Source of the DNA: Synechococcus sp. SynAce01 | GTDB taxonomy: Bacteria > Cyanobacteriota > Cyanobacteriia > PCC-6307 > Cyanobiaceae | Reading direction: 5' to 3' | DNA length: 64,000 bases | Assembly (NCBI RefSeq): GCF_001885215.1 | Contig: NZ_CP018091.1 | Coordinates: 2,356,001-2,420,000 of the forward strand | Shown: positions 1 through 64,000 of the stretch, piece after piece | How positions within the stretch are numbered: position 1 is the stretch's first letter | How the letters are laid out: each line of letters opens with the position of its first letter | Position numbers and translations under genes: made by a program | Notes under the pieces: model-generated | The model's input: only the letters and a program-made list of their open reading frames with translations | The model's database searches: none | What the model was told of the DNA's origin: nothing

Positions 1-622
1 GCAGCGCTTCCCAGCCCTGGGGATCCCAGCAGCCCAGCAACGGCTCCAGGGCCCGCAGTCCGGGGCCATCGGCAGGCGCCAGCCAGGCCTCTTCCAAGCC
101 GGCGGGCAGGATCACCGGCATGCGGCCATGGATCGGGGCAACCAACCGGTTCGGCGCGGTGGTGAGCAGGCAACAGCTTTCCACCTCACTGCCATCGGCT
201 CCGATCCAACGGTCCCAGAGGCCGGCCAGCCAGAACGGCCGCCGGTCGCGGCGGCGGATTAGCCAGGGCTGCTTGCGCCCGGCCACGGGCGGGCCTTTCC
301 ATTCATAAAAGCCATCAGCCGCCAGCAGGCAGCGGCGATGGCGCCAGGGGCCCCGGAAGGAGGCTCTGGTTGCCACGGTTTCGCTGCGGGCATTGATCGG
401 CCGGGTGGCGCCCAGTGGATCCTTGGACCATTCCGGCAGCAACCCCCAGAGCAGCAGGGCTGCGCCGATCTGGCCATGTTCCTGGCGCAGGCCCAGCACC
501 GGCTGACCCGGCCGCACCTCGGTCATCGGGGCGTAATGGGCGGCCAGGGCAGCCGGCAGGCTGTCGCGCAGCAGCGGCGGCAGTTTGTCGAACTCGGTGC
601 TCAGCGCATAGCGACCACACAT
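1..622 (-). CDS. SRAP (HMCES/YedK) domain protein, 3' end cut by window edge
   Basis: I translated this reading frame by hand; it runs off the left edge without a stop, giving the first 207 residues. The start is ATG immediately followed by Cys, so the protein begins MCGRYALS. In the SRAP family Cys2, exposed after Met removal, forms a thiazolidine cross-link with abasic sites in single-stranded DNA. Other family motifs follow in order: NARSET (about residue 75), GFYEW (about 102) and [15 protein letters not shown] (about 155-172), where the His is the second active-site residue. Its role is inferred to be protection of abasic sites at replication forks. It is divergent from ftsH with 96 bases between the starts. 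Family assignment is firm; only the C-terminus is missing. Confidence 0.9.
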
Positions 623-718
623 GGGAGAAGCAGATCACGTTCGGTTCTCACCCCCGCCCCGACGGGCATGGCCGCGGTGGCTCGGCCTAGCTTGGCCCCA
701 TTCCAGCGCCGCACACCC

Positions 719-2635
<1,917 letters not shown>

Positions 2636-2662
2636 GCTGGGCTGGTTTTCAAGGGAACGAAA

Positions 2663-2687
2663 GGCCCCGGTACTTGACGCCGGGGCC
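2663..2687 (+). terminator. Hairpin downstream of ftsH, probable terminator
   Basis: A perfect 8-bp inverted repeat GGCCCCGG / CCGGGGCC with a 9-base loop lies 28 bases after the ftsH stop and before argF. No T-tract follows, so it could be an RNA-stabilising or Rho-assisted hairpin rather than a strong intrinsic terminator. Confidence 0.55.
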
Positions 2688-2722
2688 CCTGATCCCGGAT
2701 AAGGGATCTTTGGAATGGGGTC

Positions 2723-3679
2723 ATGAGCCCTCCGATCACCAGCCCCGTTCCGGCCCTTGCAGCCCTGCGGGGACGTGACCTGCTCTCCTGCGCCGATCTC
2801 AGCTCTGACGAGGCCCAAGCCTTGCTGCAACTGGCGGATGAGCTCAGGAGTGGCGCCCGCCAGATCGATCTGAAGGGCCGGCAGCTAGGTCTGATCTTCA
2901 CCAAGGCCTCAACCCGCACCCGGGTGAGTTTTTCGGTGGCCATGGCCCGCCTCGGTGGCCAGACCATCGATCTCAACCCCGCTGTCACCCAGGTGGGCCG
3001 TGGCGAGCCGATCGCCGACACCGCCCGGGTGCTCAGCCGCTACGTGGATGCCCTGGCGATCCGCACCTTCGCCCAGCAGGATCTCCTCGACTACGCGCAC
3101 TGGGCCTCGATCCCGGTGATCAATGCCCTCACCGACCTGGAGCATCCCTGCCAGGCCCTGGCTGATTTTTTGACCCTCAAAGATGCCTTCGGCAGCCTCG
3201 ATGGCCTGTGCCTGGCCTACGTGGGCGATGGCAACAACGTGGCCCACTCGCTGCTGCTCTGCGGAGCCCTGCTGGGGGTGAGTGTGCGGATCGCCTCTCC
3301 AGCTGGCTTCCAGCCTGATTCAGCCGTGCTGGAGCAGGCCAGGGCCCTGGCTGCGGGGCGTTGCAGCCTGGAGCTGACCACCGATCCCGTGGCTGCCGTG
3401 TGCGGTGCCCACGCCCTCTACACCGATGTCTGGGCCTCGATGGGCCAGGAGCAGGAACAACGGCAACGGGAGCAGGCCTTCGCCGGCTTCTGCCTCGATG
3501 AAGCCCTGCTGGCGGCGGCCGATCCGCGCGCCATCGTGCTGCATTGCCTGCCGGCCCACCGCGGTGAGGAGATCAGCGCCGGCGTCATCGATGGGCCCGC
3601 CAGCCGGGTGTTCGACCAGGCCGAAAACCGCCTCCATGCTCAGCAGGCGCTGCTGGCCGCTCTGCTGGGCGGGCTCTGA
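2723..3679 (+). CDS. argF: Ornithine carbamoyltransferase
   Basis: The 318-residue product transfers a carbamoyl group from carbamoyl phosphate to ornithine, giving citrulline in cytoplasmic arginine synthesis. The family signatures are all visible: the carbamoyl-phosphate loop STRTRVSF (about residues 61-68), EHPCQALADF (about 140) and the ornithine-binding HCLPAHRGEE near residue 275. Length matches typical bacterial OTCases. The ATG at 2723 gives a short N-terminus before the first conserved helix. It stands alone between ftsH and lexA on the same strand, with the hairpin at 2663-2687 upstream and 70 bases to lexA. Confidence 0.96.
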   Translation: MSPPITSPVPALAALRGRDLLSCADLSSDEAQALLQLADELRSGARQIDLKGRQLGLIFTKASTRTRVSFSVAMARLGGQTIDLNPAVTQVGRGEPIADTARVLSRYVDALAIRTFAQQDLLDYAHWASIPVINALTDLEHPCQALADFLTLKDAFGSLDGLCLAYVGDGNNVAHSLLLCGALLGVSVRIASPAGFQPDSAVLEQARALAAGRCSLELTTDPVAAVCGAHALYTDVWASMGQEQEQRQREQAFAGFCLDEALLAAADPRAIVLHCLPAHRGEEISAGVIDGPASRVFDQAENRLHAQQALLAALLGGL

Positions 3680-3714
3680 CTTCCTGCCGGGGCTGGACAT
3701 TGGCGCCAATTAGT

Positions 3715-3728
3715 GGCACAAATGTACT
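3715..3728 (+). promoter_or_regulatory. LexA (SOS) box in front of lexA
   Basis: GGCACAAATGTACT matches the cyanobacterial LexA consensus RGTACNNNDGTWCB at 13 of 14 positions, with C for T at position 3. It lies 21 bases upstream of the lexA start, in a position suited to autorepression. The consensus is established knowledge; binding here is inferred. Confidence 0.7.
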
Positions 3729-3749
3729 GACGGTGTCTGAGGCCAGCTG

Positions 3750-4385
3750 GTGATCTCCTTCGATTCGGATTCGCCTGCTCCCCAGGCCACGCTCACCTCG
3801 GCCCAGCAGGAGCTCTACGAGTGGCTGGCCAGTTACATCGACAGCCATCGCCACAGCCCCTCGATCCGCCAGATGATGGAGGCGATGGGCTTGCGCTCGC
3901 CGGCGCCGATCCAGAGCCGCCTGCGCCACCTGCAGCAGAAGGGCTGGATCACCTGGCAGGAGGGCCAGGCCCGCACCCTGCAGCTGCTGGGTGGCCATCT
4001 CCAGGGCATTCCCATGTTGGGCACCGTGGCGGCTGGCGGCTTGGTGGAGCCCTTCGATGACATCCAGGAGCGGCTCGATCTCCAGCCCCTGCTCGATACC
4101 CGCGGCCTGTTCGCCCTCACCGTGAACGGGGACAGCATGATCGCCGCCCACATCGACGATGGCGATGTGGTCTTGATGGAGCCCGTCAACGAGCCCAGCC
4201 GGCTCAAGGCCGGCACGATCGTGGCCGCCATGGTGGAGGGCCGGGGCACCACGCTCAAGCATTTCCACCGGCAAGGGGCGATGGTGCGCCTGGAAGCCGC
4301 CAACCCCGCCTATGCGCCGCTGCTGATCGAGGCCGAACAGGTGGCCGTGCAAGGGAAGCTGGTGGCGGTCTGGCGCCAGGTCTAG
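3750..4385 (+). CDS. lexA: LexA repressor, self-cleaving type
   Basis: This 211-residue repressor has an N-terminal winged helix with the recognition region HSPSIRQMMEAMGLRSPAPIQ followed by an S24-type self-cleavage domain. The cleavage dyad Ala-Gly is present in TVAAGGLVEP (about residue 93). The catalytic Ser is in NGDSMI (about 128) and the general-base Lys in TTLKHF (about 169). All three are intact, unlike the LexA of Synechocystis, which lacks them and does not run an SOS response. A true SOS regulator is therefore expected. The start is GTG at 3750; a shorter start further in would remove part of the leader before the conserved LTSAQQELYEWL helix. An SOS box lies directly upstream. 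Confidence 0.95.
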   Translation: MISFDSDSPAPQATLTSAQQELYEWLASYIDSHRHSPSIRQMMEAMGLRSPAPIQSRLRHLQQKGWITWQEGQARTLQLLGGHLQGIPMLGTVAAGGLVEPFDDIQERLDLQPLLDTRGLFALTVNGDSMIAAHIDDGDVVLMEPVNEPSRLKAGTIVAAMVEGRGTTLKHFHRQGAMVRLEAANPAYAPLLIEAEQVAVQGKLVAVWRQV

Positions 4386-4418
4386 GGGGCCGCCCGAGCT
4401 GTAATGTTGGACCCGAAA

Positions 4419-4491
4419 GGGGCCATAGCTCAGCTGGTAGAGCACCTGCATGGCATGCAGGGGGTCAGCGGTTCGAATCCGCTTGGCTCCA
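4419..4491 (+). tRNA. tRNA-Ala (anticodon GGC)
   Basis: The 73-base sequence folds as a standard cloverleaf. The acceptor stem is GGGGCCA/TGGCTCC with one G-T pair, and the D arm is GCTC/GAGC. The anticodon stem is CCTGC/GCAGG around loop ATGGCAT, giving anticodon GGC. The T arm is AGCGG-TTCGAAT-CCGCT and the discriminator is A. CCA is not encoded. It reads GCC/GCT alanine codons. Confidence 0.97.
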
Positions 4492-4576
4492 CTTTCAAAA
4501 TCGTTGCAACTCACCCAACTCCCGTTCCTCAGCCCTGCGCTCTGTGACAGGGCGATCGCTTGGGTTCCTTCAAGCT

Positions 4577-5800
4577 TCAGCCGCTGGCCTCAGGAGAGGC
4601 CTCTCCAAGGTTGTCGGCGCTGGCCGGTCCGATCTCGCCGAGGGCGCGCATCAGCGGCGTGATCGAGAGTCCCTGCACGATCACTGAATAGGCCACCACG
4701 GCGAAGGCCACGGTCACTACGGCGTCGCGGTAGGGGAGTGTGGTGGGCAGGCCCAGCGAGAGGGCCAGGGCCAGGGCGCCGCGCAGGCCGCCCCAGAAGA
4801 GCACGTGCTGGTGGCTGGTTTTCACCTTCAGCGCTGAACCCAGGAACAGGCTGCAGCAGAGATAGGTGGACAGGGCCCGCCCCGCAGTGACCAGAACAAT
4901 GGCGATGCCGATCGGCAGCAACACCTCGGTGAAGTTCTGGTGCGCCTCCAGCATCCCCATCAGCAGGAAGATCAGCGAGTTCACCACGAAGGCGGCGTAG
5001 TCCCAGAACGACACCACGGCCTCGCGTCCCTTCGGCGAGATGGCGCCCAATGGGCCGAGGTTGCCCATCATGATTCCGGCGGTGAGGGTGGCCAGCACCC
5101 CGGACACGTCCAGGTATTCCGCCAGCCAAAAGGAGCCGTACGCAGCAATGGTGGTGAAGGTGATCTCCACCAGGGGATCCTCGGTACGGCCGGCCAGGGC
5201 CAGGACCGCTGCTGCCACTGCGCCGCCGCAGGCCACGCCGCCAACGATCGTGACCGCCAGGAACTGAACGGTGCCCAGCGGTGTGATCGCGGCGCCGGTG
5301 GCCAAGGCGATCGCCACACTGAAGCCCACTGCAGCGGTGCTGTCATTCAGGAGGCTTTCGGCCTCCACCAGTGCCCGCAGCCGCCCATGCACGCCGGCTT
5401 CCTTGAAGGTGGCGATCACCGAAACCGGATCGGTGGCTGAGATCAGCACACCGAAGAGCAGGGCCGCCGGCCAGCTCCAGTGGGCCCAATAGTGCATTCC
5501 AAGCGTGGTGACCCCGACGGAGAGTACCACCCCCAGGGTGGCCAGGGTGAGCACCACCGGCAGGTCCTTGCGCAGCGCTGGCCAGGCGATGTAGAGGGCC
5601 GCCTCAAAGATCAAGGGCGGCAGGAAGGCGTTGAAGATCAACTCCCGCGTCAGGCTGAGATCGGGGGCGAAGGGCAGCCACGCCAGCACGATCCCCCCCA
5701 GCACCAGGCCAACGCTGTAAGGCAGTCGCAGCCTGCGGGCCAGCATGGCCACCACCGCTGCCACCAGCAGCAGCAGTTCGATCGATTCGATGGTGAGCAT
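4577..5800 (-). CDS. CPA1-family Na+/H+ antiporter
   Basis: The 407-residue protein is almost entirely hydrophobic, with about 12 predicted membrane segments. It has the hallmark FGVLISATDPVSVIATFKE stretch near residues 118-136, whose Asp belongs to the ion-binding site of the cation/proton antiporter-1 (NhaP/NHE) family. A further signature, LLNDSTAAVGFSVA, follows near 150. It would exchange external protons for cytoplasmic Na+ (or Li+/K+) across the plasma or thylakoid membrane. There is no long C-terminal cytosolic regulatory domain. It lies convergent to the tRNA and 68 bases downstream of ppsA on the same strand. The specific NhaS paralogue cannot be decided from sequence alone. Confidence 0.88.
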   Translation of the reverse strand: MLTIESIELLLLVAAVVAMLARRLRLPYSVGLVLGGIVLAWLPFAPDLSLTRELIFNAFLPPLIFEAALYIAWPALRKDLPVVLTLATLGVVLSVGVTTLGMHYWAHWSWPAALLFGVLISATDPVSVIATFKEAGVHGRLRALVEAESLLNDSTAAVGFSVAIALATGAAITPLGTVQFLAVTIVGGVACGGAVAAAVLALAGRTEDPLVEITFTTIAAYGSFWLAEYLDVSGVLATLTAGIMMGNLGPLGAISPKGREAVVSFWDYAAFVVNSLIFLLMGMLEAHQNFTEVLLPIGIAIVLVTAGRALSTYLCCSLFLGSALKVKTSHQHVLFWGGLRGALALALSLGLPTTLPYRDAVVTVAFAVVAYSVIVQGLSITPLMRALGEIGPASADNLGEASPEASG

Positions 5801-5868
5801 GGGCGAGAGGGGAGGGTGCGGCGTGCCGAAGGCAGCCCTCCAAGTGTGAAGGTTGGGACCCGCAGGCG

Positions 5869-8322
5869 TCAGCTCAGCTTCGCCGCTACGCCCATCTCCT
5901 GCTCCAGGGCTGCGATCGCCAGGCGGGTCTGCACGACGGCGTCGGGATTCAGGCTGATCGAATCGATGCCTTGCTCCACCAGGAAGCGGGCAAACTCGGG
6001 ATAGTCGCTCGGGGCCTGGCCGCAGATGCCGATCTTGCGGCCGCAGCGTCTGGCTGTGCGGATCGCCATTCGGATCATGTCCTTGACGATGGGGTGACGC
6101 TCGTCGAAGAGATCGGCCACCAGAGCTGAATCGCGATCCAAGCCCAGGGTGAGTTGGGTGAGGTCGTTGGAGCCGATCGAAAAGCCGTCAAACCGTTCAG
6201 CGAAGGCCTCAGCTCCGATCACATTGCTGGGCAGCTCGCACATCACATACACCTGCAACCCGTTCACGCCCCGCCTGAGGCCATGGCGGGCCATTTCGGC
6301 CAGCACCCGGTCACCTTCCTCCGGCGTTCGACAGAACGGAATCATCGGGATCACATTGCTGAGGCCCATGTCCTCACGCACATGCCTGAGGGCCGCACAT
6401 TCCAGGGCAAACGCTTCACGGAAGGCCGGCGCGACATAACGGGAGGCGCCACGCCAGCCGATCATCGGGTTCTCTTCGTGGGGCTCGAAGTCTGCGCCGC
6501 CCAGCAGCTTCGCGTATTCATTGCTCTTGAAATCGGAGAATCGCAGGATCACTGGACGCGGATAAAACGCGGCAGCCAGGCGAGCCATGCCCTGGCTGAG
6601 CAGGTCGAGGTAATAGTCCGCTGGATGGGGGTGGCCGGCGGTGAGCTTGGCAATCGCGGCGCGCTGCTCAAGGTCGCTGACCCGCTCAGGTTCCAGCAAG
6701 GCCATCGGGTGAACCTTGATCTGATTGGCGATGATGAATTCCAATCGGGCCAGCCCAACGCCATCACAGGGGATGGCCGCCAGCTTGAAAGCATCCTCCG
6801 GGTTGCCCACATTCACCAGGATCTGGGTGCGGGTGGAGGGAAGATCGCCGATGTCCTGTTCCTCCAGGCGGTAGGCCAGCGCTCCTCGGTAGACGCGACC
6901 CACATCCCCCTCGCAGCAGCTGGCCGTGACCGTTTCTCCATCGGCGATGGTTGTGGTGGCGTCGCCGCAGCCGACGATCGCGGTGATGCCCATTTCACGG
7001 GCGATGATCGCCGCATGGCAGGTGCGGCCACCCTGGTTGGTGATCACCCCGGCAGCCTTTTTGAGGATCGGTTCCCAGTCGGGGTCGGTGCGGTTGGTGA
7101 CGAGCAGGTCACCATTCTCGAACTGGTCGATTCCCGTGGGATCGGCGATCACTCGGGCCCGGCCACTGCTCACCGAGGCACCAATCGCCCGTCCCTTGCT
7201 GATCAGTTCGGCGTCATGGGCTTCGAGATGCCAGCTGCGCAGCACGGCCGACGACTGGCGTGATTCCACCGTCTCCGGCCTAGCCTGCACGACGAACAGC
7301 TCGCCACTGAGGCCGTCCTTGGCCCACTCGATGTCCATCGGTGTGGGCACCCCGTGCTGGCTGCTGTAGTGCTGCTCGATTCGGCAGGCCCAGCGGGCCA
7401 GGGTCAGCACTTCGTCGTCGCCGATGGCATAACGGCGACGATCTACATCCGCAACCGGCACGTTGCGCGTGGAGGTTCCAGGATCGGCAGACTCCACTCC
7501 CACCATGCGGATCTCCTTGCTGCCCAGTCGGCGGCTGATGATCGGTGCATGGCCCTGCTGCAACGTGGGCTTGAAGATCAGGTATTCATCGGGGTTCACC
7601 GCTCCCTGCACCACGTTTTCACCAAAGCCGTAGGAGGCGGTGAGCAGCACCGCGTCGCGGAAGCCGGTTTCAGTGTCGAGCGTGAAGATCACTCCAGCGG
7701 CGGCCAGATCGGATCGCACCATGCGCTGCACGCCGATCGAGAGCGCCACCTCGAGATGGTCGAAACCGTTGTTCTGGCGGTAGGAAATGGCCCGATCCGT
7801 GAACAACGACGCATAACAGCGGCGGCAGGCATCCAATAGCGCCGCCTCTCCCTGGATGTTCAGAAAGGTGTCCTGCTGCCCGGCGAAGCTGGCATCGGGG
7901 AGATCCTCGGCGGTGGCGCTGGAGCGCACCGCCACGCTCAAGGATTCGCCATCCCCGACACCTTCGTTGTGGCGCAGATCGGCGTAGGCCGAAGTGATCG
8001 CCTGCTGCAGTGACTCCGGCAGAAACGCCGCCAGGATGCGTTGGCGGGCGGCCGCTCCGGCGGCTTGGAGGGCGCCCAGGTCGGTGGAATCGAGCTGGCT
8101 CAGCAGCTGACGCAGCGGCTGATCGAGACCGTTGTGGCTCAGGAAAAGGCGATAGGCCTCTGAGGTTGTGGCGAACCCCCCGGGCACGCGCACCCCCTGG
8201 GCCGAGAGCTCGCGGATCAGTTCGCCCAGCGAGGCATTTTTGCCACCAACGCTGGGGATGTCGGTGAGTCCGATGGCCTCGAGTGGGACCACGAGCTGCC
8301 GGTTGCGAGCCAGTTCAGCCAT
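5869..8322 (-). CDS. ppsA: Phosphoenolpyruvate synthase
   Basis: The 817-residue enzyme converts pyruvate, ATP and water to phosphoenolpyruvate, AMP and phosphate for gluconeogenesis. Domains are in the usual order. The N-terminal ATP-grasp-like nucleotide domain contains VGGKNASLGE (about 25) and VRSSATAEDLPDASFAGQQ (about 131). The central swivelling domain has the phosphohistidine motif GGRTCHAAIIARE (about 430). The C-terminal PEP-binding barrel ends with GICGQAPSD and SISLNPDAV. Length is close to E. coli PpsA. It is divergent from hoxE, with 152 bases between the starts, and is placed next to pyruvate-consuming PFOR and hydrogenase genes, although no shared operon is implied. Confidence 0.95.
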   Translation of the reverse strand: MAELARNRQLVVPLEAIGLTDIPSVGGKNASLGELIRELSAQGVRVPGGFATTSEAYRLFLSHNGLDQPLRQLLSQLDSTDLGALQAAGAAARQRILAAFLPESLQQAITSAYADLRHNEGVGDGESLSVAVRSSATAEDLPDASFAGQQDTFLNIQGEAALLDACRRCYASLFTDRAISYRQNNGFDHLEVALSIGVQRMVRSDLAAAGVIFTLDTETGFRDAVLLTASYGFGENVVQGAVNPDEYLIFKPTLQQGHAPIISRRLGSKEIRMVGVESADPGTSTRNVPVADVDRRRYAIGDDEVLTLARWACRIEQHYSSQHGVPTPMDIEWAKDGLSGELFVVQARPETVESRQSSAVLRSWHLEAHDAELISKGRAIGASVSSGRARVIADPTGIDQFENGDLLVTNRTDPDWEPILKKAAGVITNQGGRTCHAAIIAREMGITAIVGCGDATTTIADGETVTASCCEGDVGRVYRGALAYRLEEQDIGDLPSTRTQILVNVGNPEDAFKLAAIPCDGVGLARLEFIIANQIKVHPMALLEPERVSDLEQRAAIAKLTAGHPHPADYYLDLLSQGMARLAAAFYPRPVILRFSDFKSNEYAKLLGGADFEPHEENPMIGWRGASRYVAPAFREAFALECAALRHVREDMGLSNVIPMIPFCRTPEEGDRVLAEMARHGLRRGVNGLQVYVMCELPSNVIGAEAFAERFDGFSIGSNDLTQLTLGLDRDSALVADLFDERHPIVKDMIRMAIRTARRCGRKIGICGQAPSDYPEFARFLVEQGIDSISLNPDAVVQTRLAIAALEQEMGVAAKLS

Positions 8323-8474
8323 ATGCCCCGCAAACTATGCGCGTGTTCAACCCTAGGGAAAGGCCCCGCCGGCGCAGCCAGGCCAGGGAAGATTCAGAAA
8401 AGACGAAGGAATACAGCGAGATCAGTCCGAACCGCTACGACTTCCTACGCTGGATTGAGGGTTGCGACAGCGTC

Positions 8475-8978
8475 ATGCCCAGTGCCCCAACCGAACGGTC
8501 CGCTGAGGCCTCTGCTGAAGAGGTATCAGGCTTTGAAGCTTTGCAGTCGATTCTGGCTCGGCATCAGCGCAGCCCAGACAGCCTGATCGAGGTCCTCAAT
8601 CACGCCCAGGAGACTTACCACTACCTCAGTGATGACCTGCTGCGCCATGTCGCCCGCAACCTGGGGCTGCCGCTCAGCCAGGTCTTTGGCACCGCCTCGT
8701 TTTATCACCTGTTTCGTTTCCAGGCACCGGCCAGGCACAACTGCACGGTCTGTACTGGCACAGCTTGCAGCGTCATCGGAGCCGGTCGCCTGGTGGAAGC
8801 TTTGGAGCAGGAGCTGGGGATCCGCCTGGGCAGCAGCAGGGCCGATGGATCAATAGACCTGGGCTCCGTTCGATGTCTGGGCACCTGCGGCGCCGCGCCG
8901 CTGGTGGTGATCGATGGGGTGGTGGCCAAGCAGCAGACCGTCGCCTCCGTACTGGAAGCCGTGCGGAGTCTGCGGTGA
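8475..8978 (+). CDS. hoxE: Bidirectional hydrogenase diaphorase subunit HoxE
   Basis: The 167-residue subunit is the thioredoxin-fold [2Fe-2S] protein of the NAD(P)-linked Hox hydrogenase, homologous to NuoE of complex I. The cluster ligands are visible as CTVCTGTAC (about 94-102) and CLGTCGAAP (about 135-143). I chose the ATG at 8475, which gives the typical length; the frame is open upstream to 8283, but that part is unconserved-looking and crosses the ppsA start. It opens the operon hoxEFUYHW-hypA, and its stop overlaps the hoxF start (TGATG). Confidence 0.93.
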   Translation: MPSAPTERSAEASAEEVSGFEALQSILARHQRSPDSLIEVLNHAQETYHYLSDDLLRHVARNLGLPLSQVFGTASFYHLFRFQAPARHNCTVCTGTACSVIGAGRLVEALEQELGIRLGSSRADGSIDLGSVRCLGTCGAAPLVVIDGVVAKQQTVASVLEAVRSLR

Positions 8979-10609
8979 TGACAGCACCCCCAGCCCCCTT
9001 GTGCCTGCGTTGTTGCACCTCGGCAGGCTGCCTGGCGAGCGGTGCGGCCGAATTGAGGCAGGCCCTGCAGCGTGCAGTGTCCTGTCTTGAGCTGGTCGAC
9101 CGGATAGAGATCAGGGGCGTCGGTTGCCTGGGACCCTGCAGCCAGGGGGCGTTGCTGGCGGTTGACCCAGACGGAGCGCTCTTCGCCGGTGTCAGGGCGG
9201 AGGATGCCACTGGGCTAATTGCGGCTCTGGTCCGTCGCTGGGAATTGGAAGCGATCGATGGGCAGCGGCGGCCCCTCGCCTGGACCCCTGGGCGCGGGGA
9301 GCGGCTTGACACCAGTCGGCCTTTCTTTGCCCGCCAACGACGCGTGGTGTTGGAGAACTGCGGCCTGATTGACCCGGAGCGGATCGAGGCGGCGATCGAG
9401 CGGGGGGCTTACGACCAGTTGCGTCGAGCTGTTCAGGAGCTCACCCCGATGCAGGTGGTGGAGACGATCTACCGCAGTGGCCTGCGGGGACGCGGCGGGG
9501 CCGGCTATCCCACGGGGCTGAAGTGGAGCACCGTTGCCAAGATGCCCGGTGACCACAAAGTGGTGGTTTGCAATGCCGATGAGGGTGATCCGGGCGCCTT
9601 CATGGACCGCAGCGTTCTGGAGGGGGATCCCCATCGGGTGCTGGAGGGCATGGCGATCGCCGCTTTTGCGGTGGGGGCAAGCCGAGGCTTCATTTACATC
9701 CGCGCCGAATACACCCTGGCGATCGAGAACCTGCGCGGGGCGATTGAGCAGGCCCAGCGCCACCGCCTGCTGGGCCAGAGATTGTTCGATTCCAGCTTTG
9801 AGTTCACGGTGGAGTTGCGGGTCGGGGCTGGGGCCTATGTCTGCGGAGAGGAAACGGCCCTGATCCACTCGATCGAAGGCAAGCGCGGCACCCCCAGACC
9901 ACGGCCGCCCTACCCGGCCGAGCAGGGGGTGGGCGGCCTGCCCACCTTGATCAACAACGTCGAAACCTTCGCCAACGTGGTGCCGATCCTGCGGGAGGGT
10001 TCCGACTGGTATGCAGCGATCGGTACGACCAGCAGCAAAGGCACCAAGGTGTTCTCACTGACGGGCAACGTGCGCTGGGGAGGACTGCTGGAAGTGCCGA
10101 TGGGCACCAGCCTGGCCACGATCGTGCAGGAGATGGGGGGCGGTGCTCCCGAAGGCTCCACGATCAAGGCCGTCCAGACCGGTGGCCCCTCGGGTGGCTG
10201 CGTGCCCGCTTCCGAGCTCAACACAGCGGTCGATTACGCCTCGTTGCAGGAACTGGGCACGATCATGGGCTCCGGCGGCATGGTGGTGATGGACCACAGC
10301 ACCAACATGGTGGCCCTCGCCGCGTTCTTCATGGAGTTCTGCCGGGATGAATCCTGCGGCAAGTGCGTGCCCTGCCGCGCCGGCACCGTCCAGCTCCATG
10401 GGTTGCTGCAGAAGCACCTGGCCGGCGACGCCACTGCCGCGGACCTGGCCCAGCTCGAGGCCCTCTGCCACATGGTCAAAGACACCAGCCTCTGCGGCCT
10501 CGGCCAGAGCGCTCCCAAGCCGGTCCTGAGCACCCTGCGCTTCTTCCGTGAGGAGTACGTGGCCCTGCTGAAGCCCGTGGCTGCGCGTGCAACCGAGGCT
10601 GCGCCATGA
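8978..10609 (+). CDS. hoxF: Bidirectional hydrogenase diaphorase subunit HoxF
   Basis: The 543-residue flavin subunit oxidises or reduces NAD(P)H in the Hox complex (NuoF homologue). An N-terminal thioredoxin-like [2Fe-2S] domain comes first, with Cys pairs near LCLRCC and GCLGPC. The FMN/NAD region carries [13 protein letters not shown] (about 169) and the glycine-rich [14 protein letters not shown] (about 285). A C-terminal [4Fe-4S] motif [13 protein letters not shown] lies near 458. The ATG overlaps the hoxE stop by one base, which fits translational coupling and places the start; the longer upstream frame lies inside hoxE. Confidence 0.96.
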
Positions 10610-11325
10610 GTGTCTCCACCCTGACGATCGACGGCCAGGCGGTGGCGATGGCCGTCGGCGCCACCCTGCTGGAGGCGGCCCGGGAGGTGGGGATCGCCAT
10701 TCCTACCCTCTGCCACCTGGAGGGGTTGAGCCCTGTGGCGGCCTGTCGCCTCTGCCTGGTGGAGATCGAGGGCAGCGGCAAGTTGCAGCCCGCCTGCATC
10801 ACCCCCGTGCTGGAGGGGATGGTGGTGCGCACCGACAGTCCCACTTTGCGGGACTACCGCCGCACGGTGATCGAACTGCTGTTCACCGAGGGGAACCACG
10901 TCTGCGCGGTGTGCGTGGCCAACGGCCATTGCGAGCTTCAGGACCGCGCCGTGGAGGTGGGCATGGACCATTCCCGCCTGCCCTACCGCTTCCCTGATCG
11001 CGCGGTGGATCTCTCCCACCAGCGCTTTGGGCTCGACCACAACCGCTGCATCCTCTGCACCCGCTGCGTGCGGGTCTGCGACGAGGTGGAGGGCGCCCAC
11101 GTCTGGGACGTGGCCTGGCGGGGAGAGCACTGCCGGATCATCGCCGGGCTCGATCAGCCCTGGGGAGCGGTGGATGCCTGCACCGACTGCGGCAAGTGCG
11201 TGATGGTCTGCCCTACCGGCGCCCTCTTCCCCAAGGGCGACACGGTGGAGGAGAAGCACGAGGATCCCAGCCAGCTGGTCGCCCTGCTGCGGGCCCGTCA
11301 GGCGCGCCAAGGGGCGCCGCCATGA
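10606..11325 (+). CDS. hoxU: Bidirectional hydrogenase subunit HoxU
   Basis: The 239-residue iron-sulfur subunit carries electrons between HoxF and the hydrogenase dimer (homologous to the N-terminus of NuoG). A plant-type [2Fe-2S] domain has CHLEGL....ACRLC (about 36-51). A His/Cys cluster motif [13 protein letters not shown] follows near 100. Two ferredoxin-like [4Fe-4S] motifs are [14 protein letters not shown] (about 149) and [14 protein letters not shown] (about 192). The start overlaps the hoxF stop as ATGA and the stop overlaps hoxY the same way. Confidence 0.95.
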
Positions 11326-11906
11326 GCTCCCCCTCAGTCAGCACTACCGGCAGCATCAACGGCAAGCTGCGTCTGGCCACCGTCTGGTTGGCCGGCTGCT
11401 CCGGTTGCCACATGTCGTTCCTTGATCTCGATGAGTGGCTGATCGAGCTGGCTGACTGCATGGACATGGTGTTCAGCCCGGTGGCTTCCGACAGCAAGGA
11501 GTACCCCCAAGACGTGGATCTCTGCCTGGTGGAGGGAGGCGTCGCCAATAGTGACAACCTGGCGCTGATCCTCCAGGTGCGCGCACGCACCCGCCTGTTG
11601 GTGTCGTTCGGCGACTGCGCCTTGAGCGCCAACGTGCCGGGCATGCGCAACATGTTGGGTGGGGCCGAGCCGGTGCTGCGCCGCGGTTACCTGGAGCTGG
11701 CCGACGACAGTGGCGTCATGCCGCACGCTCCGGGGATCGTGCCGGAACTACTGCCCCAGGTGTTGCCCCTCCACGAGGTGGTGCCCGTGGATTTCTATTT
11801 GCCGGGCTGCCCGCCGTCGGCCGCGCGTATTCGCGCCTTTCTTGAGCCGCTGCTGCGGGGCGAGGCGCCGCTGATGGAGGGGGCGGAGATGATCCGCTTC
11901 GGCTGA
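11322..11906 (+). CDS. hoxY: NiFe hydrogenase small subunit HoxY
   Basis: The 194-residue small subunit carries the proximal [4Fe-4S] cluster next to the NiFe site. The ligand motif is [15 protein letters not shown] near residues 25-39, followed by FGDCALSAN and the C-terminal [11 protein letters not shown]. It lacks the extra C-terminal clusters of uptake-type small subunits, as expected for Hox enzymes. The ATG at 11322 overlaps the hoxU stop, and the upstream open frame lies inside hoxU. It pairs with HoxH, whose start is 4 bases further on. Confidence 0.95.
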
Positions 11907-11909
11907 TCC

Positions 11910-13373
11910 ATGGAGCCGACCCCCACGCCACCGGCCGGTGCAAGGCGCACGATCCTGATCGACCCGGTGACCCGGATCGAAGGCCACGCCAAAATCACCA
12001 TCCACCTGGGCGAGAACGGTGCCGTGGAGGGCGCCCGCTTCCACGTGACCGAATACCGCGGCTTCGAGAGGTTCTGCGAGGGGCGCCCGTTCACCGAGAT
12101 GGCGGCGATCACCGCCCGCATCTGCGGCATCTGTCCGGTGAGCCACCTTCTCGCTGCAGCGAAAACCGGTGATCGGATCCTGTCCGTGACGATTCCGCCT
12201 ACGGCCGTGAAGCTGCGGCGCCTGCTGAACCTGGCCCAGATCATTCAGTCGCATGCGCTGTCGTTCTTTCATCTCAGCAGCCCCGATTTCCTGCTGGGCT
12301 GGGACAGCGACCCCGCCAAGCGCAACATCTTCGGCCTGATCGCTGCTGACCCGGAACTGGCTCGCGGTGGCATTCGGCTACGCCAGTTCGGCCAGGAGCT
12401 GATCGAGCGGCTTGGGGGTCGCAAGATCCACGCCGCCTGGGCGGTGCCGGGCGGGGTACGCAGCCCTTTGGATCCGGCCGACCGCGAGGCGATCCAGGCG
12501 CGCTTGTCCGAAGCCTTCGCCACCACCAACGCTGCGCTTGATCGTTTCAAGGGGTTGCTGGATGGCCCATTGGCGGTGGAGGCGGCCACGTTTGGCTGTT
12601 TCCCATCCCTGTTCATGGGCCTGGTGGGGGCCGATGGCCGCTGGGAGCACTACGACGGCGATCTGCGCCTGATCGATGCTGTCGGCGCTGTGCTTGCAGA
12701 AGCCCTGCCTCAGCAGCAGATCAGCGAGGTGCTGGCTGAGGCGGTGGAACCCTGGACCTACCTGAAATTCCCGTATTACAGACCGCTCGGTCCGGAAGCT
12801 GGTAGCTACCGGGTCGGGCCACTGGCGCGGCTGAATGTGTGCACGCGCATCGGCACGGAGCGGGCTGATGCCGAGCTGCTGGAGCTGCGTCAGCGTGGCG
12901 GGCGCGTGGTAACCAGCTCTTTTTATTATCACCTGGCCCGCCTGATCGAAATCCTGGCGGCGCTCGAAGCGATCGAGGCCCTGCTCGACGATCCCGAGAT
13001 CTGCACCAGACATGTGCGCGCCCATGCAGGGGTGAACACCTTTGAGGCGGTGGGGGTAAGCGAGGCGCCGCGCGGCACCCTGTTTCACCACTACCGCGTC
13101 GATGCCAATGGCCTGATTGAGGCGGTGAACCTGATCATTGCCACCGGCCAGAACAACCGAGCGATGAACCTCACGATCACCCAGATCGCCCGCACCTACA
13201 TCCAGCCGGGCCAGAGCGAGATTGCCGAGGGCCTGCTCAACCGGGTGGAAGCGGGGATCCGCTGCTTCGATCCTTGCCTGTCGTGCTCCACCCACGCCGC
13301 CGGCCAGATGCCGTTGCATGTGCAACTGCTGGGGCCAGGCGGCGAGCTGCTGAGCGAGCGCTGGCGGGATTGA
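11910..13373 (+). CDS. hoxH: NiFe hydrogenase large subunit HoxH
   Basis: The 487-residue large subunit binds the NiFe(CN)2CO centre and catalyses reversible H2 oxidation in the cytoplasm. The L1 motif [10 protein letters not shown] provides two Cys ligands (about 71 and 74). The C-terminal motif DPCLSCSTH provides the other two (about 455 and 458). After that His come about 25 residues ([10 protein letters not shown]...), the C-terminal extension that the HoxW protease removes once nickel is in place. The catalytic site is intact, so an active enzyme is expected. Confidence 0.97.
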
Positions 13374-13380
13374 GGTCCCC

Positions 13381-13854
13381 GTGAGCACTCCAGAGGCGCC
13401 GCGGCGCGACCTGCTGATCGGCTGGGGCAACGCCCTCCGCGAAGACGACGGCGTGGGACGCGCCATCGCTGCGGAAGTGGAGGGCTGGGGGCTGGCGAAC
13501 CTGTGCGTGATCGAGCGGACCCAGCTCACGCCCGAGCTGGCCCCAGAGCTGGCCGCCGCCCGGCGCGTGCTGTTTGTGGATGCGGCAGCTGAGGCGGCGG
13601 CTGGCTCAGATGGTTGGCGGCTGGAGCCGCTCCTGCCTCCGGCTTCTGGGCCAGCCGAGCTGTTCAGCCACCACACCAGCGCCGGCGGGCTGCTGCAGCT
13701 GGCCAACACGCTCTACGGCCGCCGCCCGCCGGCCTGGCAATTGCTGGTGACAGCTCACGGCATGGGCCTCAGCACCGAGCTCACGCCCGCGACCAAGGCT
13801 TTGCTGCCCGAGCTGCTGGCGGCCGTGCGTCGCTGGTGCAGCGGCGATGCATGA
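13381..13854 (+). CDS. hoxW: Hydrogenase maturation endopeptidase HoxW
   Basis: The 157-residue protein belongs to the HyaD/HycI peptidase family and is expected to trim the HoxH C-terminal extension. The N-terminal motif GWGNALREDDGVG carries the first nickel-sensing acidic residue; FVDAAAE holds a second Asp and FSHHTSAGGLL the His, the usual Asp/Glu-Asp-His triad. The start is GTG at 13381, seven bases after the hoxH stop. The 3' end overlaps hypA by 8 bases. Co-location with HoxH identifies its substrate. Confidence 0.92.
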   Translation: MSTPEAPRRDLLIGWGNALREDDGVGRAIAAEVEGWGLANLCVIERTQLTPELAPELAAARRVLFVDAAAEAAAGSDGWRLEPLLPPASGPAELFSHHTSAGGLLQLANTLYGRRPPAWQLLVTAHGMGLSTELTPATKALLPELLAAVRRWCSGDA

Positions 13855-14188
13855 ATTGGCCTTGATGGAGGAGGTGCGCCGCATTGCCCTGGCGGCGGCG
13901 GCGGCGCAGGGGGCCCGGCGGATTCACGCCGTGAAGCTCAGCGTGGGGCGGCTCTCAGGCGTAGACCCCGATGCGCTCGCCTTCGCCTTTGAGGTGGTGA
14001 TGGCCGGCGGGCTGAGCGCGGGGGCGCAGCTGGAGCTGGAGGTGGTACCCACCGTGTGCCGGTGCGCGGCCTGCGATGAGAACTTCGAGCCGGTGGATGT
14101 GATCTACGCCTGTCCAGACTGCGGCTGCCTGTCGGCGGAGGTGCTGGCGGGGAGGGAGCTGGAGTTGACGGGGCTGGAGGTGAGTTGA
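13847..14188 (+). CDS. hypA: Hydrogenase nickel-insertion chaperone HypA
   Basis: The 113-residue protein starts MHELALMEE; the N-terminal Met-His is the nickel-binding end of HypA. A zinc-ribbon with two CxxC pairs, CAACDENF and CPDCGC, lies near residues 73-95. HypA passes Ni(II) with HypB to the hydrogenase large subunit. It is the last hox-operon gene, and its natural partners hypB, hypF, hypC, hypD and hypE restart only at 21731, beyond the mobile block. A second HypA-like protein of the guanidine module is at 57548-57955. Confidence 0.94.
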   Translation: MHELALMEEVRRIALAAAAAQGARRIHAVKLSVGRLSGVDPDALAFAFEVVMAGGLSAGAQLELEVVPTVCRCAACDENFEPVDVIYACPDCGCLSAEVLAGRELELTGLEVS

Positions 14189-14195
14189 AGCTGAG

Positions 14196-15209
14196 TTACT
14201 TGATTCCAACAACCATCGAATCCGGGCCAACCAGGTGCTCCACACGTGTGGACGTGAATCCCACCTCTTGCATCCAGCCCTGGCAGTCGCGGCCGGTGTA
14301 GTCGAAGCCGCCGGGGGTTTCGATCAACATGTTGAGGCTCATCAACAAGCCAAAGGCATTCTTGGAGCGATCGTCGTCGATGATCGCTTCGTAGATCACC
14401 AGTGCGCCGCCTGATGGCAGGGCGTCGTAGGCCTTCTGGATCAGGAAGCGTTTGGTTGGCAGGTCCCAGTCGTGCAGGATGTGCCCCATCAGAATCACAT
14501 CGGCCCTGGGGAGATCGTGATCAAAGAAGTTGCCTGGGGTAAAGGTGAGACGGTCGGCAACACCAACCGCTGCCACGTAGGCCTCGAAGATCGGAGCCAC
14601 TTCCGGCAAGTCAAACCCCACCCCCGTCAGGTGCGGATTGAAGCGTGCGATCTGGGCGGCGAGATCCCCCTGGGCGGTGCCCACATCAGCAAAGGTGGAG
14701 TAGTCCGTCCACGGGAAGGACTGGGCGATGGCCTGGTTGGCCGCATGGCTGATGCCAGTCATCGAGGCGAGGAATTCCTGCAGGCGGGCGGGATCCGCAT
14801 AAATCGTCTCAAACAGACCCTCGCCACCGCCCTTGAGTTCGTTCTGCGGCAGCCCGGTGCGTAGCGCCTCGGTGAGGTGGCTCCAGGACGGATAAAGGCG
14901 ATGGTTGGCCATCTCGAGGATTCCGCCCACATACGACGGCTTGGCGCGGTCGAGGAAGAGATCCGTCTCGGGGGTGTTCGCGTAGCCGTCGTCGCTGCGG
15001 GTCAGGAAACCCAGTGCCACCAGCGTGTCGAGGAAGTCGTGGGCGGCCCGGGGATGCAGGCCTAGCCGGCCACTGAGGGCAGCGAACGGCTCCGGACCGC
15101 GGGCCAGCTCACTGAACACGCCGATCTCGATCGCGCTCAGCAAGGCTTTCGACGCCCAGAAGCCCAGGCCGGTCTGCAGGATCCTCTCGGGGGTTGGGGA
15201 GTTGTTCAT
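14196..15209 (-). CDS. Class I SAM-dependent O-methyltransferase (plant COMT/ASMT type)
   Basis: The 337-residue protein has an N-terminal winged-helix dimerisation domain (about 1-100, [23 protein letters not shown]) and a C-terminal Rossmann methyltransferase domain. The SAM-binding loop is [16 protein letters not shown] (about 177-192), and HILHDWD near 257 is the region that supplies the catalytic base in this family. Substrates in the family range from small phenolics to carotenoid and chlorophyll intermediates, so none can be named. I chose ATG 15209; the open frame extends 31 codons further without conserved sequence. It is convergent with hypA with only 7 bases between and stands next to an IS element, so it may be part of the inserted block. 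Confidence 0.8.
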
Positions 15210-15393
15210 TGACTTCTGCGGGGCATGCGCCCAAACCGCCCATGAAGCGTAGGGCTGCTGCCGAGCTGGGATTGCAGCGTGGAGGCCGCCAGGCACAACC
15301 AAGTGATGGCGAGAAGAGACTTACGAAGTGTGAGGTGGATGGCTTTTATTGGACAGATCTGGCCCCTGTCATCGTTAACCTCGGGCGGGAGGG

Positions 15394-16251
15394 TCAGGGT
15401 TCAATTTGATTGTAGACCTCATTGGGAGTTTTGCCACCCAATGAGCTATGGGGTCTTACATGGCAGTACCTCCATAGGAATCGGGACAAGCTGATTTCAG
15501 CTTCCCAGCCATCGCTGTAGGCGCGCAGGTACACCTCCTCATATTTGACTGTCCTCCATAGTCTCTCCACCAGGATGTTGTCGTAACAGCGTCCTCTACC
15601 AGACCAGCTGATCTTGATCTCCTCTGTCTTGAGCCTTGCCACGAAGTCACCGGAGGTGAACTGACACCCCTGATCGGAGTGGAACATCTGTGGCTTTCGC
15701 CCACCGGTAAGAGCAATCTCCAATGCCTCCAGGCAGAATTCCATGTCAAGGCTGTTGGAAAGTTTCCAGCTGAGTACATGCCGGGAGAACAGATCCACAA
15801 CGGCCACCAGGTAGAGGAAGCCCTTCCGCAATGGGATATAGGTAATATCTGTTGCCCAAACCTGATCCACTTCCGTGACCTCCTTGAGGTCCACCAGGCA
15901 TGGAAAGCGCTCCGATGGCTCACCTGGCACTGTGGTGCGTGGCTTCTGGTAGATGGCCCGTAAACCCATGCGGCGCATGAGGTTTCGGACACGGTCACGG
16001 CTGATCGGGATCCCTTCTCGGGCCAAATACTGAACCATCCGACGGCTTCCAGAGGTTGGATCCTCCAAATACAGCGCATCGATCCTGGCCATGATCCCCA
16101 GGGTGGATTCAGGCACAGGGATGGGCTTGTAGTACAGCGTGGATCTGGGCAGCCCCAGGAGCTCGCACTGACGGCTGATCGTGATTTCTCGTTGGTCGTG
16201 ATCGACCAGCTTTCGCAATTCACGGGCATCAGAGCAGCTGTGACTTTTTTT
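15394..16251 (-). CDS. IS3-family transposase OrfB (DDE integrase domain)
   Basis: OrfB is read mainly as the C-terminal part of a frameshifted OrfAB fusion; the 5' coordinate marks the slippery A-tract. A short HTH_21 region (ISRQCELLGLPRSTLYY) is followed by the rve integrase core. The catalytic triad is visible as WATDITYIPL (first Asp), HSDQGCQF (second Asp) and YDNILVERLWRTVK (Glu). The C-terminus ends HVRPHSSLGGKTPNEVY, as is usual in the family. The reading frame has no internal stops, so the element may still be active. Confidence 0.9.
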   Translation of the reverse strand, partial: KKSHSCSDARELRKLVDHDQREITISRQCELLGLPRSTLYYKPIPVPESTLGIMARIDALYLEDPTSGSRRMVQYLAREGIPISRDRVRNLMRRMGLRAIYQKPRTTVPGEPSERFPCLVDLKEVTEVDQVWATDITYIPLRKGFLYLVAVVDLFSRHVLSWKLSNSLDMEFCLEALEIALTGGRKPQMFHSDQGCQFTSGDFVARLKTEEIKISWSGRGRCYDNILVERLWRTVKYEEVYLRAYSDGWEAEISLSRFLWRYCHVRPHSSLGGKTPNEVYNQIEP

Positions 16252-16516
16252 TAAGCCACTCCAGTTCCATCTGGAGCTTGCCAATCTGCTGGAACAGTTC
16301 GCCTTCCTTGGCCTGGCTCTCGTCTTTGCCTTGAGCCTTTTTGCCCTTGGCGAAAAGCTCACTGGCTCCTTCCAGGAGCTGCTTCTTCCATTGGCTCACC
16401 TGTATCGGGTGCACCGCGTGGTCTGCAGCGATCTCCTGGAGCGTCCTGCGGCCACTGATCGCTTCCATGGCGACCTTGGACTTGAATTCTGGGCTGTGGG
16501 TACGGCGTTTGCTCAT
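16229..16516 (-). CDS. IS3-family transposase OrfA
   Basis: This 95-residue protein has the helix-turn-helix HSPEFKSKVAMEAISGRRTL...VHPIQVSQWKK, then a leucine-rich coiled coil ending GKLQMELEWLKKK. It binds the IS ends and supplies the N-terminal part of the OrfAB fusion transposase. The last codons run over an eight-base A-tract (16252-16245, minus strand) in the context CTTAAAAAAAAGTC. This is a classic -1 frameshift site that joins OrfA to OrfB. Confidence 0.9.
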   Translation of the reverse strand: MSKRRTHSPEFKSKVAMEAISGRRTLQEIAADHAVHPIQVSQWKKQLLEGASELFAKGKKAQGKDESQAKEGELFQQIGKLQMELEWLKKKSQLL

Positions 16517-16577
16517 CGGTAGGAGCCCCTTTCAGGGGCGGTGCCCCGCCTCAAAGGTTAACGATGGGACCTGTCCA

Positions 16578-16610
16578 GAAAACCCAGACCACCTCAGTGG
16601 CTCGGTTTTC
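16578..16610. repeat. Hairpin abutting the IS3 right end
   Basis: GAAAACC (16578-16584) pairs with GGTTTTC (16604-16610), and inside it CCAC (16589-16592) pairs with GTGG (16597-16600) around loop CTCA. The hairpin starts at the base next to the IS end. It may be an old terminator or an insertion target; nothing more can be said. Confidence 0.5.
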
Positions 16611-16618
16611 CAGAGTCT

Positions 16619-16725
16619 CCTTAACGCATGGCCAACCCGCCCAATACCGCGCTACCCCATGACTATAACTTGTCTTGTGAACTCGGTGCGCGGTATTGGG
16701 TCGGCGTTTAGCCAATTGTTATGTG
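16619..16725 (-). other. Integron attC-like site
   Basis: Read on the minus strand this roughly 105-base stretch begins ACATAACAATTGGCTAAACG and ends CATGCGTTAAGG. It contains a perfect 13-bp inverted repeat, CCCAATACCGCGC (16640-16652) against GCGCGGTATTGGG (16688-16700). The arms extend imperfectly outward to TAAC/GTTA, giving a long cruciform with a central loop of about 35 bases. Core sites match the attC rules with one mismatch each: ACATAAC against RYYYAAC and GTTAAGG against GTTRRRY. The 5' part resembles the well-known cassette start TAACAATTCGTTCAAGC. The rest of the 16578-16906 gap shows no gene. No integrase gene is in the window. Confidence 0.5.
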
Positions 16726-16906
16726 CGATTTTGAATACGACGTTCATAAGAAACATCCAACGGCCGCTTCGGACCCAGAGCCGGCAGCCGCGCGTTCGTT
16801 GCGATCGGCGAGGTGGTCCTAGTCTAAAGCCACCCCGGGTGAAATCGTCGAGCGGCAGGAGTCGGCCGAGAGTGGCTCCAGCAATCGCCGCTCCCCGCGG
16901 ATGGCA

Positions 16907-18601
16907 CTAAGCACGAAGTTTAGCGACAAATCTTTTGACGATTGCTTCAACGTCGTCAATCTCGTCAAACCTCACGATGAGCATCGGGATTCCCTTCTCT
17001 CGGCAGTAACGCTCCTTGATCTGATCGCGTTTGCTGACTGGGGCAGGATCGGACTCCCCCTTCCCAAAGTCAACCGGCCAAAAGTGTTGCTCGCCGTGGA
17101 ATTCGATGACGCCACGGTCTCCCACGAAGAAGTCAAAGGGCAGCTCGTTAACGTTCCGGCAATCGGGGAATCGCTTCTGTTGCTCAAACCCAACGCCTAA
17201 GCGCTTCAGCACCTGCTCGACCCGGAACTCGCCGCGAGACTGGCGGCAGATCGGACATCCACTTCTTCCGAGATGATGGGAGGCTCGTTGGTGAAACGGA
17301 CCGTGGTACGGGCAATGGATTTCGACATTGTCATTGGCACGGAGATACCTCGTGCGGCTGTAATCGTAAAGATCGCCGTGGACACCTCGTGCTTTCTCGA
17401 TGAATTCCTCGGTCGTTAGCCTGCGGGAACCGCCGCAATCGGGGCACCCGGACCGCAGATGGTTCTTGGCCTTCTGGCGGAATCGACCATGAATAGGGCA
17501 GATGATTGTGATCTCTGAGTCGATAGAATCAAAAGCAACCTCGGAATAATCAAATTTGCCGTCGTGCTTCTCGGTGGCTTCCTCAATGAAGGTGGCCATA
17601 TCAGTTTTCCCCCGTCCGTGGCATTTTGAGCAGCCCTCGTAACCTATCAGATGTGAGTGCGGTCGTTGCATGAAATCCCCGTGATCGCGGCAGGTGATGA
17701 TGACCTTCTCATTGTTGGACACGTAGTCAACCTTCGCGTAGTAGTACTTGTCGCCCCAGACCTCGCGTGCCTCGGTGATGAAGTCTTCGGTGGTGCGAGG
17801 AGCGACGCCCGCACAGTCCGGGCAGCCGTGTCCGTGTAGGTGGGATTTGGCCTCTTGCTCAAAAGCGCCGTGGGTCGGACAGAAAATTTCGACCGGCAGC
17901 TTGTTGCCGCGGTACTTCACAAGGCTGTAATCGTATCGGTCGGCGTGAATAACACGAGCCTCTGCAACGAACTGCTCGGTCGTTTTTCGGCTTGCCCGCA
18001 CCTTGCACTTCGGACACCCTTGCGGGTTGGTCTTGCTCAGATGATTGGAGGGTGACTTTTGGAAATCCCCGTGCTTACTGCAGGTGATCGTCACCGGGTT
18101 CTGATATCCCGTGTACTCAACCTTATCGTACGAGTACCGGTCGCCGTGGATGACGATCGCCTTGCGGATAAATTCCCCCTTGCTCATCCGACTACTCTCA
18201 TTCCGTTCGAGCCGGGCGCACTCCGGACATCCCTGCTTGCGGCCACTAGTGTGCTTGCAGGGAGCGATGTGAAAGTCGCCGTGTTCTTGGCAGGTGACGG
18301 TGACAGCCGTCTTTGAGTTGACGTAATGGGTCTTGTCGTAGCCGTACCGGTCGCCGTGGATCGCCTTTGCCTCTTTCACGAAGTCAGCGGTCGTCTTCTT
18401 GCCGGTGCCGCCGCACTTTGGGCAACCGTACTTCGAGCGCAGGTGAAGGTGTGGAAGCTGGGTGAAATAGCCGTGATCGGGGCAGTAAATCTCGACAGGC
18501 TCTTTGGAGTGAATGAACCCGACCCGGTCGTACCCAAACTTGCCTCCGAATTTCGCGGTTGCTCGCTCTTTAAACTCTGCGATTGAAAGACGCTTGGACA
18601 T
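16907..18601 (-). CDS. Seven-repeat zinc-ribbon protein (DUF723-like) with C-terminal nuclease-like domain
   Basis: The 564-residue protein consists of seven repeats of about 62-68 residues. Each has the pattern F..EA..IHGDRYDYS.V.Y, then V.I.C..HG.F, then HL...GCP.C. Each repeat could bind one zinc through the C..H and CxxC ligands. The last 110 residues differ. They contain LPFDFF, then GVIEFHGEQHF, then RDQIKERYCREKGIPMLIVRF, an arrangement seen in phage and mobile endonuclease-like proteins of the PD-(D/E)XK/Vsr-like kind; the usual Asp of the IEYDG motif is His here. The start is ATG 18601; the frame is open 34 codons further. Base composition is clearly less GC-rich than the flanking hydrogenase genes. 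It may be an integron cassette gene or a homing-type element; the function is unknown. Confidence 0.72.
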   Translation of the reverse strand: MSKRLSIAEFKERATAKFGGKFGYDRVGFIHSKEPVEIYCPDHGYFTQLPHLHLRSKYGCPKCGGTGKKTTADFVKEAKAIHGDRYGYDKTHYVNSKTAVTVTCQEHGDFHIAPCKHTSGRKQGCPECARLERNESSRMSKGEFIRKAIVIHGDRYSYDKVEYTGYQNPVTITCSKHGDFQKSPSNHLSKTNPQGCPKCKVRASRKTTEQFVAEARVIHADRYDYSLVKYRGNKLPVEIFCPTHGAFEQEAKSHLHGHGCPDCAGVAPRTTEDFITEAREVWGDKYYYAKVDYVSNNEKVIITCRDHGDFMQRPHSHLIGYEGCSKCHGRGKTDMATFIEEATEKHDGKFDYSEVAFDSIDSEITIICPIHGRFRQKAKNHLRSGCPDCGGSRRLTTEEFIEKARGVHGDLYDYSRTRYLRANDNVEIHCPYHGPFHQRASHHLGRSGCPICRQSRGEFRVEQVLKRLGVGFEQQKRFPDCRNVNELPFDFFVGDRGVIEFHGEQHFWPVDFGKGESDPAPVSKRDQIKERYCREKGIPMLIVRFDEIDDVEAIVKRFVAKLRA

Positions 18602-18817
18602 CGTGGGTGGCTCGGCTTCGTAAATCCCCCTAAAGCTGGTAAAGCTGAGGGGCAATACGGTCTTGCGTGGGACGAAAATCAAGGAAGTCTGGGCATCCTT
18701 CATTAGCTATCGAAAGTAGTTTACACTTTTTCGGCCAAAAAAAATAAGGCAATAGGACTAGAAGGCCATCAACGATAGCCAAAAAGATCGTCGGGTTTGA
18801 AAAAGCTGCTTCTTGTT

Positions 18818-20407
18818 CTACGAAGCAAGAAGTAATTCTGGATCTTTCTCACCAAGAATGTCGAACAGGATGGAAATCCAGTCTTTCACTTGCGTTTTTC
18901 CGGTCAGCAGCTCCATGGGCGTTTTGTTCTTTCTTACGCCGTCACAATAACGCCGATGGTTGTGATAGTGCATAATCAGATTGAGCAGCTCTTGCGTGAC
19001 GTGATTCTTGGTGGTGTTTAAATACGGCCGGATAATGGAATTGATACACTCGACCAGCGCCGAACTCTGGACAATGGTGTCGAGCTTGGCATAGACGGCT
19101 TCCTGAACATCTCCCAAGTTCTCCGGATGTAGGCCCTCGGCGATCTCCAGGCAAAATTGTTCTTGCTCTTGGGCCTTCTTTTTCCGCTCGGAATTCTTGA
19201 CCTTCCTGAAAACCTTGCCCCATTGCCAAGCGATACAGTACGCCTTCAGGCTTTCATCGTCGATCGGCAGCGCTTTGCACGCGTTGACGACCTCCGCAGC
19301 AACATCCAAGTAATGGAACAAGTCCGGCAAGGCGCGCCTGATTTTTTGCACCGCTGCGGTGAGGCGGTTGTGGTTTAGTTCCTCCAAGAGCGCAAGGCCG
19401 GCCGTGAGGCCTGCTTCGGCCTGTTGTCGATCACGCAGGTTGCCGTTGACGTCGAACACATTGAGCTCGCCGAGAACGCAACGATAGAGGTAGCTGAAAT
19501 CATCGTACAGCGTGACGGCCTTGTTGGCGGCGGCGACGGATTTCTCCCAAGCGAGCCTGCGCTGTTCGCGCACGTGAACGCTTTTTGCTGAAGTGAGTTT
19601 TCTTTCGCACGCATGCTCCACCCCGATCGCCTTGTAGGCGCCTGTTTCGAGGCTATGTGCCCAGTTCCCGAGCCGGTGGGCAACCGCATGGTAGGTATCG
19701 CTCTGGCGCACGACATCACTCAGGGCCTCGGCATGGCCCGCGCGGATTCCCTGACCGTCATCGGAAACCAAATAGACCGCTTCCAGCCCGTTGTCATGGA
19801 GGCACTCAAAATGTCGTTTCCAATCTTCTGCTTTCCGACTCTCGCTCAACTCGATGCGGAGAATCGCGCTACTAACGGGATCCACGGACACCAGGATCGG
19901 TATGGTTTTGGAAAAGATCTCATCGCTGGCAAACACCAGATAGCGGATGACGCCGTTTTCCGTGGAGAGCGTCGTCGGCAAGCAGCCGCCGATACGTGAG
20001 AGGAGTTGGCTGATGGAGCCAGTAGAAGACGATTCAAATGCGAATCGGCGCATGACCGTTGAGATGGCGCCGATACTGCTGCATGCCTCCATGCGCAGTG
20101 ACAGCATCATCGCGATGGCTTGTTCGCGTGACGATGAAGAGGGACCACACCCCGCCGCCTCCCCGAAAAGAAACTGCCCGGCTTCTTTTAGCGTCGCGGC
20201 AAGTGAATAGACAAAAGGCCTGGATACGTCATGTTCATTTGCCAGCTTGGTTATCGTTCCCCAAATACCGTTCATCATGGCATGAAGCGCTTCTGCGCCT
20301 ATCGCCAAGCGTACGCTGTTGGTAAGATCGGCGCGACGGGTGAAGCGTCTTCTTTGAAATTGGTCTTCGAGCGAGAGCTGACGATCTTCTGATTTTGGCA
20401 ATACCAT
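18818..20407 (-). CDS. Unassigned DDE-type transposase
   Basis: This 529-residue protein has an N-terminal HTH-like region (TKLANEHDVSRPFVYSLAATL). It then shows spaced acidic motifs that fit a DDE catalytic core: SDEIF...ILVSVDP (about 160-173), LVSDDGQG (about 211) and SSALVECINSIIRPYL (about 433). The tail HYHNHRRYCDGVRKNKTPMELL matches the ends of many transposases. I could not place it in a named IS family. Possible short terminal repeats TTACAC are seen at 18721-18726 and, inverted, at 20548-20553 (GTGTAA), but they are too short to define the element. ATG 20407 was chosen over a TTG five codons upstream. Confidence 0.65.
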   Translation of the reverse strand: MVLPKSEDRQLSLEDQFQRRRFTRRADLTNSVRLAIGAEALHAMMNGIWGTITKLANEHDVSRPFVYSLAATLKEAGQFLFGEAAGCGPSSSSREQAIAMMLSLRMEACSSIGAISTVMRRFAFESSSTGSISQLLSRIGGCLPTTLSTENGVIRYLVFASDEIFSKTIPILVSVDPVSSAILRIELSESRKAEDWKRHFECLHDNGLEAVYLVSDDGQGIRAGHAEALSDVVRQSDTYHAVAHRLGNWAHSLETGAYKAIGVEHACERKLTSAKSVHVREQRRLAWEKSVAAANKAVTLYDDFSYLYRCVLGELNVFDVNGNLRDRQQAEAGLTAGLALLEELNHNRLTAAVQKIRRALPDLFHYLDVAAEVVNACKALPIDDESLKAYCIAWQWGKVFRKVKNSERKKKAQEQEQFCLEIAEGLHPENLGDVQEAVYAKLDTIVQSSALVECINSIIRPYLNTTKNHVTQELLNLIMHYHNHRRYCDGVRKNKTPMELLTGKTQVKDWISILFDILGEKDPELLLAS

Positions 20408-21044
20408 GACTACAAACCTCAATGCACAGTGAGCTGGGAGAAATTTCCCATCGCTTATACAAGAAGATGCGTCACTTGTCTAGGTCATGTCTTATTCGCC
20501 CATCGCCGATATCAGGTCTAATGAATGGTTGCCCATCCTACTCCAAGGTGTAAAGTGAGAGATGAAGGATGCCGAAGTCTGACCCAAGATACGTAATGCT
20601 AGTGGCTGACCATCTCTGAAGCACATAACGCTAATTGGGCGGATCCGCATAAAATCCCCCTCCTGATCCTATTAGAAGAATAAAGCCGGGGATGCCAGCT
20701 GGCAACATGGCAAGAACCCTGTCTTGTCCAGGGTTTTCTGAATACCTCCGCACGATCCAGGCATCTTATGCGGGTCCGCATAACACTGTTAGTATCGATA
20801 CAAAATCGCGATCCCGAGCCTCTGGGCCATGGCCTGGCCTCAGTCAAAAAACCCGCAACTTGGTGCTTTAGCCATATAGAAACAGGGCCGGAAGCGTCCA
20901 GTTTTGCTGTTTTCCCGACTGAATCTACTGCTTTTATTGCTTGCAATGGCTCGATGTAGCGCGCAGAAAGTAGTATAAGACCTGATCATGCCTGATCGGC
21001 GAAGTAACTTCTGCTTTAGGTTTGTCGATCCTTTGAACTTGACA
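20408..21044. other. Non-coding stretch with inverted repeats
   Basis: No reading frame here looks like a protein, and composition is near 50% GC. The only visible structures are the palindromic pair at 20639-20783 and the possible transposon end near 20550. It separates the unassigned transposase from the broken HNH gene. Confidence 0.6.
20639..20783. repeat. Paired TTATGCGG/CCGCATAA palindromes
   Basis: GCGGATCCGCATAA (20639-20652) and TTATGCGGGTCCGC (20766-20779) are inverted copies with one mismatch. The right copy is itself an 18-base palindrome, TTATGCGG-GT-CCGCATAA (20766-20783). Imperfect similarity continues on both sides: CTAAT/CTAAC outside, and AAATCCCC against AGATGCC inside. 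The arms enclose about 115 bases without an ORF. This could be a decayed non-autonomous element or a pair of tyrosine-recombinase sites. Confidence 0.6.
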
Positions 21045-21637
21045 TTAAGCAGCGTAAGCGAAGCGAACGTCCGTCTTCAAAGTCGTGTTCGGCACCCACC
21101 TCACAGGCCGCAGATCCTTCTCTGGATCAACTTCATACTCGATACCAAGCTCAGCGAGAGGTTTCAGATGGTGAGCATAAATATATCCTTCTGCGAAGAG
21201 TCCGTACTGCTGCCCGAAGTTGAGGCCGCAAACGGAACAGCTGTCCCCATATTTATCGATACAGAGACTTCGCGCCTTGGCGTTCCTTTCGTAAGAGTTC
21301 AACTGGATTCTAGTTGCAGATCCCTCCAAGAGCGGCGTGCTCGATTCGACCTCGCTCGCATCGCTGAAAGCATCGAGACGACCACGTTTGTACACGTCGG
21401 CCAGGATCTCAAAGACCTGCTCCACGACTTCATCGGGGCCTAAGCCCCATTTTTGCCCACACCGGTGTCCCAGGTGAGAATCTTGAGCGTATTATCGGTG
21501 TAGTTTTTGCCCCTATCGGTCGCAGCATGCCATCCGGCCTTGAAGCGACCACGGCGAAGGCTATCCGGGGGATTGCGTTCATCTTTGGCGTAGTCGAGTT
21601 GTCCCAAGAACTCCACAATCTCTCTCGCCTGTTTCAT
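21045..21637 (-). pseudogene. Broken HNH endonuclease gene
   Basis: Two reading frames carry the two parts of one protein. The first (from ATG 21637) reads MKQAREIVEFLGQLDYAKDE...RFKAGWHAATDRGKNYTDNTL and stops at TAG near 21440. The second continues in another frame as WGLGPDEVVEQVFEILADVY. It then has the HNH-type segment CSVCGLNFGQQYG...GYIYAHHLKPLAELG and DLRPVRW. A one-base shift around 21455-21475 separates the frames. In addition the expected CPNCH after DLRPV is missing: the end reads RWVPNTTLK and stops. Two lesions make it a pseudogene. Intact relatives are restriction-like HNH nucleases. Confidence 0.75.
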
Positions 21638-21656
21638 CTCAGCACCTCGTTTGCCG

Positions 21657-21675
21657 AACGACAAATCAAGTCGTT
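21657..21675. repeat. Small palindrome upstream of hypB
   Basis: AACGAC and GTCGTT face each other across AAATCAA, 56 bases before the hypB start and at the edge of the mobile block. It could be an operator, or a leftover of recombination. Nothing else supports a role. Confidence 0.35.
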
Positions 21676-21730
21676 AGCCGCCACTCCCCCTACTCCTGTC
21701 CACACTGGAAGCACTGCTCCCACCGGGCCC

Positions 21731-22405
21731 ATGTGCTCCCACTGCTCCTGCGGCCAGCCCACCCGCACCGTCCAGCTCCGCCACAACCTGCTGGCCACCA
21801 ACGACGCAGCGGCGGAACGCAACCGCGAGCGCTTCGCTGCCGCCGGGCTGCTGGTGCTGAATGTGCTCTCAGCACCAGGGTCCGGGAAAACCGCGCTGCT
21901 GGAGCAGCTCGCCCGCCAGTGGCGTCCGGCCCCGGTGGGGGTGATCGTGGGTGATCTGGCCACCGACAACGACGCCATTCGTCTGCGGGCCGCCGGCGCC
22001 CGGGCCGTGCAGATCCAGACCGGTGATCTCTGTCATCTGGAGGCGGCGATGGTGGGGCGGGCCTTTGATCAACTCGAGCCCCAGGGCATGGAGCTGCTGC
22101 TGATCGAGAACGTCGGCAATCTGGTCTGCCCCACCGCCTTTGATCTGGGCGAGCAGCTGCGGCTGGTGCTGCTCTCGGTCACGGAAGGGGAAGATAAACC
22201 GCTCAAATACCCGGCCCTGTTCAAATCCGCCGATGTGGTGGTGATCAACAAGGTCGATATCGCCGAAGCGGTGGGCTTCGATCACGCCGCGGCCCACGCC
22301 AACCTGGCCGGTGTGGCACCGCAGGCGCCGATCTTCGAAGTCTCGGCCCGCAGTGGCGTCGGCCTTGACGCCCTGATGCACTGGCTCAGCCACCAGCGGC
22401 AATGA
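21731..22405 (+). CDS. hypB: Hydrogenase nickel-insertion GTPase HypB
   Basis: The 224-residue protein starts MCSHCSCGQP, with the N-terminal Cys-rich metal site found in HypB. The G domain follows: Walker A SAPGSGKTALLEQL (about 47), GDLATDNDA (switch I region), [13 protein letters not shown] (metal and switch II region, about 121) and NKVD for guanine. HypB hydrolyses GTP to drive nickel transfer with HypA into HoxH. ATG 21731 was chosen because the MC start is family-typical; the frame upstream is not conserved. It begins the hypBFC-nifJ-DHOD-hypDE operon and overlaps hypF by 4 bases. Confidence 0.95.
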   Translation: MCSHCSCGQPTRTVQLRHNLLATNDAAAERNRERFAAAGLLVLNVLSAPGSGKTALLEQLARQWRPAPVGVIVGDLATDNDAIRLRAAGARAVQIQTGDLCHLEAAMVGRAFDQLEPQGMELLLIENVGNLVCPTAFDLGEQLRLVLLSVTEGEDKPLKYPALFKSADVVVINKVDIAEAVGFDHAAAHANLAGVAPQAPIFEVSARSGVGLDALMHWLSHQRQ

Positions 22406-24810
22406 CCCCCGCCGGGCAGCGGCGCCTGCGGCTTGAGGTCGAAGGGCTGGTGCAGGGGGTGGGCTTCCGTCCGTTCGTGCACCGCCTGGCCAGCTCCCTG
22501 GCGTTGGCGGGCTGGGTGGAGAACACCCCATCCGGTGTCTGCCTGGAGCTGGAGGGGGAGGAAGCGGCACTCGCATCCTTTCTGGAGCGCCTCGATCTGG
22601 AGCGGCCTCCCCACAGCCGCCTCGATCGCCTGGAGCAGCAGTGGTTGCCAGCCTTGGCTCTCGGCCAGATCAGTGGCTTCCAGATCCGGCCGCCCTCCGG
22701 CAGCGCGTCAAGTCCCACCGCTCTGGTGCCGCCCGATCTGGCCCCCTGCGCCACCTGCCTGGCGGAGCTGGTCGATCCCTTCAGCCGCCGCTGCGGCTAT
22801 GCCTTCACCAGCTGCGCCCACTGCGGGCCCCGCTTCAGCATCCTGCGGGCCCTGCCGTTCGAGCGGCGCCACACGTCGCTGGCCTCCTTTTTCCTCTGCG
22901 CTGCCTGCGCGGGTGAATACACCGATCCCGCCAACCGCCGCTTTCACGCCCAGACCACGGGCTGCCCCGCTTGCGGCCCCCGCCTGAGCTGGTGGGCGGC
23001 CGCTGAGCCGCGGCTGAGCGATCCACCGCTGAGCACGGGCCTGCTCAGCCCCTGCCTGACGGCGGCGGTAGTCGCATTGCGGGCGGGGCAGATCGTGGCG
23101 TTGCTGGGGGTCGGCGGGTTCCAGTTGCTCTGCCTGGCCGGATTGGAGGCGTCGGTGGCTGAGCTGCGGCGGCGCAAGGGTCGACCCGAGAAGCCTTTTG
23201 CGCTGCTGGCGCCCGATCTGGCTTGGGTACGGCGCCACTGCGTGCTGAGCCCCGAGGAAGAAGCGCTGCTCACCTCCCCGGCGGCGCCGATCGTGTTGCT
23301 GCGGCGCCGGCCGCCGAGCGATGCCGCCATCGCCGCCAACGTGGCCCCGGCCAACCCCTGGCTGGGGGTGATGCTGCCCGCCAGCCCGTTGCACGCCCTG
23401 CTGCTGCGGGAACTGGGCGTGGCGCTGGTCGCCACCAGCGGCAACCGCTCCGGTGAACCGCTCTGCGCCGATCCCGAACGGGTGGAGGCGGAGCTGGGGA
23501 CGATCGCCGATGGTTTTTTGGTCCACAACCGCCCGATCGCCAACCCCGTCGACGACAGCGTGGTGCAGCTGGCGGCGGGCCGGCCGCTGCGGCTGCGCCA
23601 CGCCCGCGGCACAGCCCCCACCACGCTCGATCTCTCCGCCCTGCTGCCCCACCCGGATGCGCTTGCCGGTGTGGTCGCCATGGGCGCTCAGCTCAAGGGC
23701 AGCCTGGCGATCGGCCTCCCCGGCGGTCGCGCCTGGCTCGGCCCCCACCTGGGCGACCTCGACAGCCTCGCGTCTGAGCTGCGCTTGCGCGAGGTCCTCA
23801 GTAGCGCCCTTGAGCGCCTCGGCCTCACGCCCCGCCGCTTTGTGGTCGATGGCCACCCCGCCTACGTCTCGCGTCGGATCGGTGAGGAACTGGCGGCGGC
23901 AGCAGGCGTGCCACTACTGCCGGTGCAGCATCACCACGCCCATTTGCTGGCAGTGGCGGCCGAGCACGGTCTCGTCCCACCGCTGCTGGGGGTGGCCTGG
24001 GATGGCGCTGGCTACGGCGGCGACGGCAGCCTCTGGGGCGGTGAGTGCCTGCGCCTGGAGCCGGCCGCACCGGGCCAACCGGCCCGCTTCCAGCGCCTGG
24101 CGCAGCTGCGGCCGTTTCCGTTGCCCGGCGGCACACCGGCCTTGCGTGAACCACGCCGCGCCGCCCTGGGCCTGCTAGCAACCGCCTTCGGCGATAGCTC
24201 CCGCAGCACTCATTCCGCCTTCAGTGCTGAGGAGAAGCGGGTGCTGCTTGCCCTGTTGCGCCGCGGCGGCCCGCATGCGCCGCTCTGCTCCAGCATCGGC
24301 CGCCTCTTCGATGCGGTGGCCTCCCTGCTGGGCCTGATCCAGATCTGCAGCTTCGAAGGCCAGGCCGCCCTGCGTCTGGAGGCGGCCGCCTGGGAAGGGA
24401 TGCGCGCCACAGCATTCGAACGAGCCGGCCCCTACACCCTGCCGATCGGCCCCGCCAGCGAAACCACCGGCTCCGGCCAATCCGAACTGCCCCTGCAGAT
24501 CAACTGGCAGCCCCTGCTCATTGCCCTGCTCGCCGACCGCGACCGCGGCGTGCCGGTGCCCGCCATCGCCCTGGCCTTCCACCAGGCACTGGCCGGGTTG
24601 CTGGTAGCGCTGGCCGAAACCTTTTCAGACACTCCCGGCGAGCGGCGCCTGCTGCTGGCGGGGGGCTGCTTCCAGAACCGCCTGCTGCTGCAACTCGCCG
24701 CCACTGCCCTGCAGCAGGCCGGCATCGAAGCACTCTGGCCCCAACGGATCCCTTGCAATGACGGCGGACTGGCCCTCGGCCAGCTGCTGGCGGCTGCCCA
24801 GTTTCTGTAA
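22402..24810 (+). CDS. hypF: Carbamoyltransferase HypF
   Basis: The 802-residue enzyme makes the thiocarbamate precursor of the cyanide ligands, working with HypE. Domains are in order: acylphosphatase (about 1-95, QGVGFRPFVHRLA), two zinc fingers (CATC...CAHCGPRFSI...CAAC...CPACGP), a YrdC-like domain (KGRPEKPFALL, TSGNRSGEPL) and a Kae1/TobZ-like carbamoyltransferase domain (VQHHHAHLLAVAAEHG). Length matches full-length HypF. The start overlaps hypB as ATGA. Confidence 0.96.
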   Translation: MTPAGQRRLRLEVEGLVQGVGFRPFVHRLASSLALAGWVENTPSGVCLELEGEEAALASFLERLDLERPPHSRLDRLEQQWLPALALGQISGFQIRPPSGSASSPTALVPPDLAPCATCLAELVDPFSRRCGYAFTSCAHCGPRFSILRALPFERRHTSLASFFLCAACAGEYTDPANRRFHAQTTGCPACGPRLSWWAAAEPRLSDPPLSTGLLSPCLTAAVVALRAGQIVALLGVGGFQLLCLAGLEASVAELRRRKGRPEKPFALLAPDLAWVRRHCVLSPEEEALLTSPAAPIVLLRRRPPSDAAIAANVAPANPWLGVMLPASPLHALLLRELGVALVATSGNRSGEPLCADPERVEAELGTIADGFLVHNRPIANPVDDSVVQLAAGRPLRLRHARGTAPTTLDLSALLPHPDALAGVVAMGAQLKGSLAIGLPGGRAWLGPHLGDLDSLASELRLREVLSSALERLGLTPRRFVVDGHPAYVSRRIGEELAAAAGVPLLPVQHHHAHLLAVAAEHGLVPPLLGVAWDGAGYGGDGSLWGGECLRLEPAAPGQPARFQRLAQLRPFPLPGGTPALREPRRAALGLLATAFGDSSRSTHSAFSAEEKRVLLALLRRGGPHAPLCSSIGRLFDAVASLLGLIQICSFEGQAALRLEAAAWEGMRATAFERAGPYTLPIGPASETTGSGQSELPLQINWQPLLIALLADRDRGVPVPAIALAFHQALAGLLVALAETFSDTPGERRLLLAGGCFQNRLLLQLAATALQQAGIEALWPQRIPCNDGGLALGQLLAAAQFL

Positions 24811-24906
24811 GGCCTCGCAACACTGAGAGCGGAAACGAACCAGCGACCTATAACAAAAGAAGGGCGGTCCCACCCCCGGACGCTGCACCTCTGCCGGAGC
24901 TCCGCG

Positions 24907-25131
24907 ATGTGTCTGGCCTTACCCGGTGAACTGATCGCCATTGAAGACGGCCACCCCCCTGGCGTCGCTGTCGATCCCTCCGATCCGGCTGATGCCGCGC
25001 TCTGGCGCTTTGGGCTGGTGGATTTCGGTGGCGTCCAGCGCCAGGTGAGCCTGGCCTGCGTGCCCGAGGCCCGCCTTGGCGATCAGCTGCTGGTGCACGT
25101 GGGCTTCGCCCTCAGCGTGGTGCAGCCATGA
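24907..25131 (+). CDS. hypC: Hydrogenase maturation chaperone HypC
   Basis: The 74-residue protein begins MCLALPGEL; the Cys2 exposed by Met removal holds the Fe(CN)2CO fragment in the HypCD complex and contacts HoxH. The central DFGGVQRQVSL and the C-terminal LLVHVGFALSVV are family motifs. It is separated from hypF by 96 bases, and its stop overlaps the nifJ start. Confidence 0.95.
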   Translation: MCLALPGELIAIEDGHPPGVAVDPSDPADAALWRFGLVDFGGVQRQVSLACVPEARLGDQLLVHVGFALSVVQP

Positions 25132-28100
25132 GCACCGCCAGCATCGACGGCAACGAAGCGGTGGCCCGCGTTGCTTACCGCCTCAACGAGGTGATGGCGA
25201 TCTACCCGATCACCCCGGCAACGCCGATGGGCGAATGGGCCGACGCCTGGGCCGCAGCCGGCCGCCCCAACCTCTGGGGCAGCGTGCCGCAGGTGATCGA
25301 ACTACAGAGCGAGGGCGGCGCCGCCGGGGTGCTGCATGGTGCCCTGCAGGCGGGGACGCTGGCCTCCACCTTCACCGCGTCGCAGGGGTTGCTGCTGATG
25401 CTGCCCAACCTCTACAAAATCGCCGGTGAACTCACCGCCACCGTGCTGCATGTGGCCTCAAGGGCCTTGGCGGGCCAGGCCCTCTCGATCTTCGGTGACC
25501 ACGGCGATGTGATGGCCACCCGCGGCAGCGGTTGCGCCCTGCTCTGCTCGGGCTCGGTGCAGGAGGCGGGCGACTTCGCCGCGATCGCCACCGCCGCCAG
25601 CCTGCGCGCCCGGCTCCCGTTCCTGCACTTCTTCGACGGCTTCCGCACCTCCCACGAGATCCAGCGGGTGGAGCTGATCGATGACGCCGTGCTGCACGCC
25701 CTGGTGCCCCAGGAGCTGGTGGCCGCCCACCGCCGCCGCGGCCTCTCCCCCGACCACCCGGTGATCCGCGGCACCAGCCAGAACCCCGATGTGGCCTTCC
25801 AGGCCCGCGAGGCCGCCAACCCCTTCCACGCCGCCGCCCCCGCGATCGTTCAAGAGGTGATGGACGCCTTTGCTGCCCTCACCGGCCGCGCCTATCACCT
25901 GTTCGATTACGTCGGTGCCGCCGATGCCGAGCGGGTGCTGGTGCTGATGGGCTCCGGCGCTGAAACCGCCCAGGAAACGGTGGAAGCGCTCAACGCCGCC
26001 GGCGAGCGGGTGGGGCTGCTGAAGGTGCGCCTGTTCCGCCCGCTCGATACCACCGCCCTGATCGCCGCCCTGCCGCCATCGATTCGGGCGATTGCCGTGC
26101 TCGATCGCTGCAAGGAACCCGGCAGCGGCGCCGAACCCCTCCTGCTCGATGTGGGCCAGGCCCTGCTGCAGGCCTGGGCCGAAAAGCCCGGCCCCCTGCC
26201 GCGCCTGATCGGCGGCCGCTATGGCCTGGCCTCAAAAGACTTCACCCCAGCGATGGTCAAGGCGGTCTTCGACGCCCTGGCCCGCCCCGATCCACCCGGG
26301 CGCTTCACGGTCGGCATCACCGACGACGTCACGCGCCTCTCGCTGCCGGTGGACGCCAGCTTCTGCACCGAAGCCGCCGACTTTCGCGCCATCGTCTATG
26401 GCCTCGGCTCCGACGGCAGCGTCGGCGCCAACAAGAACGCGATCAAAATCATCGGTGATCACACCGATCTCTACGCCCAGGGCTACTTCGTCTACGACTC
26501 GAAGAAATCAGGTTCAGTCACCGTCTCGCACCTGCGCGTCAGCCGCACCCCGATCCACTCCTGCCACCTGGTGCAGCAGGCCCACCTGGTGGCCTGCCAC
26601 CAATGGGATTTTCTTGGCCGCTTCGATCTGCTCGAAGCGGCCCTGCCCGGCGGCACATTGCTGCTCAACAGCCCCTTTCCCCCAGAAGAGGTGGCGATGC
26701 GGCTGCCGGCGTCGGTGCGGCAGGCGATCCGCGCCAAGCAGCTGACGGTGCAAAGCATCGACGCCACGGCAATCGCCCGTGAGCTGGGGCTGGGCGGGCG
26801 CATCAACACGGTGATGCAGACCTGCTTCTTTGCCCTGGCCGATGTGCTGCCGCAACAACAGGCGCTTGAGGCGATCCGAGAGGCAATTCGCCACAGCTAT
26901 GGCCGCAAGGGGGGGCGCATCGTGGAGGCCAATCTCCAGGCCGTCGACGCCAGCCGGGCCCGGCTGCAGCAGGTGCCGATCGCAGACGACGAGCCGGCCA
27001 GCGCTGCTGCTGCTGCAGATCCAAGCCAGGCCCCAGCCCCCGATCCGCTGGCGGCGGCATCCGCTGCGCTGCGCCGGCTGATCGCCCCCCAGCTGGCCCG
27101 CCAGGGCGACCGTTTGCCCGTGAGCGCCCTGCCCGCCGACGGCAGCTTCGCCACCGGCACCGCCCGCTTCGAGAAGCGCAACATCGCCGAATCCGTGCCG
27201 GTCTGGGACACCGAGGTGTGCGTGCAGTGCGGCAAGTGCGTGATGGTCTGCCCCCACGCCGTGATCCGCGCCAAGGTGGTGGAGCCCGCCGCCCTGGCGG
27301 ACGCCCCGGCCGGCTTCGCCCACGCCGCGGCCCGCGACCACCACTGGCAGGGGCAGAGCTTCACCCTGCAGGTGGCCGCCGAAGACTGCACCGGCTGCGG
27401 CCTCTGCGTGGAGGTCTGCCCGGCCCGCAACCGGGCCGAACCGCGCCGCAAGGCGATCAACATGGAACCGCAGCGCCCCCTGCGTGAGCAGGCCCGCGGC
27501 CACTGGGACTTCTTCCTCTCCCTGCCGAACCCCGAGCGCGGCGCCCTCAACCTGGCCCACGTCAATCAGCAGCAACTGCAGGAGCCGCTGTTCGAATTCT
27601 CCGGCGCCTGCGCCGGCTGCGGCGAAACCCCTTACATCAAGCTCGCCAGCCAGTTGTTCGGCGATCGCATGGTGGTGGCCAACGCCACGGGCTGCTCCTC
27701 GATCTACGGCGGCAGCCTGCCCACCACGCCCTGGAGCTCCAACCGTAACGGCCGCGGCCCCGCCTGGTCCAACTCCCTGTTCGAAGACAACGCCGAGTTC
27801 GGACTCGGTTTCCGCGTCGGCTTCGACCAGCGCCGCGTTATCTCCGCCCAGCTGCTGCGCGACACGCCCGGCCTTCCCGCCGGTCTGCGTCAGGGCCTGC
27901 TGGAGGCTGACCAGCACGATGAGCCGGGCATTTTCGAGCAACGGCAGCGGGTCGTGGAGCTGCGGCAGTGGCTGGAGGCCAACGCCCCCACCAGCGCCCT
28001 CAACGACCTGGCCGACGACTTGGTCAAACGCAGCGTCTGGATGATCGGCGGCGACGGCTGGGCCTATGACATCGGCTACGGCGGCCTCGACCACGTGCTG

Positions 28101-28700
28101 GCCGGCGGCCACGACGTCAACATCCTGGTGCTCGACACCGAGGTGTACTCCAACACCGGCGGCCAGATGTCGAAGGCGACGCCGCTGGGCGCCGTGGCCA
28201 AATTCGCCAGCGGCGGCAAGGCCACCGCCAAGAAGGATCTGGGCCTGATGGCGATGACCTACGGCCACGTCTACGTGGCCAGCGTGGCCATGGGTGCCTC
28301 CCAGGAGCAGACCCTGCGGGCCTTCCTGGAGGCGGAGTCGTATCCGGGGCCCTCGCTGATCCTGGCCTATTCCCACTGCATCGCCCATGGCATCGACATG
28401 GCCCAGGGGATGACGCAGCAGCAGCGGGCCGTGGACTCGGGGCGCTGGCTGCTCTACCGCCACGACCCACGCCGCAGCGAGCGGGGCGAGAATCCGCTCC
28501 AGCTCGACTGCCCTGAACCGAAACTGGCCATGGCCGAAGCGATGGCGGGCGAAAACCGCTTCCGCCTGCTGGGCTATAGCCATCCTGACCAGGCCCGTGC
28601 TCTGACACGACAGGCCCAGGCTGAAGCCCTCCAGCGCTGGCACCAGTACGCAGCCCGCGCCGCCGCCCCGGCGGATGCCAGCAAGGGAGCCCCCCCATGA
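25128..28700 (+). CDS. nifJ: Pyruvate:ferredoxin (flavodoxin) oxidoreductase
   Basis: The 1190-residue single-chain enzyme oxidises pyruvate and CoA to acetyl-CoA and CO2, reducing ferredoxin or flavodoxin. The N-terminal pyrimidine-binding domain has YPITPATPMGEWAD. A two-cluster ferredoxin domain has [15 protein letters not shown] (about 697) and CTGCGLCVEVCPARN (about 753). The C-terminal thiamine domain has CAGCGETPY, GDGWAYDIGYGG (about 974) and EVYSNTGGQMSKATPLG. Its start overlaps hypC and its stop overlaps the DHOD-like gene, so it is embedded in the hyp operon. Low-potential electrons from pyruvate could feed the hydrogenase through ferredoxin or flavodoxin. Confidence 0.96.
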   Translation: MSTASIDGNEAVARVAYRLNEVMAIYPITPATPMGEWADAWAAAGRPNLWGSVPQVIELQSEGGAAGVLHGALQAGTLASTFTASQGLLLMLPNLYKIAGELTATVLHVASRALAGQALSIFGDHGDVMATRGSGCALLCSGSVQEAGDFAAIATAASLRARLPFLHFFDGFRTSHEIQRVELIDDAVLHALVPQELVAAHRRRGLSPDHPVIRGTSQNPDVAFQAREAANPFHAAAPAIVQEVMDAFAALTGRAYHLFDYVGAADAERVLVLMGSGAETAQETVEALNAAGERVGLLKVRLFRPLDTTALIAALPPSIRAIAVLDRCKEPGSGAEPLLLDVGQALLQAWAEKPGPLPRLIGGRYGLASKDFTPAMVKAVFDALARPDPPGRFTVGITDDVTRLSLPVDASFCTEAADFRAIVYGLGSDGSVGANKNAIKIIGDHTDLYAQGYFVYDSKKSGSVTVSHLRVSRTPIHSCHLVQQAHLVACHQWDFLGRFDLLEAALPGGTLLLNSPFPPEEVAMRLPASVRQAIRAKQLTVQSIDATAIARELGLGGRINTVMQTCFFALADVLPQQQALEAIREAIRHSYGRKGGRIVEANLQAVDASRARLQQVPIADDEPASAAAAADPSQAPAPDPLAAASAALRRLIAPQLARQGDRLPVSALPADGSFATGTARFEKRNIAESVPVWDTEVCVQCGKCVMVCPHAVIRAKVVEPAALADAPAGFAHAAARDHHWQGQSFTLQVAAEDCTGCGLCVEVCPARNRAEPRRKAINMEPQRPLREQARGHWDFFLSLPNPERGALNLAHVNQQQLQEPLFEFSGACAGCGETPYIKLASQLFGDRMVVANATGCSSIYGGSLPTTPWSSNRNGRGPAWSNSLFEDNAEFGLGFRVGFDQRRVISAQLLRDTPGLPAGLRQGLLEADQHDEPGIFEQRQRVVELRQWLEANAPTSALNDLADDLVKRSVWMIGGDGWAYDIGYGGLDHVLAGGHDVNILVLDTEVYSNTGGQMSKATPLGAVAKFASGGKATAKKDLGLMAMTYGHVYVASVAMGASQEQTLRAFLEAESYPGPSLILAYSHCIAHGIDMAQGMTQQQRAVDSGRWLLYRHDPRRSERGENPLQLDCPEPKLAMAEAMAGENRFRLLGYSHPDQARALTRQAQAEALQRWHQYAARAAAPADASKGAPP

Positions 28701-29725
28701 ACGGCCCCGACCTCGCTACCACCTATCTGGGCCTGCCCCTCTCCTCACCGCTGGTGGTCGGCGCCGCCGCGCCGCTCAGTGCTGACCCCGACTTGATCCC
28801 GCGCCTGGCTGAGCAGGGCGCTGCGGCCGTGGTGCTTCATTCACTCTTCCTCGAGCAGATCGAGCACGACTGGCAGGAATGGGAGCACCACCAGCAGCAT
28901 GGCAGCGAGAGTTTTGCTGAATCGCTGAGCTTTGTGCCGCCCAATGCCCCCACGCACCTCGGCATCGCGGGCTACCTGCAGGAGATTGAAAGCGCCCGCC
29001 GCCGGGTGGACATCCCCATCATCGCCAGCCTCAACGGAAACGCAGGCGGCCACTGGGCCGGCACGGTGCGGGCGATCGAGCAGGCCGGTGCGCAGGCGAT
29101 CGAGCTCAACCTCTACGCCGTGCCTACCGATGCCGAGCGCAGCGGCGGCGAACTGGAGGAAGAGCAGCTGGCGATCGTGTCCACGGTCTGCACGGCCACC
29201 CGTCTGCCGGTGGCCGTAAAGCTCAGCCCCAGCTACACGAACCTGGCTCATTTCGCCCGTCGCCTCCACCAGGCCGGTGCTCGCGGACTGGTGCTGTTCA
29301 ACCGCTTCTTCCAGCCTGACATCGACATCGAAGCCCTTGAGCATGTCTCGAATGTGCTGCTCAGCTCTGCTGCCGATCTGCGCCCGCCGCTGCGTTGGAT
29401 CGCCCTGTTAGAAGGCCAGGTGCCGCTGGATTTCGCCGCCAGCGGCGGCGTCGCCCACGGCACCGACGTGGTGAGGCTGCTGATGGTGGGCGCCAGCGTC
29501 ACCATGGTGGTGTCGGACTTGCTGCGCCATGGCCCCGGTCAGCTGCGGCAGCTGGAAACCGAGCTCACTGGCTGGCTCGAACAGCACAACTACGCCTCCG
29601 TGCAGGACTTGCGGGGCTGCATGAGCCAGCGGCGCTGCCCCGACCCGGCCGCTTTCGAGCGGGCCCAGTACGTGCGGGCGATCAGTACCAGTCCAGCCGG
29701 CAGCGCTCTAGGCACCCATCTGTGA
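28697..29725 (+). CDS. Dihydroorotate dehydrogenase-like flavoprotein
   Basis: The 342-residue protein has the TIM-barrel of class 1 dihydroorotate dehydrogenases: TTYLGLPLSSPLVVGA at the N-terminus, IIASLNGNAGGHW, AIELNLYAVP (about 135), PVAVKLSPSYTNL and DFAASGGVAHGTDVVRLL with the FMN-phosphate loop. The tail MSQRRCPDPAAFERAQY departs from pyrimidine-pathway enzymes. In cyanobacteria this paralogue is often found beside PFOR, and here it overlaps nifJ and hypD. I therefore doubt a pyrimidine role and infer a redox function linked to pyruvate or hydrogen metabolism; the substrate is unknown. Confidence 0.8.
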   Translation: MNGPDLATTYLGLPLSSPLVVGAAAPLSADPDLIPRLAEQGAAAVVLHSLFLEQIEHDWQEWEHHQQHGSESFAESLSFVPPNAPTHLGIAGYLQEIESARRRVDIPIIASLNGNAGGHWAGTVRAIEQAGAQAIELNLYAVPTDAERSGGELEEEQLAIVSTVCTATRLPVAVKLSPSYTNLAHFARRLHQAGARGLVLFNRFFQPDIDIEALEHVSNVLLSSAADLRPPLRWIALLEGQVPLDFAASGGVAHGTDVVRLLMVGASVTMVVSDLLRHGPGQLRQLETELTGWLEQHNYASVQDLRGCMSQRRCPDPAAFERAQYVRAISTSPAGSALGTHL

Positions 29726-30852
29726 GCGCCCTGCTGGAGCCCTTCCGCCGGCCGGAGCGGGTGCGGCGCCTCACCGCCGAACTGCGCCAGGCCACCACGC
29801 GTCCCTGGACCCTGATGGAGGTCTGCGGCGGCCAGACCCACGCGATCCTGCGCCATGGTCTCGACCGTCTGCTGCCCGATGGTCTGGAGCTGATTCACGG
29901 ACCCGGCTGCCCGGTCTGCGTCACTCCGGCGGCGGCGATTGATCGGGCCCTGGAGCTGTCCACCAGCCCCGGGGTGATCCTCTGCTCCTACGGCGACATG
30001 CTGCGGGTGCCGGGATCGGCGGGCCGCAGCCTGCTGGAACAGCGTGCCGAAGGCGCCAATGTCCGGGTCGTCGCTTCACCCCTCGATGTGCTTGCCATCG
30101 CCCGAGATCATCCAGGCTGCCGTGTGGTGTTCTTCGCGGTGGGCTTCGAGACCACAGCGCCGGCCACCGCCTTGCTGGCCCATCAGGCCTGGCGGTCGGG
30201 GCTTACCAACTTGGCTCTGCTTGTGGTGCATGTGCGGATCCCCCCGGCGATGGAGGCGTTGCTGGCAGCTCCGGAAGGCCGTGTGCAGGGCTTCCTGGCC
30301 GCTGGCCACGTCTGTGCGGTGATGGGTAGCGAGGAGCTGGAGCCGATCTGCCAACGCTTCCGCGTGCCGGTGGTGGTCACGGGTTTCGAGCCGGTGGACC
30401 TGCTGGAGGGAGTGTTGTGCTGCGTGCGGCAGCTGGAGCGGGGCGAGAGCAGGGTGGAGAACGCCTATACCCGCGCCAGCCCGCCGCAGGGAAACGCTGC
30501 GGCCCGGGCCCTGATCGCGCGGGTGTTCGAGCCGGTGGATCAGGAATGGCGTGGCCTTGGCGTGTTCCCTGCCAGCGGTCTGCGCCTGCGGCCGCCCTAC
30601 GACGCCCTTGATGCCGATTTCATGCAAGCGTCTTCTCCTGGAATCCCAGCAGCCTCTCTTGGCAGCCCCTCTATCTGCATCAGCGGCCGGGTTCTGCAGG
30701 GCCTGGACCGCCCCACAGACTGCCCCTCCTTCGGGGTGGCCTGCACGCCGGAGCGGCCGCTGGGGGCACCGATGGTGTCTGCGGAAGGGGCCTGCGCCGC
30801 CTACTGGCACTATCGCCAACGGGACGGCAGCGCTGCAGCCGGGGTGCCCTGA
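29722..30852 (+). CDS. hypD: Hydrogenase maturation iron-sulfur protein HypD
   Basis: The 376-residue protein is the scaffold on which Fe(CN)2CO is built with HypC. Motifs are MEVCGGQTHAILRHGL (about 33), HGPGCPVCVTP (about 61), GFETTAP (about 140) and the C-terminal [4Fe-4S] region DCPSFGVACTPERPLGAPMV with EGACAAYW. The start is GTG 29722, overlapping the preceding stop; the longer upstream frame lies inside the DHOD-like gene. HypE follows after 3 bases. Confidence 0.95.
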   Translation: MSALLEPFRRPERVRRLTAELRQATTRPWTLMEVCGGQTHAILRHGLDRLLPDGLELIHGPGCPVCVTPAAAIDRALELSTSPGVILCSYGDMLRVPGSAGRSLLEQRAEGANVRVVASPLDVLAIARDHPGCRVVFFAVGFETTAPATALLAHQAWRSGLTNLALLVVHVRIPPAMEALLAAPEGRVQGFLAAGHVCAVMGSEELEPICQRFRVPVVVTGFEPVDLLEGVLCCVRQLERGESRVENAYTRASPPQGNAAARALIARVFEPVDQEWRGLGVFPASGLRLRPPYDALDADFMQASSPGIPAASLGSPSICISGRVLQGLDRPTDCPSFGVACTPERPLGAPMVSAEGACAAYWHYRQRDGSAAAGVP

Positions 30853-30855
30853 GCG

Positions 30856-31905
30856 ATGGAGATCATGCACGGAGTCGGCTGCCCCATGCCCTCAGATCCC
30901 GCCGAACGGGTTCAGCTGGGCCATGGTGGCGGCGGCGGCCTCAGCCAGCGGCTGATTGAGGAGCTGTTTGTGCCGGCCTTCGGTCCCGCCGATGGGGTCC
31001 TTCACGATGCTGCCACGCTTGCTGCTGGGCCTGGGGCACTGGCCTTCACCACCGACTCTTATGTGGTGCGGCCCTTGGTTTTCCCTGGCGGCGACATTGG
31101 CCGGCTGGCGGTGATCGGCACCGTCAACGACCTGGCGATGGTGGGCGCATGCCCCTTGGCCCTCAGCCTGGCTCTGATCCTGGAGGAAGGCCTGGCGATG
31201 GCCATGCTTCGGCACATAGTGGCTGCCATCCGCACAGTGGCTGCGGAGTGCGGCGTTCCGGTGGTGACCGGCGACACCAAGGTGGTGGAGCGGGGCAAGG
31301 GGGATGGCATTTTCATCACCACCAGCGCCGTGGGCCGCCTGGGGCCGGGTCCCGCCATCGGCCCACCTGCGGTTCAGCTCGGTGACGCGATCCTGGTGAG
31401 TGGCGATCTGGGACGCCACGGGGTGGCGATCCTGGCGGCACGCCAGGAGCTGGGCTTCCGTACGGATCTGCAAAGTGATTTGGCCTCGCTCCTGCCGGCG
31501 GTGCAGGCGCTGCTGGCGGAAGGGCTGGCCGTGCATGCCCTGCGGGACCTCACCCGCGGTGGGCTCGCCAGCGCGCTCACTGAAATCGCCCGCGGCGTCG
31601 GGCTGGAGCTACGGATCCAGGAGGCGGCCGTGCCGATTGCGCCCGCTGTGGCCAGTGCCTGCGCCCTATTGGGCCTTGACCCGCTGGCCATGGCCAACGA
31701 AGGCCGCCTCGTCCTGTTCCTACCCACCGCCCAGGCGGAGCAAGCCCGTGCCGTGCTTCAGACCTTCCAGCCCGAAGCCGCGATCATCGGCACGGTGGCC
31801 GCTGCCGGTAGCGCTATGGGCGGCATCGTGCTGCTGGAGAACGCCTACGGGGTGCTTCGGCGGTTAACGCTGGGCCAGGGCGAGCAACTGCCGCGCATCT
31901 GCTGA
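30856..31905 (+). CDS. hypE: Hydrogenase maturation protein HypE
   Basis: The 349-residue PurM-like ATPase dehydrates the thiocarbamate carried on its C-terminal Cys to thiocyanate and gives the cyanide to HypCD. The glycine-rich VQLGHGGGGGLSQRLIEELF, TVNDLAMVGA and TGDTKVVERGKGDGIFI are visible. The chain ends PRIC, with the functional Cys as the last residue. It closes the hyp operon and is convergent with cysK, 12 bases away. Confidence 0.96.
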   Translation: MEIMHGVGCPMPSDPAERVQLGHGGGGGLSQRLIEELFVPAFGPADGVLHDAATLAAGPGALAFTTDSYVVRPLVFPGGDIGRLAVIGTVNDLAMVGACPLALSLALILEEGLAMAMLRHIVAAIRTVAAECGVPVVTGDTKVVERGKGDGIFITTSAVGRLGPGPAIGPPAVQLGDAILVSGDLGRHGVAILAARQELGFRTDLQSDLASLLPAVQALLAEGLAVHALRDLTRGGLASALTEIARGVGLELRIQEAAVPIAPAVASACALLGLDPLAMANEGRLVLFLPTAQAEQARAVLQTFQPEAAIIGTVAAAGSAMGGIVLLENAYGVLRRLTLGQGEQLPRIC

Positions 31906-31917
31906 CCACTGCGGCAG

Positions 31918-32898
31918 TCACACCAGCGCCAGGCCAGCCGAATCGAAGACCCCTTCAAACAGCACAGAGCTGAGATAGCGCTCGCCGGAATCGGGCAGCA
32001 CCACAACGATCGTTTGGCCTGCGTAGGCCGCTTCGGCGGCCAGGCGAAGGGCCGCCACCGTGGCCGCTCCGCAGGAGATCCCCGCCAGGATGCCTTCCTC
32101 ACGCATCAGCCGCCGGGCCATCTCCACGGCCTCTTCGTTGCTGACGGCTTCCACCCGATCCACCAGGCTGAGGTCGAGGTTATCGGGTACGAAACCGGCG
32201 CCGATCCCCTGGATTTTGTGGGGCCCAGGCACCAATGGCTGCCCCTGCATGGCTTGGCTGATCACCGGGCTGTTCTCCGGTTCGACCGCCACCGACACCA
32301 GGGGCTGGCCCAGGGTGGTCTTGATGTAGCGGCTGACGCCGGTGATCGTGCCGCCGGTGCCCACGCCCGCCACCAGCACATCCACGGTGCCTTCGGTGTC
32401 GTCCCAGATTTCCGGGCCGGTGGTGTCGTGGTGGATCTGGGGGTTGGCGGGGTTGGAGAACTGCTGCAGCAACACGTAGCGCTCGGGATCGGAGGCGGCG
32501 ATCTCACGGGCGCGGCCCACGGCTCCTGTCATGCCGAGCCGGCCTTCGGTGAGCTCCAGTTGGGCGCCATAGGCGGCCAGCAGCTTGCGCCGCTCCAGGC
32601 TCATCGTCTCCGGCATGGTGAGGGTGAGCGGCAGACCCCGCGAAGCCGCCACGAAGGCCAGGGCAATGCCGGTGTTGCCGCTGGTGGGCTCGATCAACTC
32701 CTTGCCAGGACCGAGCAGGCCATCTTTCTCCGCCTGCCAGATCATCGCCGCGCCGATCCGGCATTTCACCGAGAAAGCCGGGTTGCGCCCCTCAATTTTG
32801 GCCAGCACCGTGGCCTTGCTCTCGCCCACCACCCGGTTGAGCTTGACCAGCGGGGTGCGGCCGATGCTGAGGCTGCTGTCGGCGAAGATCGTGGTCAT
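31918..32898 (-). CDS. cysK: Cysteine synthase A (O-acetylserine sulfhydrylase)
   Basis: The 326-residue PLP enzyme makes cysteine from O-acetylserine and sulfide. The PLP lysine lies in [14 protein letters not shown] (Lys45). The substrate loop is [12 protein letters not shown] and the phosphate-binding glycine loop is [15 protein letters not shown]. The C-terminal [14 protein letters not shown] is typical of CysK. A Cys follows the PLP Lys where many relatives have Asp. It is a single gene on the minus strand between hypE and the exchanger. Confidence 0.95.
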
Positions 32899-32976
32899 CG
32901 GTGGATCCCTGGCATCAACGAGGCAAAACTATTTTCAGACTTCGACCCTAGGCAAGGGGAGCAAAAGTCTTGTGGT

Positions 32977-33000
32977 TTTGGCTTTGGCTTTGGCTTTGGC
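32977..33000. repeat. Short tandem repeat (TTTGGC)x4
   Basis: Four perfect copies of the hexamer TTTGGC lie between the cysK start and the stop of the exchanger gene. The run is a simple-sequence tract of the kind that changes length by slippage. Confidence 0.9.
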
Positions 33001-33013
33001 TGTCTGGCAGAGA

Positions 33014-34150
33014 TCAGGCCCTGAGCCGCTTCTCGGAGCGCCAGTAGCCGGCCGACTGGACCACCAGGAGCAAAACAACTGCCGGGACCACCACCAGCAG
33101 GGTGAACCATTGCAGCGGAGCACTCAGCTCGGGCTGCACATAAGGCACAACTTGCTCCAGCAGGAAAAGGCCGTACAGGCCGAGCAAGATCCCCCCCTCG
33201 CGGCGGGTGATCACTCCGCCTGTCCAGAAGATCGGCAGGCAGGCCAGGGTGGTGGCCACCATGATCGGCAGATCCCGCTGAATCATGGTCGGGTCGACCG
33301 TGAGGCCCCGGCTTCCCGAGAGAAAGGCGCAGCTGCCCAGGATCAGCATCTGGTTCATCAGGTTGCTGCCCACCACGTTGCCGATCGCCAGATCGCCCTT
33401 GCCCCGCAGGGCCGCCACGATTGAAGTGACCAGTTCCGGCATCGAGGTGCCGGCCGAAACGATCGTCAGTCCGATCACGGTCTGGCTCACCCCCAGGCCA
33501 AGGGCGATCGCCGTGGCCCCCTTCACCAGAATCTGCGACCCCCAGATCAGCACGGCCAGGCCGGCCACCAACTTGATCAGGGCCGGCTTCAGGCTGATGT
33601 CTGACTCGCCTAGATCCAGGTCGTTATCTCCCTCGGAACCGCCTTCTTTGGACAGACCGCCTTGAGAATCGGCGGCCTCGGAGATTTTGGCTTCCCTTGA
33701 TGTGCGAATTTCCCAGATGGTGTTGATCACCAGGGCCACCAGCAAGGCCACACCCGCCTGCCAGGTGACCCGCCCGGCCGAGGCCATGCCCCACACCGCC
33801 ATCGATACCGCCAGCAGGATCGGCACGTCACGGCGGACGAGCCGGCTCTGCACCCGCAACGGCAGGATCACGGCGCTGCAGCCCAGCACCACCATCATGT
33901 TGAAGATGTTGCTGCCGACCACATTGCTCACGGCCAGATCATCGGAACCCTGAAGCGTGGACAGCAGGCTCACGAACAGTTCCGGTGTGCTGGTGCCCAG
34001 AGCGACGACGGTGAGCCCGATCACCAGCTGAGGGATACCAAATAGCAGGGCCAGCGCCACCGAACCCTGAACGAACAGCTCGCCGCCTCCGAACAGCAGC
34101 AGGATTCCAACGACGATCTCCACGACGCTGAGCACGGCAGGGCTGAGCAC
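33014..34150 (-). CDS. CaCA-family Ca2+/Na+ (cation) exchanger
   Basis: This 378-residue membrane protein has the two inverted alpha-repeats of the YrbG branch of the calcium/cation antiporter family. They are VVALGTSTPELFVSLL with SNVVGSNIFNMMVVLG in the first half, and IVSAGTSMPELVTSIV with GNVVGSNLMNQMLILG in the second. An acidic loop (LSKEGGSEGDNDLDLGESD) joins the halves. It should exchange Ca2+ for Na+ or H+. The start is uncertain because the first codons lie in an imperfect direct repeat (GTGCTCAGCCCTGCCGTGCTCAGC-like); GTG 34150 is given. It is divergent from bicA. Confidence 0.87.
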   Translation of the reverse strand: MLSPAVLSVVEIVVGILLLFGGGELFVQGSVALALLFGIPQLVIGLTVVALGTSTPELFVSLLSTLQGSDDLAVSNVVGSNIFNMMVVLGCSAVILPLRVQSRLVRRDVPILLAVSMAVWGMASAGRVTWQAGVALLVALVINTIWEIRTSREAKISEAADSQGGLSKEGGSEGDNDLDLGESDISLKPALIKLVAGLAVLIWGSQILVKGATAIALGLGVSQTVIGLTIVSAGTSMPELVTSIVAALRGKGDLAIGNVVGSNLMNQMLILGSCAFLSGSRGLTVDPTMIQRDLPIMVATTLACLPIFWTGGVITRREGGILLGLYGLFLLEQVVPYVQPELSAPLQWFTLLVVVPAVVLLLVVQSAGYWRSEKRLRA

Positions 34151-34322
34151 GGCAGGACGGCGAGAGGCAGGTGGGAGTCTGACGGGTCATGGGACTGGTG
34201 TCCTGCCTCCTTCGTTTCCGCTGGCGGCTCTGCAGCGTGTTGCCACAGATCCAGGGCAAAGCAAGGGATGGCATCGGTGCAGTTTCTAAGGTTGCTCCGC
34301 GCCGCACTCCAGCCACCCGTTG

Positions 34323-35969
34323 ATGATCACCAATCGCATCAACTTCCATCATCTCAAGGGTGATCTGTTCGGGGGTGTCACCGCTGCGGTGATTGCCCTG
34401 CCGATGGCGTTGGCCTTTGGTGTCGCGTCCGGGGCTGGGGCCGCTTCCGGTCTGTGGGGGGCGGTGCTGGTGGGATTCTTTGCCGCCCTGTTCGGAGGCA
34501 CTCCCACCTTGATCTCCGAACCCACCGGTCCCATGACCGTGGTGATGACGACGGTGATCGCTGGCCTCACTGCCGCGAATCCGGAGAACGGCATGGCCAT
34601 GGCCTTCACGGTGGTGATGCTGGCCGGCGCCTTCCAGATTCTCTTCGGACTGCTGAAGCTGGGTCGTTACATCACGATGATGCCCTACACCGTGATCTCG
34701 GGCTTCATGTCCGGGATCGGCATCATCCTGATCATTCTTCAGATCGGTCCGTTCCTGGGCCAGGCCATTCCCCCCCGCGGTGTGATGGGGACCCTGCGGG
34801 CGATCCCTGAGTTGCTGGGCCAGACGCAGCCGATCGAAACCTTTCTGGCGCTGCTCACGGTGGCGATCATCTGGTTCACGCCCTCCCGGTTCAAGCAACT
34901 GGTGCCCCCCCAGTTGTTGGCTCTGGTGGCGGGAACGGTGATCTCTTTGCTGATCTTCGGTGGTGAGGACATCCGCCGCATCGGCTGGATTCCCTCCGGT
35001 CTCCCGCCTCTCCAGCTCCCCACCTTCATGCCCGGCGAAATCCAGCGCATGCTTTTCTATGGCGCGGTGCTGGGGATGCTGGGCTCCATTGATGCCCTGC
35101 TCACCTCGATGGTGGCCGACAGCCTCACCCGCACCGAGCACAATTCCAACAAAGAGTTACTGGGGCAGGGCCTGGGCAATGTGGTCTCCGGCCTGTTCGG
35201 TGGCATCGCCGGAGCCGGTGCCACGATGGGCACGGTCGTGAACATTCAGGCCGGCGGTCGCACGGCCCTCTCCGGCCTGACCCGGGCCGTCGTGTTGATG
35301 GTGGTGATCCTGGGAGCCTCGGGGCTGGCCTCCTCGATTCCGATGGCCGTGCTCGCCGGCATCGCCCTCAAGGTGGGGATCGACATCATCGACTGGGGCT
35401 TCCTCAAGCGGGCCCATCACCTCTCGATGAAGGGGGCCCTGATCATGTACGGGGTGATTCTGCTCACGGTCCTGGTGGATCTGATGGTGGCGGTGGGGGT
35501 TGGGGTGTTCGTGGCCAACTTCCTGACGATCGAGCGGATGAACACCCTGGAATCGCAGGGGGTAAAGGCGATCAGCACCGGCGATGGCGATACCGATCTA
35601 TCGGTGGCAGAAAAGCGGCTGCTGGATCAGGCGAAGGGCAAGGTGCTGCTGTTCCAGCTCAATGGAGCCATGATTTTTGGGGTGGCCAAGGCGATCTCCA
35701 GAGAACACAACGCCATCACCAGCTGCGATTCCGTCATCTTTGACCTCACGTCTGTGACCCACCTGGGTGTCACGGCGGCCCTGGCCCTCGAGAACGCGGT
35801 GGAAGAAGCGGTCGAGAAGGGCCGCGCCGTCTATGTGGTGGGTGCCACGGGCACCACCTTCCAGAGGCTCGAAAAACTTCGGATGTTCGAGATCTTGCCC
35901 CCTGAGCGGGTGACCCTCTCCCGCCTCGTTGCCCTCAATCAGGCCGTGGCCAAGGCCGGCGTGGCGTAA
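34323..35969 (+). CDS. bicA: SulP-family sodium-dependent bicarbonate transporter BicA
   Basis: The 548-residue protein matches cyanobacterial BicA closely from recall: HLKGDLFGGVTAAVIALPMA at the N-terminus, GGTPTLISEPTGPMTVV (about 60), SLTRTEHNSNKELLGQG (about 262) and GAGATMGTVVNIQAGGRTAL (about 296). A C-terminal STAS domain (about 430-548, VIFDLTSVTHLGVTAALALE) follows 12-14 membrane segments. BicA brings in HCO3- with Na+ at high flux and low affinity. ATG 34323 is preferred to the TTG one codon earlier. It is followed after 50 bases by the P-type ATPase, and three same-strand genes here form a likely operon. Confidence 0.93.
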   Translation: MITNRINFHHLKGDLFGGVTAAVIALPMALAFGVASGAGAASGLWGAVLVGFFAALFGGTPTLISEPTGPMTVVMTTVIAGLTAANPENGMAMAFTVVMLAGAFQILFGLLKLGRYITMMPYTVISGFMSGIGIILIILQIGPFLGQAIPPRGVMGTLRAIPELLGQTQPIETFLALLTVAIIWFTPSRFKQLVPPQLLALVAGTVISLLIFGGEDIRRIGWIPSGLPPLQLPTFMPGEIQRMLFYGAVLGMLGSIDALLTSMVADSLTRTEHNSNKELLGQGLGNVVSGLFGGIAGAGATMGTVVNIQAGGRTALSGLTRAVVLMVVILGASGLASSIPMAVLAGIALKVGIDIIDWGFLKRAHHLSMKGALIMYGVILLTVLVDLMVAVGVGVFVANFLTIERMNTLESQGVKAISTGDGDTDLSVAEKRLLDQAKGKVLLFQLNGAMIFGVAKAISREHNAITSCDSVIFDLTSVTHLGVTAALALENAVEEAVEKGRAVYVVGATGTTFQRLEKLRMFEILPPERVTLSRLVALNQAVAKAGVA

Positions 35970-36019
35970 TCGCTGCCGGACCGCGCTAAAGCATGGGGCG
36001 TCCGCGATCCTCTGTCGCC

Positions 36020-38743
36020 ATGGCCGAATTGGTGCAGCCCGACCCAGACGCGGCTGATCTGGCTGCACTCGTCGCCGGCGGCCATGCCTGGGAGGTGGAG
36101 TCTGTGCTCGCTGCCCTCGGCAGCGACGGGCTCCTGGGTTTGAGCGAGCCGCAGTCTGCTCTGCGACTGAGGCGTTTCGGCCCCAATGAGCTGAGCGGGC
36201 GACGGGAGCCACCGCTGTGGTGGCGTTTTCTGGGGCAGTTCAATGACCCGCTCCTCTATGCCCTGCTGATCACCGGCGCCATCAAGGCCCTGATCCATTC
36301 GCTCACTGAAGCGCTGGTGATCTGGAGTGTGACCCTGATCAACGCGCTGATCGGTTTCGTGCAGGAAAGCAAAGCCGAGACCGCCATCGCTGCCCTGGCC
36401 CGCTCGGTGCGCACCGACAGCGCGGTGATCCGCGAGGGCCAGCAGCGCCTGATTCCCTCCCAGGACCTGGTTGTGGGTGATCTGGTCCGCCTGGAGGCAG
36501 GCGCCAGGATCCCGGCTGATCTGAGGTTGGTGGCTGCCCGAAACCTGCAGGTCGACGAGTCAGCTCTCACCGGCGAATCCATCCCCGTGGAGAAGGGCGT
36601 TGCCCCTGTGGCTCAGGCAGTAGCCGTGGCTGAGCGGAGCGACATGGCCTATGCGGGCAGTTTCGTCACGGCGGGCGTTGGCTGCGGGGTTGTCGTGGCC
36701 AGTGGAAACGACACCGAAGTGGGTCAGATCTCCGGCCTGCTGCGCAAGCCCTCCGTGCTGACGACCCCGCTCACGCGCACGATCCGGCGATTCAGCCGAA
36801 CGTTGCTGCAATTTATCCTGGTGCTGGCCGGCATCACCTTTGCTGTTGGTTTGATCCGGGGCCGGGGGGCGGCGGAGATGTTTGACGGAGCCGTGGCCCT
36901 GGCTGTGGGGGCCATCCCCGAGGAGCTGCCGGCGATCGTGACCATCACCCTGGCGATCGGCGTGGGCCGCATGGCCCGGCGCAACGCGATCATCCGCAAG
37001 CTTCCCGCCGTGGAGGCCCTGGGCAGCACCACCGTGATCTGCTCCGACAAGACCGGCACCCTCACCCAGAACCGGATGACGGTGCGCGAGATCTATGCCG
37101 GAGGCAGCCTGGTGGCCCTGGAGGATCTCTGGCCCTCCCGTTCGGGCGGTCCCGACCCCTTGCTCGACAACAGGGCCCTGCAGGAAACCCTGCTCACGGG
37201 CCTGCTTTGCAACGACGCCCGCCTCGACCCGGAGGGCGATCTGGTGGGCGATCCCACCGAAGCCGCCCTGCTGGTGGCGGCCGAGTTGGCCGGCATCGAC
37301 CGCGACCATGCCCTCGGCCACCACCCCCGCCAAGACGCGATTCCGTTCGCCTCCGAGCACCAGTACATGGCCACCCTGCACGGCAGCCGGCGCATCCTTG
37401 TCAAAGGGTCGCTGGAGGCGGTGTTGCCACGCTGCCGGCGCCAGCTGGATCGCTCCGGCGTGGCGATCCCACTCGATGGTGCCGCCGTGGAGGTGGCCGT
37501 CACCGCCATGGCGGGGCGGGGCCTGAGGGTCCTGGCCTTCGCCATGGGCACCGCCACGGCCGATGAGACCAGCCTGGATCATCACCACGTCGCCGGAGGG
37601 CTCGACTTCCTCGGGCTGCAGGGCATGCTCGATCCGCCCCGTCCTGAGGCGCAGCGGGCCGTGGCGGCCTGTCATCAGGCGGGGATCACCGTGAAGATGA
37701 TCACCGGCGACCACCTGGACACGGCCCTGGCGATCGCCCGCCAGATCGGCCTTTCCGGCCAGGGTGATGCGGTTGTGGGGGTGGAGGGCAAAGATCTGGC
37801 GGCCATGACCCCGGAGGCCCTGGCCGCCTGCGCCGATCGCACCGATGTGTTTGCCCGGGTGGCCCCCACCCAGAAACTGGAACTGGTGCGAGCCCTGCAG
37901 GCCCATGGCGCCGTGGTGGCCATGACCGGCGACGGCGTCAATGACGCCCCGGCCCTGCGCCAGGCCGACATCGGCATCGCCATGGGTCGCGGTGGCACCG
38001 AGGTGGCCCGGCAGGCCGCTGACATGTTGCTCACCGATGACGATTTCGCCTCGATCGAAGCAGCCGTGGAGGAGGGTCGCGGTGTGTACCTGAATCTGCG
38101 CAAGACCCTGGCCTTTGTGCTGCCCGTCAACGGCGGTGCCTCGATCACGATCCTGCTGGCGGCCGTGCTCGGGCTTGAGCTGCCGGTCACGGCCCTGCAG
38201 GTGCTCTGGCTCAACATGGTCAGCTCGCTGACCATGTCCGTACCACTGGCCTTTGAGCCCAAGCCAACAGGGCTGATGGTTCAGCCTCCCCGTCCGCCCA
38301 GCCAGCCGCTGCTGACCCCCAGGCTGATCCGGCGGGTGCTGCTGGTGTCCTTGTTCAACTGGGGGCTTGTCTTCAGCGTCTTCTTCGGGGGCAAGGCCAT
38401 CGGCGCCGATCTGGACCTGGCGCGCACCATGGCCGTTCAAGCCCTGGTGCTCTCCCAGGTGGTCTACCTGGTCAGCATCAGCCAGGTGGGGCGTGGGCTC
38501 TGCCGTTTGGGCGCTGGCGGTTGGCAGGCGATCCGTCAGGCCCCGGCCCTGCTGCTGGGGGTAAGCGTTGGTTTGCTGCTCCAGTATCTGTTTAGCCAGG
38601 CGCCCTGGATGAACAACTTCTTCGGCACGGCCCCGCTGGGCCTGCGAGAATGGTTGATCTCTGCCCTGCCCATGCTGGCCATGCTGCCGGTGTCGTTGCT
38701 GGCGCAGCGGCTTGATCCCACCAGCGCTGCCTCCCGTTCCTGA
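36020..38743 (+). CDS. P2-type cation-transporting ATPase (Ca2+- or Na+-type)
   Basis: The roughly 907-residue pump has the N-terminal cation-ATPase domain (LRRFGPNELSGRREPPLWWRF), the actuator TGES motif (DESALTGESIPVEKG) and AVGAIPEELPAIVTITLAIG in the fourth membrane segment. The phosphorylation site is CSDKTGTLTQNRMTV (Asp near 343) and the hinge TGDGVNDAPALRQADIGIAMG (about 636). The PEEL motif is that of Ca2+ and Na+/K+-type pumps and excludes heavy-metal P1 pumps. Placement directly after Na+-driven bicA and before a NhaD-like permease makes Na+ export an attractive inference. ATG 35993 is an alternative start. Confidence 0.85.
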   Translation: MAELVQPDPDAADLAALVAGGHAWEVESVLAALGSDGLLGLSEPQSALRLRRFGPNELSGRREPPLWWRFLGQFNDPLLYALLITGAIKALIHSLTEALVIWSVTLINALIGFVQESKAETAIAALARSVRTDSAVIREGQQRLIPSQDLVVGDLVRLEAGARIPADLRLVAARNLQVDESALTGESIPVEKGVAPVAQAVAVAERSDMAYAGSFVTAGVGCGVVVASGNDTEVGQISGLLRKPSVLTTPLTRTIRRFSRTLLQFILVLAGITFAVGLIRGRGAAEMFDGAVALAVGAIPEELPAIVTITLAIGVGRMARRNAIIRKLPAVEALGSTTVICSDKTGTLTQNRMTVREIYAGGSLVALEDLWPSRSGGPDPLLDNRALQETLLTGLLCNDARLDPEGDLVGDPTEAALLVAAELAGIDRDHALGHHPRQDAIPFASEHQYMATLHGSRRILVKGSLEAVLPRCRRQLDRSGVAIPLDGAAVEVAVTAMAGRGLRVLAFAMGTATADETSLDHHHVAGGLDFLGLQGMLDPPRPEAQRAVAACHQAGITVKMITGDHLDTALAIARQIGLSGQGDAVVGVEGKDLAAMTPEALAACADRTDVFARVAPTQKLELVRALQAHGAVVAMTGDGVNDAPALRQADIGIAMGRGGTEVARQAADMLLTDDDFASIEAAVEEGRGVYLNLRKTLAFVLPVNGGASITILLAAVLGLELPVTALQVLWLNMVSSLTMSVPLAFEPKPTGLMVQPPRPPSQPLLTPRLIRRVLLVSLFNWGLVFSVFFGGKAIGADLDLARTMAVQALVLSQVVYLVSISQVGRGLCRLGAGGWQAIRQAPALLLGVSVGLLLQYLFSQAPWMNNFFGTAPLGLREWLISALPMLAMLPVSLLAQRLDPTSAASRS

Positions 38744-38752
38744 GGGTCCTGT

Positions 38753-40036
38753 GTGACAAGCCAAGCCCTGCTGGCCAGCGTCGCCTTCGCCGTTGTGCTG
38801 CTGGTCACCGCTTTTGGCCTGACCCATCTCACCGAGGCGGCCCTGCTCGGTGCCGCCGTGGTTGTGGTCACGGGGGTGGTGACCATGGGCCAGGCGGTGG
38901 ACAGCGTTGGAGCGGCCCAGGGCACCTTGACGCTGCTGTTCGGAATGATGGTGGTGGTGCGGGCTCTGGAGAGCACGGGTGTCTTCGCCGTGCTGGCCCA
39001 TCGCCTGCTGGTGCTGGCGCGCGGGGAAGGACGTCGCCTGCTGCTCGCCTTGGTTGGCCTCGCCACCTTGATCGGAGCCTGGTTACCCAACGCCACCACG
39101 GTGCTGCTGCTCGGTCCCCTGCTGCCGCCGCTCGCCAGGGAGCTGGCGCTCGACCCCAGGCCTTTGCTGATCCTGCTGGTGCTCACGGCCAACAGCAGCG
39201 GATTGCTGACTGTGATCGGTGATCCGGCTACGTTCATCGTCGCCAACGGCATCGAGGTTGGCTTCGGCCGTTACCTGGTGGAGATTGCGGGAGGGGGGCT
39301 GCTGGTTCTGGCAGCAATCCTGCCGACTCTTCCTTGGTTGTATCGCGACATCTGGCGGGCCCGCTTTTCCCCCCACACAGCACCTCCGCCGCAGTTGCAC
39401 CATCGCCCCACCCTGGTGCTGCTGCTGATGCTGCTGGCCGCGATGCTGGGCCTGTTCATCGGCGGCGACCTGCTGCCGGTGCCCCTCACCCCCGATGTGG
39501 TGGCGCTGTTGGGGGCGTCGGTCAGCCTCACGATCGTGCGCGTCGGCCGGCTGCTGCCGGTGGAGCGCCTGTTGGCAGACCTTGACTGGTCGACGCTGAT
39601 CTACTTCATGGCGGTGTTCGTGTTGATCGGATCCCTGGAGCGCACCGGTGTGTTGGCCACCGTGGCCCTGGGTCTGGCCGATCTGGTGGGCAAGGATCTG
39701 TTCCTCTCCAGCCTGTTGCTTCTCGTTGCCACGGCCCTGCTCTCGGCGGTGGTCCCCAACATCCCCCTGCTGGCGGCCCTGACGCCCCTGCTGCTGGAAA
39801 CATGCGAGCAGCAGGGGTTCGCCGCACCGCCAATCCCTCTGTTTGCAGCCCTGATGCTGGGAGGGACCCTCGGCGGCAATGCCACCTTGATCGGAGCCTC
39901 GGCCAACCTGGTGGCCGCCGGCATCGCCCGCCATGAAGGGGTGGCGATCAGTTTTCGCGGCTGGCTGCGCACCAGCCTGCCCACGGTTGCGCTGCAGCTG
40001 GCAGCGGCGGTCCTCTGGTTGCGGTTGAAAGCCTGA
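38753..40036 (+). CDS. Ion-transporter superfamily permease (NhaD/ArsB/P-protein type)
   Basis: The 427-residue protein has about 11-12 membrane segments in two inverted halves. The substrate loops are LPNATTVLLLGPLLPPL with VIGDPATFIVANGIEVG in the first half, and VPNIPLLAALTPLLLE with LGGTLGGNATLIGASANLVAAGIA in the second. These identify the IT superfamily, whose members move Na+/H+, arsenite or carboxylates. The start is GTG 38753, nine bases after the ATPase stop, so it is probably co-transcribed with bicA and the ATPase. The substrate is not certain; a Na+/H+ role would suit the neighbours. Confidence 0.75.
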   Translation: MTSQALLASVAFAVVLLVTAFGLTHLTEAALLGAAVVVVTGVVTMGQAVDSVGAAQGTLTLLFGMMVVVRALESTGVFAVLAHRLLVLARGEGRRLLLALVGLATLIGAWLPNATTVLLLGPLLPPLARELALDPRPLLILLVLTANSSGLLTVIGDPATFIVANGIEVGFGRYLVEIAGGGLLVLAAILPTLPWLYRDIWRARFSPHTAPPPQLHHRPTLVLLLMLLAAMLGLFIGGDLLPVPLTPDVVALLGASVSLTIVRVGRLLPVERLLADLDWSTLIYFMAVFVLIGSLERTGVLATVALGLADLVGKDLFLSSLLLLVATALLSAVVPNIPLLAALTPLLLETCEQQGFAAPPIPLFAALMLGGTLGGNATLIGASANLVAAGIARHEGVAISFRGWLRTSLPTVALQLAAAVLWLRLKA

Positions 40037-40161
40037 GGTGGCAAGCCCCCGACGATCACAGTTCGTTAACTGAGTCATAGGCAACGCAACTTCACGCAGC
40101 CCCCAGCTTCAGCATTACGGCACTTAACGTTTGCCAACCATTGCAGCTTCGGTGATTTCCC

Positions 40162-40175
40162 CCAGGTCCACCTGG
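40162..40175. promoter_or_regulatory. Palindrome in the ndhF3 leader, possible operator
   Basis: CCAGGT and ACCTGG face each other across CC, 82 bases upstream of the ndhF3 start, in the 220-base gap before the CO2-uptake operon. I do not see a clear CcmR/NdhR motif in that gap, so operator function is a guess. Confidence 0.3.
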
Positions 40176-40256
40176 ATCTCCCTGCAGATCATGCCCGCCT
40201 GAGCCTCGGCGATTGTTTCCCCGAATCTCACGACTCTCCCCCCGTTCTTCACCCCG

Positions 40257-42164
40257 ATGATCGTCGTTGCCGCTCAAACGGCTTCCCTGTCCGCCAGCTT
40301 CGTGCAAACGGCCTGGTGGATTCCGCTTTACCCGATCCTGGGGGCCACGTTCTCGTTGTTCTGGGCGCCAGGACTGATCTGGCGCTCGGGTCCAAGGCCC
40401 TCCGGGTATTTCAACCTGGCGTTCAACCTGGTGGCCTTCCTGCACAGCCTGCTGGCCTGGATTGCCTTCGACGGCACCCCCCTGACCACCAGCTGGACCT
40501 GGCTCTCCACCGCCGGGCTGACGATTGGTTTCGACGGCACGATCAACAGCCCCGCGCTGATCGCCATGACGATCATCTGTGGCGTGCATGTGTTGGCCCA
40601 GATCTATTCCATCGGCTATCTGGAGATGGACTGGGGCTGGCCCCGATTCTTCGGCTGTTTGAGTGTGTTTGAGGCTGGTCTGTGTGCCTTGGTGCTCACC
40701 GATTCGCTCTTCTTCGCCTATGTGGTGCTGGAACTTCTCACCCTCGGCACCTATCTGATCGTGGGCACTTGGTTCAACCAGTCGCTGGTGGTGAAAGGGG
40801 CACGCGATGCCTTCCTAACCAAGCGGGTGGGCGACCTGATCATGCTGGCTGGATTGATCGCCCTGCTGCCATTGGCTGGCAGCTGGAACATCAATACCCT
40901 CAACGCCTGGGCTGCCACTGCCACGCCCACACCGGCACTCACCTTGATCTTGCTGGCGATCATTGCCGGCCCGATGGGCAAGTGCGCCCAGATCCCCCTT
41001 CACCTCTGGCTCGATGAGGCGATGGAAGGGCCGATTCCCTCCTCTGTTCTGCGTAATTCCGTGGTGGTGGTGGGGGGTGCCTGGCTGCTGCTGCGGATCG
41101 AACCGCTGCTGGCGGTGAGCCCGATCGTGATGGGGGTGCTGGTGATCGTGGGAGGCACCACCGCTCTGGTGGGCGCCCTGATCGCGCTGGCCCAGATCGA
41201 CATCAAGCGGGCCATCTCCTTTCTGGTGAGCAGCTGGCTCGGCCTTCTCTTCCTCGCCGTCGGCAGCGGAGCTTCCGACTCCGCCTGGCGCATGCTGCTG
41301 ATCTATCCGCTGCCGATGGCCTTGATCCTGCTGGCTGTGGGCACCGTGACTGTCAGCAACGTCACCCAAGACCTCACCCAGCTGGGCGGCCTCTGGAGCA
41401 GGCGGCCGCTGATGGGCCTGGCCTTCCTCACCGGTGCCGCCGGTCTGGTGGCCCTGCCGCCGTTGGGTGGCTTTGGTGCCCTGGCCACCCTGGTGGGATC
41501 ACTTGGTGGCAGTCAGGCACCGGGTTTGCTGATCGGCATTGTGCTGATCACCAATGGTTTGATCAGCGCCGCCCTGGTGCGGATCTTCGGCCTGATCTGG
41601 GGCGGGCGGCCGTCTGTATTCACCCAGCGCTCGCCGGAAGTTCTCTGGTTGATGGTGTTGCCCACCTTTGTGTGTGCGGGCCTGGTGCTGCACCTGCCAA
41701 TCCTGATGGCCAAAGCAGGAGTGGCCAGCGGTTGGAATCCGATGGCCTTTCCCCTGTGCGCCTCCACCCTGGCGGGTATCGGTGTGGCCGGGCTTCTCTA
41801 CCTCGTGCCCTCCACCGCGGCTTCCGCCCATACCCGCGCCGAAACGATCGGCCAGCCCGTGCTGCCCGCTTCCCTCTCAGGCCTCCAGGAATGGCTGGCC
41901 TCGGATCTGCACACCGAAACCTTCTACCGGCGCACGGTGGTGGGCCTGGTGGTGTTGCTGGCGGCCGCCAGCAACTGGTTCGAGCGCTGGGTTGTGGATG
42001 GCTTCAGCACCCGCAGCGGCCTGCTCTCGCTGGCAGGCGCACGTCGCCTCAGCTTCAGCACCTCCGGCCGGGTTCAGACCTACGCGCTCACGGTTTTGTT
42101 CGGCGTGGTGTTGATGGGCCTCTGGCTCCTCACCCGTCAGACCGTCAGCCTGCCCACCTTCTGA
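40257..42164 (+). CDS. ndhF3: NAD(P)H dehydrogenase subunit NdhF3 (CO2-uptake NDH-1MS)
   Basis: The 635-residue membrane protein is a complex I antiporter-type subunit (NuoL family). It has YSIGYLEMDWGWPRFFGCLS (about 118), KGARDAFLTKRVGDLIMLAG (about 179) and the proton-channel region GKCAQIPLHLWLDEAMEGP (about 242). It is paired with NdhD3 and CupA, and the downstream fasciclin-type cupS places it in NDH-1MS (the low-CO2-inducible, high-affinity form) rather than the constitutive NDH-1MS' (ndhF4/D4/cupB). Assignment to F3 rests on that context. Confidence 0.88.
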   Translation: MIVVAAQTASLSASFVQTAWWIPLYPILGATFSLFWAPGLIWRSGPRPSGYFNLAFNLVAFLHSLLAWIAFDGTPLTTSWTWLSTAGLTIGFDGTINSPALIAMTIICGVHVLAQIYSIGYLEMDWGWPRFFGCLSVFEAGLCALVLTDSLFFAYVVLELLTLGTYLIVGTWFNQSLVVKGARDAFLTKRVGDLIMLAGLIALLPLAGSWNINTLNAWAATATPTPALTLILLAIIAGPMGKCAQIPLHLWLDEAMEGPIPSSVLRNSVVVVGGAWLLLRIEPLLAVSPIVMGVLVIVGGTTALVGALIALAQIDIKRAISFLVSSWLGLLFLAVGSGASDSAWRMLLIYPLPMALILLAVGTVTVSNVTQDLTQLGGLWSRRPLMGLAFLTGAAGLVALPPLGGFGALATLVGSLGGSQAPGLLIGIVLITNGLISAALVRIFGLIWGGRPSVFTQRSPEVLWLMVLPTFVCAGLVLHLPILMAKAGVASGWNPMAFPLCASTLAGIGVAGLLYLVPSTAASAHTRAETIGQPVLPASLSGLQEWLASDLHTETFYRRTVVGLVVLLAAASNWFERWVVDGFSTRSGLLSLAGARRLSFSTSGRVQTYALTVLFGVVLMGLWLLTRQTVSLPTF

Positions 42165-42177
42165 AGGGGACATCACC

Positions 42178-43687
42178 ATGTTGACTCTGCTGCTCCTGCT
42201 CCCCCTGGCCGCCCTGTTGGCCTTCCCGCTCCTGCCCGTCTTCGAGCCCCTGGGCCCGGCGCGCTTCCGCCCTGGTCTGTGGCGCCCAGCTACTGATCAC
42301 GCTTTGGCTTGGCCTCCATCCGGTTGAGGAGTTACGACGCGCCTGGTTGCCCCAGCTTGGTCTGGAGTTCCATCTCGGCCTTGATGGCCTCAGCTTGCCG
42401 CTGGTGGGTCTCACCGCCCTGATCACCCTGCTGTCGGTGGCGGAAAGCTCCCCTGAAGAACCCCGCGGTCGCCTCTTGTATGGACTGCTTCTGGCCGCCG
42501 ATTTCGGCCTCACCGGTGCCTTTCTGGCCCGCAACGCCCTGCTGTTCGTGCTGGCCTTCGAGATCACCTTGATCCCCACCACCTTGTTGCTGGCGATCTG
42601 GGGAGGGGAGCGCCGCGCCACAGCCGCGATCCGTTATCTGATGTATGGGGCCGTTTCCGGTGTAGCCCTGCTCGCGGGTGTGCTCGCCCTGGGCCTGCTT
42701 AACACCAACGGCTTCAGCTTTGCCTACGACGATCTGGCCCAGGTGAGCCTGCCGCCGGGCTCCCAGCGCTGGATCATGGGCCTGCTGCTGCTGGCCTTCG
42801 GCCTGAAGATGCCGGTTCTGCCCCTGCACGGCTGGCAGCCGCTGGCCTACAGCCAGGCCTCCACACCGGTGGCGATGCAGCTCAGCGGGGTGGTCTCCAA
42901 GCTCGGGGCCTATGGCCTGCTGCGTTTTGCCGTCGGGATGATGGGCGACACCTGGGCCGCCTGGGCCCCGGCCATCGCCGTGCTGGGCATGGTGTCGGCG
43001 CTGTACGGCGCCCTCAATGCCATTGCCCAGACCGACATGCGCCGCCTGGTGGCCTACAGCTCCCTGGGCCATATGGGCCTGCTGATGCTGGCCATCTCCG
43101 CCGCCTCACCACTCAGCCTGCAGGGGGCCATGGCCCAGATCCTGGCCCACGGCCTGATCACCTCGCTGCTGTTCTGTCTGGTGGGCATGATCGAGACCCG
43201 CACCGGCACCACCGAAATCGCGGGCCTCTCCGGACTGCTCAACCCTTGCCGGGGGCTGCCTTTCACCAGCGGCCTGTTCCTGTTGGCCCTGATGGCTTCA
43301 GCCGGGGTGCCTGGCCAGGCCGGTTTTGTGGCTGAAATGGTGATCTACCAGGGCAGCTTCACCCTCTACCCGATCCCCACCCTCGGCTGCCTGCTGGCTT
43401 CCGGTCTCACTGCGGTTTATGCCGTGCGGCTGTTCAATCGGGTGGGCTTCGGTCGGCTCGACAACGCCTTGGCGGATTACAGCCGAACCAGCTGGCAGGA
43501 GCGGGTACCGGCCCTGAGCCTGTCGATGCTGGTGATCGTTGCCGGCCTCTGGCCGAACCTCCTGCTGGGCTGGAGCGAGGGCGCCACGGCCTCGCTGGCC
43601 CTGACCCATCCATCCCCATCGGTGTTGGTGGCTGCCCTGCCGTCCGCCGCCGTTCCCCAAGCCGCCGCCCTCCTGGAGCTTTCCTGA
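42178..43687 (+). CDS. ndhD3: NAD(P)H dehydrogenase subunit NdhD3, with an apparent one-base frameshift near the N-terminus
   Basis: The natural start is ATG 42178, 13 bases after ndhF3 and preceded by AAGGGGA. It gives MLTLLLLLPLAALLAFPLLP, the usual first helix of NdhD, but this frame ends at a TGA at 42324. From about 42270 the coding frame is another one: LVCGAQLLITLWLGLHP, then LGLEFHLGLDGLSLPLVGLT and the rest to 43687. Dropping one C from the CCC at 42270-42272 joins both into a normal protein of about 500 residues. The remainder (LKMPVLPLHGWQPLAYSQAS, SSLGHMGLLMLA) is intact. A sequencing error, a true mutation or a shortened protein from TTG 42347 are the options. Confidence 0.85.
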
Positions 43688-43688
43688 C

Positions 43689-44981
43689 ATGACGGTCCTC
43701 ACCAGCTCTGCCAAGGCCCTGCCCCCCTCCACCCATCCCTTCGCCGAGGTGGTGGAACGCCTTGAGGCCGGCGGCTCGATGTTGCCGGACACCCCCGAGA
43801 ACCTGATGCAGATCATCGGCATCTACAAGGCCTACGCCGTGCCGATGGATTTTTACTGGCGCGATCTGCTCTACATCGCTGAGCAGGTGTTCCTCAACCC
43901 CCTGCCGGCCTTCAAATACTTCCCCAGCCAGGAGTATCTCGATCGCCCCAATTCCTATCAGGGGGATCAGGCCGAGCTGCGCATCTGGCGCGGTGAGGCC
44001 GGGGCCCACCCTGAGCTGCTGGAGTTCATGGAGAAAGGCGAAATCGGCAAGCTGCCGAAGCTGCTCCATCACCTCTGGCATGACCGGATCAACATGGAGT
44101 TCGCCGAGGCCTGCATGGATGCCATGCTTTGGCACCAGGGCATGGGCGGCCGCTTCAACGACTATCTCGACAGTGAGGTGTACAGGCAGAACGCCGACAA
44201 GGCGATCAAGGCCTACTTCAAGGGCAACCCCCTGATGCTTGGCCTCTACAAACTGTTTCCGGAGATGCTGCTGGAGCAGGTCAAGAAGCTGTCCTATGTG
44301 GCGAACCTGGGCCTGTTCTGGGAGGTGATGGCGCCGGTCTTCTTCGAGATGAGCGACATCTACGACGAGGGCGGTTTTTCGGGTGTTCCCGCCGCGATGG
44401 ACTTCCTGGTGAACGGCATCTTCGCGGTGGCTGGCCGGCCGATCTACCACCAAGTGTTCATCCGTGGCGAGTGCTTCGAGATCATTCCCAAATCAGAAGG
44501 CTTCACCTGGCTCTACGAGGCGGCACTCCCCTATGTGGAGGCGGTGTTCTACCGCACGGCACCATTCCGCGGCACCAAGAGCTACAACGCCCAGGCTGGC
44601 CAGGTGCCCTCCGAGCAGTCCGAATTTCACTACGGCATCCTCTATGCCGATGTGTTTCCTGTGGGCTCAGCGGGGATACCGCCCACCTTGCTGATGCAGG
44701 ACATGCTGCATTTTCTGCCGCCCTACCTCACCGAGCTTTACCTACAGCACAAGCGCGGCGAGGACGACATCCTGGTGCAGCTGGGTATCACCTTCCAGCG
44801 CTCCATGTACAACGTAACCTCGGCGGTGATCCAGGCCCTGCGGGCCGCCTTGCTGTTCCCGCTCGACGATCCCGATCCTGAGCACCTCAAGGCGAATCGT
44901 GCCTTCTTCGAATCCCAGATGGACCGCTTCATCCGTCCCGAAGCGCGCCTCAGGGATGTGCAAACCGAACATTACCGCTAG
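43689..44981 (+). CDS. cupA: CO2 hydration protein CupA (ChpY)
   Basis: The 430-residue protein belongs to the CO2-hydration (ChpXY) family unique to cyanobacterial NDH-1 CO2-uptake complexes. It converts CO2 to HCO3- at the thylakoid complex, coupled to electron flow. The long conserved stretches include VPMDFYWRDLLYIAEQVFLNP (near 55), LLHHLWHDRINMEFAEACMD (near 118) and GILYADVFPVGSAGIPPTLL (near 320). His and Cys residues in these parts are candidate zinc ligands. It begins one base after ndhD3 and is followed by cupS after 11 bases; that neighbour makes it CupA rather than CupB. Confidence 0.9.
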   Translation: MTVLTSSAKALPPSTHPFAEVVERLEAGGSMLPDTPENLMQIIGIYKAYAVPMDFYWRDLLYIAEQVFLNPLPAFKYFPSQEYLDRPNSYQGDQAELRIWRGEAGAHPELLEFMEKGEIGKLPKLLHHLWHDRINMEFAEACMDAMLWHQGMGGRFNDYLDSEVYRQNADKAIKAYFKGNPLMLGLYKLFPEMLLEQVKKLSYVANLGLFWEVMAPVFFEMSDIYDEGGFSGVPAAMDFLVNGIFAVAGRPIYHQVFIRGECFEIIPKSEGFTWLYEAALPYVEAVFYRTAPFRGTKSYNAQAGQVPSEQSEFHYGILYADVFPVGSAGIPPTLLMQDMLHFLPPYLTELYLQHKRGEDDILVQLGITFQRSMYNVTSAVIQALRAALLFPLDDPDPEHLKANRAFFESQMDRFIRPEARLRDVQTEHYR

Positions 44982-44992
44982 AGATTGTCCCC

Positions 44993-45394
44993 ATGGCCAA
45001 CATCATCGAAACCGCCAAGGGCGCCGGCCTCTTCTCCACCTTGCTCACAGCCGTGGAAGTGGCCGGTCTCACCGGTGCCCTCGAGAGTCCTGGACCGTTC
45101 ACGGTGTTTGCTCCGGTGGACGACGCCTTCGCCGCCCTGCCTCCCGGCACCGTGCAGACCCTGGTGCAGAACCCACCCCAGCTGGCTCGCATCCTCAAAT
45201 TCCATGTGATCTCCGGCGCCTACAGCCGCAGCGATCTGGTGGATCAGCCCAGCTGGGAGAGCCTGGAGGGGGCCATGATCCCGATCCGTTGCGCCGAGCC
45301 CTTTGAAGTCAAGAACACCTCAGTGCTCTCCGCCGACATTGTCTGTGACAACGGCATCGTGCACGTGATCAACCGGGTGATGCTGCCGGGCTGA
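44993..45394 (+). CDS. cupS: CupS, fasciclin-domain subunit of NDH-1MS
   Basis: The 133-residue protein is a single fasciclin (FAS1) domain: FSTLLTAVEVAGLTGALE, FTVFAPVDDAFAALPPGTV, ILKFHVISGAYSRSDLV and the closing GIVHVINRVMLPG. In Synechocystis the small fasciclin-fold protein CupS is encoded after cupA and is part of the inducible CO2-uptake complex. No signal peptide is present, which fits a stromal-side subunit. A hairpin terminator follows the stop. Confidence 0.88.
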   Translation: MANIIETAKGAGLFSTLLTAVEVAGLTGALESPGPFTVFAPVDDAFAALPPGTVQTLVQNPPQLARILKFHVISGAYSRSDLVDQPSWESLEGAMIPIRCAEPFEVKNTSVLSADIVCDNGIVHVINRVMLPG

Positions 45395-45403
45395 AATGGG
45401 CTA

Positions 45404-45424
45404 GGCCTGGCTGAATCCCAGGCC
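45404..45424 (+). terminator. Hairpin after cupS, probable operon terminator
   Basis: GGCCTGG (45404-45410) pairs with CCAGGCC (45418-45424) across a 7-base loop, 10 bases after the cupS stop. No clear T-run follows. It lies between two convergent transcription units (cupS and the P-II gene). The rest of the 190-base gap shows no gene. Confidence 0.55.
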
Positions 45425-45583
45425 AGAGCAGCACCGAAGAAAGAGGTATTGATCGGCTTGGAGGTGTTGGCCACAGAGAAGGGAACGGCCGTACCACTTC
45501 ATCCTGTGGCTGTGCAGTCGATCGCTGCGGCCAACTGCTTGACGTCTGGGGCCGTCGGAGCAGAACCCCGACGGCCGTGCGAA

Positions 45584-46844
<1,261 letters not shown>

Positions 46845-46847
46845 GGC

Positions 46848-48059
46848 TCAGGCAGGCGAATGGGTGGGGTCGAGGCGGCGTTCCAGGGCCCGGCTGCCGA
46901 GCCCCAGGGCGGCGCAGCAGCACCAGAACAGCACCGCCAGGGTGAGGTACACCTCGGCGGTGAGGCCCAGGAAGTCTGGGTTGGCCATCACGGTACGGGC
47001 GGTGCCGAGCAGTTCGAGCAGGCCGATCAGGGAAAGCAGCGTGGTGTCCTGCAACAGGGAGATGAACTGCCCCACCGTGGCCGGCAGGGCGATACGCAGG
47101 GCCTGGGGCAACACCACCTGCTGTAAGGCCTGGGGCACTGTCAGGCCCAGGGAGCGAGCGGCCTCCTGCTGGCCGGCGGGTACGGAGGCCAGCCCGGCCC
47201 TCACCGCTTCAGCCACGTAGGCGCCGCAGAAGAAGGTGAGCACCCAGGCCGCCCGCCAGACCCGATCCGGTGCCAGGCCGCCGGGCAGCATGAAACCAAG
47301 GATGTTCTGGCCGAGGAACAGCAGGGTGATCAGCGGGGCACCCCGGACGAATTCGATGTAGACCACCGAGCCCCAGCGCAGCAGGGGCAGCTCGCTGCGT
47401 CGTCCCAGGGCCATCAAGACACCAAGCGGAAAACTTGCGAGGATCGCGAAGCTGGCCATCAGCACCGTGAGCAGCAGGCCTCCCCATTCCGAAGGCGGCA
47501 CCCGCACCAGGCCCAGGCCGCCGCTGATCAGGGCCATGCCCAGCAGATAGAGCAGCGGCCAGATCAGGGGAACCAGTTTCAGCAGGCGTGGCGGCAGGCG
47601 CCGGCCCCAGCGGCCTGCCGACCAGCGGATGGCAAGCAGCAGGGCTGTGATCAGCCACCAGCGGGCCTGCAGCGGCACACTGAGCCCAAGGGCGGCGGGG
47701 GCCCAGCTGGCCAGAAACGCCAGCAGGGCAAGGGCGATCCGGTCGTTGAGCGGCCAGAGCACGCCGCTACGGTCCGCCCTGGGAATGGCGCGCAGCAGGC
47801 CCCAGCTGAGGCCGGAGGCCATGGCCAGCAAGGCCACTAGCAGCCACAGCCGCCATTGCTGATCGAGCGGGTAGCGCCCAACGGCGAACAGGGTGCTGTT
47901 GGCCTGGATCACCACCCACTGCGCCTGCAGGAAGGCCCAGCGCAGCAGACCCAGCAACGACGCCCCGATCAGGGCCAGCAGGCCAAGGCTGATCAGCCCG
48001 TCGGTGCGGCTGGCGAACAACTCGCGGCGGATGGCCTTCAGCGCGGGGTGGGAGGCCAT
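46848..48059 (-). CDS. Amino-acid ABC transporter permease (AapM/NatH type)
   Basis: The 403-residue permease has an N-terminal extension with extra membrane segments, as in AapM-type proteins, and a C-terminal BPD_transp_1 domain. The EAA loop, the contact point for the ATPase, is EAARSLGLTVPQALQQVVLPQALRI-like near 310. The YIEFVRGAPLITLLF stretch is typical of polar amino-acid permeases. Its first base is shared with the last base of the preceding permease gene. Confidence 0.88.
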   Translation of the reverse strand: MASHPALKAIRRELFASRTDGLISLGLLALIGASLLGLLRWAFLQAQWVVIQANSTLFAVGRYPLDQQWRLWLLVALLAMASGLSWGLLRAIPRADRSGVLWPLNDRIALALLAFLASWAPAALGLSVPLQARWWLITALLLAIRWSAGRWGRRLPPRLLKLVPLIWPLLYLLGMALISGGLGLVRVPPSEWGGLLLTVLMASFAILASFPLGVLMALGRRSELPLLRWGSVVYIEFVRGAPLITLLFLGQNILGFMLPGGLAPDRVWRAAWVLTFFCGAYVAEAVRAGLASVPAGQQEAARSLGLTVPQALQQVVLPQALRIALPATVGQFISLLQDTTLLSLIGLLELLGTARTVMANPDFLGLTAEVYLTLAVLFWCCCAALGLGSRALERRLDPTHSPA

Positions 48060-49048
48060 CAGCGCTCGCGGATTTGAACAAGCTGGTTCAGGCCGTTCAT
48101 CACAGCGGAGATCAGCAGATCGATCACCAGGTAGGCCCCCAGCAGCAGCAGGAACACCTCCAGTGCCCGGCCGGTCTGGTTGAGGGTGGTTTCAGCCACG
48201 GAATAGAGGTCGGCGTAGCCGACGGCCACCGCCAGGGCGGAGTTCTTGGCCAGAGAAATGTACTGGCTATTGAGGCCGGGAATGATCACCGGCAGGGCCT
48301 GGGGCAACACCACCGAGCGCATGCTCTGGCTCCAGTGCAGTCCCAGGGAAGTGGCGGCTTCCCACTGGCCGCGGGGCACAGCGGCGATGCCGCCACGCAC
48401 CACTTCGGCCACGAAGGCACCGGTGTAGGTGATCAGGCCGGTGAGCAGGGCGGCGAACTCGACCGAGAAACGCCAGGGAGCTTGCCAGATCCCATTCACC
48501 AGTTGCGGCCCCTGCCAGGACCAGCCCTCGGCGAACCAGGCCAGATAGAGCCCCGACTTGGCCAGCACCACCCCAGGAATTTGCAAGGCCTCGGTGCCGT
48601 TGCCGAAGGAGAGGAACACCACGAAATACCAGAACAGGAGCTGGAGCAACAGGGGGATGTTGCGAATCACCTCCACGTAGATCCGCCCCAGACGGCGCAC
48701 AAGGCCGTTGCCGCTGTAAGCCGTCATGCCAACGGCCGTGCCCAGCAGCGTGGCTCCAACCAGCCCAACCACGATCGCCCTCAGACTGTTCACCAAGCCC
48801 ACCACCAGGGCCCGCCAGTAGGGCATGGCAGCGTCGAATGGGATCAGGCTTTCGGCCACATCAAAGCTGGCCGGTTGACCCAACCAGCGCCAGCTGAGTA
48901 GCAGGCCGGCGGCGGTGAGATTGCGCACCAGGTTGCCCACCAGCAGCGCTATCACCACGAGCATCGCCAGGCCAACCACTCCCTGCACCAGCCAGGGGAT
49001 CACGCGCCGATCCCGCCACCAAGGGATAGGGGGCTTCTGTTCGCTCAT
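48059..49048 (-). CDS. Amino-acid ABC transporter permease (AapQ/NatG type)
   Basis: The 329-residue permease pairs with the 46848-48059 gene as a heterodimer. It shows the family stretches YVEVIRNIPLLLQLLFWYF (near 130) and WEAATSLGLHWSQSMRSVVL (the EAA loop, near 250). ATG 49048 is chosen because MSEQKPPIPWWRD leads directly into the first helix; the longer frame would overlap the binding-protein gene. Confidence 0.88.
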   Translation of the reverse strand: MSEQKPPIPWWRDRRVIPWLVQGVVGLAMLVVIALLVGNLVRNLTAAGLLLSWRWLGQPASFDVAESLIPFDAAMPYWRALVVGLVNSLRAIVVGLVGATLLGTAVGMTAYSGNGLVRRLGRIYVEVIRNIPLLLQLLFWYFVVFLSFGNGTEALQIPGVVLAKSGLYLAWFAEGWSWQGPQLVNGIWQAPWRFSVEFAALLTGLITYTGAFVAEVVRGGIAAVPRGQWEAATSLGLHWSQSMRSVVLPQALPVIIPGLNSQYISLAKNSALAVAVGYADLYSVAETTLNQTGRALEVFLLLLGAYLVIDLLISAVMNGLNQLVQIRER

Positions 49049-49071
49049 CGGGGGATAGGCATCCGGTGTGA

Positions 49072-50142
49072 TCAGCGGAACGGCGGTGAATAGATCAGGC
49101 CACCGTCGGTCCATTGCCGGTTTTCGGCACGATCCAGTTTCAGCGCAGAGGCACGGCCCACGTTGCGCTCGAAGATTTCGCCGTAGTTGCCCACGGCAGT
49201 GACCGCCTGGACGACGAAGTCGGCCGGCAGACCCAGCTGTTTACCGAAATCGCCTTCCACACCAAGGAAGCGGCGCAGGTCGGCCTGGTTGGTGTTGGCT
49301 TTGGCTTCGGCCAGCTTTTCGGCCACGTTCGCCTGGGTGATCCCCAGTTCCTCAGCTTGGAAGAGGGCGTAGACCGTCCAGCGAATCGCATCGGCCCAGG
49401 CGGGATCGCCGTTGATGCTGGCGGGGGTGAGCGGTTCCTTGCTCATCACCACAGGGAGGAGCACGTGCTGATCGGGGTCGGGGAAGCCACTGCGCTTGGC
49501 CGCGAGCTGGGAGCGGTCGCTGGTGACGGCCACACAGCGTTTGCCCAGGTAGGCGGCATAGGTCTGATCGCCGGTCTGGAATTTCAGGGGGGTGTAGGCG
49601 ATGCCCTGCTCGCGCATGCGATCGGCCAAGTTGAGCTCGGTGGTGGTGCCGCTCTCGACGCAGATCGGCTTGCCGTCGAGATCCTTGAGGCTGGCGATGC
49701 CACTGGCGGCCGGAACCATCATTCCCTGGCCGTCATAGAAGGTTGTTGGACCAAAGCTGATGCCATTCCCACCAGCCGAATCGCGGCTGAGGGTCTTGGT
49801 GGTGTTGCGGGCCAGCATGTCCACTTCTCCGCTGGCGAGGGCGGCGAAACGTTCGCTGGAGTTGAGGTCGCGGTATTCCACCTGGCCGGGGTCACCGAAG
49901 AGGGCGGCCGCCATGGCCCGGCAGGTGTCGGCATCAAGGCCGCTGTAGGTGCCGTCGGGGCCCAGGAAGCTGAAGCCCGGCAGCTTGCCGTCCACCCCAC
50001 AAACAAGCTTGCCGCGGCTGCGGATCGTGGCCATCTTCTCGCTCTGGACCCCGCCACCGCCACTGCCCTCGTCGGCGCAGCCGCCCATCACCAGGGCCAG
50101 AAGCAGGGGGCTCGCGCTGAGCAGGCGCCGCAGTTGGAGCAT
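49072..50142 (-). CDS. Amino-acid ABC transporter substrate-binding lipoprotein (AapJ/NatF type)
   Basis: The 356-residue protein has a lipoprotein signal (RRLLSASPLLLALVMGGC, lipid Cys22) and a type II periplasmic fold of the SBP_bac_3 family. Family stretches are SRGKLVCGVDGKLPGFSF, YSGLDADTCRAMAAALFGD, EVDMLARNTTKTLSRD and CVESGTTTELNLAD. The length fits the larger AapJ-like group rather than HisJ-size proteins. It begins the transporter operon and is divergent from ktrB with 102 bases between. Confidence 0.9.
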   Translation of the reverse strand: MLQLRRLLSASPLLLALVMGGCADEGSGGGGVQSEKMATIRSRGKLVCGVDGKLPGFSFLGPDGTYSGLDADTCRAMAAALFGDPGQVEYRDLNSSERFAALASGEVDMLARNTTKTLSRDSAGGNGISFGPTTFYDGQGMMVPAASGIASLKDLDGKPICVESGTTTELNLADRMREQGIAYTPLKFQTGDQTYAAYLGKRCVAVTSDRSQLAAKRSGFPDPDQHVLLPVVMSKEPLTPASINGDPAWADAIRWTVYALFQAEELGITQANVAEKLAEAKANTNQADLRRFLGVEGDFGKQLGLPADFVVQAVTAVGNYGEIFERNVGRASALKLDRAENRQWTDGGLIYSPPFR

Positions 50143-50244
50143 GGGTGGATAAGGAGTAGTGGGCGCAGTTTGCCAGTTGGGGGCAAGAGCACAGGTTACA
50201 AGCTCGACAGCAACACAACTGGGATAATTCGATGACTTGGCAGC

Positions 50245-51687
50245 ATGCGGTTGTCTTTCAGCGCAAAGCAGCGTCCTGTGGCTGGGCAGGAGCTGGCGAC
50301 GCGGCACAGCTGGCTCACCCTGGTGAACCACTGGCGATCACGGCTCACCGTTCCACAGTTCACCCTGGTGAGCGGTGTTTTGGTGATCGTCTTCGGCACC
50401 ATGCTGATGGCGCTGCCGGCTTTCTCCAACGCCAATGTGGGGATCTGGGAAGCCCTGTTCACGGTCACTTCGGCGATCACCGTGACAGGGCTCACGATCG
50501 TGAACGTGGGCGAGGACCTCACCTTTGCCGGCCAGCTGCTGCTGCTGCTGTTGATTCTCACCGGCGGCCTGGGGCTGATGGCGATCACCACCTTCCTGCA
50601 GGGCTTTGTGCAGGGAGGAACGGGATTGCGTCGTCGCCTCGACCGGGGCCGGACCCTCGATGAATTCGGCGTGGGGGGAGTGGGCAGCACCTTCCACTCG
50701 ATCCTGATCACGGCCGCCTGGATGGTGGGTCTGGGCACCGTGTTGCTGTTCAGCTATGGCTTTCGCGACATCGCCTCCCCCGGTGAGCGGCTCTGGGCCT
50801 CGTTGTTTCACTGCATCAGCGCCTACTGCAACGCCGGCTTCGGCCTCTGGGGCGACAGCCTGGAGGGCTACCGGGGCAATCCGGTGGTGAACGCGGTGAT
50901 CGCCTTGATGATCGTGGCCGGCGGCATCGGCTACCGGGTCACCAACGACCTCTGGTTGAACCGCTTCAAGGTGAAGCGCATCCGCAGCTTCTGCCTGCAC
51001 ACCCGCCTGGTGCTGCGCTGGTCCCTCGGGCTGGTGGTCTTCGGTGCCCTGGGCCTGCTCTTCACCGAACATGTGACCGGCAGCAGCGGCCTGACTTCGT
51101 TGCCGTGGTGGCAGGAAATTCAGGTGGTGATCTTCCAGTCGGTGTCGACCCGGACAGCCGGCTTCAACACCGTGCCGCTCTCGGCGGCGGCGATATCGGA
51201 AGCAGGGATGCTGCTGATGATGACCCTGATGTTCATCGGTGCCAGCCCCGGGGGTACCGGCGGTGGCATCAAGACCACCACCTTCGCCGCCCTGGTGGCC
51301 GCCACGCGCTCCACGCTGATGGGTCTGGACACGGTGGTGATCCGCCGGCGGGCCATCTCCGACAAGGTGGTGCTGCGGGCCGTGGGAGTCACCCTGGCCT
51401 CGCTGTTGTTCGTGCTGTTGATGGCCCTGGTGCTGGGGCTGGACCAGGCCACCAGCGCCGATGGGCACACCTTCACCTTCCTCGACAAACTGTTCACCTG
51501 CATCTCGGCCTTCGCCACCGTCGGCCTTGATGTGGGGGTGACGAGCGCCTTGAATCGCTGGGGCCAGCTGGTGTTGATGGTGGGGATGTTCGTCGGTCGG
51601 ATCGGCATCCTGCTGTTGCTCTCGGCGATTTTCGGCAAACCGGCCTGTCCACGCGTCTCCTACCAGCACGAGGACCTTTACGTCTGA
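50245..51687 (+). CDS. ktrB: KtrB/TrkH-type K+ transporter, membrane subunit
   Basis: The 480-residue protein has four pore-loop repeats, each with the selectivity Gly: [12 protein letters not shown] (about 81), [12 protein letters not shown] (about 200), [12 protein letters not shown] (about 305) and [13 protein letters not shown] (about 430). This is the four-fold MPM structure of Trk/Ktr/HKT transporters. KtrB imports K+, usually driven by Na+ in cyanobacteria, and needs a KtrA RCK subunit. No ktrA is adjacent, so its partner must be elsewhere. Confidence 0.9.
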
Positions 51688-51733
51688 GCTCCCCAGCCAT
51701 TACCGCTTTCCCCTTCGCTCCGGTCTTCAGTCC

Positions 51734-52816
51734 TTGGCGCCAGCATCCCCCGATTCCCTGATCCTGCGCCGTCCCGACGACTGGCACGTCCATCTGCGCG
51801 ATGGCGCCATGCTTCGGGCGGTGGTGGGTGCCACGGCGAGCCAGTTCGCCCGGGCGATCGTGATGCCCAATCTCGTCCCGCCGATCACCACGGCGGCGGC
51901 GGCGGCCGCCTACCGGCAACGGATCCTGGCGGCGTTGGCAGCCTCCGGCCATCCCTGCGCCGGCCGCTTCACACCCTTGATGACGGCCTATCTCACCGAC
52001 AGCATCGATCCAGCCGAACTGGAGCGGGGCTTTGCCGACGGCGTGTTCAGCGCCGCCAAGCTCTATCCCGCCAATGCCACCACCAATTCAGCCGCTGGGG
52101 TGAGTGATCCCGAGCGGATCACCCCGGTGCTCGCCACCATGGAGCGGATCGGCATGCCGCTGTTGATTCATGGCGAAGTCAGCGACCTGGACGTCGACAT
52201 CTTTGATCGCGAGGATGTGTTTCTCGAGCGTCATCTTCAGCCGATGCTGGCGCGGTTCCCGGGCCTGAAGATGGTGCTGGAGCACATCACCACCGCCGAT
52301 GCCGTGGCCTTTGTGCAGGACGCCGGCCCCCAGCTGGCCGCCACGATCACCCCCCATCACCTGCAGATCAATCGCAACGCCATGTTCCAGGGAGGGCTGC
52401 GGCCCCATGCCTATTGCCTGCCGGTGGCCAAACGGGAATTGCACCGGCTGGCCCTGCGCTGGGCGGCCACCTCGGGCAACCCGAAATTTTTTCTCGGCAC
52501 CGATTCAGCGCCCCACCCCCGCAGTGCCAAGGAATCGGCCTGTGGCTGCGCCGGCATCTTCAATGCCCCCCATGCCCTGGAAAGCTATGCCCAGGTGTTT
52601 GAGCAGGAAGGCGCCCTGGATCGTCTCGAAGCCTTCGCTTCGGAGTTCGGCCCCCGCTTCTACGGCCTGACGCCCAACGCGGGCACGGTGGAATTGCGGC
52701 GTTTGCCCCTCGATGTGCCCAAGCAGCTCGACCTCGACAACGGCGAGGGGGGCTGCGAACGGCTGGTGCCTTTTCAGGCCGGAGAGACCTTGCCCTGGCG
52801 GCTGGTGGTCTCCTGA
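51734..52816 (+). CDS. pyrC: Dihydroorotase (PyrC, class II type)
   Basis: The 360-residue zinc enzyme cyclises carbamoyl-aspartate to dihydroorotate in pyrimidine synthesis. The metal motif is [10 protein letters not shown] (about 15), the carboxylated Lys lies in [15 protein letters not shown] (about 115), HGEV and EHITTADAV supply further ligands, and [14 protein letters not shown] holds the catalytic Asp. The start is TTG 51734, the first codon before the conserved RPDDWHVH. Its 3' end overlaps the convergent pyrFE gene by 43 bases. Confidence 0.92.
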
Positions 52817-54315
52817 TCCACCGCCACGGGCGGGTGGTTCACCGACAACAGGGCCGCCTGGTCATCACTGAGGCGTCCGGCGGCATGGAGCACCTGGATG
52901 ATCCGACCGATGCTGAGAACGGGATGACAACGGTATCCAGCCTCAGCGAGTCGCTGAATGCCGCCGCCGCCGTGGTCAATCAGCACCACCACATCATTCA
53001 CCACCAGTCCGGACGATTCCAGCTTGCTGATCCCATCGAGCACACTGCCACCGGTGATCAGAATGTCGTCGACCACCACCACGCTTTCGCCTTCCTGGAA
53101 GTCGCCTTCGATCAGGCGGCGGGCGCCGTGGGCCTTCACCTCCTTGCGGGGATAGATCAAGGGGCTGTGCAGTTGCAGTGACAGCCCCGTGGCCGTGGGC
53201 AGGGAGCCATAGGGAATGCCGGCAATGCGATCGAACGTCAGTGGCTCAAGCCGGCCGGCATAGGCATGCAGCACCCGGTGAAACAAGTTCGGATCGGAGA
53301 TGATCTGGCGCAGATCGATGTAGTAATTGAAGATGGCACCGGAGGCCTGGACGTAGTCGCCGAACAACAGGCAGCCGATATCAAACAGGGCCAGAATGAG
53401 CTCATCAAGTGGATCAATCGGCGGCTGGGTCTCGCTCGGCGCCTTTGGTTCGCGGGGCGCGCCCGGTGCCGGTAACCAGATCGAGCAGCGATCGGCGCTG
53501 CCCACATCGAGGCGGAGCCGCATCGTTTCGATCTGTTGGCGCAGAGCCGCGGTGCCCTGCTCAATATCCTTTTCCACCAGCAGGTTCTGGGGCAGGGGCA
53601 GCAGCAGCCCATCGGCCGAAGAGGTGAGGCCTGCCTTGAGCATCGACTCCAGCCGCTCCTCCTTTCCCCAGAGGCTGCGCAGGATCACGAACCGCTCCGG
53701 GGCGCCCTGCCGCACCCGGGCCAGTACCGCCGGATTGCTGGTGCCCACCTCCAGCAGCAGCTGTTCACTTGTGCCCCAGAGTTGGCACTCGCGCACGAAC
53801 TTGAGGTAGAGCGGGTCGTCTTCGTCGGGATGGTGCTGAAAGATCTTCGAGGCCGCGTTGGAGCTGTGGCAGGTGACCACCACACCCCGCTCCGGGTAGA
53901 GCAGAAAGGGCGCCACGATGTCCTGACCCGGCAGCGGCGAGAGGGTGATCGCATCGACCCCGAGCTCGGCGAAGACGTAGTGCGCCAGGGCCGACGACGT
54001 GTTCAGGTCACAGTGTTTGGCATCGAGGATCAGGGGCACCGAGAGCGGCACCAGTTCACGCACTTCATGCAGAAGCTCGATGCCGATCGGACCGAGCGCC
54101 TGATAGAAGCCCAGGCTCGGTTTATAGGCGCAAACATTTTCAACGGTGGCCTCGATCACCGTCTTGATCCAGCGGCGGGCCTGGGCCAGAAAGGAGCCAT
54201 TGCCGGGGTTGTGGCGGCTCCAGGTCCGCAGCATCTCCGGGTTGGGATCGAGTCCGGTGATCAGCAGCGACTGGCGGCTGGCCATCGCCTCGGTGAGTTT
54301 GACGAAAAAGCTCAT
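52774..54315 (-). CDS. pyrFE: Bifunctional orotidine-5'-phosphate decarboxylase / orotate phosphoribosyltransferase
   Basis: The 513-residue protein fuses the two last enzymes of UMP synthesis in the order opposite to the eukaryotic UMP synthase. The decarboxylase (about 1-280) has [22 protein letters not shown] and the catalytic [14 protein letters not shown]. The transferase (about 310-513) has [17 protein letters not shown] and the PRPP loop [13 protein letters not shown]. This PyrF-PyrE arrangement is known in cyanobacteria. ATG 54315 ([11 protein letters not shown]) fits the family; the upstream part of the frame is not conserved. Its tail overlaps pyrC tail-to-tail. Confidence 0.92.
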
Positions 54316-54418
54316 GATCTCCGCCAGCATGCCGGCGCTACAGCCACAGCCAGCCTCCTGAACCCTTCGAGCATGGGATGGAGCCTCCGCCCACTGGCCA
54401 TTGCCTGGAAGCTCCATC

Positions 54419-55699
54419 ATGGTCATGTCGACCGGCCCCACCGCAGGACCTCTTGAACATCAAGTTCTCTTGAACATCAAGTTGCTGAAGCCCGCTCCGC
54501 TCAGCCTGCTGCTGGCCATGCTGCTGTTGCCAGCGGCGGGTTGCGCCGCCGCGGAGGAGGCCCGCCAGGCTCCATCTCCTACGCCGCCGCTTCATGGCGG
54601 GGGCGGGCTGGGCACCACAGTTCGGCCCAAGGCCCTGGTCACGGGGCTGGAGCACCCCTGGGGGATGGCCTGGTTGCCGGATGGTTCCGTGCTGATCACC
54701 GAGCGTCCCGGCCGCCTGCGCCTCGTGCGCGATGGGGTGCTCGATCCAAGGCCGATTTCCGGGGTGCCCGAGGTGCTGGCCCAGGGGCAAGGGGGGCTGC
54801 TGGATGTGGCAGTGGATCCCGATTTCGAGCGCAACCGTTTCATTTATCTGAGCTACGCGGCAGGCGAGCGTGGCGCCAACGGCACCCGGGTGGCGCGCGC
54901 CCGCTTCAACGGCCAGTCTCTGAGTGATCTGGAGGTGATCTATGCGGTGCCCCAGAACAAGCCCGGAGCCCAGCATTTCGGCTCCCGCCTGCTCTGGCTT
55001 CCCGACGGCAGCCTGCTGGTGTCGATCGGCGATGGCGGCAATCCGCCGCTGCAACTCGAAGGTGCGCTGATCCGCCGCCAGGCCCAGAACCGCAGCAGTG
55101 CCCTGGGCAAGCTGTTGCGCATCACCCGGGATGGAGCCCCAGCCCGTGGCAATCCCTTTGCCACCGGCCAGGGCGAAGCGCCCAAGGTCTGGAGCTACGG
55201 ACACCGCAATGTGCAGGGTCTGGCCTTGGACCCGCTCAACGGGCGGGTCTGGGTGAGCGAACACGGCGCCCGCGGCGGCGATGAGCTCAACTTGGTGGAG
55301 GCCGGCGCGAACTACGGCTGGCCTGTGGTCACCCATAGCCGCGAGTATTCCGGTCCGCCGATCTCTGCGGCTCAATCAGCACCAGGACTGGTGGATCCAC
55401 GGCGGGTCTGGACCCCCGCGATTGCCCCCTCCGGTCTGGCGATCGACCGTGGCGATCGGTATCCAGGCTGGAGTGGCAATCTGTTCGCCGGTGGGCTGGT
55501 CTCGCGCGATGTGCGCAGGATCAGCCTGCAGGCCGATGGAACGGTGGCGTCTGAGGAGACCATTCCAATCGGGGCGCGGGTCAGGGATGTGCGCCAGGGG
55601 CCCGATGGCTATCTCTACGTGCTCACCGATTCGCCAGATGACGGCCAGTTGCTACGCCTGGAGCCGGCCTCTGCCCCGCCGCCCTCTGGCAACCGATGA
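54419..55699 (+). CDS. PQQ-dependent sugar dehydrogenase-like lipoprotein (GDH-B/YliI family)
   Basis: The 426-residue protein is a six-bladed beta-propeller of the soluble glucose/aldose sugar dehydrogenase family. Motifs include LEHPWGMAWLPDGSVLITERPG (near 80), GQGGLLDVAVDPDF, AQHFGSRLLWLPDGSLLVSIGDGG, VWSYGHRNVQGLALDP and VWVSEHGARGGDELNLV. A lipobox LLLPAAGC (Cys42 from this start) predicts export and lipid anchoring. The PQQ cofactor is inferred from the family. ATG 54419 has GGAAG seven bases upstream; TTG 54470 would give a shorter, more typical signal peptide. The region between carries the tandem repeat at 54451-54483. Confidence 0.85.
   Translation: MVMSTGPTAGPLEHQVLLNIKLLKPAPLSLLLAMLLLPAAGCAAAEEARQAPSPTPPLHGGGGLGTTVRPKALVTGLEHPWGMAWLPDGSVLITERPGRLRLVRDGVLDPRPISGVPEVLAQGQGGLLDVAVDPDFERNRFIYLSYAAGERGANGTRVARARFNGQSLSDLEVIYAVPQNKPGAQHFGSRLLWLPDGSLLVSIGDGGNPPLQLEGALIRRQAQNRSSALGKLLRITRDGAPARGNPFATGQGEAPKVWSYGHRNVQGLALDPLNGRVWVSEHGARGGDELNLVEAGANYGWPVVTHSREYSGPPISAAQSAPGLVDPRRVWTPAIAPSGLAIDRGDRYPGWSGNLFAGGLVSRDVRRISLQADGTVASEETIPIGARVRDVRQGPDGYLYVLTDSPDDGQLLRLEPASAPPPSGNR
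54451..54483. repeat. Tandem 17-base repeat of a CTTGA-ACA-TCAAG palindrome
   Basis: TCTTGAACATCAAGTT occurs twice, 17 bases apart (54451 and 54468). Each copy contains the inverted repeat CTTGA/TCAAG with spacer ACA. The spacing is not a multiple of three, so if translated the two copies are read in different frames. It could be a double operator for the pyrFE / sugar dehydrogenase divergent region, with translation starting at TTG 54470 or after. Confidence 0.8.
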
Positions 55700-56143
55700 C
55701 CGTGGCGGTGGCCCTGGCGATGCTGGAGCGGCATCGTCTATCCAGGCCATTGGGGATTGTTTGGCGGCCACCTGGAAGCCAACGAGACGCCGGAGCAGGC
55801 CCTGCGCCTTGAGCTGAAGGAAGAAATCAACGGGGAGATCCAGGAGCTGCCCCTCTGGTTCAGCCACCACGACAGCCAGCGAAGCGCCTATTTCTTCCGC
55901 GCGGCCCTGCCGGTGCCCATAGAAGCGCTGGAGCTGCTGGAGGGTCAGGACATGGTGCTCGCTTCGCTCAACGAGATGGCCAGCGGGGCGATCTGCACCC
56001 CCAGGCTCGATCAGCCACGTCCCCTGGCCCCCTCGCTGCGCAGGGCCATGCTCGAACTGGAGCTGGAGCAAAGTGGCCTGGCTTCCGCTGGGAATGTCCG
56101 CCCTTGGGCTGCTGCAAGCGGTGAGGATTGCTCGGTTTCGTAG
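55696..56143 (+). pseudogene. NUDIX hydrolase gene with internal deletion/frameshift
   Basis: The start ATG 55696 overlaps the preceding stop (ATGA) and gives MTVAVALAMLERHR, the usual first strand of small NUDIX proteins. This frame is then lost. The other frame carries GIVYPGHWGLFGGHLE followed by ANETPEQALRLELKEEIN, the NUDIX box (Gx5Ex7REUxEE form with Leu for Arg). It continues to 56143. Relatives have about 12 residues (of the WLLQLRDDIP kind) between the two parts. Their absence together with the frame change points to a small deletion near 55725-55740. A truncated product from TTG 55757 is possible but lacks the first strand. Confidence 0.7.
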
Positions 56144-56178
56144 TGGACGCGACAGCGCAACTCATCCACTTACGTAAC

Positions 56179-56184
56179 TATAAA
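56179..56184 (+). promoter_or_regulatory. Possible -10 element before the guanidine riboswitch
   Basis: TATAAA lies about 20 bases upstream of the riboswitch core in an otherwise AT-enriched stretch (TACGTAACTATAAACAAG), giving a transcript start near 56190. No convincing -35 is visible. Confidence 0.4.
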
Positions 56185-56189
56185 CAAGC

Positions 56190-56305
56190 GGAAATGATTC
56201 CTAGGGTTCCGATTTCTTCAGCTTCTTTGCTGGTGGAATGTCTGGTCCGAGAGGAACACACTGAAGTGATTCAGTGGCACGGAGGGACAAAAGCCCGGGA
56301 GACCG
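56190..56305 (+). ncRNA. Guanidine-I (ykkC class I) riboswitch
   Basis: Three diagnostic conserved blocks occur in order: CTAGGGTTCCG (56201-56211), CTGGTCCGAGAG (56242-56253) and GGGACAAAAGCCCGGGAGA (56284-56302). The stem CACTGAA-GTGA-TTCAGTG, just before the last block, corresponds to the variable helix. The aptamer binds guanidinium. Downstream, TCCCTCCGTG (56318-56327) is a perfect complement of CACGGAGGGA (56278-56287). This offers an alternative helix that ends one base before the gdmH start codon, so control is likely at translation. Confidence 0.93.
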
Positions 56306-56328
56306 CCATTCTCCAACTCCCTCCGTGC

Positions 56329-57543
56329 ATGACAGACCCTTCGCCCACCGGCGCTTCAGCTTCCGGCACGAGCTCATCAGCCTTCGACCGTCGCCCCGGC
56401 ACTGAAGGCTCCGAAGCGCTGGAAAAAGAGCGCAAACTTCCCCTCACCGGCTGGCAGCAGGAGGTGGATCAGGGCCTGCAATACGGCCTGGAGGCCGCCG
56501 AGAGCATTGTTGATCGGCGCATCTCCACCTTCTCGCGCGGAGAGCTGCCCCACTACGCGGGCATCAACACCTTCATGAAGGCGCCTTACATCGAAGACGT
56601 GAACCGCGTCGGCGATTTTGATGTGGCGATTCTGGGCGTGCCCCACGATTCCGGCACCACCTACCGCCCCGGCACCCGCTTCGGGCCCCAGGGCATTCGC
56701 CGTATCTCGGCCCTCTACACGCCCTACAACTACGAGATGGGCGTTGACCTGCGCGAGTCGATCAGGCTTTGCGATGTGGGCGACATCTTCACGATTCCCG
56801 CCAACAACGAAAAGAGTTTCGATCAGATCTCCAAGGGTGTGGCCCACGTGTTCAGCAGTGGCGCCTTTCCGATCATCCTCGGCGGCGATCACTCGATCGG
56901 TTTTCCCACCGTGCGCGGCGTCTGCCGCCATCTGGGCGACAAAAAGGTGGGCATCATCCACTTCGATCGTCATGTCGACACCCAGGAGATCGACCTCGAC
57001 GAGCGCATGCACACCTGCCCTTGGTTCCATGCCACCAACATGGCCAACGCGCCGGCCGAGAACCTGGTGCAACTGGGCATCGGCGGCTGGCAGGTGCCCC
57101 GCGAAGGGGTGAAGGTCTGCCGTGAGCGCGGCACCAACGTGCTCACCGTCACCGACATCTGCGACATGGGCCTGGAGGCGGCTGCCAAGTTCGCGATCGA
57201 GCGCGCCACCGACGGCACCGACTGCGTCTACATCTCCTTTGATATCGACTGCATCGACGCCGGTTTCGTGCCTGGTACCGGCTGGCCCGAGCCCGGCGGC
57301 CTGCTGCCGCGCGAGGCCCTGAAGTTGCTGGAGCTGATCGTGCGCCATGTGCCGGTCTGCGGCCTCGAGGTGGTGGAGGTGTCGCCCCCTTACGACATCA
57401 GCGACATGACCTCACTGATGGCTACCCGGGTGATCTGCGATGTGATGGCCCACCTGGTGGTGAGCGGCCAGCTGCCCAGAAAGGAGAAGCCGTCCTGGCT
57501 GCACGATCACTGCAACATGGCCGTCGATCAGAAGTGGAGATAG
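56329..57543 (+). CDS. gdmH: Nickel-dependent guanidine hydrolase GdmH (ureohydrolase family)
   Basis: The 404-residue enzyme is of the arginase/agmatinase fold and hydrolyses guanidine to ammonia and urea. Metal ligands are visible in GGDHSIGFPT (about 184), HFDRHVDTQ (about 211) and SFDIDCIDAGFVPGTGWPEPGG (about 305). The DRHVD form, in place of the DAHxD of agmatinases, and the long N-terminal extension agree with Synechocystis GdmH (Sll1077) as I recall it. The upstream guanidine riboswitch and downstream HypA/HypB-like nickel chaperones support guanidine rather than agmatine as substrate. ATG 56329 lies just after the riboswitch; the longer frame runs through it and is not coding. Confidence 0.92.
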   Translation: MTDPSPTGASASGTSSSAFDRRPGTEGSEALEKERKLPLTGWQQEVDQGLQYGLEAAESIVDRRISTFSRGELPHYAGINTFMKAPYIEDVNRVGDFDVAILGVPHDSGTTYRPGTRFGPQGIRRISALYTPYNYEMGVDLRESIRLCDVGDIFTIPANNEKSFDQISKGVAHVFSSGAFPIILGGDHSIGFPTVRGVCRHLGDKKVGIIHFDRHVDTQEIDLDERMHTCPWFHATNMANAPAENLVQLGIGGWQVPREGVKVCRERGTNVLTVTDICDMGLEAAAKFAIERATDGTDCVYISFDIDCIDAGFVPGTGWPEPGGLLPREALKLLELIVRHVPVCGLEVVEVSPPYDISDMTSLMATRVICDVMAHLVVSGQLPRKEKPSWLHDHCNMAVDQKWR

Positions 57544-57547
57544 GGCC

Positions 57548-57955
57548 ATGCACGAAGTCGACATGACCAAGTGCCTGCTGCTCTCCCTGCAGGAGTGGAA
57601 GCGGGAGCACGAACCCCACACCCCTTGCGTCTCGGCTGTGCACCTCGAGGTGGGTGATTTCACCTGCGTCGAACCCGCCGCCCTGCGCTTCACCTTCGCC
57701 GCTGCCGTGCAGGGCACCTGGCTGGATGGCTCGAAACTCCAGATCGCCACCGTGCCCCTGCGCGCCCGCTGCCTGGGCTGCTCCGCCGTTTATGCCCCCG
57801 AGCCGGATCAGGCCTACCGCTCCCCCTGCTGCGATCGGCCAATGGAGGAGATCATCAGCGGCCGCGAGCTGCGCATCTGTTCTGTCGATTACAGCCTCTC
57901 GCCTCTGTCTGCCTCGCCTCAGTCTTCAGGTTCCACCTCCCTTTCCTCGCGCTGA
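57548..57955 (+). CDS. ghaA: HypA-like nickel chaperone for guanidine hydrolase (GhaA)
   Basis: The 135-residue HypA homologue begins [14 protein letters not shown] with the nickel-binding Met-His. It has a zinc ribbon CLGCSAVY...SPCCDRPM, in which the second pair is CC rather than CxxC. In Synechocystis the paralogous pair encoded after gdmH (Sll1078/Sll1079) loads nickel into GdmH. The C-terminal 25 residues are Ser-rich and unconserved-looking. It is tightly linked to gdmH (4 bases) and to the HypB-like gene (4 bases). Confidence 0.88.
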
Positions 57956-57959
57956 CCCC

Positions 57960-58697
57960 ATGCACATGCCTCTCAGCGACACACTCGGCCTCAACTTGAT
58001 GGCCGCCAACCAGCACCAGGCCGATCACAACCGTGAGCGCTTCGATGCCTGGCAGTTGCTCTGCCTCAACGTGATGAGCAGTCCCGGCGCCGGGAAAACC
58101 TCCCTGCTGGAGGCCACGATCACCGCTTTGGCCCCCCAGCTGGCGATGGCGGTGCTGGAAGGCGACATGACCACCCAGCTCGATGCCGAGCGCCTCGAAG
58201 CTGTCGGTGTGCCGGTGGTGCCGATCACCACCGGTCGCGCCTGCCATCTCGATGCGGCGATGGTGAGCGGCGGTCTGCGCCAGCTCCAGGCGCGGCTGTC
58301 CCCGGCCGATCTCGACCTGCTCTGGGTGGAGAACGTGGGCAACCTGGTTTGTCCGGCCGAATTTGAGGTGGGCGAGCACCTCAAGGTGGCGCTGCTCAGT
58401 GTCACCGAAGGCGACGACAAACCGCTCAAGTACCCGGTGATGTTCCGCGAGGCCGATTGCGTGCTGATCACCAAGGTGGATCTGCTCCCCTATCTGCCTG
58501 TGGAGGTGGAGCGCTTCGAAGAGCACATCCATGCCGTCAACCCTGCCGCCACGGTGTTCCAGCTCTCAGCCAGCAGTGGCGTTGGCCTCCAGGCCTGGTA
58601 CCAGTGGCTGCTCGACACCAGCCGCGAGCACACCCAGGCGTTGACAGGCCAGACCATCACCGCTGGCCGTTCAGCCCATGAGCCGGTTGCTGTCTGA
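57960..58697 (+). CDS. ghaB: HypB-like nickel-insertion GTPase for guanidine hydrolase (GhaB)
   Basis: The 245-residue GTPase has Walker [14 protein letters not shown] (about 40), [31 protein letters not shown] (metal/switch II) and TKVD. It lacks the N-terminal Cys cluster present in the HypB at 21731, starting instead [14 protein letters not shown]. Context makes it the partner of the preceding HypA-like protein in nickel delivery to GdmH. ATG 57960 follows the previous stop by 4 bases; the longer frame overlaps ghaA. Confidence 0.9.
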
Positions 58698-58782
58698 TGG
58701 CAGCTCCTCTGAGCTGATTCGCTCTCCAGGCGATTTGTGATCGCCGCCCAACCCCCGCACCTTCCACTCACGCCATTCAGCC

Positions 58783-59793
58783 ATGACCAACTCTTCAGCC
58801 AAGAAACGCAACCGCGCCCTCAGCCTGCTGCTGCTCGCCACCCTCAGCGGCGGTCTGCTTGCCAGTTGCCAGCAACCTCCCCAGGAGGGCAACGCTCCGG
58901 TGCGGATCGGCTACAGCGCCTGGCCCGGTTGGTTCCCCTGGAAGGTCAGTGAGGAGAAGGGCCTGTTCGAGCAGGCCGGCGTTCCGGTCACCCTGCAGTG
59001 GTTCGATGGCTACCTCGATTCGATCAACGCGCTCAACGCCGGCCAGCTCGACTGCAACAGCCAGACCCTGGGCGACACGATCAGTTCGGTTGCTGGTGGC
59101 GCCGACCTGCGGGTGGTGCTCACCAACGACAACTCAACCGGTAACGACCAGGTGATCGCCGCCGAGGGGATCAGCAGCGTGGCCGATCTCAAGGGCAAGT
59201 CGGTCGCGGCCGAGGAAGGCACGGTCGACCATTACCTGCTGCTGCTCGGTCTCAAGCAGGCCGGCCTCAGCGCCGATGACATCACCTTCGTTCCGCTCGA
59301 AACCGGTGCCGCCGCCGCCGCCTTTGTGGCTGCTCAGGTGGATGCGGTGGGCGTGTTTGCCCCCTTCACCACCCAGGCCCTCAAGCGCAGCGGCAGCACC
59401 ACCTTGTTCTCTTCCGCGGATTTCCCCGGAGCGATCAGCGATCACCTGGTCTGCCGGACCGAATTCGTGGAGAAAAACCCCGAGCAACTGCAGAACGTGG
59501 TGAACGCCTGGTTCGCCACCCTCGCTGAGATCAAGGCCCAGCCTGAATCCAGCCTGGCGATCATGGCCGAACGGGCCGGTGTCACCGAGGCCGAATACAG
59601 CGAATACGACGCCGGCACCACGATCTTCAGCCTTGAAGACAATCGCCAGGCCTTCCAGCCCGGCGACACGATGCAGTCGCTGCCTTTCGCTGCCGCTCAG
59701 ATCAGCGACTTCCTCCAAGAGGTGGGCTTGGCTGAGACCCCGCCCGATCTCACCAACCTGTTCGATTCTCGCTTCGTTGAGGCTGTCAAGTGA
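58783..59793 (+). CDS. ABC transporter substrate-binding lipoprotein, probable guanidine importer
   Basis: The 336-residue protein has a lipoprotein signal (SLLLLATLSGGLLASC, Cys29) and the NMT1/SsuA-TauA-like fold: IGYSAWPGWFPWKVSEEKGLFE, LNAGQLDCNSQTLGDTI, LKGKSVAAEEGTVDHYLL and AAQVDAVGVFAPF. The family usually binds nitrate, sulfonates or pyrimidine precursors. The operon position after gdmH-ghaAB, as in Synechocystis sll1080-1082, indicates guanidine or a close derivative. It lies 85 bases after ghaB. Confidence 0.85.
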   Translation: MTNSSAKKRNRALSLLLLATLSGGLLASCQQPPQEGNAPVRIGYSAWPGWFPWKVSEEKGLFEQAGVPVTLQWFDGYLDSINALNAGQLDCNSQTLGDTISSVAGGADLRVVLTNDNSTGNDQVIAAEGISSVADLKGKSVAAEEGTVDHYLLLLGLKQAGLSADDITFVPLETGAAAAAFVAAQVDAVGVFAPFTTQALKRSGSTTLFSSADFPGAISDHLVCRTEFVEKNPEQLQNVVNAWFATLAEIKAQPESSLAIMAERAGVTEAEYSEYDAGTTIFSLEDNRQAFQPGDTMQSLPFAAAQISDFLQEVGLAETPPDLTNLFDSRFVEAVK

Positions 59794-60554
59794 GCCTGCG
59801 CAGGCAGTTGGATCAGCCCTGGTTGCTCGGTCTGGTCGGCATTTTCAGCCTGCTGCTGCTCTGGCAGCTGGTGGCAGCTTCGCGGGTCGTCGATCCGCTC
59901 TTTCTGCCCAGCCCGGCGGAGGTGCTGGCTGCCGGAGCGGAGCAGGCTCAAGAGGGGATCTTGGTCAACGATGCCCTGGCGAGCATTGGCCGCGTGCTGG
60001 GGGGCTATGCCCTCTCGATCCTGGTCTCGTTGCCGCTCGGCATTGCGATGGGCAGCAACCGGCTGGTCTGCCAGCTGCTGGAGCCCCTGCTGGGTCTGAT
60101 CCGCTACATGCCGGCACCGGCCTTCATCCCGCTGTTGATCATCTATTTCGGCCTGGGGGAGCTGCCGAAGGTGCTGCTGATCTTCATCGGCACCCTCTTC
60201 TTCAACACCTTGATGATCATGGATGCGGTCAAGTTCGTGCCCCGCGAACTGCTGGAGTCGGCCCTCACCATGGGTGGGCGGGGGTTGCAGATCATCACCA
60301 AGGTGGTGGCGCCTTTCATCGCTCCCCAGGTGCTTGATGCTTATCGGATCAACATGGCGGCCGCCTGGAATCTGGTGATCGTGGCTGAACTGGTGGCGGC
60401 TAACGAGGGGCTCGGCAAACGGATCAGCCTGGCCCAACGCTTCCTGCGCACCGATGAAATCTTTGTGGGGCTGATCGTGATTGGACTGATCGGCCTGCTG
60501 ATCGATCTGGGCTTTCGCCTGCTGATGCGCCGAACCTGCCGCTGGGCGATCTGA
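59790..60554 (+). CDS. ABC transporter permease of the guanidine operon
   Basis: The 254-residue permease is of the SsuC/TauC type with six membrane segments. It has the conserved YMPAPAFIPLLIIYFGLGELPKVLLIF (shortened here) and the EAA-like ALTMGGRGLQIITKVV loop for ATPase contact. The start GTG 59790 overlaps the binding-protein stop by 4 bases, and the stop shares a base with the ATPase start. Confidence 0.87.
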   Translation: MSLRRQLDQPWLLGLVGIFSLLLLWQLVAASRVVDPLFLPSPAEVLAAGAEQAQEGILVNDALASIGRVLGGYALSILVSLPLGIAMGSNRLVCQLLEPLLGLIRYMPAPAFIPLLIIYFGLGELPKVLLIFIGTLFFNTLMIMDAVKFVPRELLESALTMGGRGLQIITKVVAPFIAPQVLDAYRINMAAAWNLVIVAELVAANEGLGKRISLAQRFLRTDEIFVGLIVIGLIGLLIDLGFRLLMRRTCRWAI

Positions 60555-61372
60555 TGCATCTGTCTGTTAAAGGCGTCAGCAAATCGTTCGGCAAGGGCCG
60601 CGACAGCAAACTCGTGCTCGAGGACATCAATCTCGAGATCAACTCCGGCGAATTCGTGGCGCTCGTCGGCAGTTCAGGTTCTGGAAAATCAACCGTGATG
60701 CGCTTGATCGCTGGCCTGGAGCAACCCAGCAGCGGCACCATCCACATGGACGATCGCCCGGTGCGCGGACCCGGGCCGGATCGGGGCATGGTTTTCCAGA
60801 AGTACAGCCTCTATCCCTGGCTGAGTGCTGCCGACAACGTGGCCTTCGGGATGCGGCTGCAGGGGCGAAACAAGCGTGACGTCAAGGAACGCACCGCCTA
60901 TTTCCTTGAAGTGGTGGGTCTGCAGGATTCAGCCAGCCGCTTTCCTCGCCAGCTCTCCGGCGGCATGCAGCAGCGGGTGGCGATTGCCCGGGCCCTGGCG
61001 GCTGATCCCAAGGTGATGCTGCTCGATGAGCCCTTCGGTGCTCTTGATCTACAGATCCGCGAGTCGATGCAGGAATTCCTCTACCAATTGTGGGAACGCT
61101 CTGGCCTCACGGCCTTGCTGATCACCCACGACCTGGAAGAAGCGTTGCTGATGGCCCAGAAGGTCCACATCATGGCGCCAGGACCGGGCCGGATCGTACG
61201 CACCGTGGCGGCCACCCTTGATCGCAGCAACCTCAGTGCGCTGCGGATGGAGCGGAGCTTCCTGGAGCTTCGCGAAGATCTGGCCGGTTGCCTGCGGGGT
61301 CTGGATCAGGAACCAGCAGTGCTGGCGGCAAGATCCTTGGCGTCAACGACCGGATCCAGCAGTTCCGGTTGA
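60554..61372 (+). CDS. ABC transporter ATPase of the guanidine operon
   Basis: The 272-residue ATPase has Walker [15 protein letters not shown] (about 39), Q-loop [12 protein letters not shown], signature [15 protein letters not shown] (about 135), Walker [13 protein letters not shown] and switch [12 protein letters not shown]. This is the SsuB/TauB/NrtD pattern. The last 23 codons overlap a possible small gene on the other strand (61306-61500). Confidence 0.9.
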
Positions 61373-61500
61373 ACACCGAGGTAAACGGCTTCGCGGAACA
61401 GGGCCTGAAGGATGTCGGCATCGCCGCTTTGGCGGGCTGTGCTGTAGCGCTGCCGCAGGGACTGAACCATGGCCTGATGGTGGGTCTGCGATTCGATCAT
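61306..61500 (-). CDS. Small predicted protein, function unknown
   Basis: This 64-residue reading frame starts at ATG 61500 and reads MIESQTHHQAMVQSLRQRY...[18 protein letters not shown]. It looks like a compact alpha-helical protein with good amphipathic periodicity. Its 3' third overlaps the end of the ABC ATPase gene on the opposite strand. I do not recognise it. It is supported only by plausible composition and by filling the gap up to the transglutaminase gene. Confidence 0.4.
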   Translation of the reverse strand: MIESQTHHQAMVQSLRQRYSTARQSGDADILQALFREAVYLGVQPELLDPVVDAKDLAASTAGS

Positions 61501-61559
61501 GGATTTTCCGTATCAGATACAACAATTCTATCCAGCCACTTTTGGTTCAGCCGGCTGAT

Positions 61560-61601
61560 TGAAGCCATTGGACTGAAGCCATTGGATCGAAGCTGTTGGA
61601 T
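61560..61601. repeat. Three tandem 14-base repeats
   Basis: TGAAGCCATTGGAC, TGAAGCCATTGGAT and CGAAGCTGTTGGAT follow each other directly, with a degenerate start of a fourth. They sit in the 110 bases between the small ORF and the transglutaminase stop. No coding role is apparent. Confidence 0.85.
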
Positions 61602-61611
61602 GAAAGCCGTC

Positions 61612-62445
61612 TCAGCGCGAGAGTGGAGCCGACTGGTCGACGGGCAGGGCCTGGGTGATCACCTCAAAGCCGGTCAGCTCGTGCTCGCCGAAGGAGCGCA
61701 AAAAAGGCACATCGGCCGCATCGCGGCCGCGGGCGATCAGCACCCGGCCGATCCGGGGCGTGTTGTAGCGGGCATCGAAGGTGTACCACCAACCATCGAG
61801 GTAGGCCTCGAACCAGGCCGAGAAATCAATCGGCTCCGGACTGGGGGTGACGCCGGTATAGCCGACATAGCCGGTGCAGTAGCGGGCCGGAATGTTCAGG
61901 CAACGGCAGAAGCAGATCGCCAGATGGGCGAAGTCGCGACAGACGCCGAGGCCTTCCTGGTGCGCGTCGAGGGCCGTTTTGGTGGAGCGGGCGTCGTCAC
62001 CGCTGAACTGGATGTGGCTGTGAACGTGATCACAGATCGCCTGCACCAGCGGCCAGCCGGCGAGCGACCCACCGAACAGGCTCCAGGCGGTGTCGATCAA
62101 CCGGTCGGTTTCGCAGTAGCGGCTTGCGTTGAGAAAGGGCAGCACATCGGGCGGCAACGACTCCACAGGCATCTGCCAGGCCGAGGGCACCACCGCATCG
62201 CTCTGGCCGCTGTCGGCTACCACGGTGCTGAGGCTGATGTGGCTCTCGCCGGCCGGGGCCACCAGGCGGCAGCAGCGGTTGCCCTGGCTATCGCAGAACT
62301 CCTCCACCGGCACCGCCGGCTCCACCAGGATTGGATCGGCTCCCAGCAGATCCTGCTGGCGGGAGCTGTGCGGCTGCAGCAGCAACAGCAGCGGTGTGGG
62401 CTGGGGACAGATCACCGTGAGCTCACAGCCGACATTGATTTTCAT
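61612..62445 (-). CDS. Transglutaminase-like (cysteine protease fold) protein
   Basis: The 277-residue protein has an N-terminal beta domain and a transglutaminase-core region with GVCRDFAHLAICFCRCLNIPARY (catalytic Cys near 168), the most conserved part of this bacterial family. The partner segment reads PIDFSAWFEAYLDGWWYTFDAR. The Asp is present, but the canonical His of the HAW motif is replaced by Ser, a form I recall in this subfamily. The following NTPRIGRVLIARGRDAADV is also typical. Cytoplasmic; substrate unknown, and peptidase rather than cross-linking activity is more likely. Confidence 0.8.
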   Translation of the reverse strand: MKINVGCELTVICPQPTPLLLLLQPHSSRQQDLLGADPILVEPAVPVEEFCDSQGNRCCRLVAPAGESHISLSTVVADSGQSDAVVPSAWQMPVESLPPDVLPFLNASRYCETDRLIDTAWSLFGGSLAGWPLVQAICDHVHSHIQFSGDDARSTKTALDAHQEGLGVCRDFAHLAICFCRCLNIPARYCTGYVGYTGVTPSPEPIDFSAWFEAYLDGWWYTFDARYNTPRIGRVLIARGRDAADVPFLRSFGEHELTGFEVITQALPVDQSAPLSR

Positions 62446-62504
62446 GGCTGGGTGAACTCCTTGCCTGAACGCGCTGGGCTCACTCTGCCGATGCCGGACG
62501 CGGC

Positions 62505-63422
62505 TCAGGCCGGATGTGCGGAAGTGAAGGCCCCAGGGTCGTTATGGCGCGGCTCACCGCCGAGAATTTCTGTGAGTTCCAGTCGCCAGGCAGCAGGAAA
62601 GGGCCAGTGTGCCAGGCCCTGGAGGATGCGGCTGGCGTAGTCGGCGCTGGGGCGCAGCCCCTCGGCACTCCATACCGCTGTGGGCACATAGGTGGAGGCC
62701 TCGAAGTACTCAGCCGCCGGGCTGTTCACCGTCGATGTCTTCACCGTCACGGTGTGGGGCCGGTAGTGGCCGATCGCCACGCCCTCGCAGGCATCGAGCC
62801 GGCGGCGATCGGCTGGGTTGAGATGGTGCACCACTCCCCAGCAGTTGCGGCCGGGTTCGGGCTGGATGCCGGCGGCGCCATCGGCTGGATCGGCGCCTGG
62901 GCCCTGCGCCAGCCGGATCTTGTGGATACTCCAGCGCCAACCCGCCAAGGTCGTCACCAGGCCACTGCCGTCCCAGCCAGCGCAGCGGGCAGAGAGCTGG
63001 TCGGGGCAGAGGTTCGACCCATAGCTGAAGATCGGCGTTGAGCCCCAGTCGGCGAAGGGCACCAGTGGGGCTGCGGCCACCAGTTCGGGGCGGCCCACAT
63101 ACACCCAGGCCCATGTTCCGTCACCCAGCTGGAGCCAGTGGCGGGTGTAGTCAAAGGGAACATTTTCGAGCTGGTCGAGTCCGGCCAGCACCGCAGCCGA
63201 GACCGCGAACAGTTCGCCGTGAATCAGGGGGGGCGGCCCCTGCCGATCGCCTGCAGCCGCTGGCTGTGCCATCACGGCCATCGGATAGGGCCCGAGGTCA
63301 TGGAGCTGCGCGCCCAGCAGACGCCTCCGCCCGAGGAAGCGTGCTCCGCCCAGCCAGGAGTGGTTGCTCTGGCCCCGTTTGAGCGTGCCGTAAACGAACA
63401 CCGAAGCCAGGCCGCTAGCCAC
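62505..63422 (-). CDS. Double gamma-glutamylcyclotransferase (AIG2-like) domain protein
   Basis: The 305-residue protein carries two GGCT folds in tandem. The first (about 1-125) starts VFVYGTLKRGQSNHSWLGGA and has GELFAVSAAVLAGLDQLE, where the Glu is near the active site. The second (about 130-290) starts IFSYGSNLCPDQLSARC and has WGVVHHLNPADRRRLDACEG with YRPHTVTV. Single-domain relatives release 5-oxoproline from gamma-glutamyl compounds. The two halves resemble different subfamilies (GGACT-like and GGCT-like), so this looks like a fusion rather than a recent duplication. Three bases separate it from the DCC gene upstream. Confidence 0.82.
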   Translation of the reverse strand: MASGLASVFVYGTLKRGQSNHSWLGGARFLGRRRLLGAQLHDLGPYPMAVMAQPAAAGDRQGPPPLIHGELFAVSAAVLAGLDQLENVPFDYTRHWLQLGDGTWAWVYVGRPELVAAAPLVPFADWGSTPIFSYGSNLCPDQLSARCAGWDGSGLVTTLAGWRWSIHKIRLAQGPGADPADGAAGIQPEPGRNCWGVVHHLNPADRRRLDACEGVAIGHYRPHTVTVKTSTVNSPAAEYFEASTYVPTAVWSAEGLRPSADYASRILQGLAHWPFPAAWRLELTEILGGEPRHNDPGAFTSAHPA

Positions 63423-63425
63423 GCC

Positions 63426-63824
63426 CTACGCCTGGCCGGCCGATGGATCGAGCGGCAGGCCCTTGAGGCCCAGCGCCAGACGCCGCGCCAGCAGCAGCAG
63501 CGGATAGAGACGACGACTGCGGCCGGGATCGCCAAACACCAGGCCTAGTAACTGCAGCACACCGGGGTTGGGCTTCATTTGCTGGCACAAGCGGCTCACG
63601 GCTTCCGAGCCATGCCAGCAGCGCTCTCCTTCGATCAGCACCGCCCCGGCGGCCAGGTCATAGCCCCGTTGTTTCAGCTGCTCACGAAGCTGGTGATCGG
63701 CGCGGCCATCCACGATCTCCAGGCCAGGCAATTCGCCCCGCAGGGCGCTGGTGGCCGCAAAGGAACGGCAGAACGGGCAACCGCCGTCATAGACGAGTTG
63801 CATGGGCTGGGCCATGGCGGGCAT
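63426..63824 (-). CDS. DCC-family (DUF393, YuxK-like) thiol-disulfide oxidoreductase
   Basis: The 132-residue protein begins with the signature LVYDGGCPFCRSF near residue 10, which names the family after its D-x-x-C-x-x-C motif. ALRGELPGLEIVDGRA and GERCWHGSEAVSRL follow, with a C-terminal LYPLLLLARRLALGL helix. It is probably a small redox protein; no substrate is known. ATG at codon 4 is an alternative start. It is likely co-transcribed with the double-GGCT gene. Confidence 0.82.
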   Translation of the reverse strand: MPAMAQPMQLVYDGGCPFCRSFAATSALRGELPGLEIVDGRADHQLREQLKQRGYDLAAGAVLIEGERCWHGSEAVSRLCQQMKPNPGVLQLLGLVFGDPGRSRRLYPLLLLARRLALGLKGLPLDPSAGQA

Positions 63825-63939
63825 GGGTCAAGTTGAAATGGCTGAAATCAAGGTGGCGTTGGCCGTCGCCGTCCTCCTCAACGATATCCACGAAGCTCTC
63901 GCCGAAGCGCAGGCGTGATCCGCCATAGCTCCAGCGGGC
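63787..63939 (-). pseudogene. Remnant resembling the tail of a Kir-type potassium channel
   Basis: Read on the minus strand, the 50 codons up to the stop at 63787 give SRLRFGESFVDIVEEDGDGQ followed by RHLDFSHFN. This resembles the end of the cytoplasmic domain of bacterial inward-rectifier channels (RFVDIF...DYSRFH form). An in-frame TAG at 63940-63942 closes it upstream, and the last codons overlap the DCC gene. It is either a decayed remnant or a gene with a frameshift near 63940. The final 58 bases of the window show nothing else. Low confidence. Confidence 0.3.
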
Positions 63940-64000
63940 CTACACCGGACTTCTCACCGTTTCATCCACCCCCTGGTGGCCTCCTCAGGGGCGCCTGAGC

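Follow-up and report, generated by a model that had tools for sequence, protein, structure and literature searches.

Synechococcus sp. SynAce01 carries a seven-module zinc-array nuclease of the predicted EDxHD/Vsr type as probable integron cassette cargo

Synechococcus sp. SynAce01 contains a gene whose product joins seven zinc-module repeats to a predicted EDxHD/Vsr-type nuclease domain, and which appears to lie within an integron gene cassette. We consider it probable, taking the kind of enzyme and its capture together, that the gene encodes a free-standing DNase of the homing-endonuclease type, from a phage-centred group that combines zinc modules with an EDxHD/Vsr domain, and that it was taken up into an integron cassette as its cargo. 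It is a known kind of enzyme in an unusual vehicle, and the observation in the earlier note, made from the letters alone, was correct.

The gene is located on the minus strand of the window, by which we mean the whole 64-kb stretch of DNA analysed here, at 16907..18601 (ATG at 18601, stop at 16907). It encodes 564 aa plus a stop codon, exactly where the earlier note had placed an open reading frame, with seven DUF723/CapR-like zinc modules followed by the C-terminal EDxHD/Vsr-type domain. An in-frame ATG further upstream, at 18703, would extend the frame to 598 aa. As this codon belongs to the end of a transposon that was inserted later, it was rejected as the start, and 18601 is the better choice. 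The 564-codon frame is intact, all zinc ligands and catalytic residues are conserved, and the gene is present in a single copy in the genome.

The array spans aa 6-452 (17246..18586, minus). Segmentation of the protein yields seven modules of 62-70 aa each (~65), and a C-x2-H and a C-x2-C pair are found in 7/7 of them, in agreement with the repeat count first seen by eye. Pairwise identity between modules ranges from 26 to 48%, with a mean of 39%. The Pfam profile DUF723, which the earlier note had named, matched the repeats far beyond chance (111.4 bits against a cut-off of 20.9; 1.9e-32; five significant stretches), and DUF4379, a ‘probable treble clef zinc finger’, reached 31.9 bits (cut-off 24.5). 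With scores above the Pfam cut-off and CxxH...CxxC in every repeat, the protein belongs to the DUF723/CapR-type arrays. AlphaFold2 predicts a helix, a β-hairpin and a short helix for each module. The full-length model (pLDDT 85.5) is good per module, with a pTM of 0.33, and the orientation of one module relative to the next is not predicted. Across 651 module copies the ligands and the framework are conserved, whereas module positions 42, 44, 45, 48 and 50 and the loop 23-27 show about the same variability among the modules of one protein as across different proteins. These variable positions would fit, short of proof, residues that set specificity. The modules are candidates for zinc-dependent, specific DNA binding. 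The number seven was discarded as a special feature: it is unremarkable, because relatives with an EDxHD/Vsr-type tail carry between 1 and 9 modules, with a mode of 4.

The tail comprises aa 453-564 (16910..17245, minus). It had been singled out for the stretch FDFF...IEFHGEQHF...RDQIKERYCREKGIPMLI, which is confirmed in the protein, and had been taken for a nuclease-like, perhaps Vsr-like domain. Both guesses are borne out by the predicted fold. An AlphaFold2 model of the C-terminal 231 aa (the last two modules and the tail), built on an alignment of 53 relatives, has a mean pLDDT of 93.8, and Foldseek against the PDB returned as its first match the catalytic domain of I-Bth0305I (3R3P; prob 1.00, E 1.8e-4, TM-score on target 0.69-0.73), which speaks for the fold and not for a residue-by-residue correspondence of E-D-x-H-D. 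The second match was Vsr (1VSR; prob 1.00) and the third an endonuclease-like protein of Neisseria (3HRL). A predicted structure devoid of a nuclease fold would have counted against the earlier reading; a nuclease fold is predicted. Because I-Bth0305I and Vsr are the best fold matches, we assign the tail to the EDxHD/Vsr nucleases on the strength of the model.

Residues D490, E500, G503, Q505, H506, D526 and K529 are invariant in 53 proteins, and S-[RK]-G-E at 455-458, which reads S-R-G-E here, is nearly so. Position 502 is His in the SynAce01 protein, and among 93 distinct proteins it is Asp in 84, His in 7 and Asn in 2, so that activity could be altered. Vsr also has His-Gly at the equivalent position. 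Neither phmmer nor a profile search found a relevant PDB chain for the nuclease, and no Pfam nuclease model rose above its cut-off on the tail, where DUF2726 alone came near (23.4 bits, cut-off 24.7). Among the PHROG families, the protein matched phage ‘endonuclease’ families at 8e-138 and 3.5e-115, and the tail a ‘homing endonuclease’ family at 4e-20. PHROG 559 is labelled ‘HNH endonuclease’; an HNH identity of the tail was rejected, as the fold is that of Vsr/EDxHD and no HNH model matched. A GIY-YIG tail was likewise rejected, GIY-YIG being another tail that occurs on such arrays.

How the two halves could work together is suggested by family and fold. Each zinc module, formed by a helix, a CxxH β-hairpin, a short helix and a CxxC pair, would touch a short segment of duplex DNA, and a row of seven modules would define a long, specific target. 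Beside that target, the cluster of acidic, His and Lys residues in the EDxHD/Vsr domain is predicted to break the DNA with the help of a divalent metal. The earlier proposal that the array reads and the tail cuts fits the family, the fold and earlier published cases, cleavage itself being what we infer. Most likely, the nuclease can cut DNA, at a long site that its zinc modules specify. In phage relatives, repair of the break would copy the gene, which is homing. Here mobility would have passed to the integron, and the enzyme, if expressed, would therefore cut invading DNA that carries its old, probably phage, target, and would otherwise lie idle.

The evidence for the cassette lies on both sides of the gene. 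An attC-like site had been suspected nearby, and it proved real by a hairpin scan, by its single-strand fold and by its match to the cassette start. This site, attC1 (16619..16724, minus), is the sole match of the scan in the window and lies immediately 3' of the nuclease gene, with which it shares its strand. It consists of an R'' box GCACATAAC (16726-16718), a perfect 13-bp inner stem (16640-16652/16688-16700) and an R' box GCGTTAAGG, and its ssDNA fold has z = -5.67. In random sequence, the scan gives ~30 matches/Mb at a loose setting and ~4/Mb at the strength of attC1, and single matches elsewhere therefore mean little.

An integron cassette begins with a sequence (G^TTRRRY) that is the complement of the R'' box in its own attC. 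Such a start is found here: after the R' box of a second site, attC2, a candidate start G^TTATGTGC (20629-20621, minus) is the reverse complement of the R'' box of attC1 in 9/9 positions, and this 9-mer occurs at only two places in the window, the start and the R'' box itself. In three resident cassettes of the SynAce01 genome that served as controls, complementarity of start and R'' was 7/7, 7/7 and 6/7. AttC2 (20623..20794, minus; R'' TACTAAC, R' GCGTTATGTGC) was recognised by eye and missed by the scan; at ~170 nt it is long, its arms (20639-20658/20760-20779) are 85% complementary, and it is probably the attC of the preceding cassette. The cassette would thus extend over 16625..20628 (minus), ~2.1 kb when the transposon that entered later and one copy of its target site duplication are subtracted. 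The earlier suggestion of a cassette-borne element is strongly supported by this pair of sites and the 9/9 start.

The genome has an integron machinery of its own. An intact integron integrase (401 bits; G000:C1, 183055-183924) lies beside photolyase-like genes, and broken copies are present at 329126 and 1244822. Resident-type attCs number 21 at E<0.01, with clusters at 166320-177487, 1071945-1074731, 1193504-1196703, 1240973-1243579, 1864390 and 2116498-2120279 of the same contig; intI and cassettes share a strand in at least two of them. A covariance model built from 7 of these attCs gave attC1 8.7 bits at E 0.65, the best score of the stretch but a weak one, and was dropped as support; a genome-wide search with it returned no match at attC1. 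Judged by its sequence, attC1 is of another class than the resident attCs, and the cassette therefore probably came from another integron. At 80 bacterial and 80 viral loci that encode relatives, no attC-like site was found immediately downstream of the gene, so a recurrent association of the nuclease family with attCs was rejected. With an attC of a different type in the window and relatives that have none, we regard the cassette as an isolated single capture; cassette-borne homing-type nucleases would not, on present evidence, make up a class. A search of titles and abstracts turned up no paper in which an integron cassette carries a homing-type nuclease.

Together with a second probable cassette, the nuclease cassette appears to have been inserted between hypA and hypB. 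The two genes are separated by ~7.5 kb here, compared with ~200 bp in the congener G001. For most of its length the insert has a GC content of ~0.55-0.58 against 0.65-0.73 around it, and, apart from an O-methyltransferase gene, it looks foreign. The O-methyltransferase adjoins hypA and has 70%-identical homologues in congeners; it may be host DNA, and as far as tested it was rejected as a further cassette, given these copies and the lack of an attC after the gene. A second hypA-like copy (G000:C1:135428-135763) is 77% identical and contains one in-frame stop. Phycobilisome genes mark the genome as that of a cyanobacterium.

Mobile elements have since entered the cassette and its surroundings, and the transposases reported by the earlier note are real. 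A Mutator/IS256-like transposon (18692..20573, minus; transposase CDS 18818-20422) with perfect 12-bp terminal inverted repeats GGCATCCTTCAT and an 8-bp target site duplication GAAGTCTG at 18684-18691 and 20574-20581 splits the leader of the cassette at a point 90 bp 5' of the nuclease start codon. Since it lies between the cassette start and the start codon, expression may be lost or changed. Downstream of the cassette is an IS3-family element (15331..16596, minus; target site duplication GTG) with several copies elsewhere in the genome. Between it and attC1, ~25 bp GGAGACTCTGGAAAACCGAG (16600-16624) recur at ~133 kb in the SynAce01 genome and at two loci of G363, a member of the family, upstream of an apparent IS5-type transposase start. 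These letters are probably the leftover end of an insertion sequence, seemingly of IS5 type, at a TTAA site that touches the R' box of attC1. On the 5' side of attC2, two short frames (21045-21664, minus) resemble by eye a broken HNH restriction-type gene (CSVCG...HHLKPL...DPEKDLRPV). A dead HNH nuclease had been called at 21045-21425; the likeness holds on inspection, but no Pfam or NCBIfam model supports it.

Relatives of the nuclease are frequent in phages. They occur in 1044/50,697 phage records (~2%), all at < 60% identity, and also in some plasmids and bacterial contigs. Several phage copies adjoin core genes, such as those for a tail fibre or tail protein, RecA/SSB or tail chaperones, or follow the major capsid gene. 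Free-standing homing endonuclease genes usually stand between core phage genes in this way. Similar arrays are also joined to GIY-YIG/T5orf172 tails, and several of the closest module matches from phages and plasmids are GIY-YIG or T5orf172 proteins. A strong match was absent from the other 385 of 386 genomes sampled in the phylum, and neither the genus nor the family yielded a strong relative. An approximate tree places the protein, with weak support (81/86), together with a Bacteroidota homologue; two actinobacterial chromosomal ones are next to it, and the position is not clearly within a phage clade. Two bacterial relatives have AbiEii-type genes in their vicinity: one is a GIY-YIG version and lies on a Cupriavidus plasmid (L069), the other is a Bacteroidota EDxHD version (L086). 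The homing role is suggested as ancestry by the PHROG labels and the phage insertion contexts. In this respect the earlier idea of a homing element stands for ancestry and mechanism; as to present behaviour, nothing indicates homing by the SynAce01 copy.

What the gene does today can be read in several ways, and since these readings are nested within the preferred explanation, the likelihoods that we give them need not sum to one. It is quite conceivable, if a little short of an even chance, that a phage-type homing endonuclease gene was caught in a cassette by chance and is now an unexpressed selfish passenger or relic that is being broken up by insertion sequences. The Mutator-like transposon in the leader, the IS3 and the IS5-type end just downstream, the degraded look of a neighbouring frame, and the single genomic copy without counterpart in relatives all point that way; an intact frame of 564 codons, with every zinc ligand and catalytic residue conserved, does not. 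That same frame and catalytic set would suit a former homing endonuclease retained by the host to cut phage genomes that bear its target, a refinement of function and not a different molecule, which we hold to be rather unlikely. Integron cassettes often carry defence genes, ~10% of the V. cholerae integron cassettes gave protection from phage when expressed (PMC12409362), related zinc-module proteins of phages and satellites act in phage-satellite conflict (PMC10448857), and a few bacterial relatives are found near AbiEii or MkoA-like genes. However, the genus and family have no strong relative, and no PADLOC model matches the protein (none at E<1), so the defence role offered by the earlier note finds no place among the systems modelled there. 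A broader scheme, in which phage homing endonucleases would be taken up by integrons and become portable nucleases directed against phages, with the zinc array picking the phage genome and the cassette replacing the lost homing mobility, strikes us as doubtful.

Two further readings fare worse. The modules could bind DNA while the tail no longer cuts, as in the satellite repressor CapR, to which the zinc modules are related (PMC10448857). The replacement of the usual Asp at position 502 would be in keeping with such a regulator, but the invariant nuclease residues D490, E500, Q505, H506, D526 and K529 are all kept, and we deem this very improbable. That the gene serves the integron itself as an active homing element, directed against attC or cassette sequences, is barely credible: it does sit in a cassette, but the cassette borders alone account for its movement, and 0/80 bacterial loci with relatives have a same-strand attC-like site immediately 3' of it. 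Our preferred explanation remains a homing-type nuclease captured as cassette cargo.

This matters beyond a single locus. The group of enzymes is large and uncharacterised. The ‘QxPxxHLxGxGC’ stretch, with its conserved frame and very variable positions, hints that a single module may read a few base pairs; if so, the family could be developed into a DNA-binding scaffold that can be reprogrammed. Whether hosts repurpose homing endonucleases could also be tested cleanly on a copy enclosed in an integron cassette.

Comparing the nuclease with characterised enzymes, the catalytic domain shares its fold with that of I-Bth0305I (3R3P; prob 1.00, TM-score ~0.7 on target), although no sequence match between them was detected. 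I-Bth0305I belongs to a group I intron and, to our knowledge, carries no DUF723 array. Vsr (1VSR) has the same nuclease fold (prob 1.00) and differs in being a single-domain mismatch-repair enzyme without a zinc-module array. Similar repeated zinc modules with another catalytic domain are found in T5orf172/GIY-YIG homing endonucleases with CapR, DUF723 or DUF4397 modules (PMC10448857). Repeated CapR/DUF723/DUF4397 modules occur in phage homing endonuclease genes and have been argued to be apt for a rapid diversification of target recognition, and the satellite repressor CapR has a DNA-binding module in common with homing endonucleases (PMC10448857).

The closest precedent is provided by four phage group II introns whose proteins have the layout of zinc modules plus an EDxHD/Vsr-like nuclease (PMC12350094, Nucleic Acids Res. 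2025). The CapR/DUF4379/DUF723-like plus EDxHD/Vsr layout was there called a large unrecognised outgroup of EDxHD/Vsr homing endonucleases, with thousands of relatives said to exist (PMC12350094), and the ‘function unknown’ of the earlier note was therefore too strong as a claim of novelty. Like the nuclease described here, these enzymes have several ~60-aa zinc modules with the same Pfam relations, followed by an EDxHD/Vsr-like domain of ~100 aa. However, they carry 3-5 modules and reside in phage group II introns, whereas the SynAce01 protein has seven, is encoded without an intron in a bacterial chromosome, and is the probable cargo of an integron cassette. In this packaging it resembles the defence cassettes known from chromosomal and mobile integrons, which likewise hold a single-gene cargo between attC sites (PMC12409362), with the difference that no defence activity is known for the nuclease cassette. 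What is new is thus the packaging in an integron cassette, around an enzyme architecture that has already been described.
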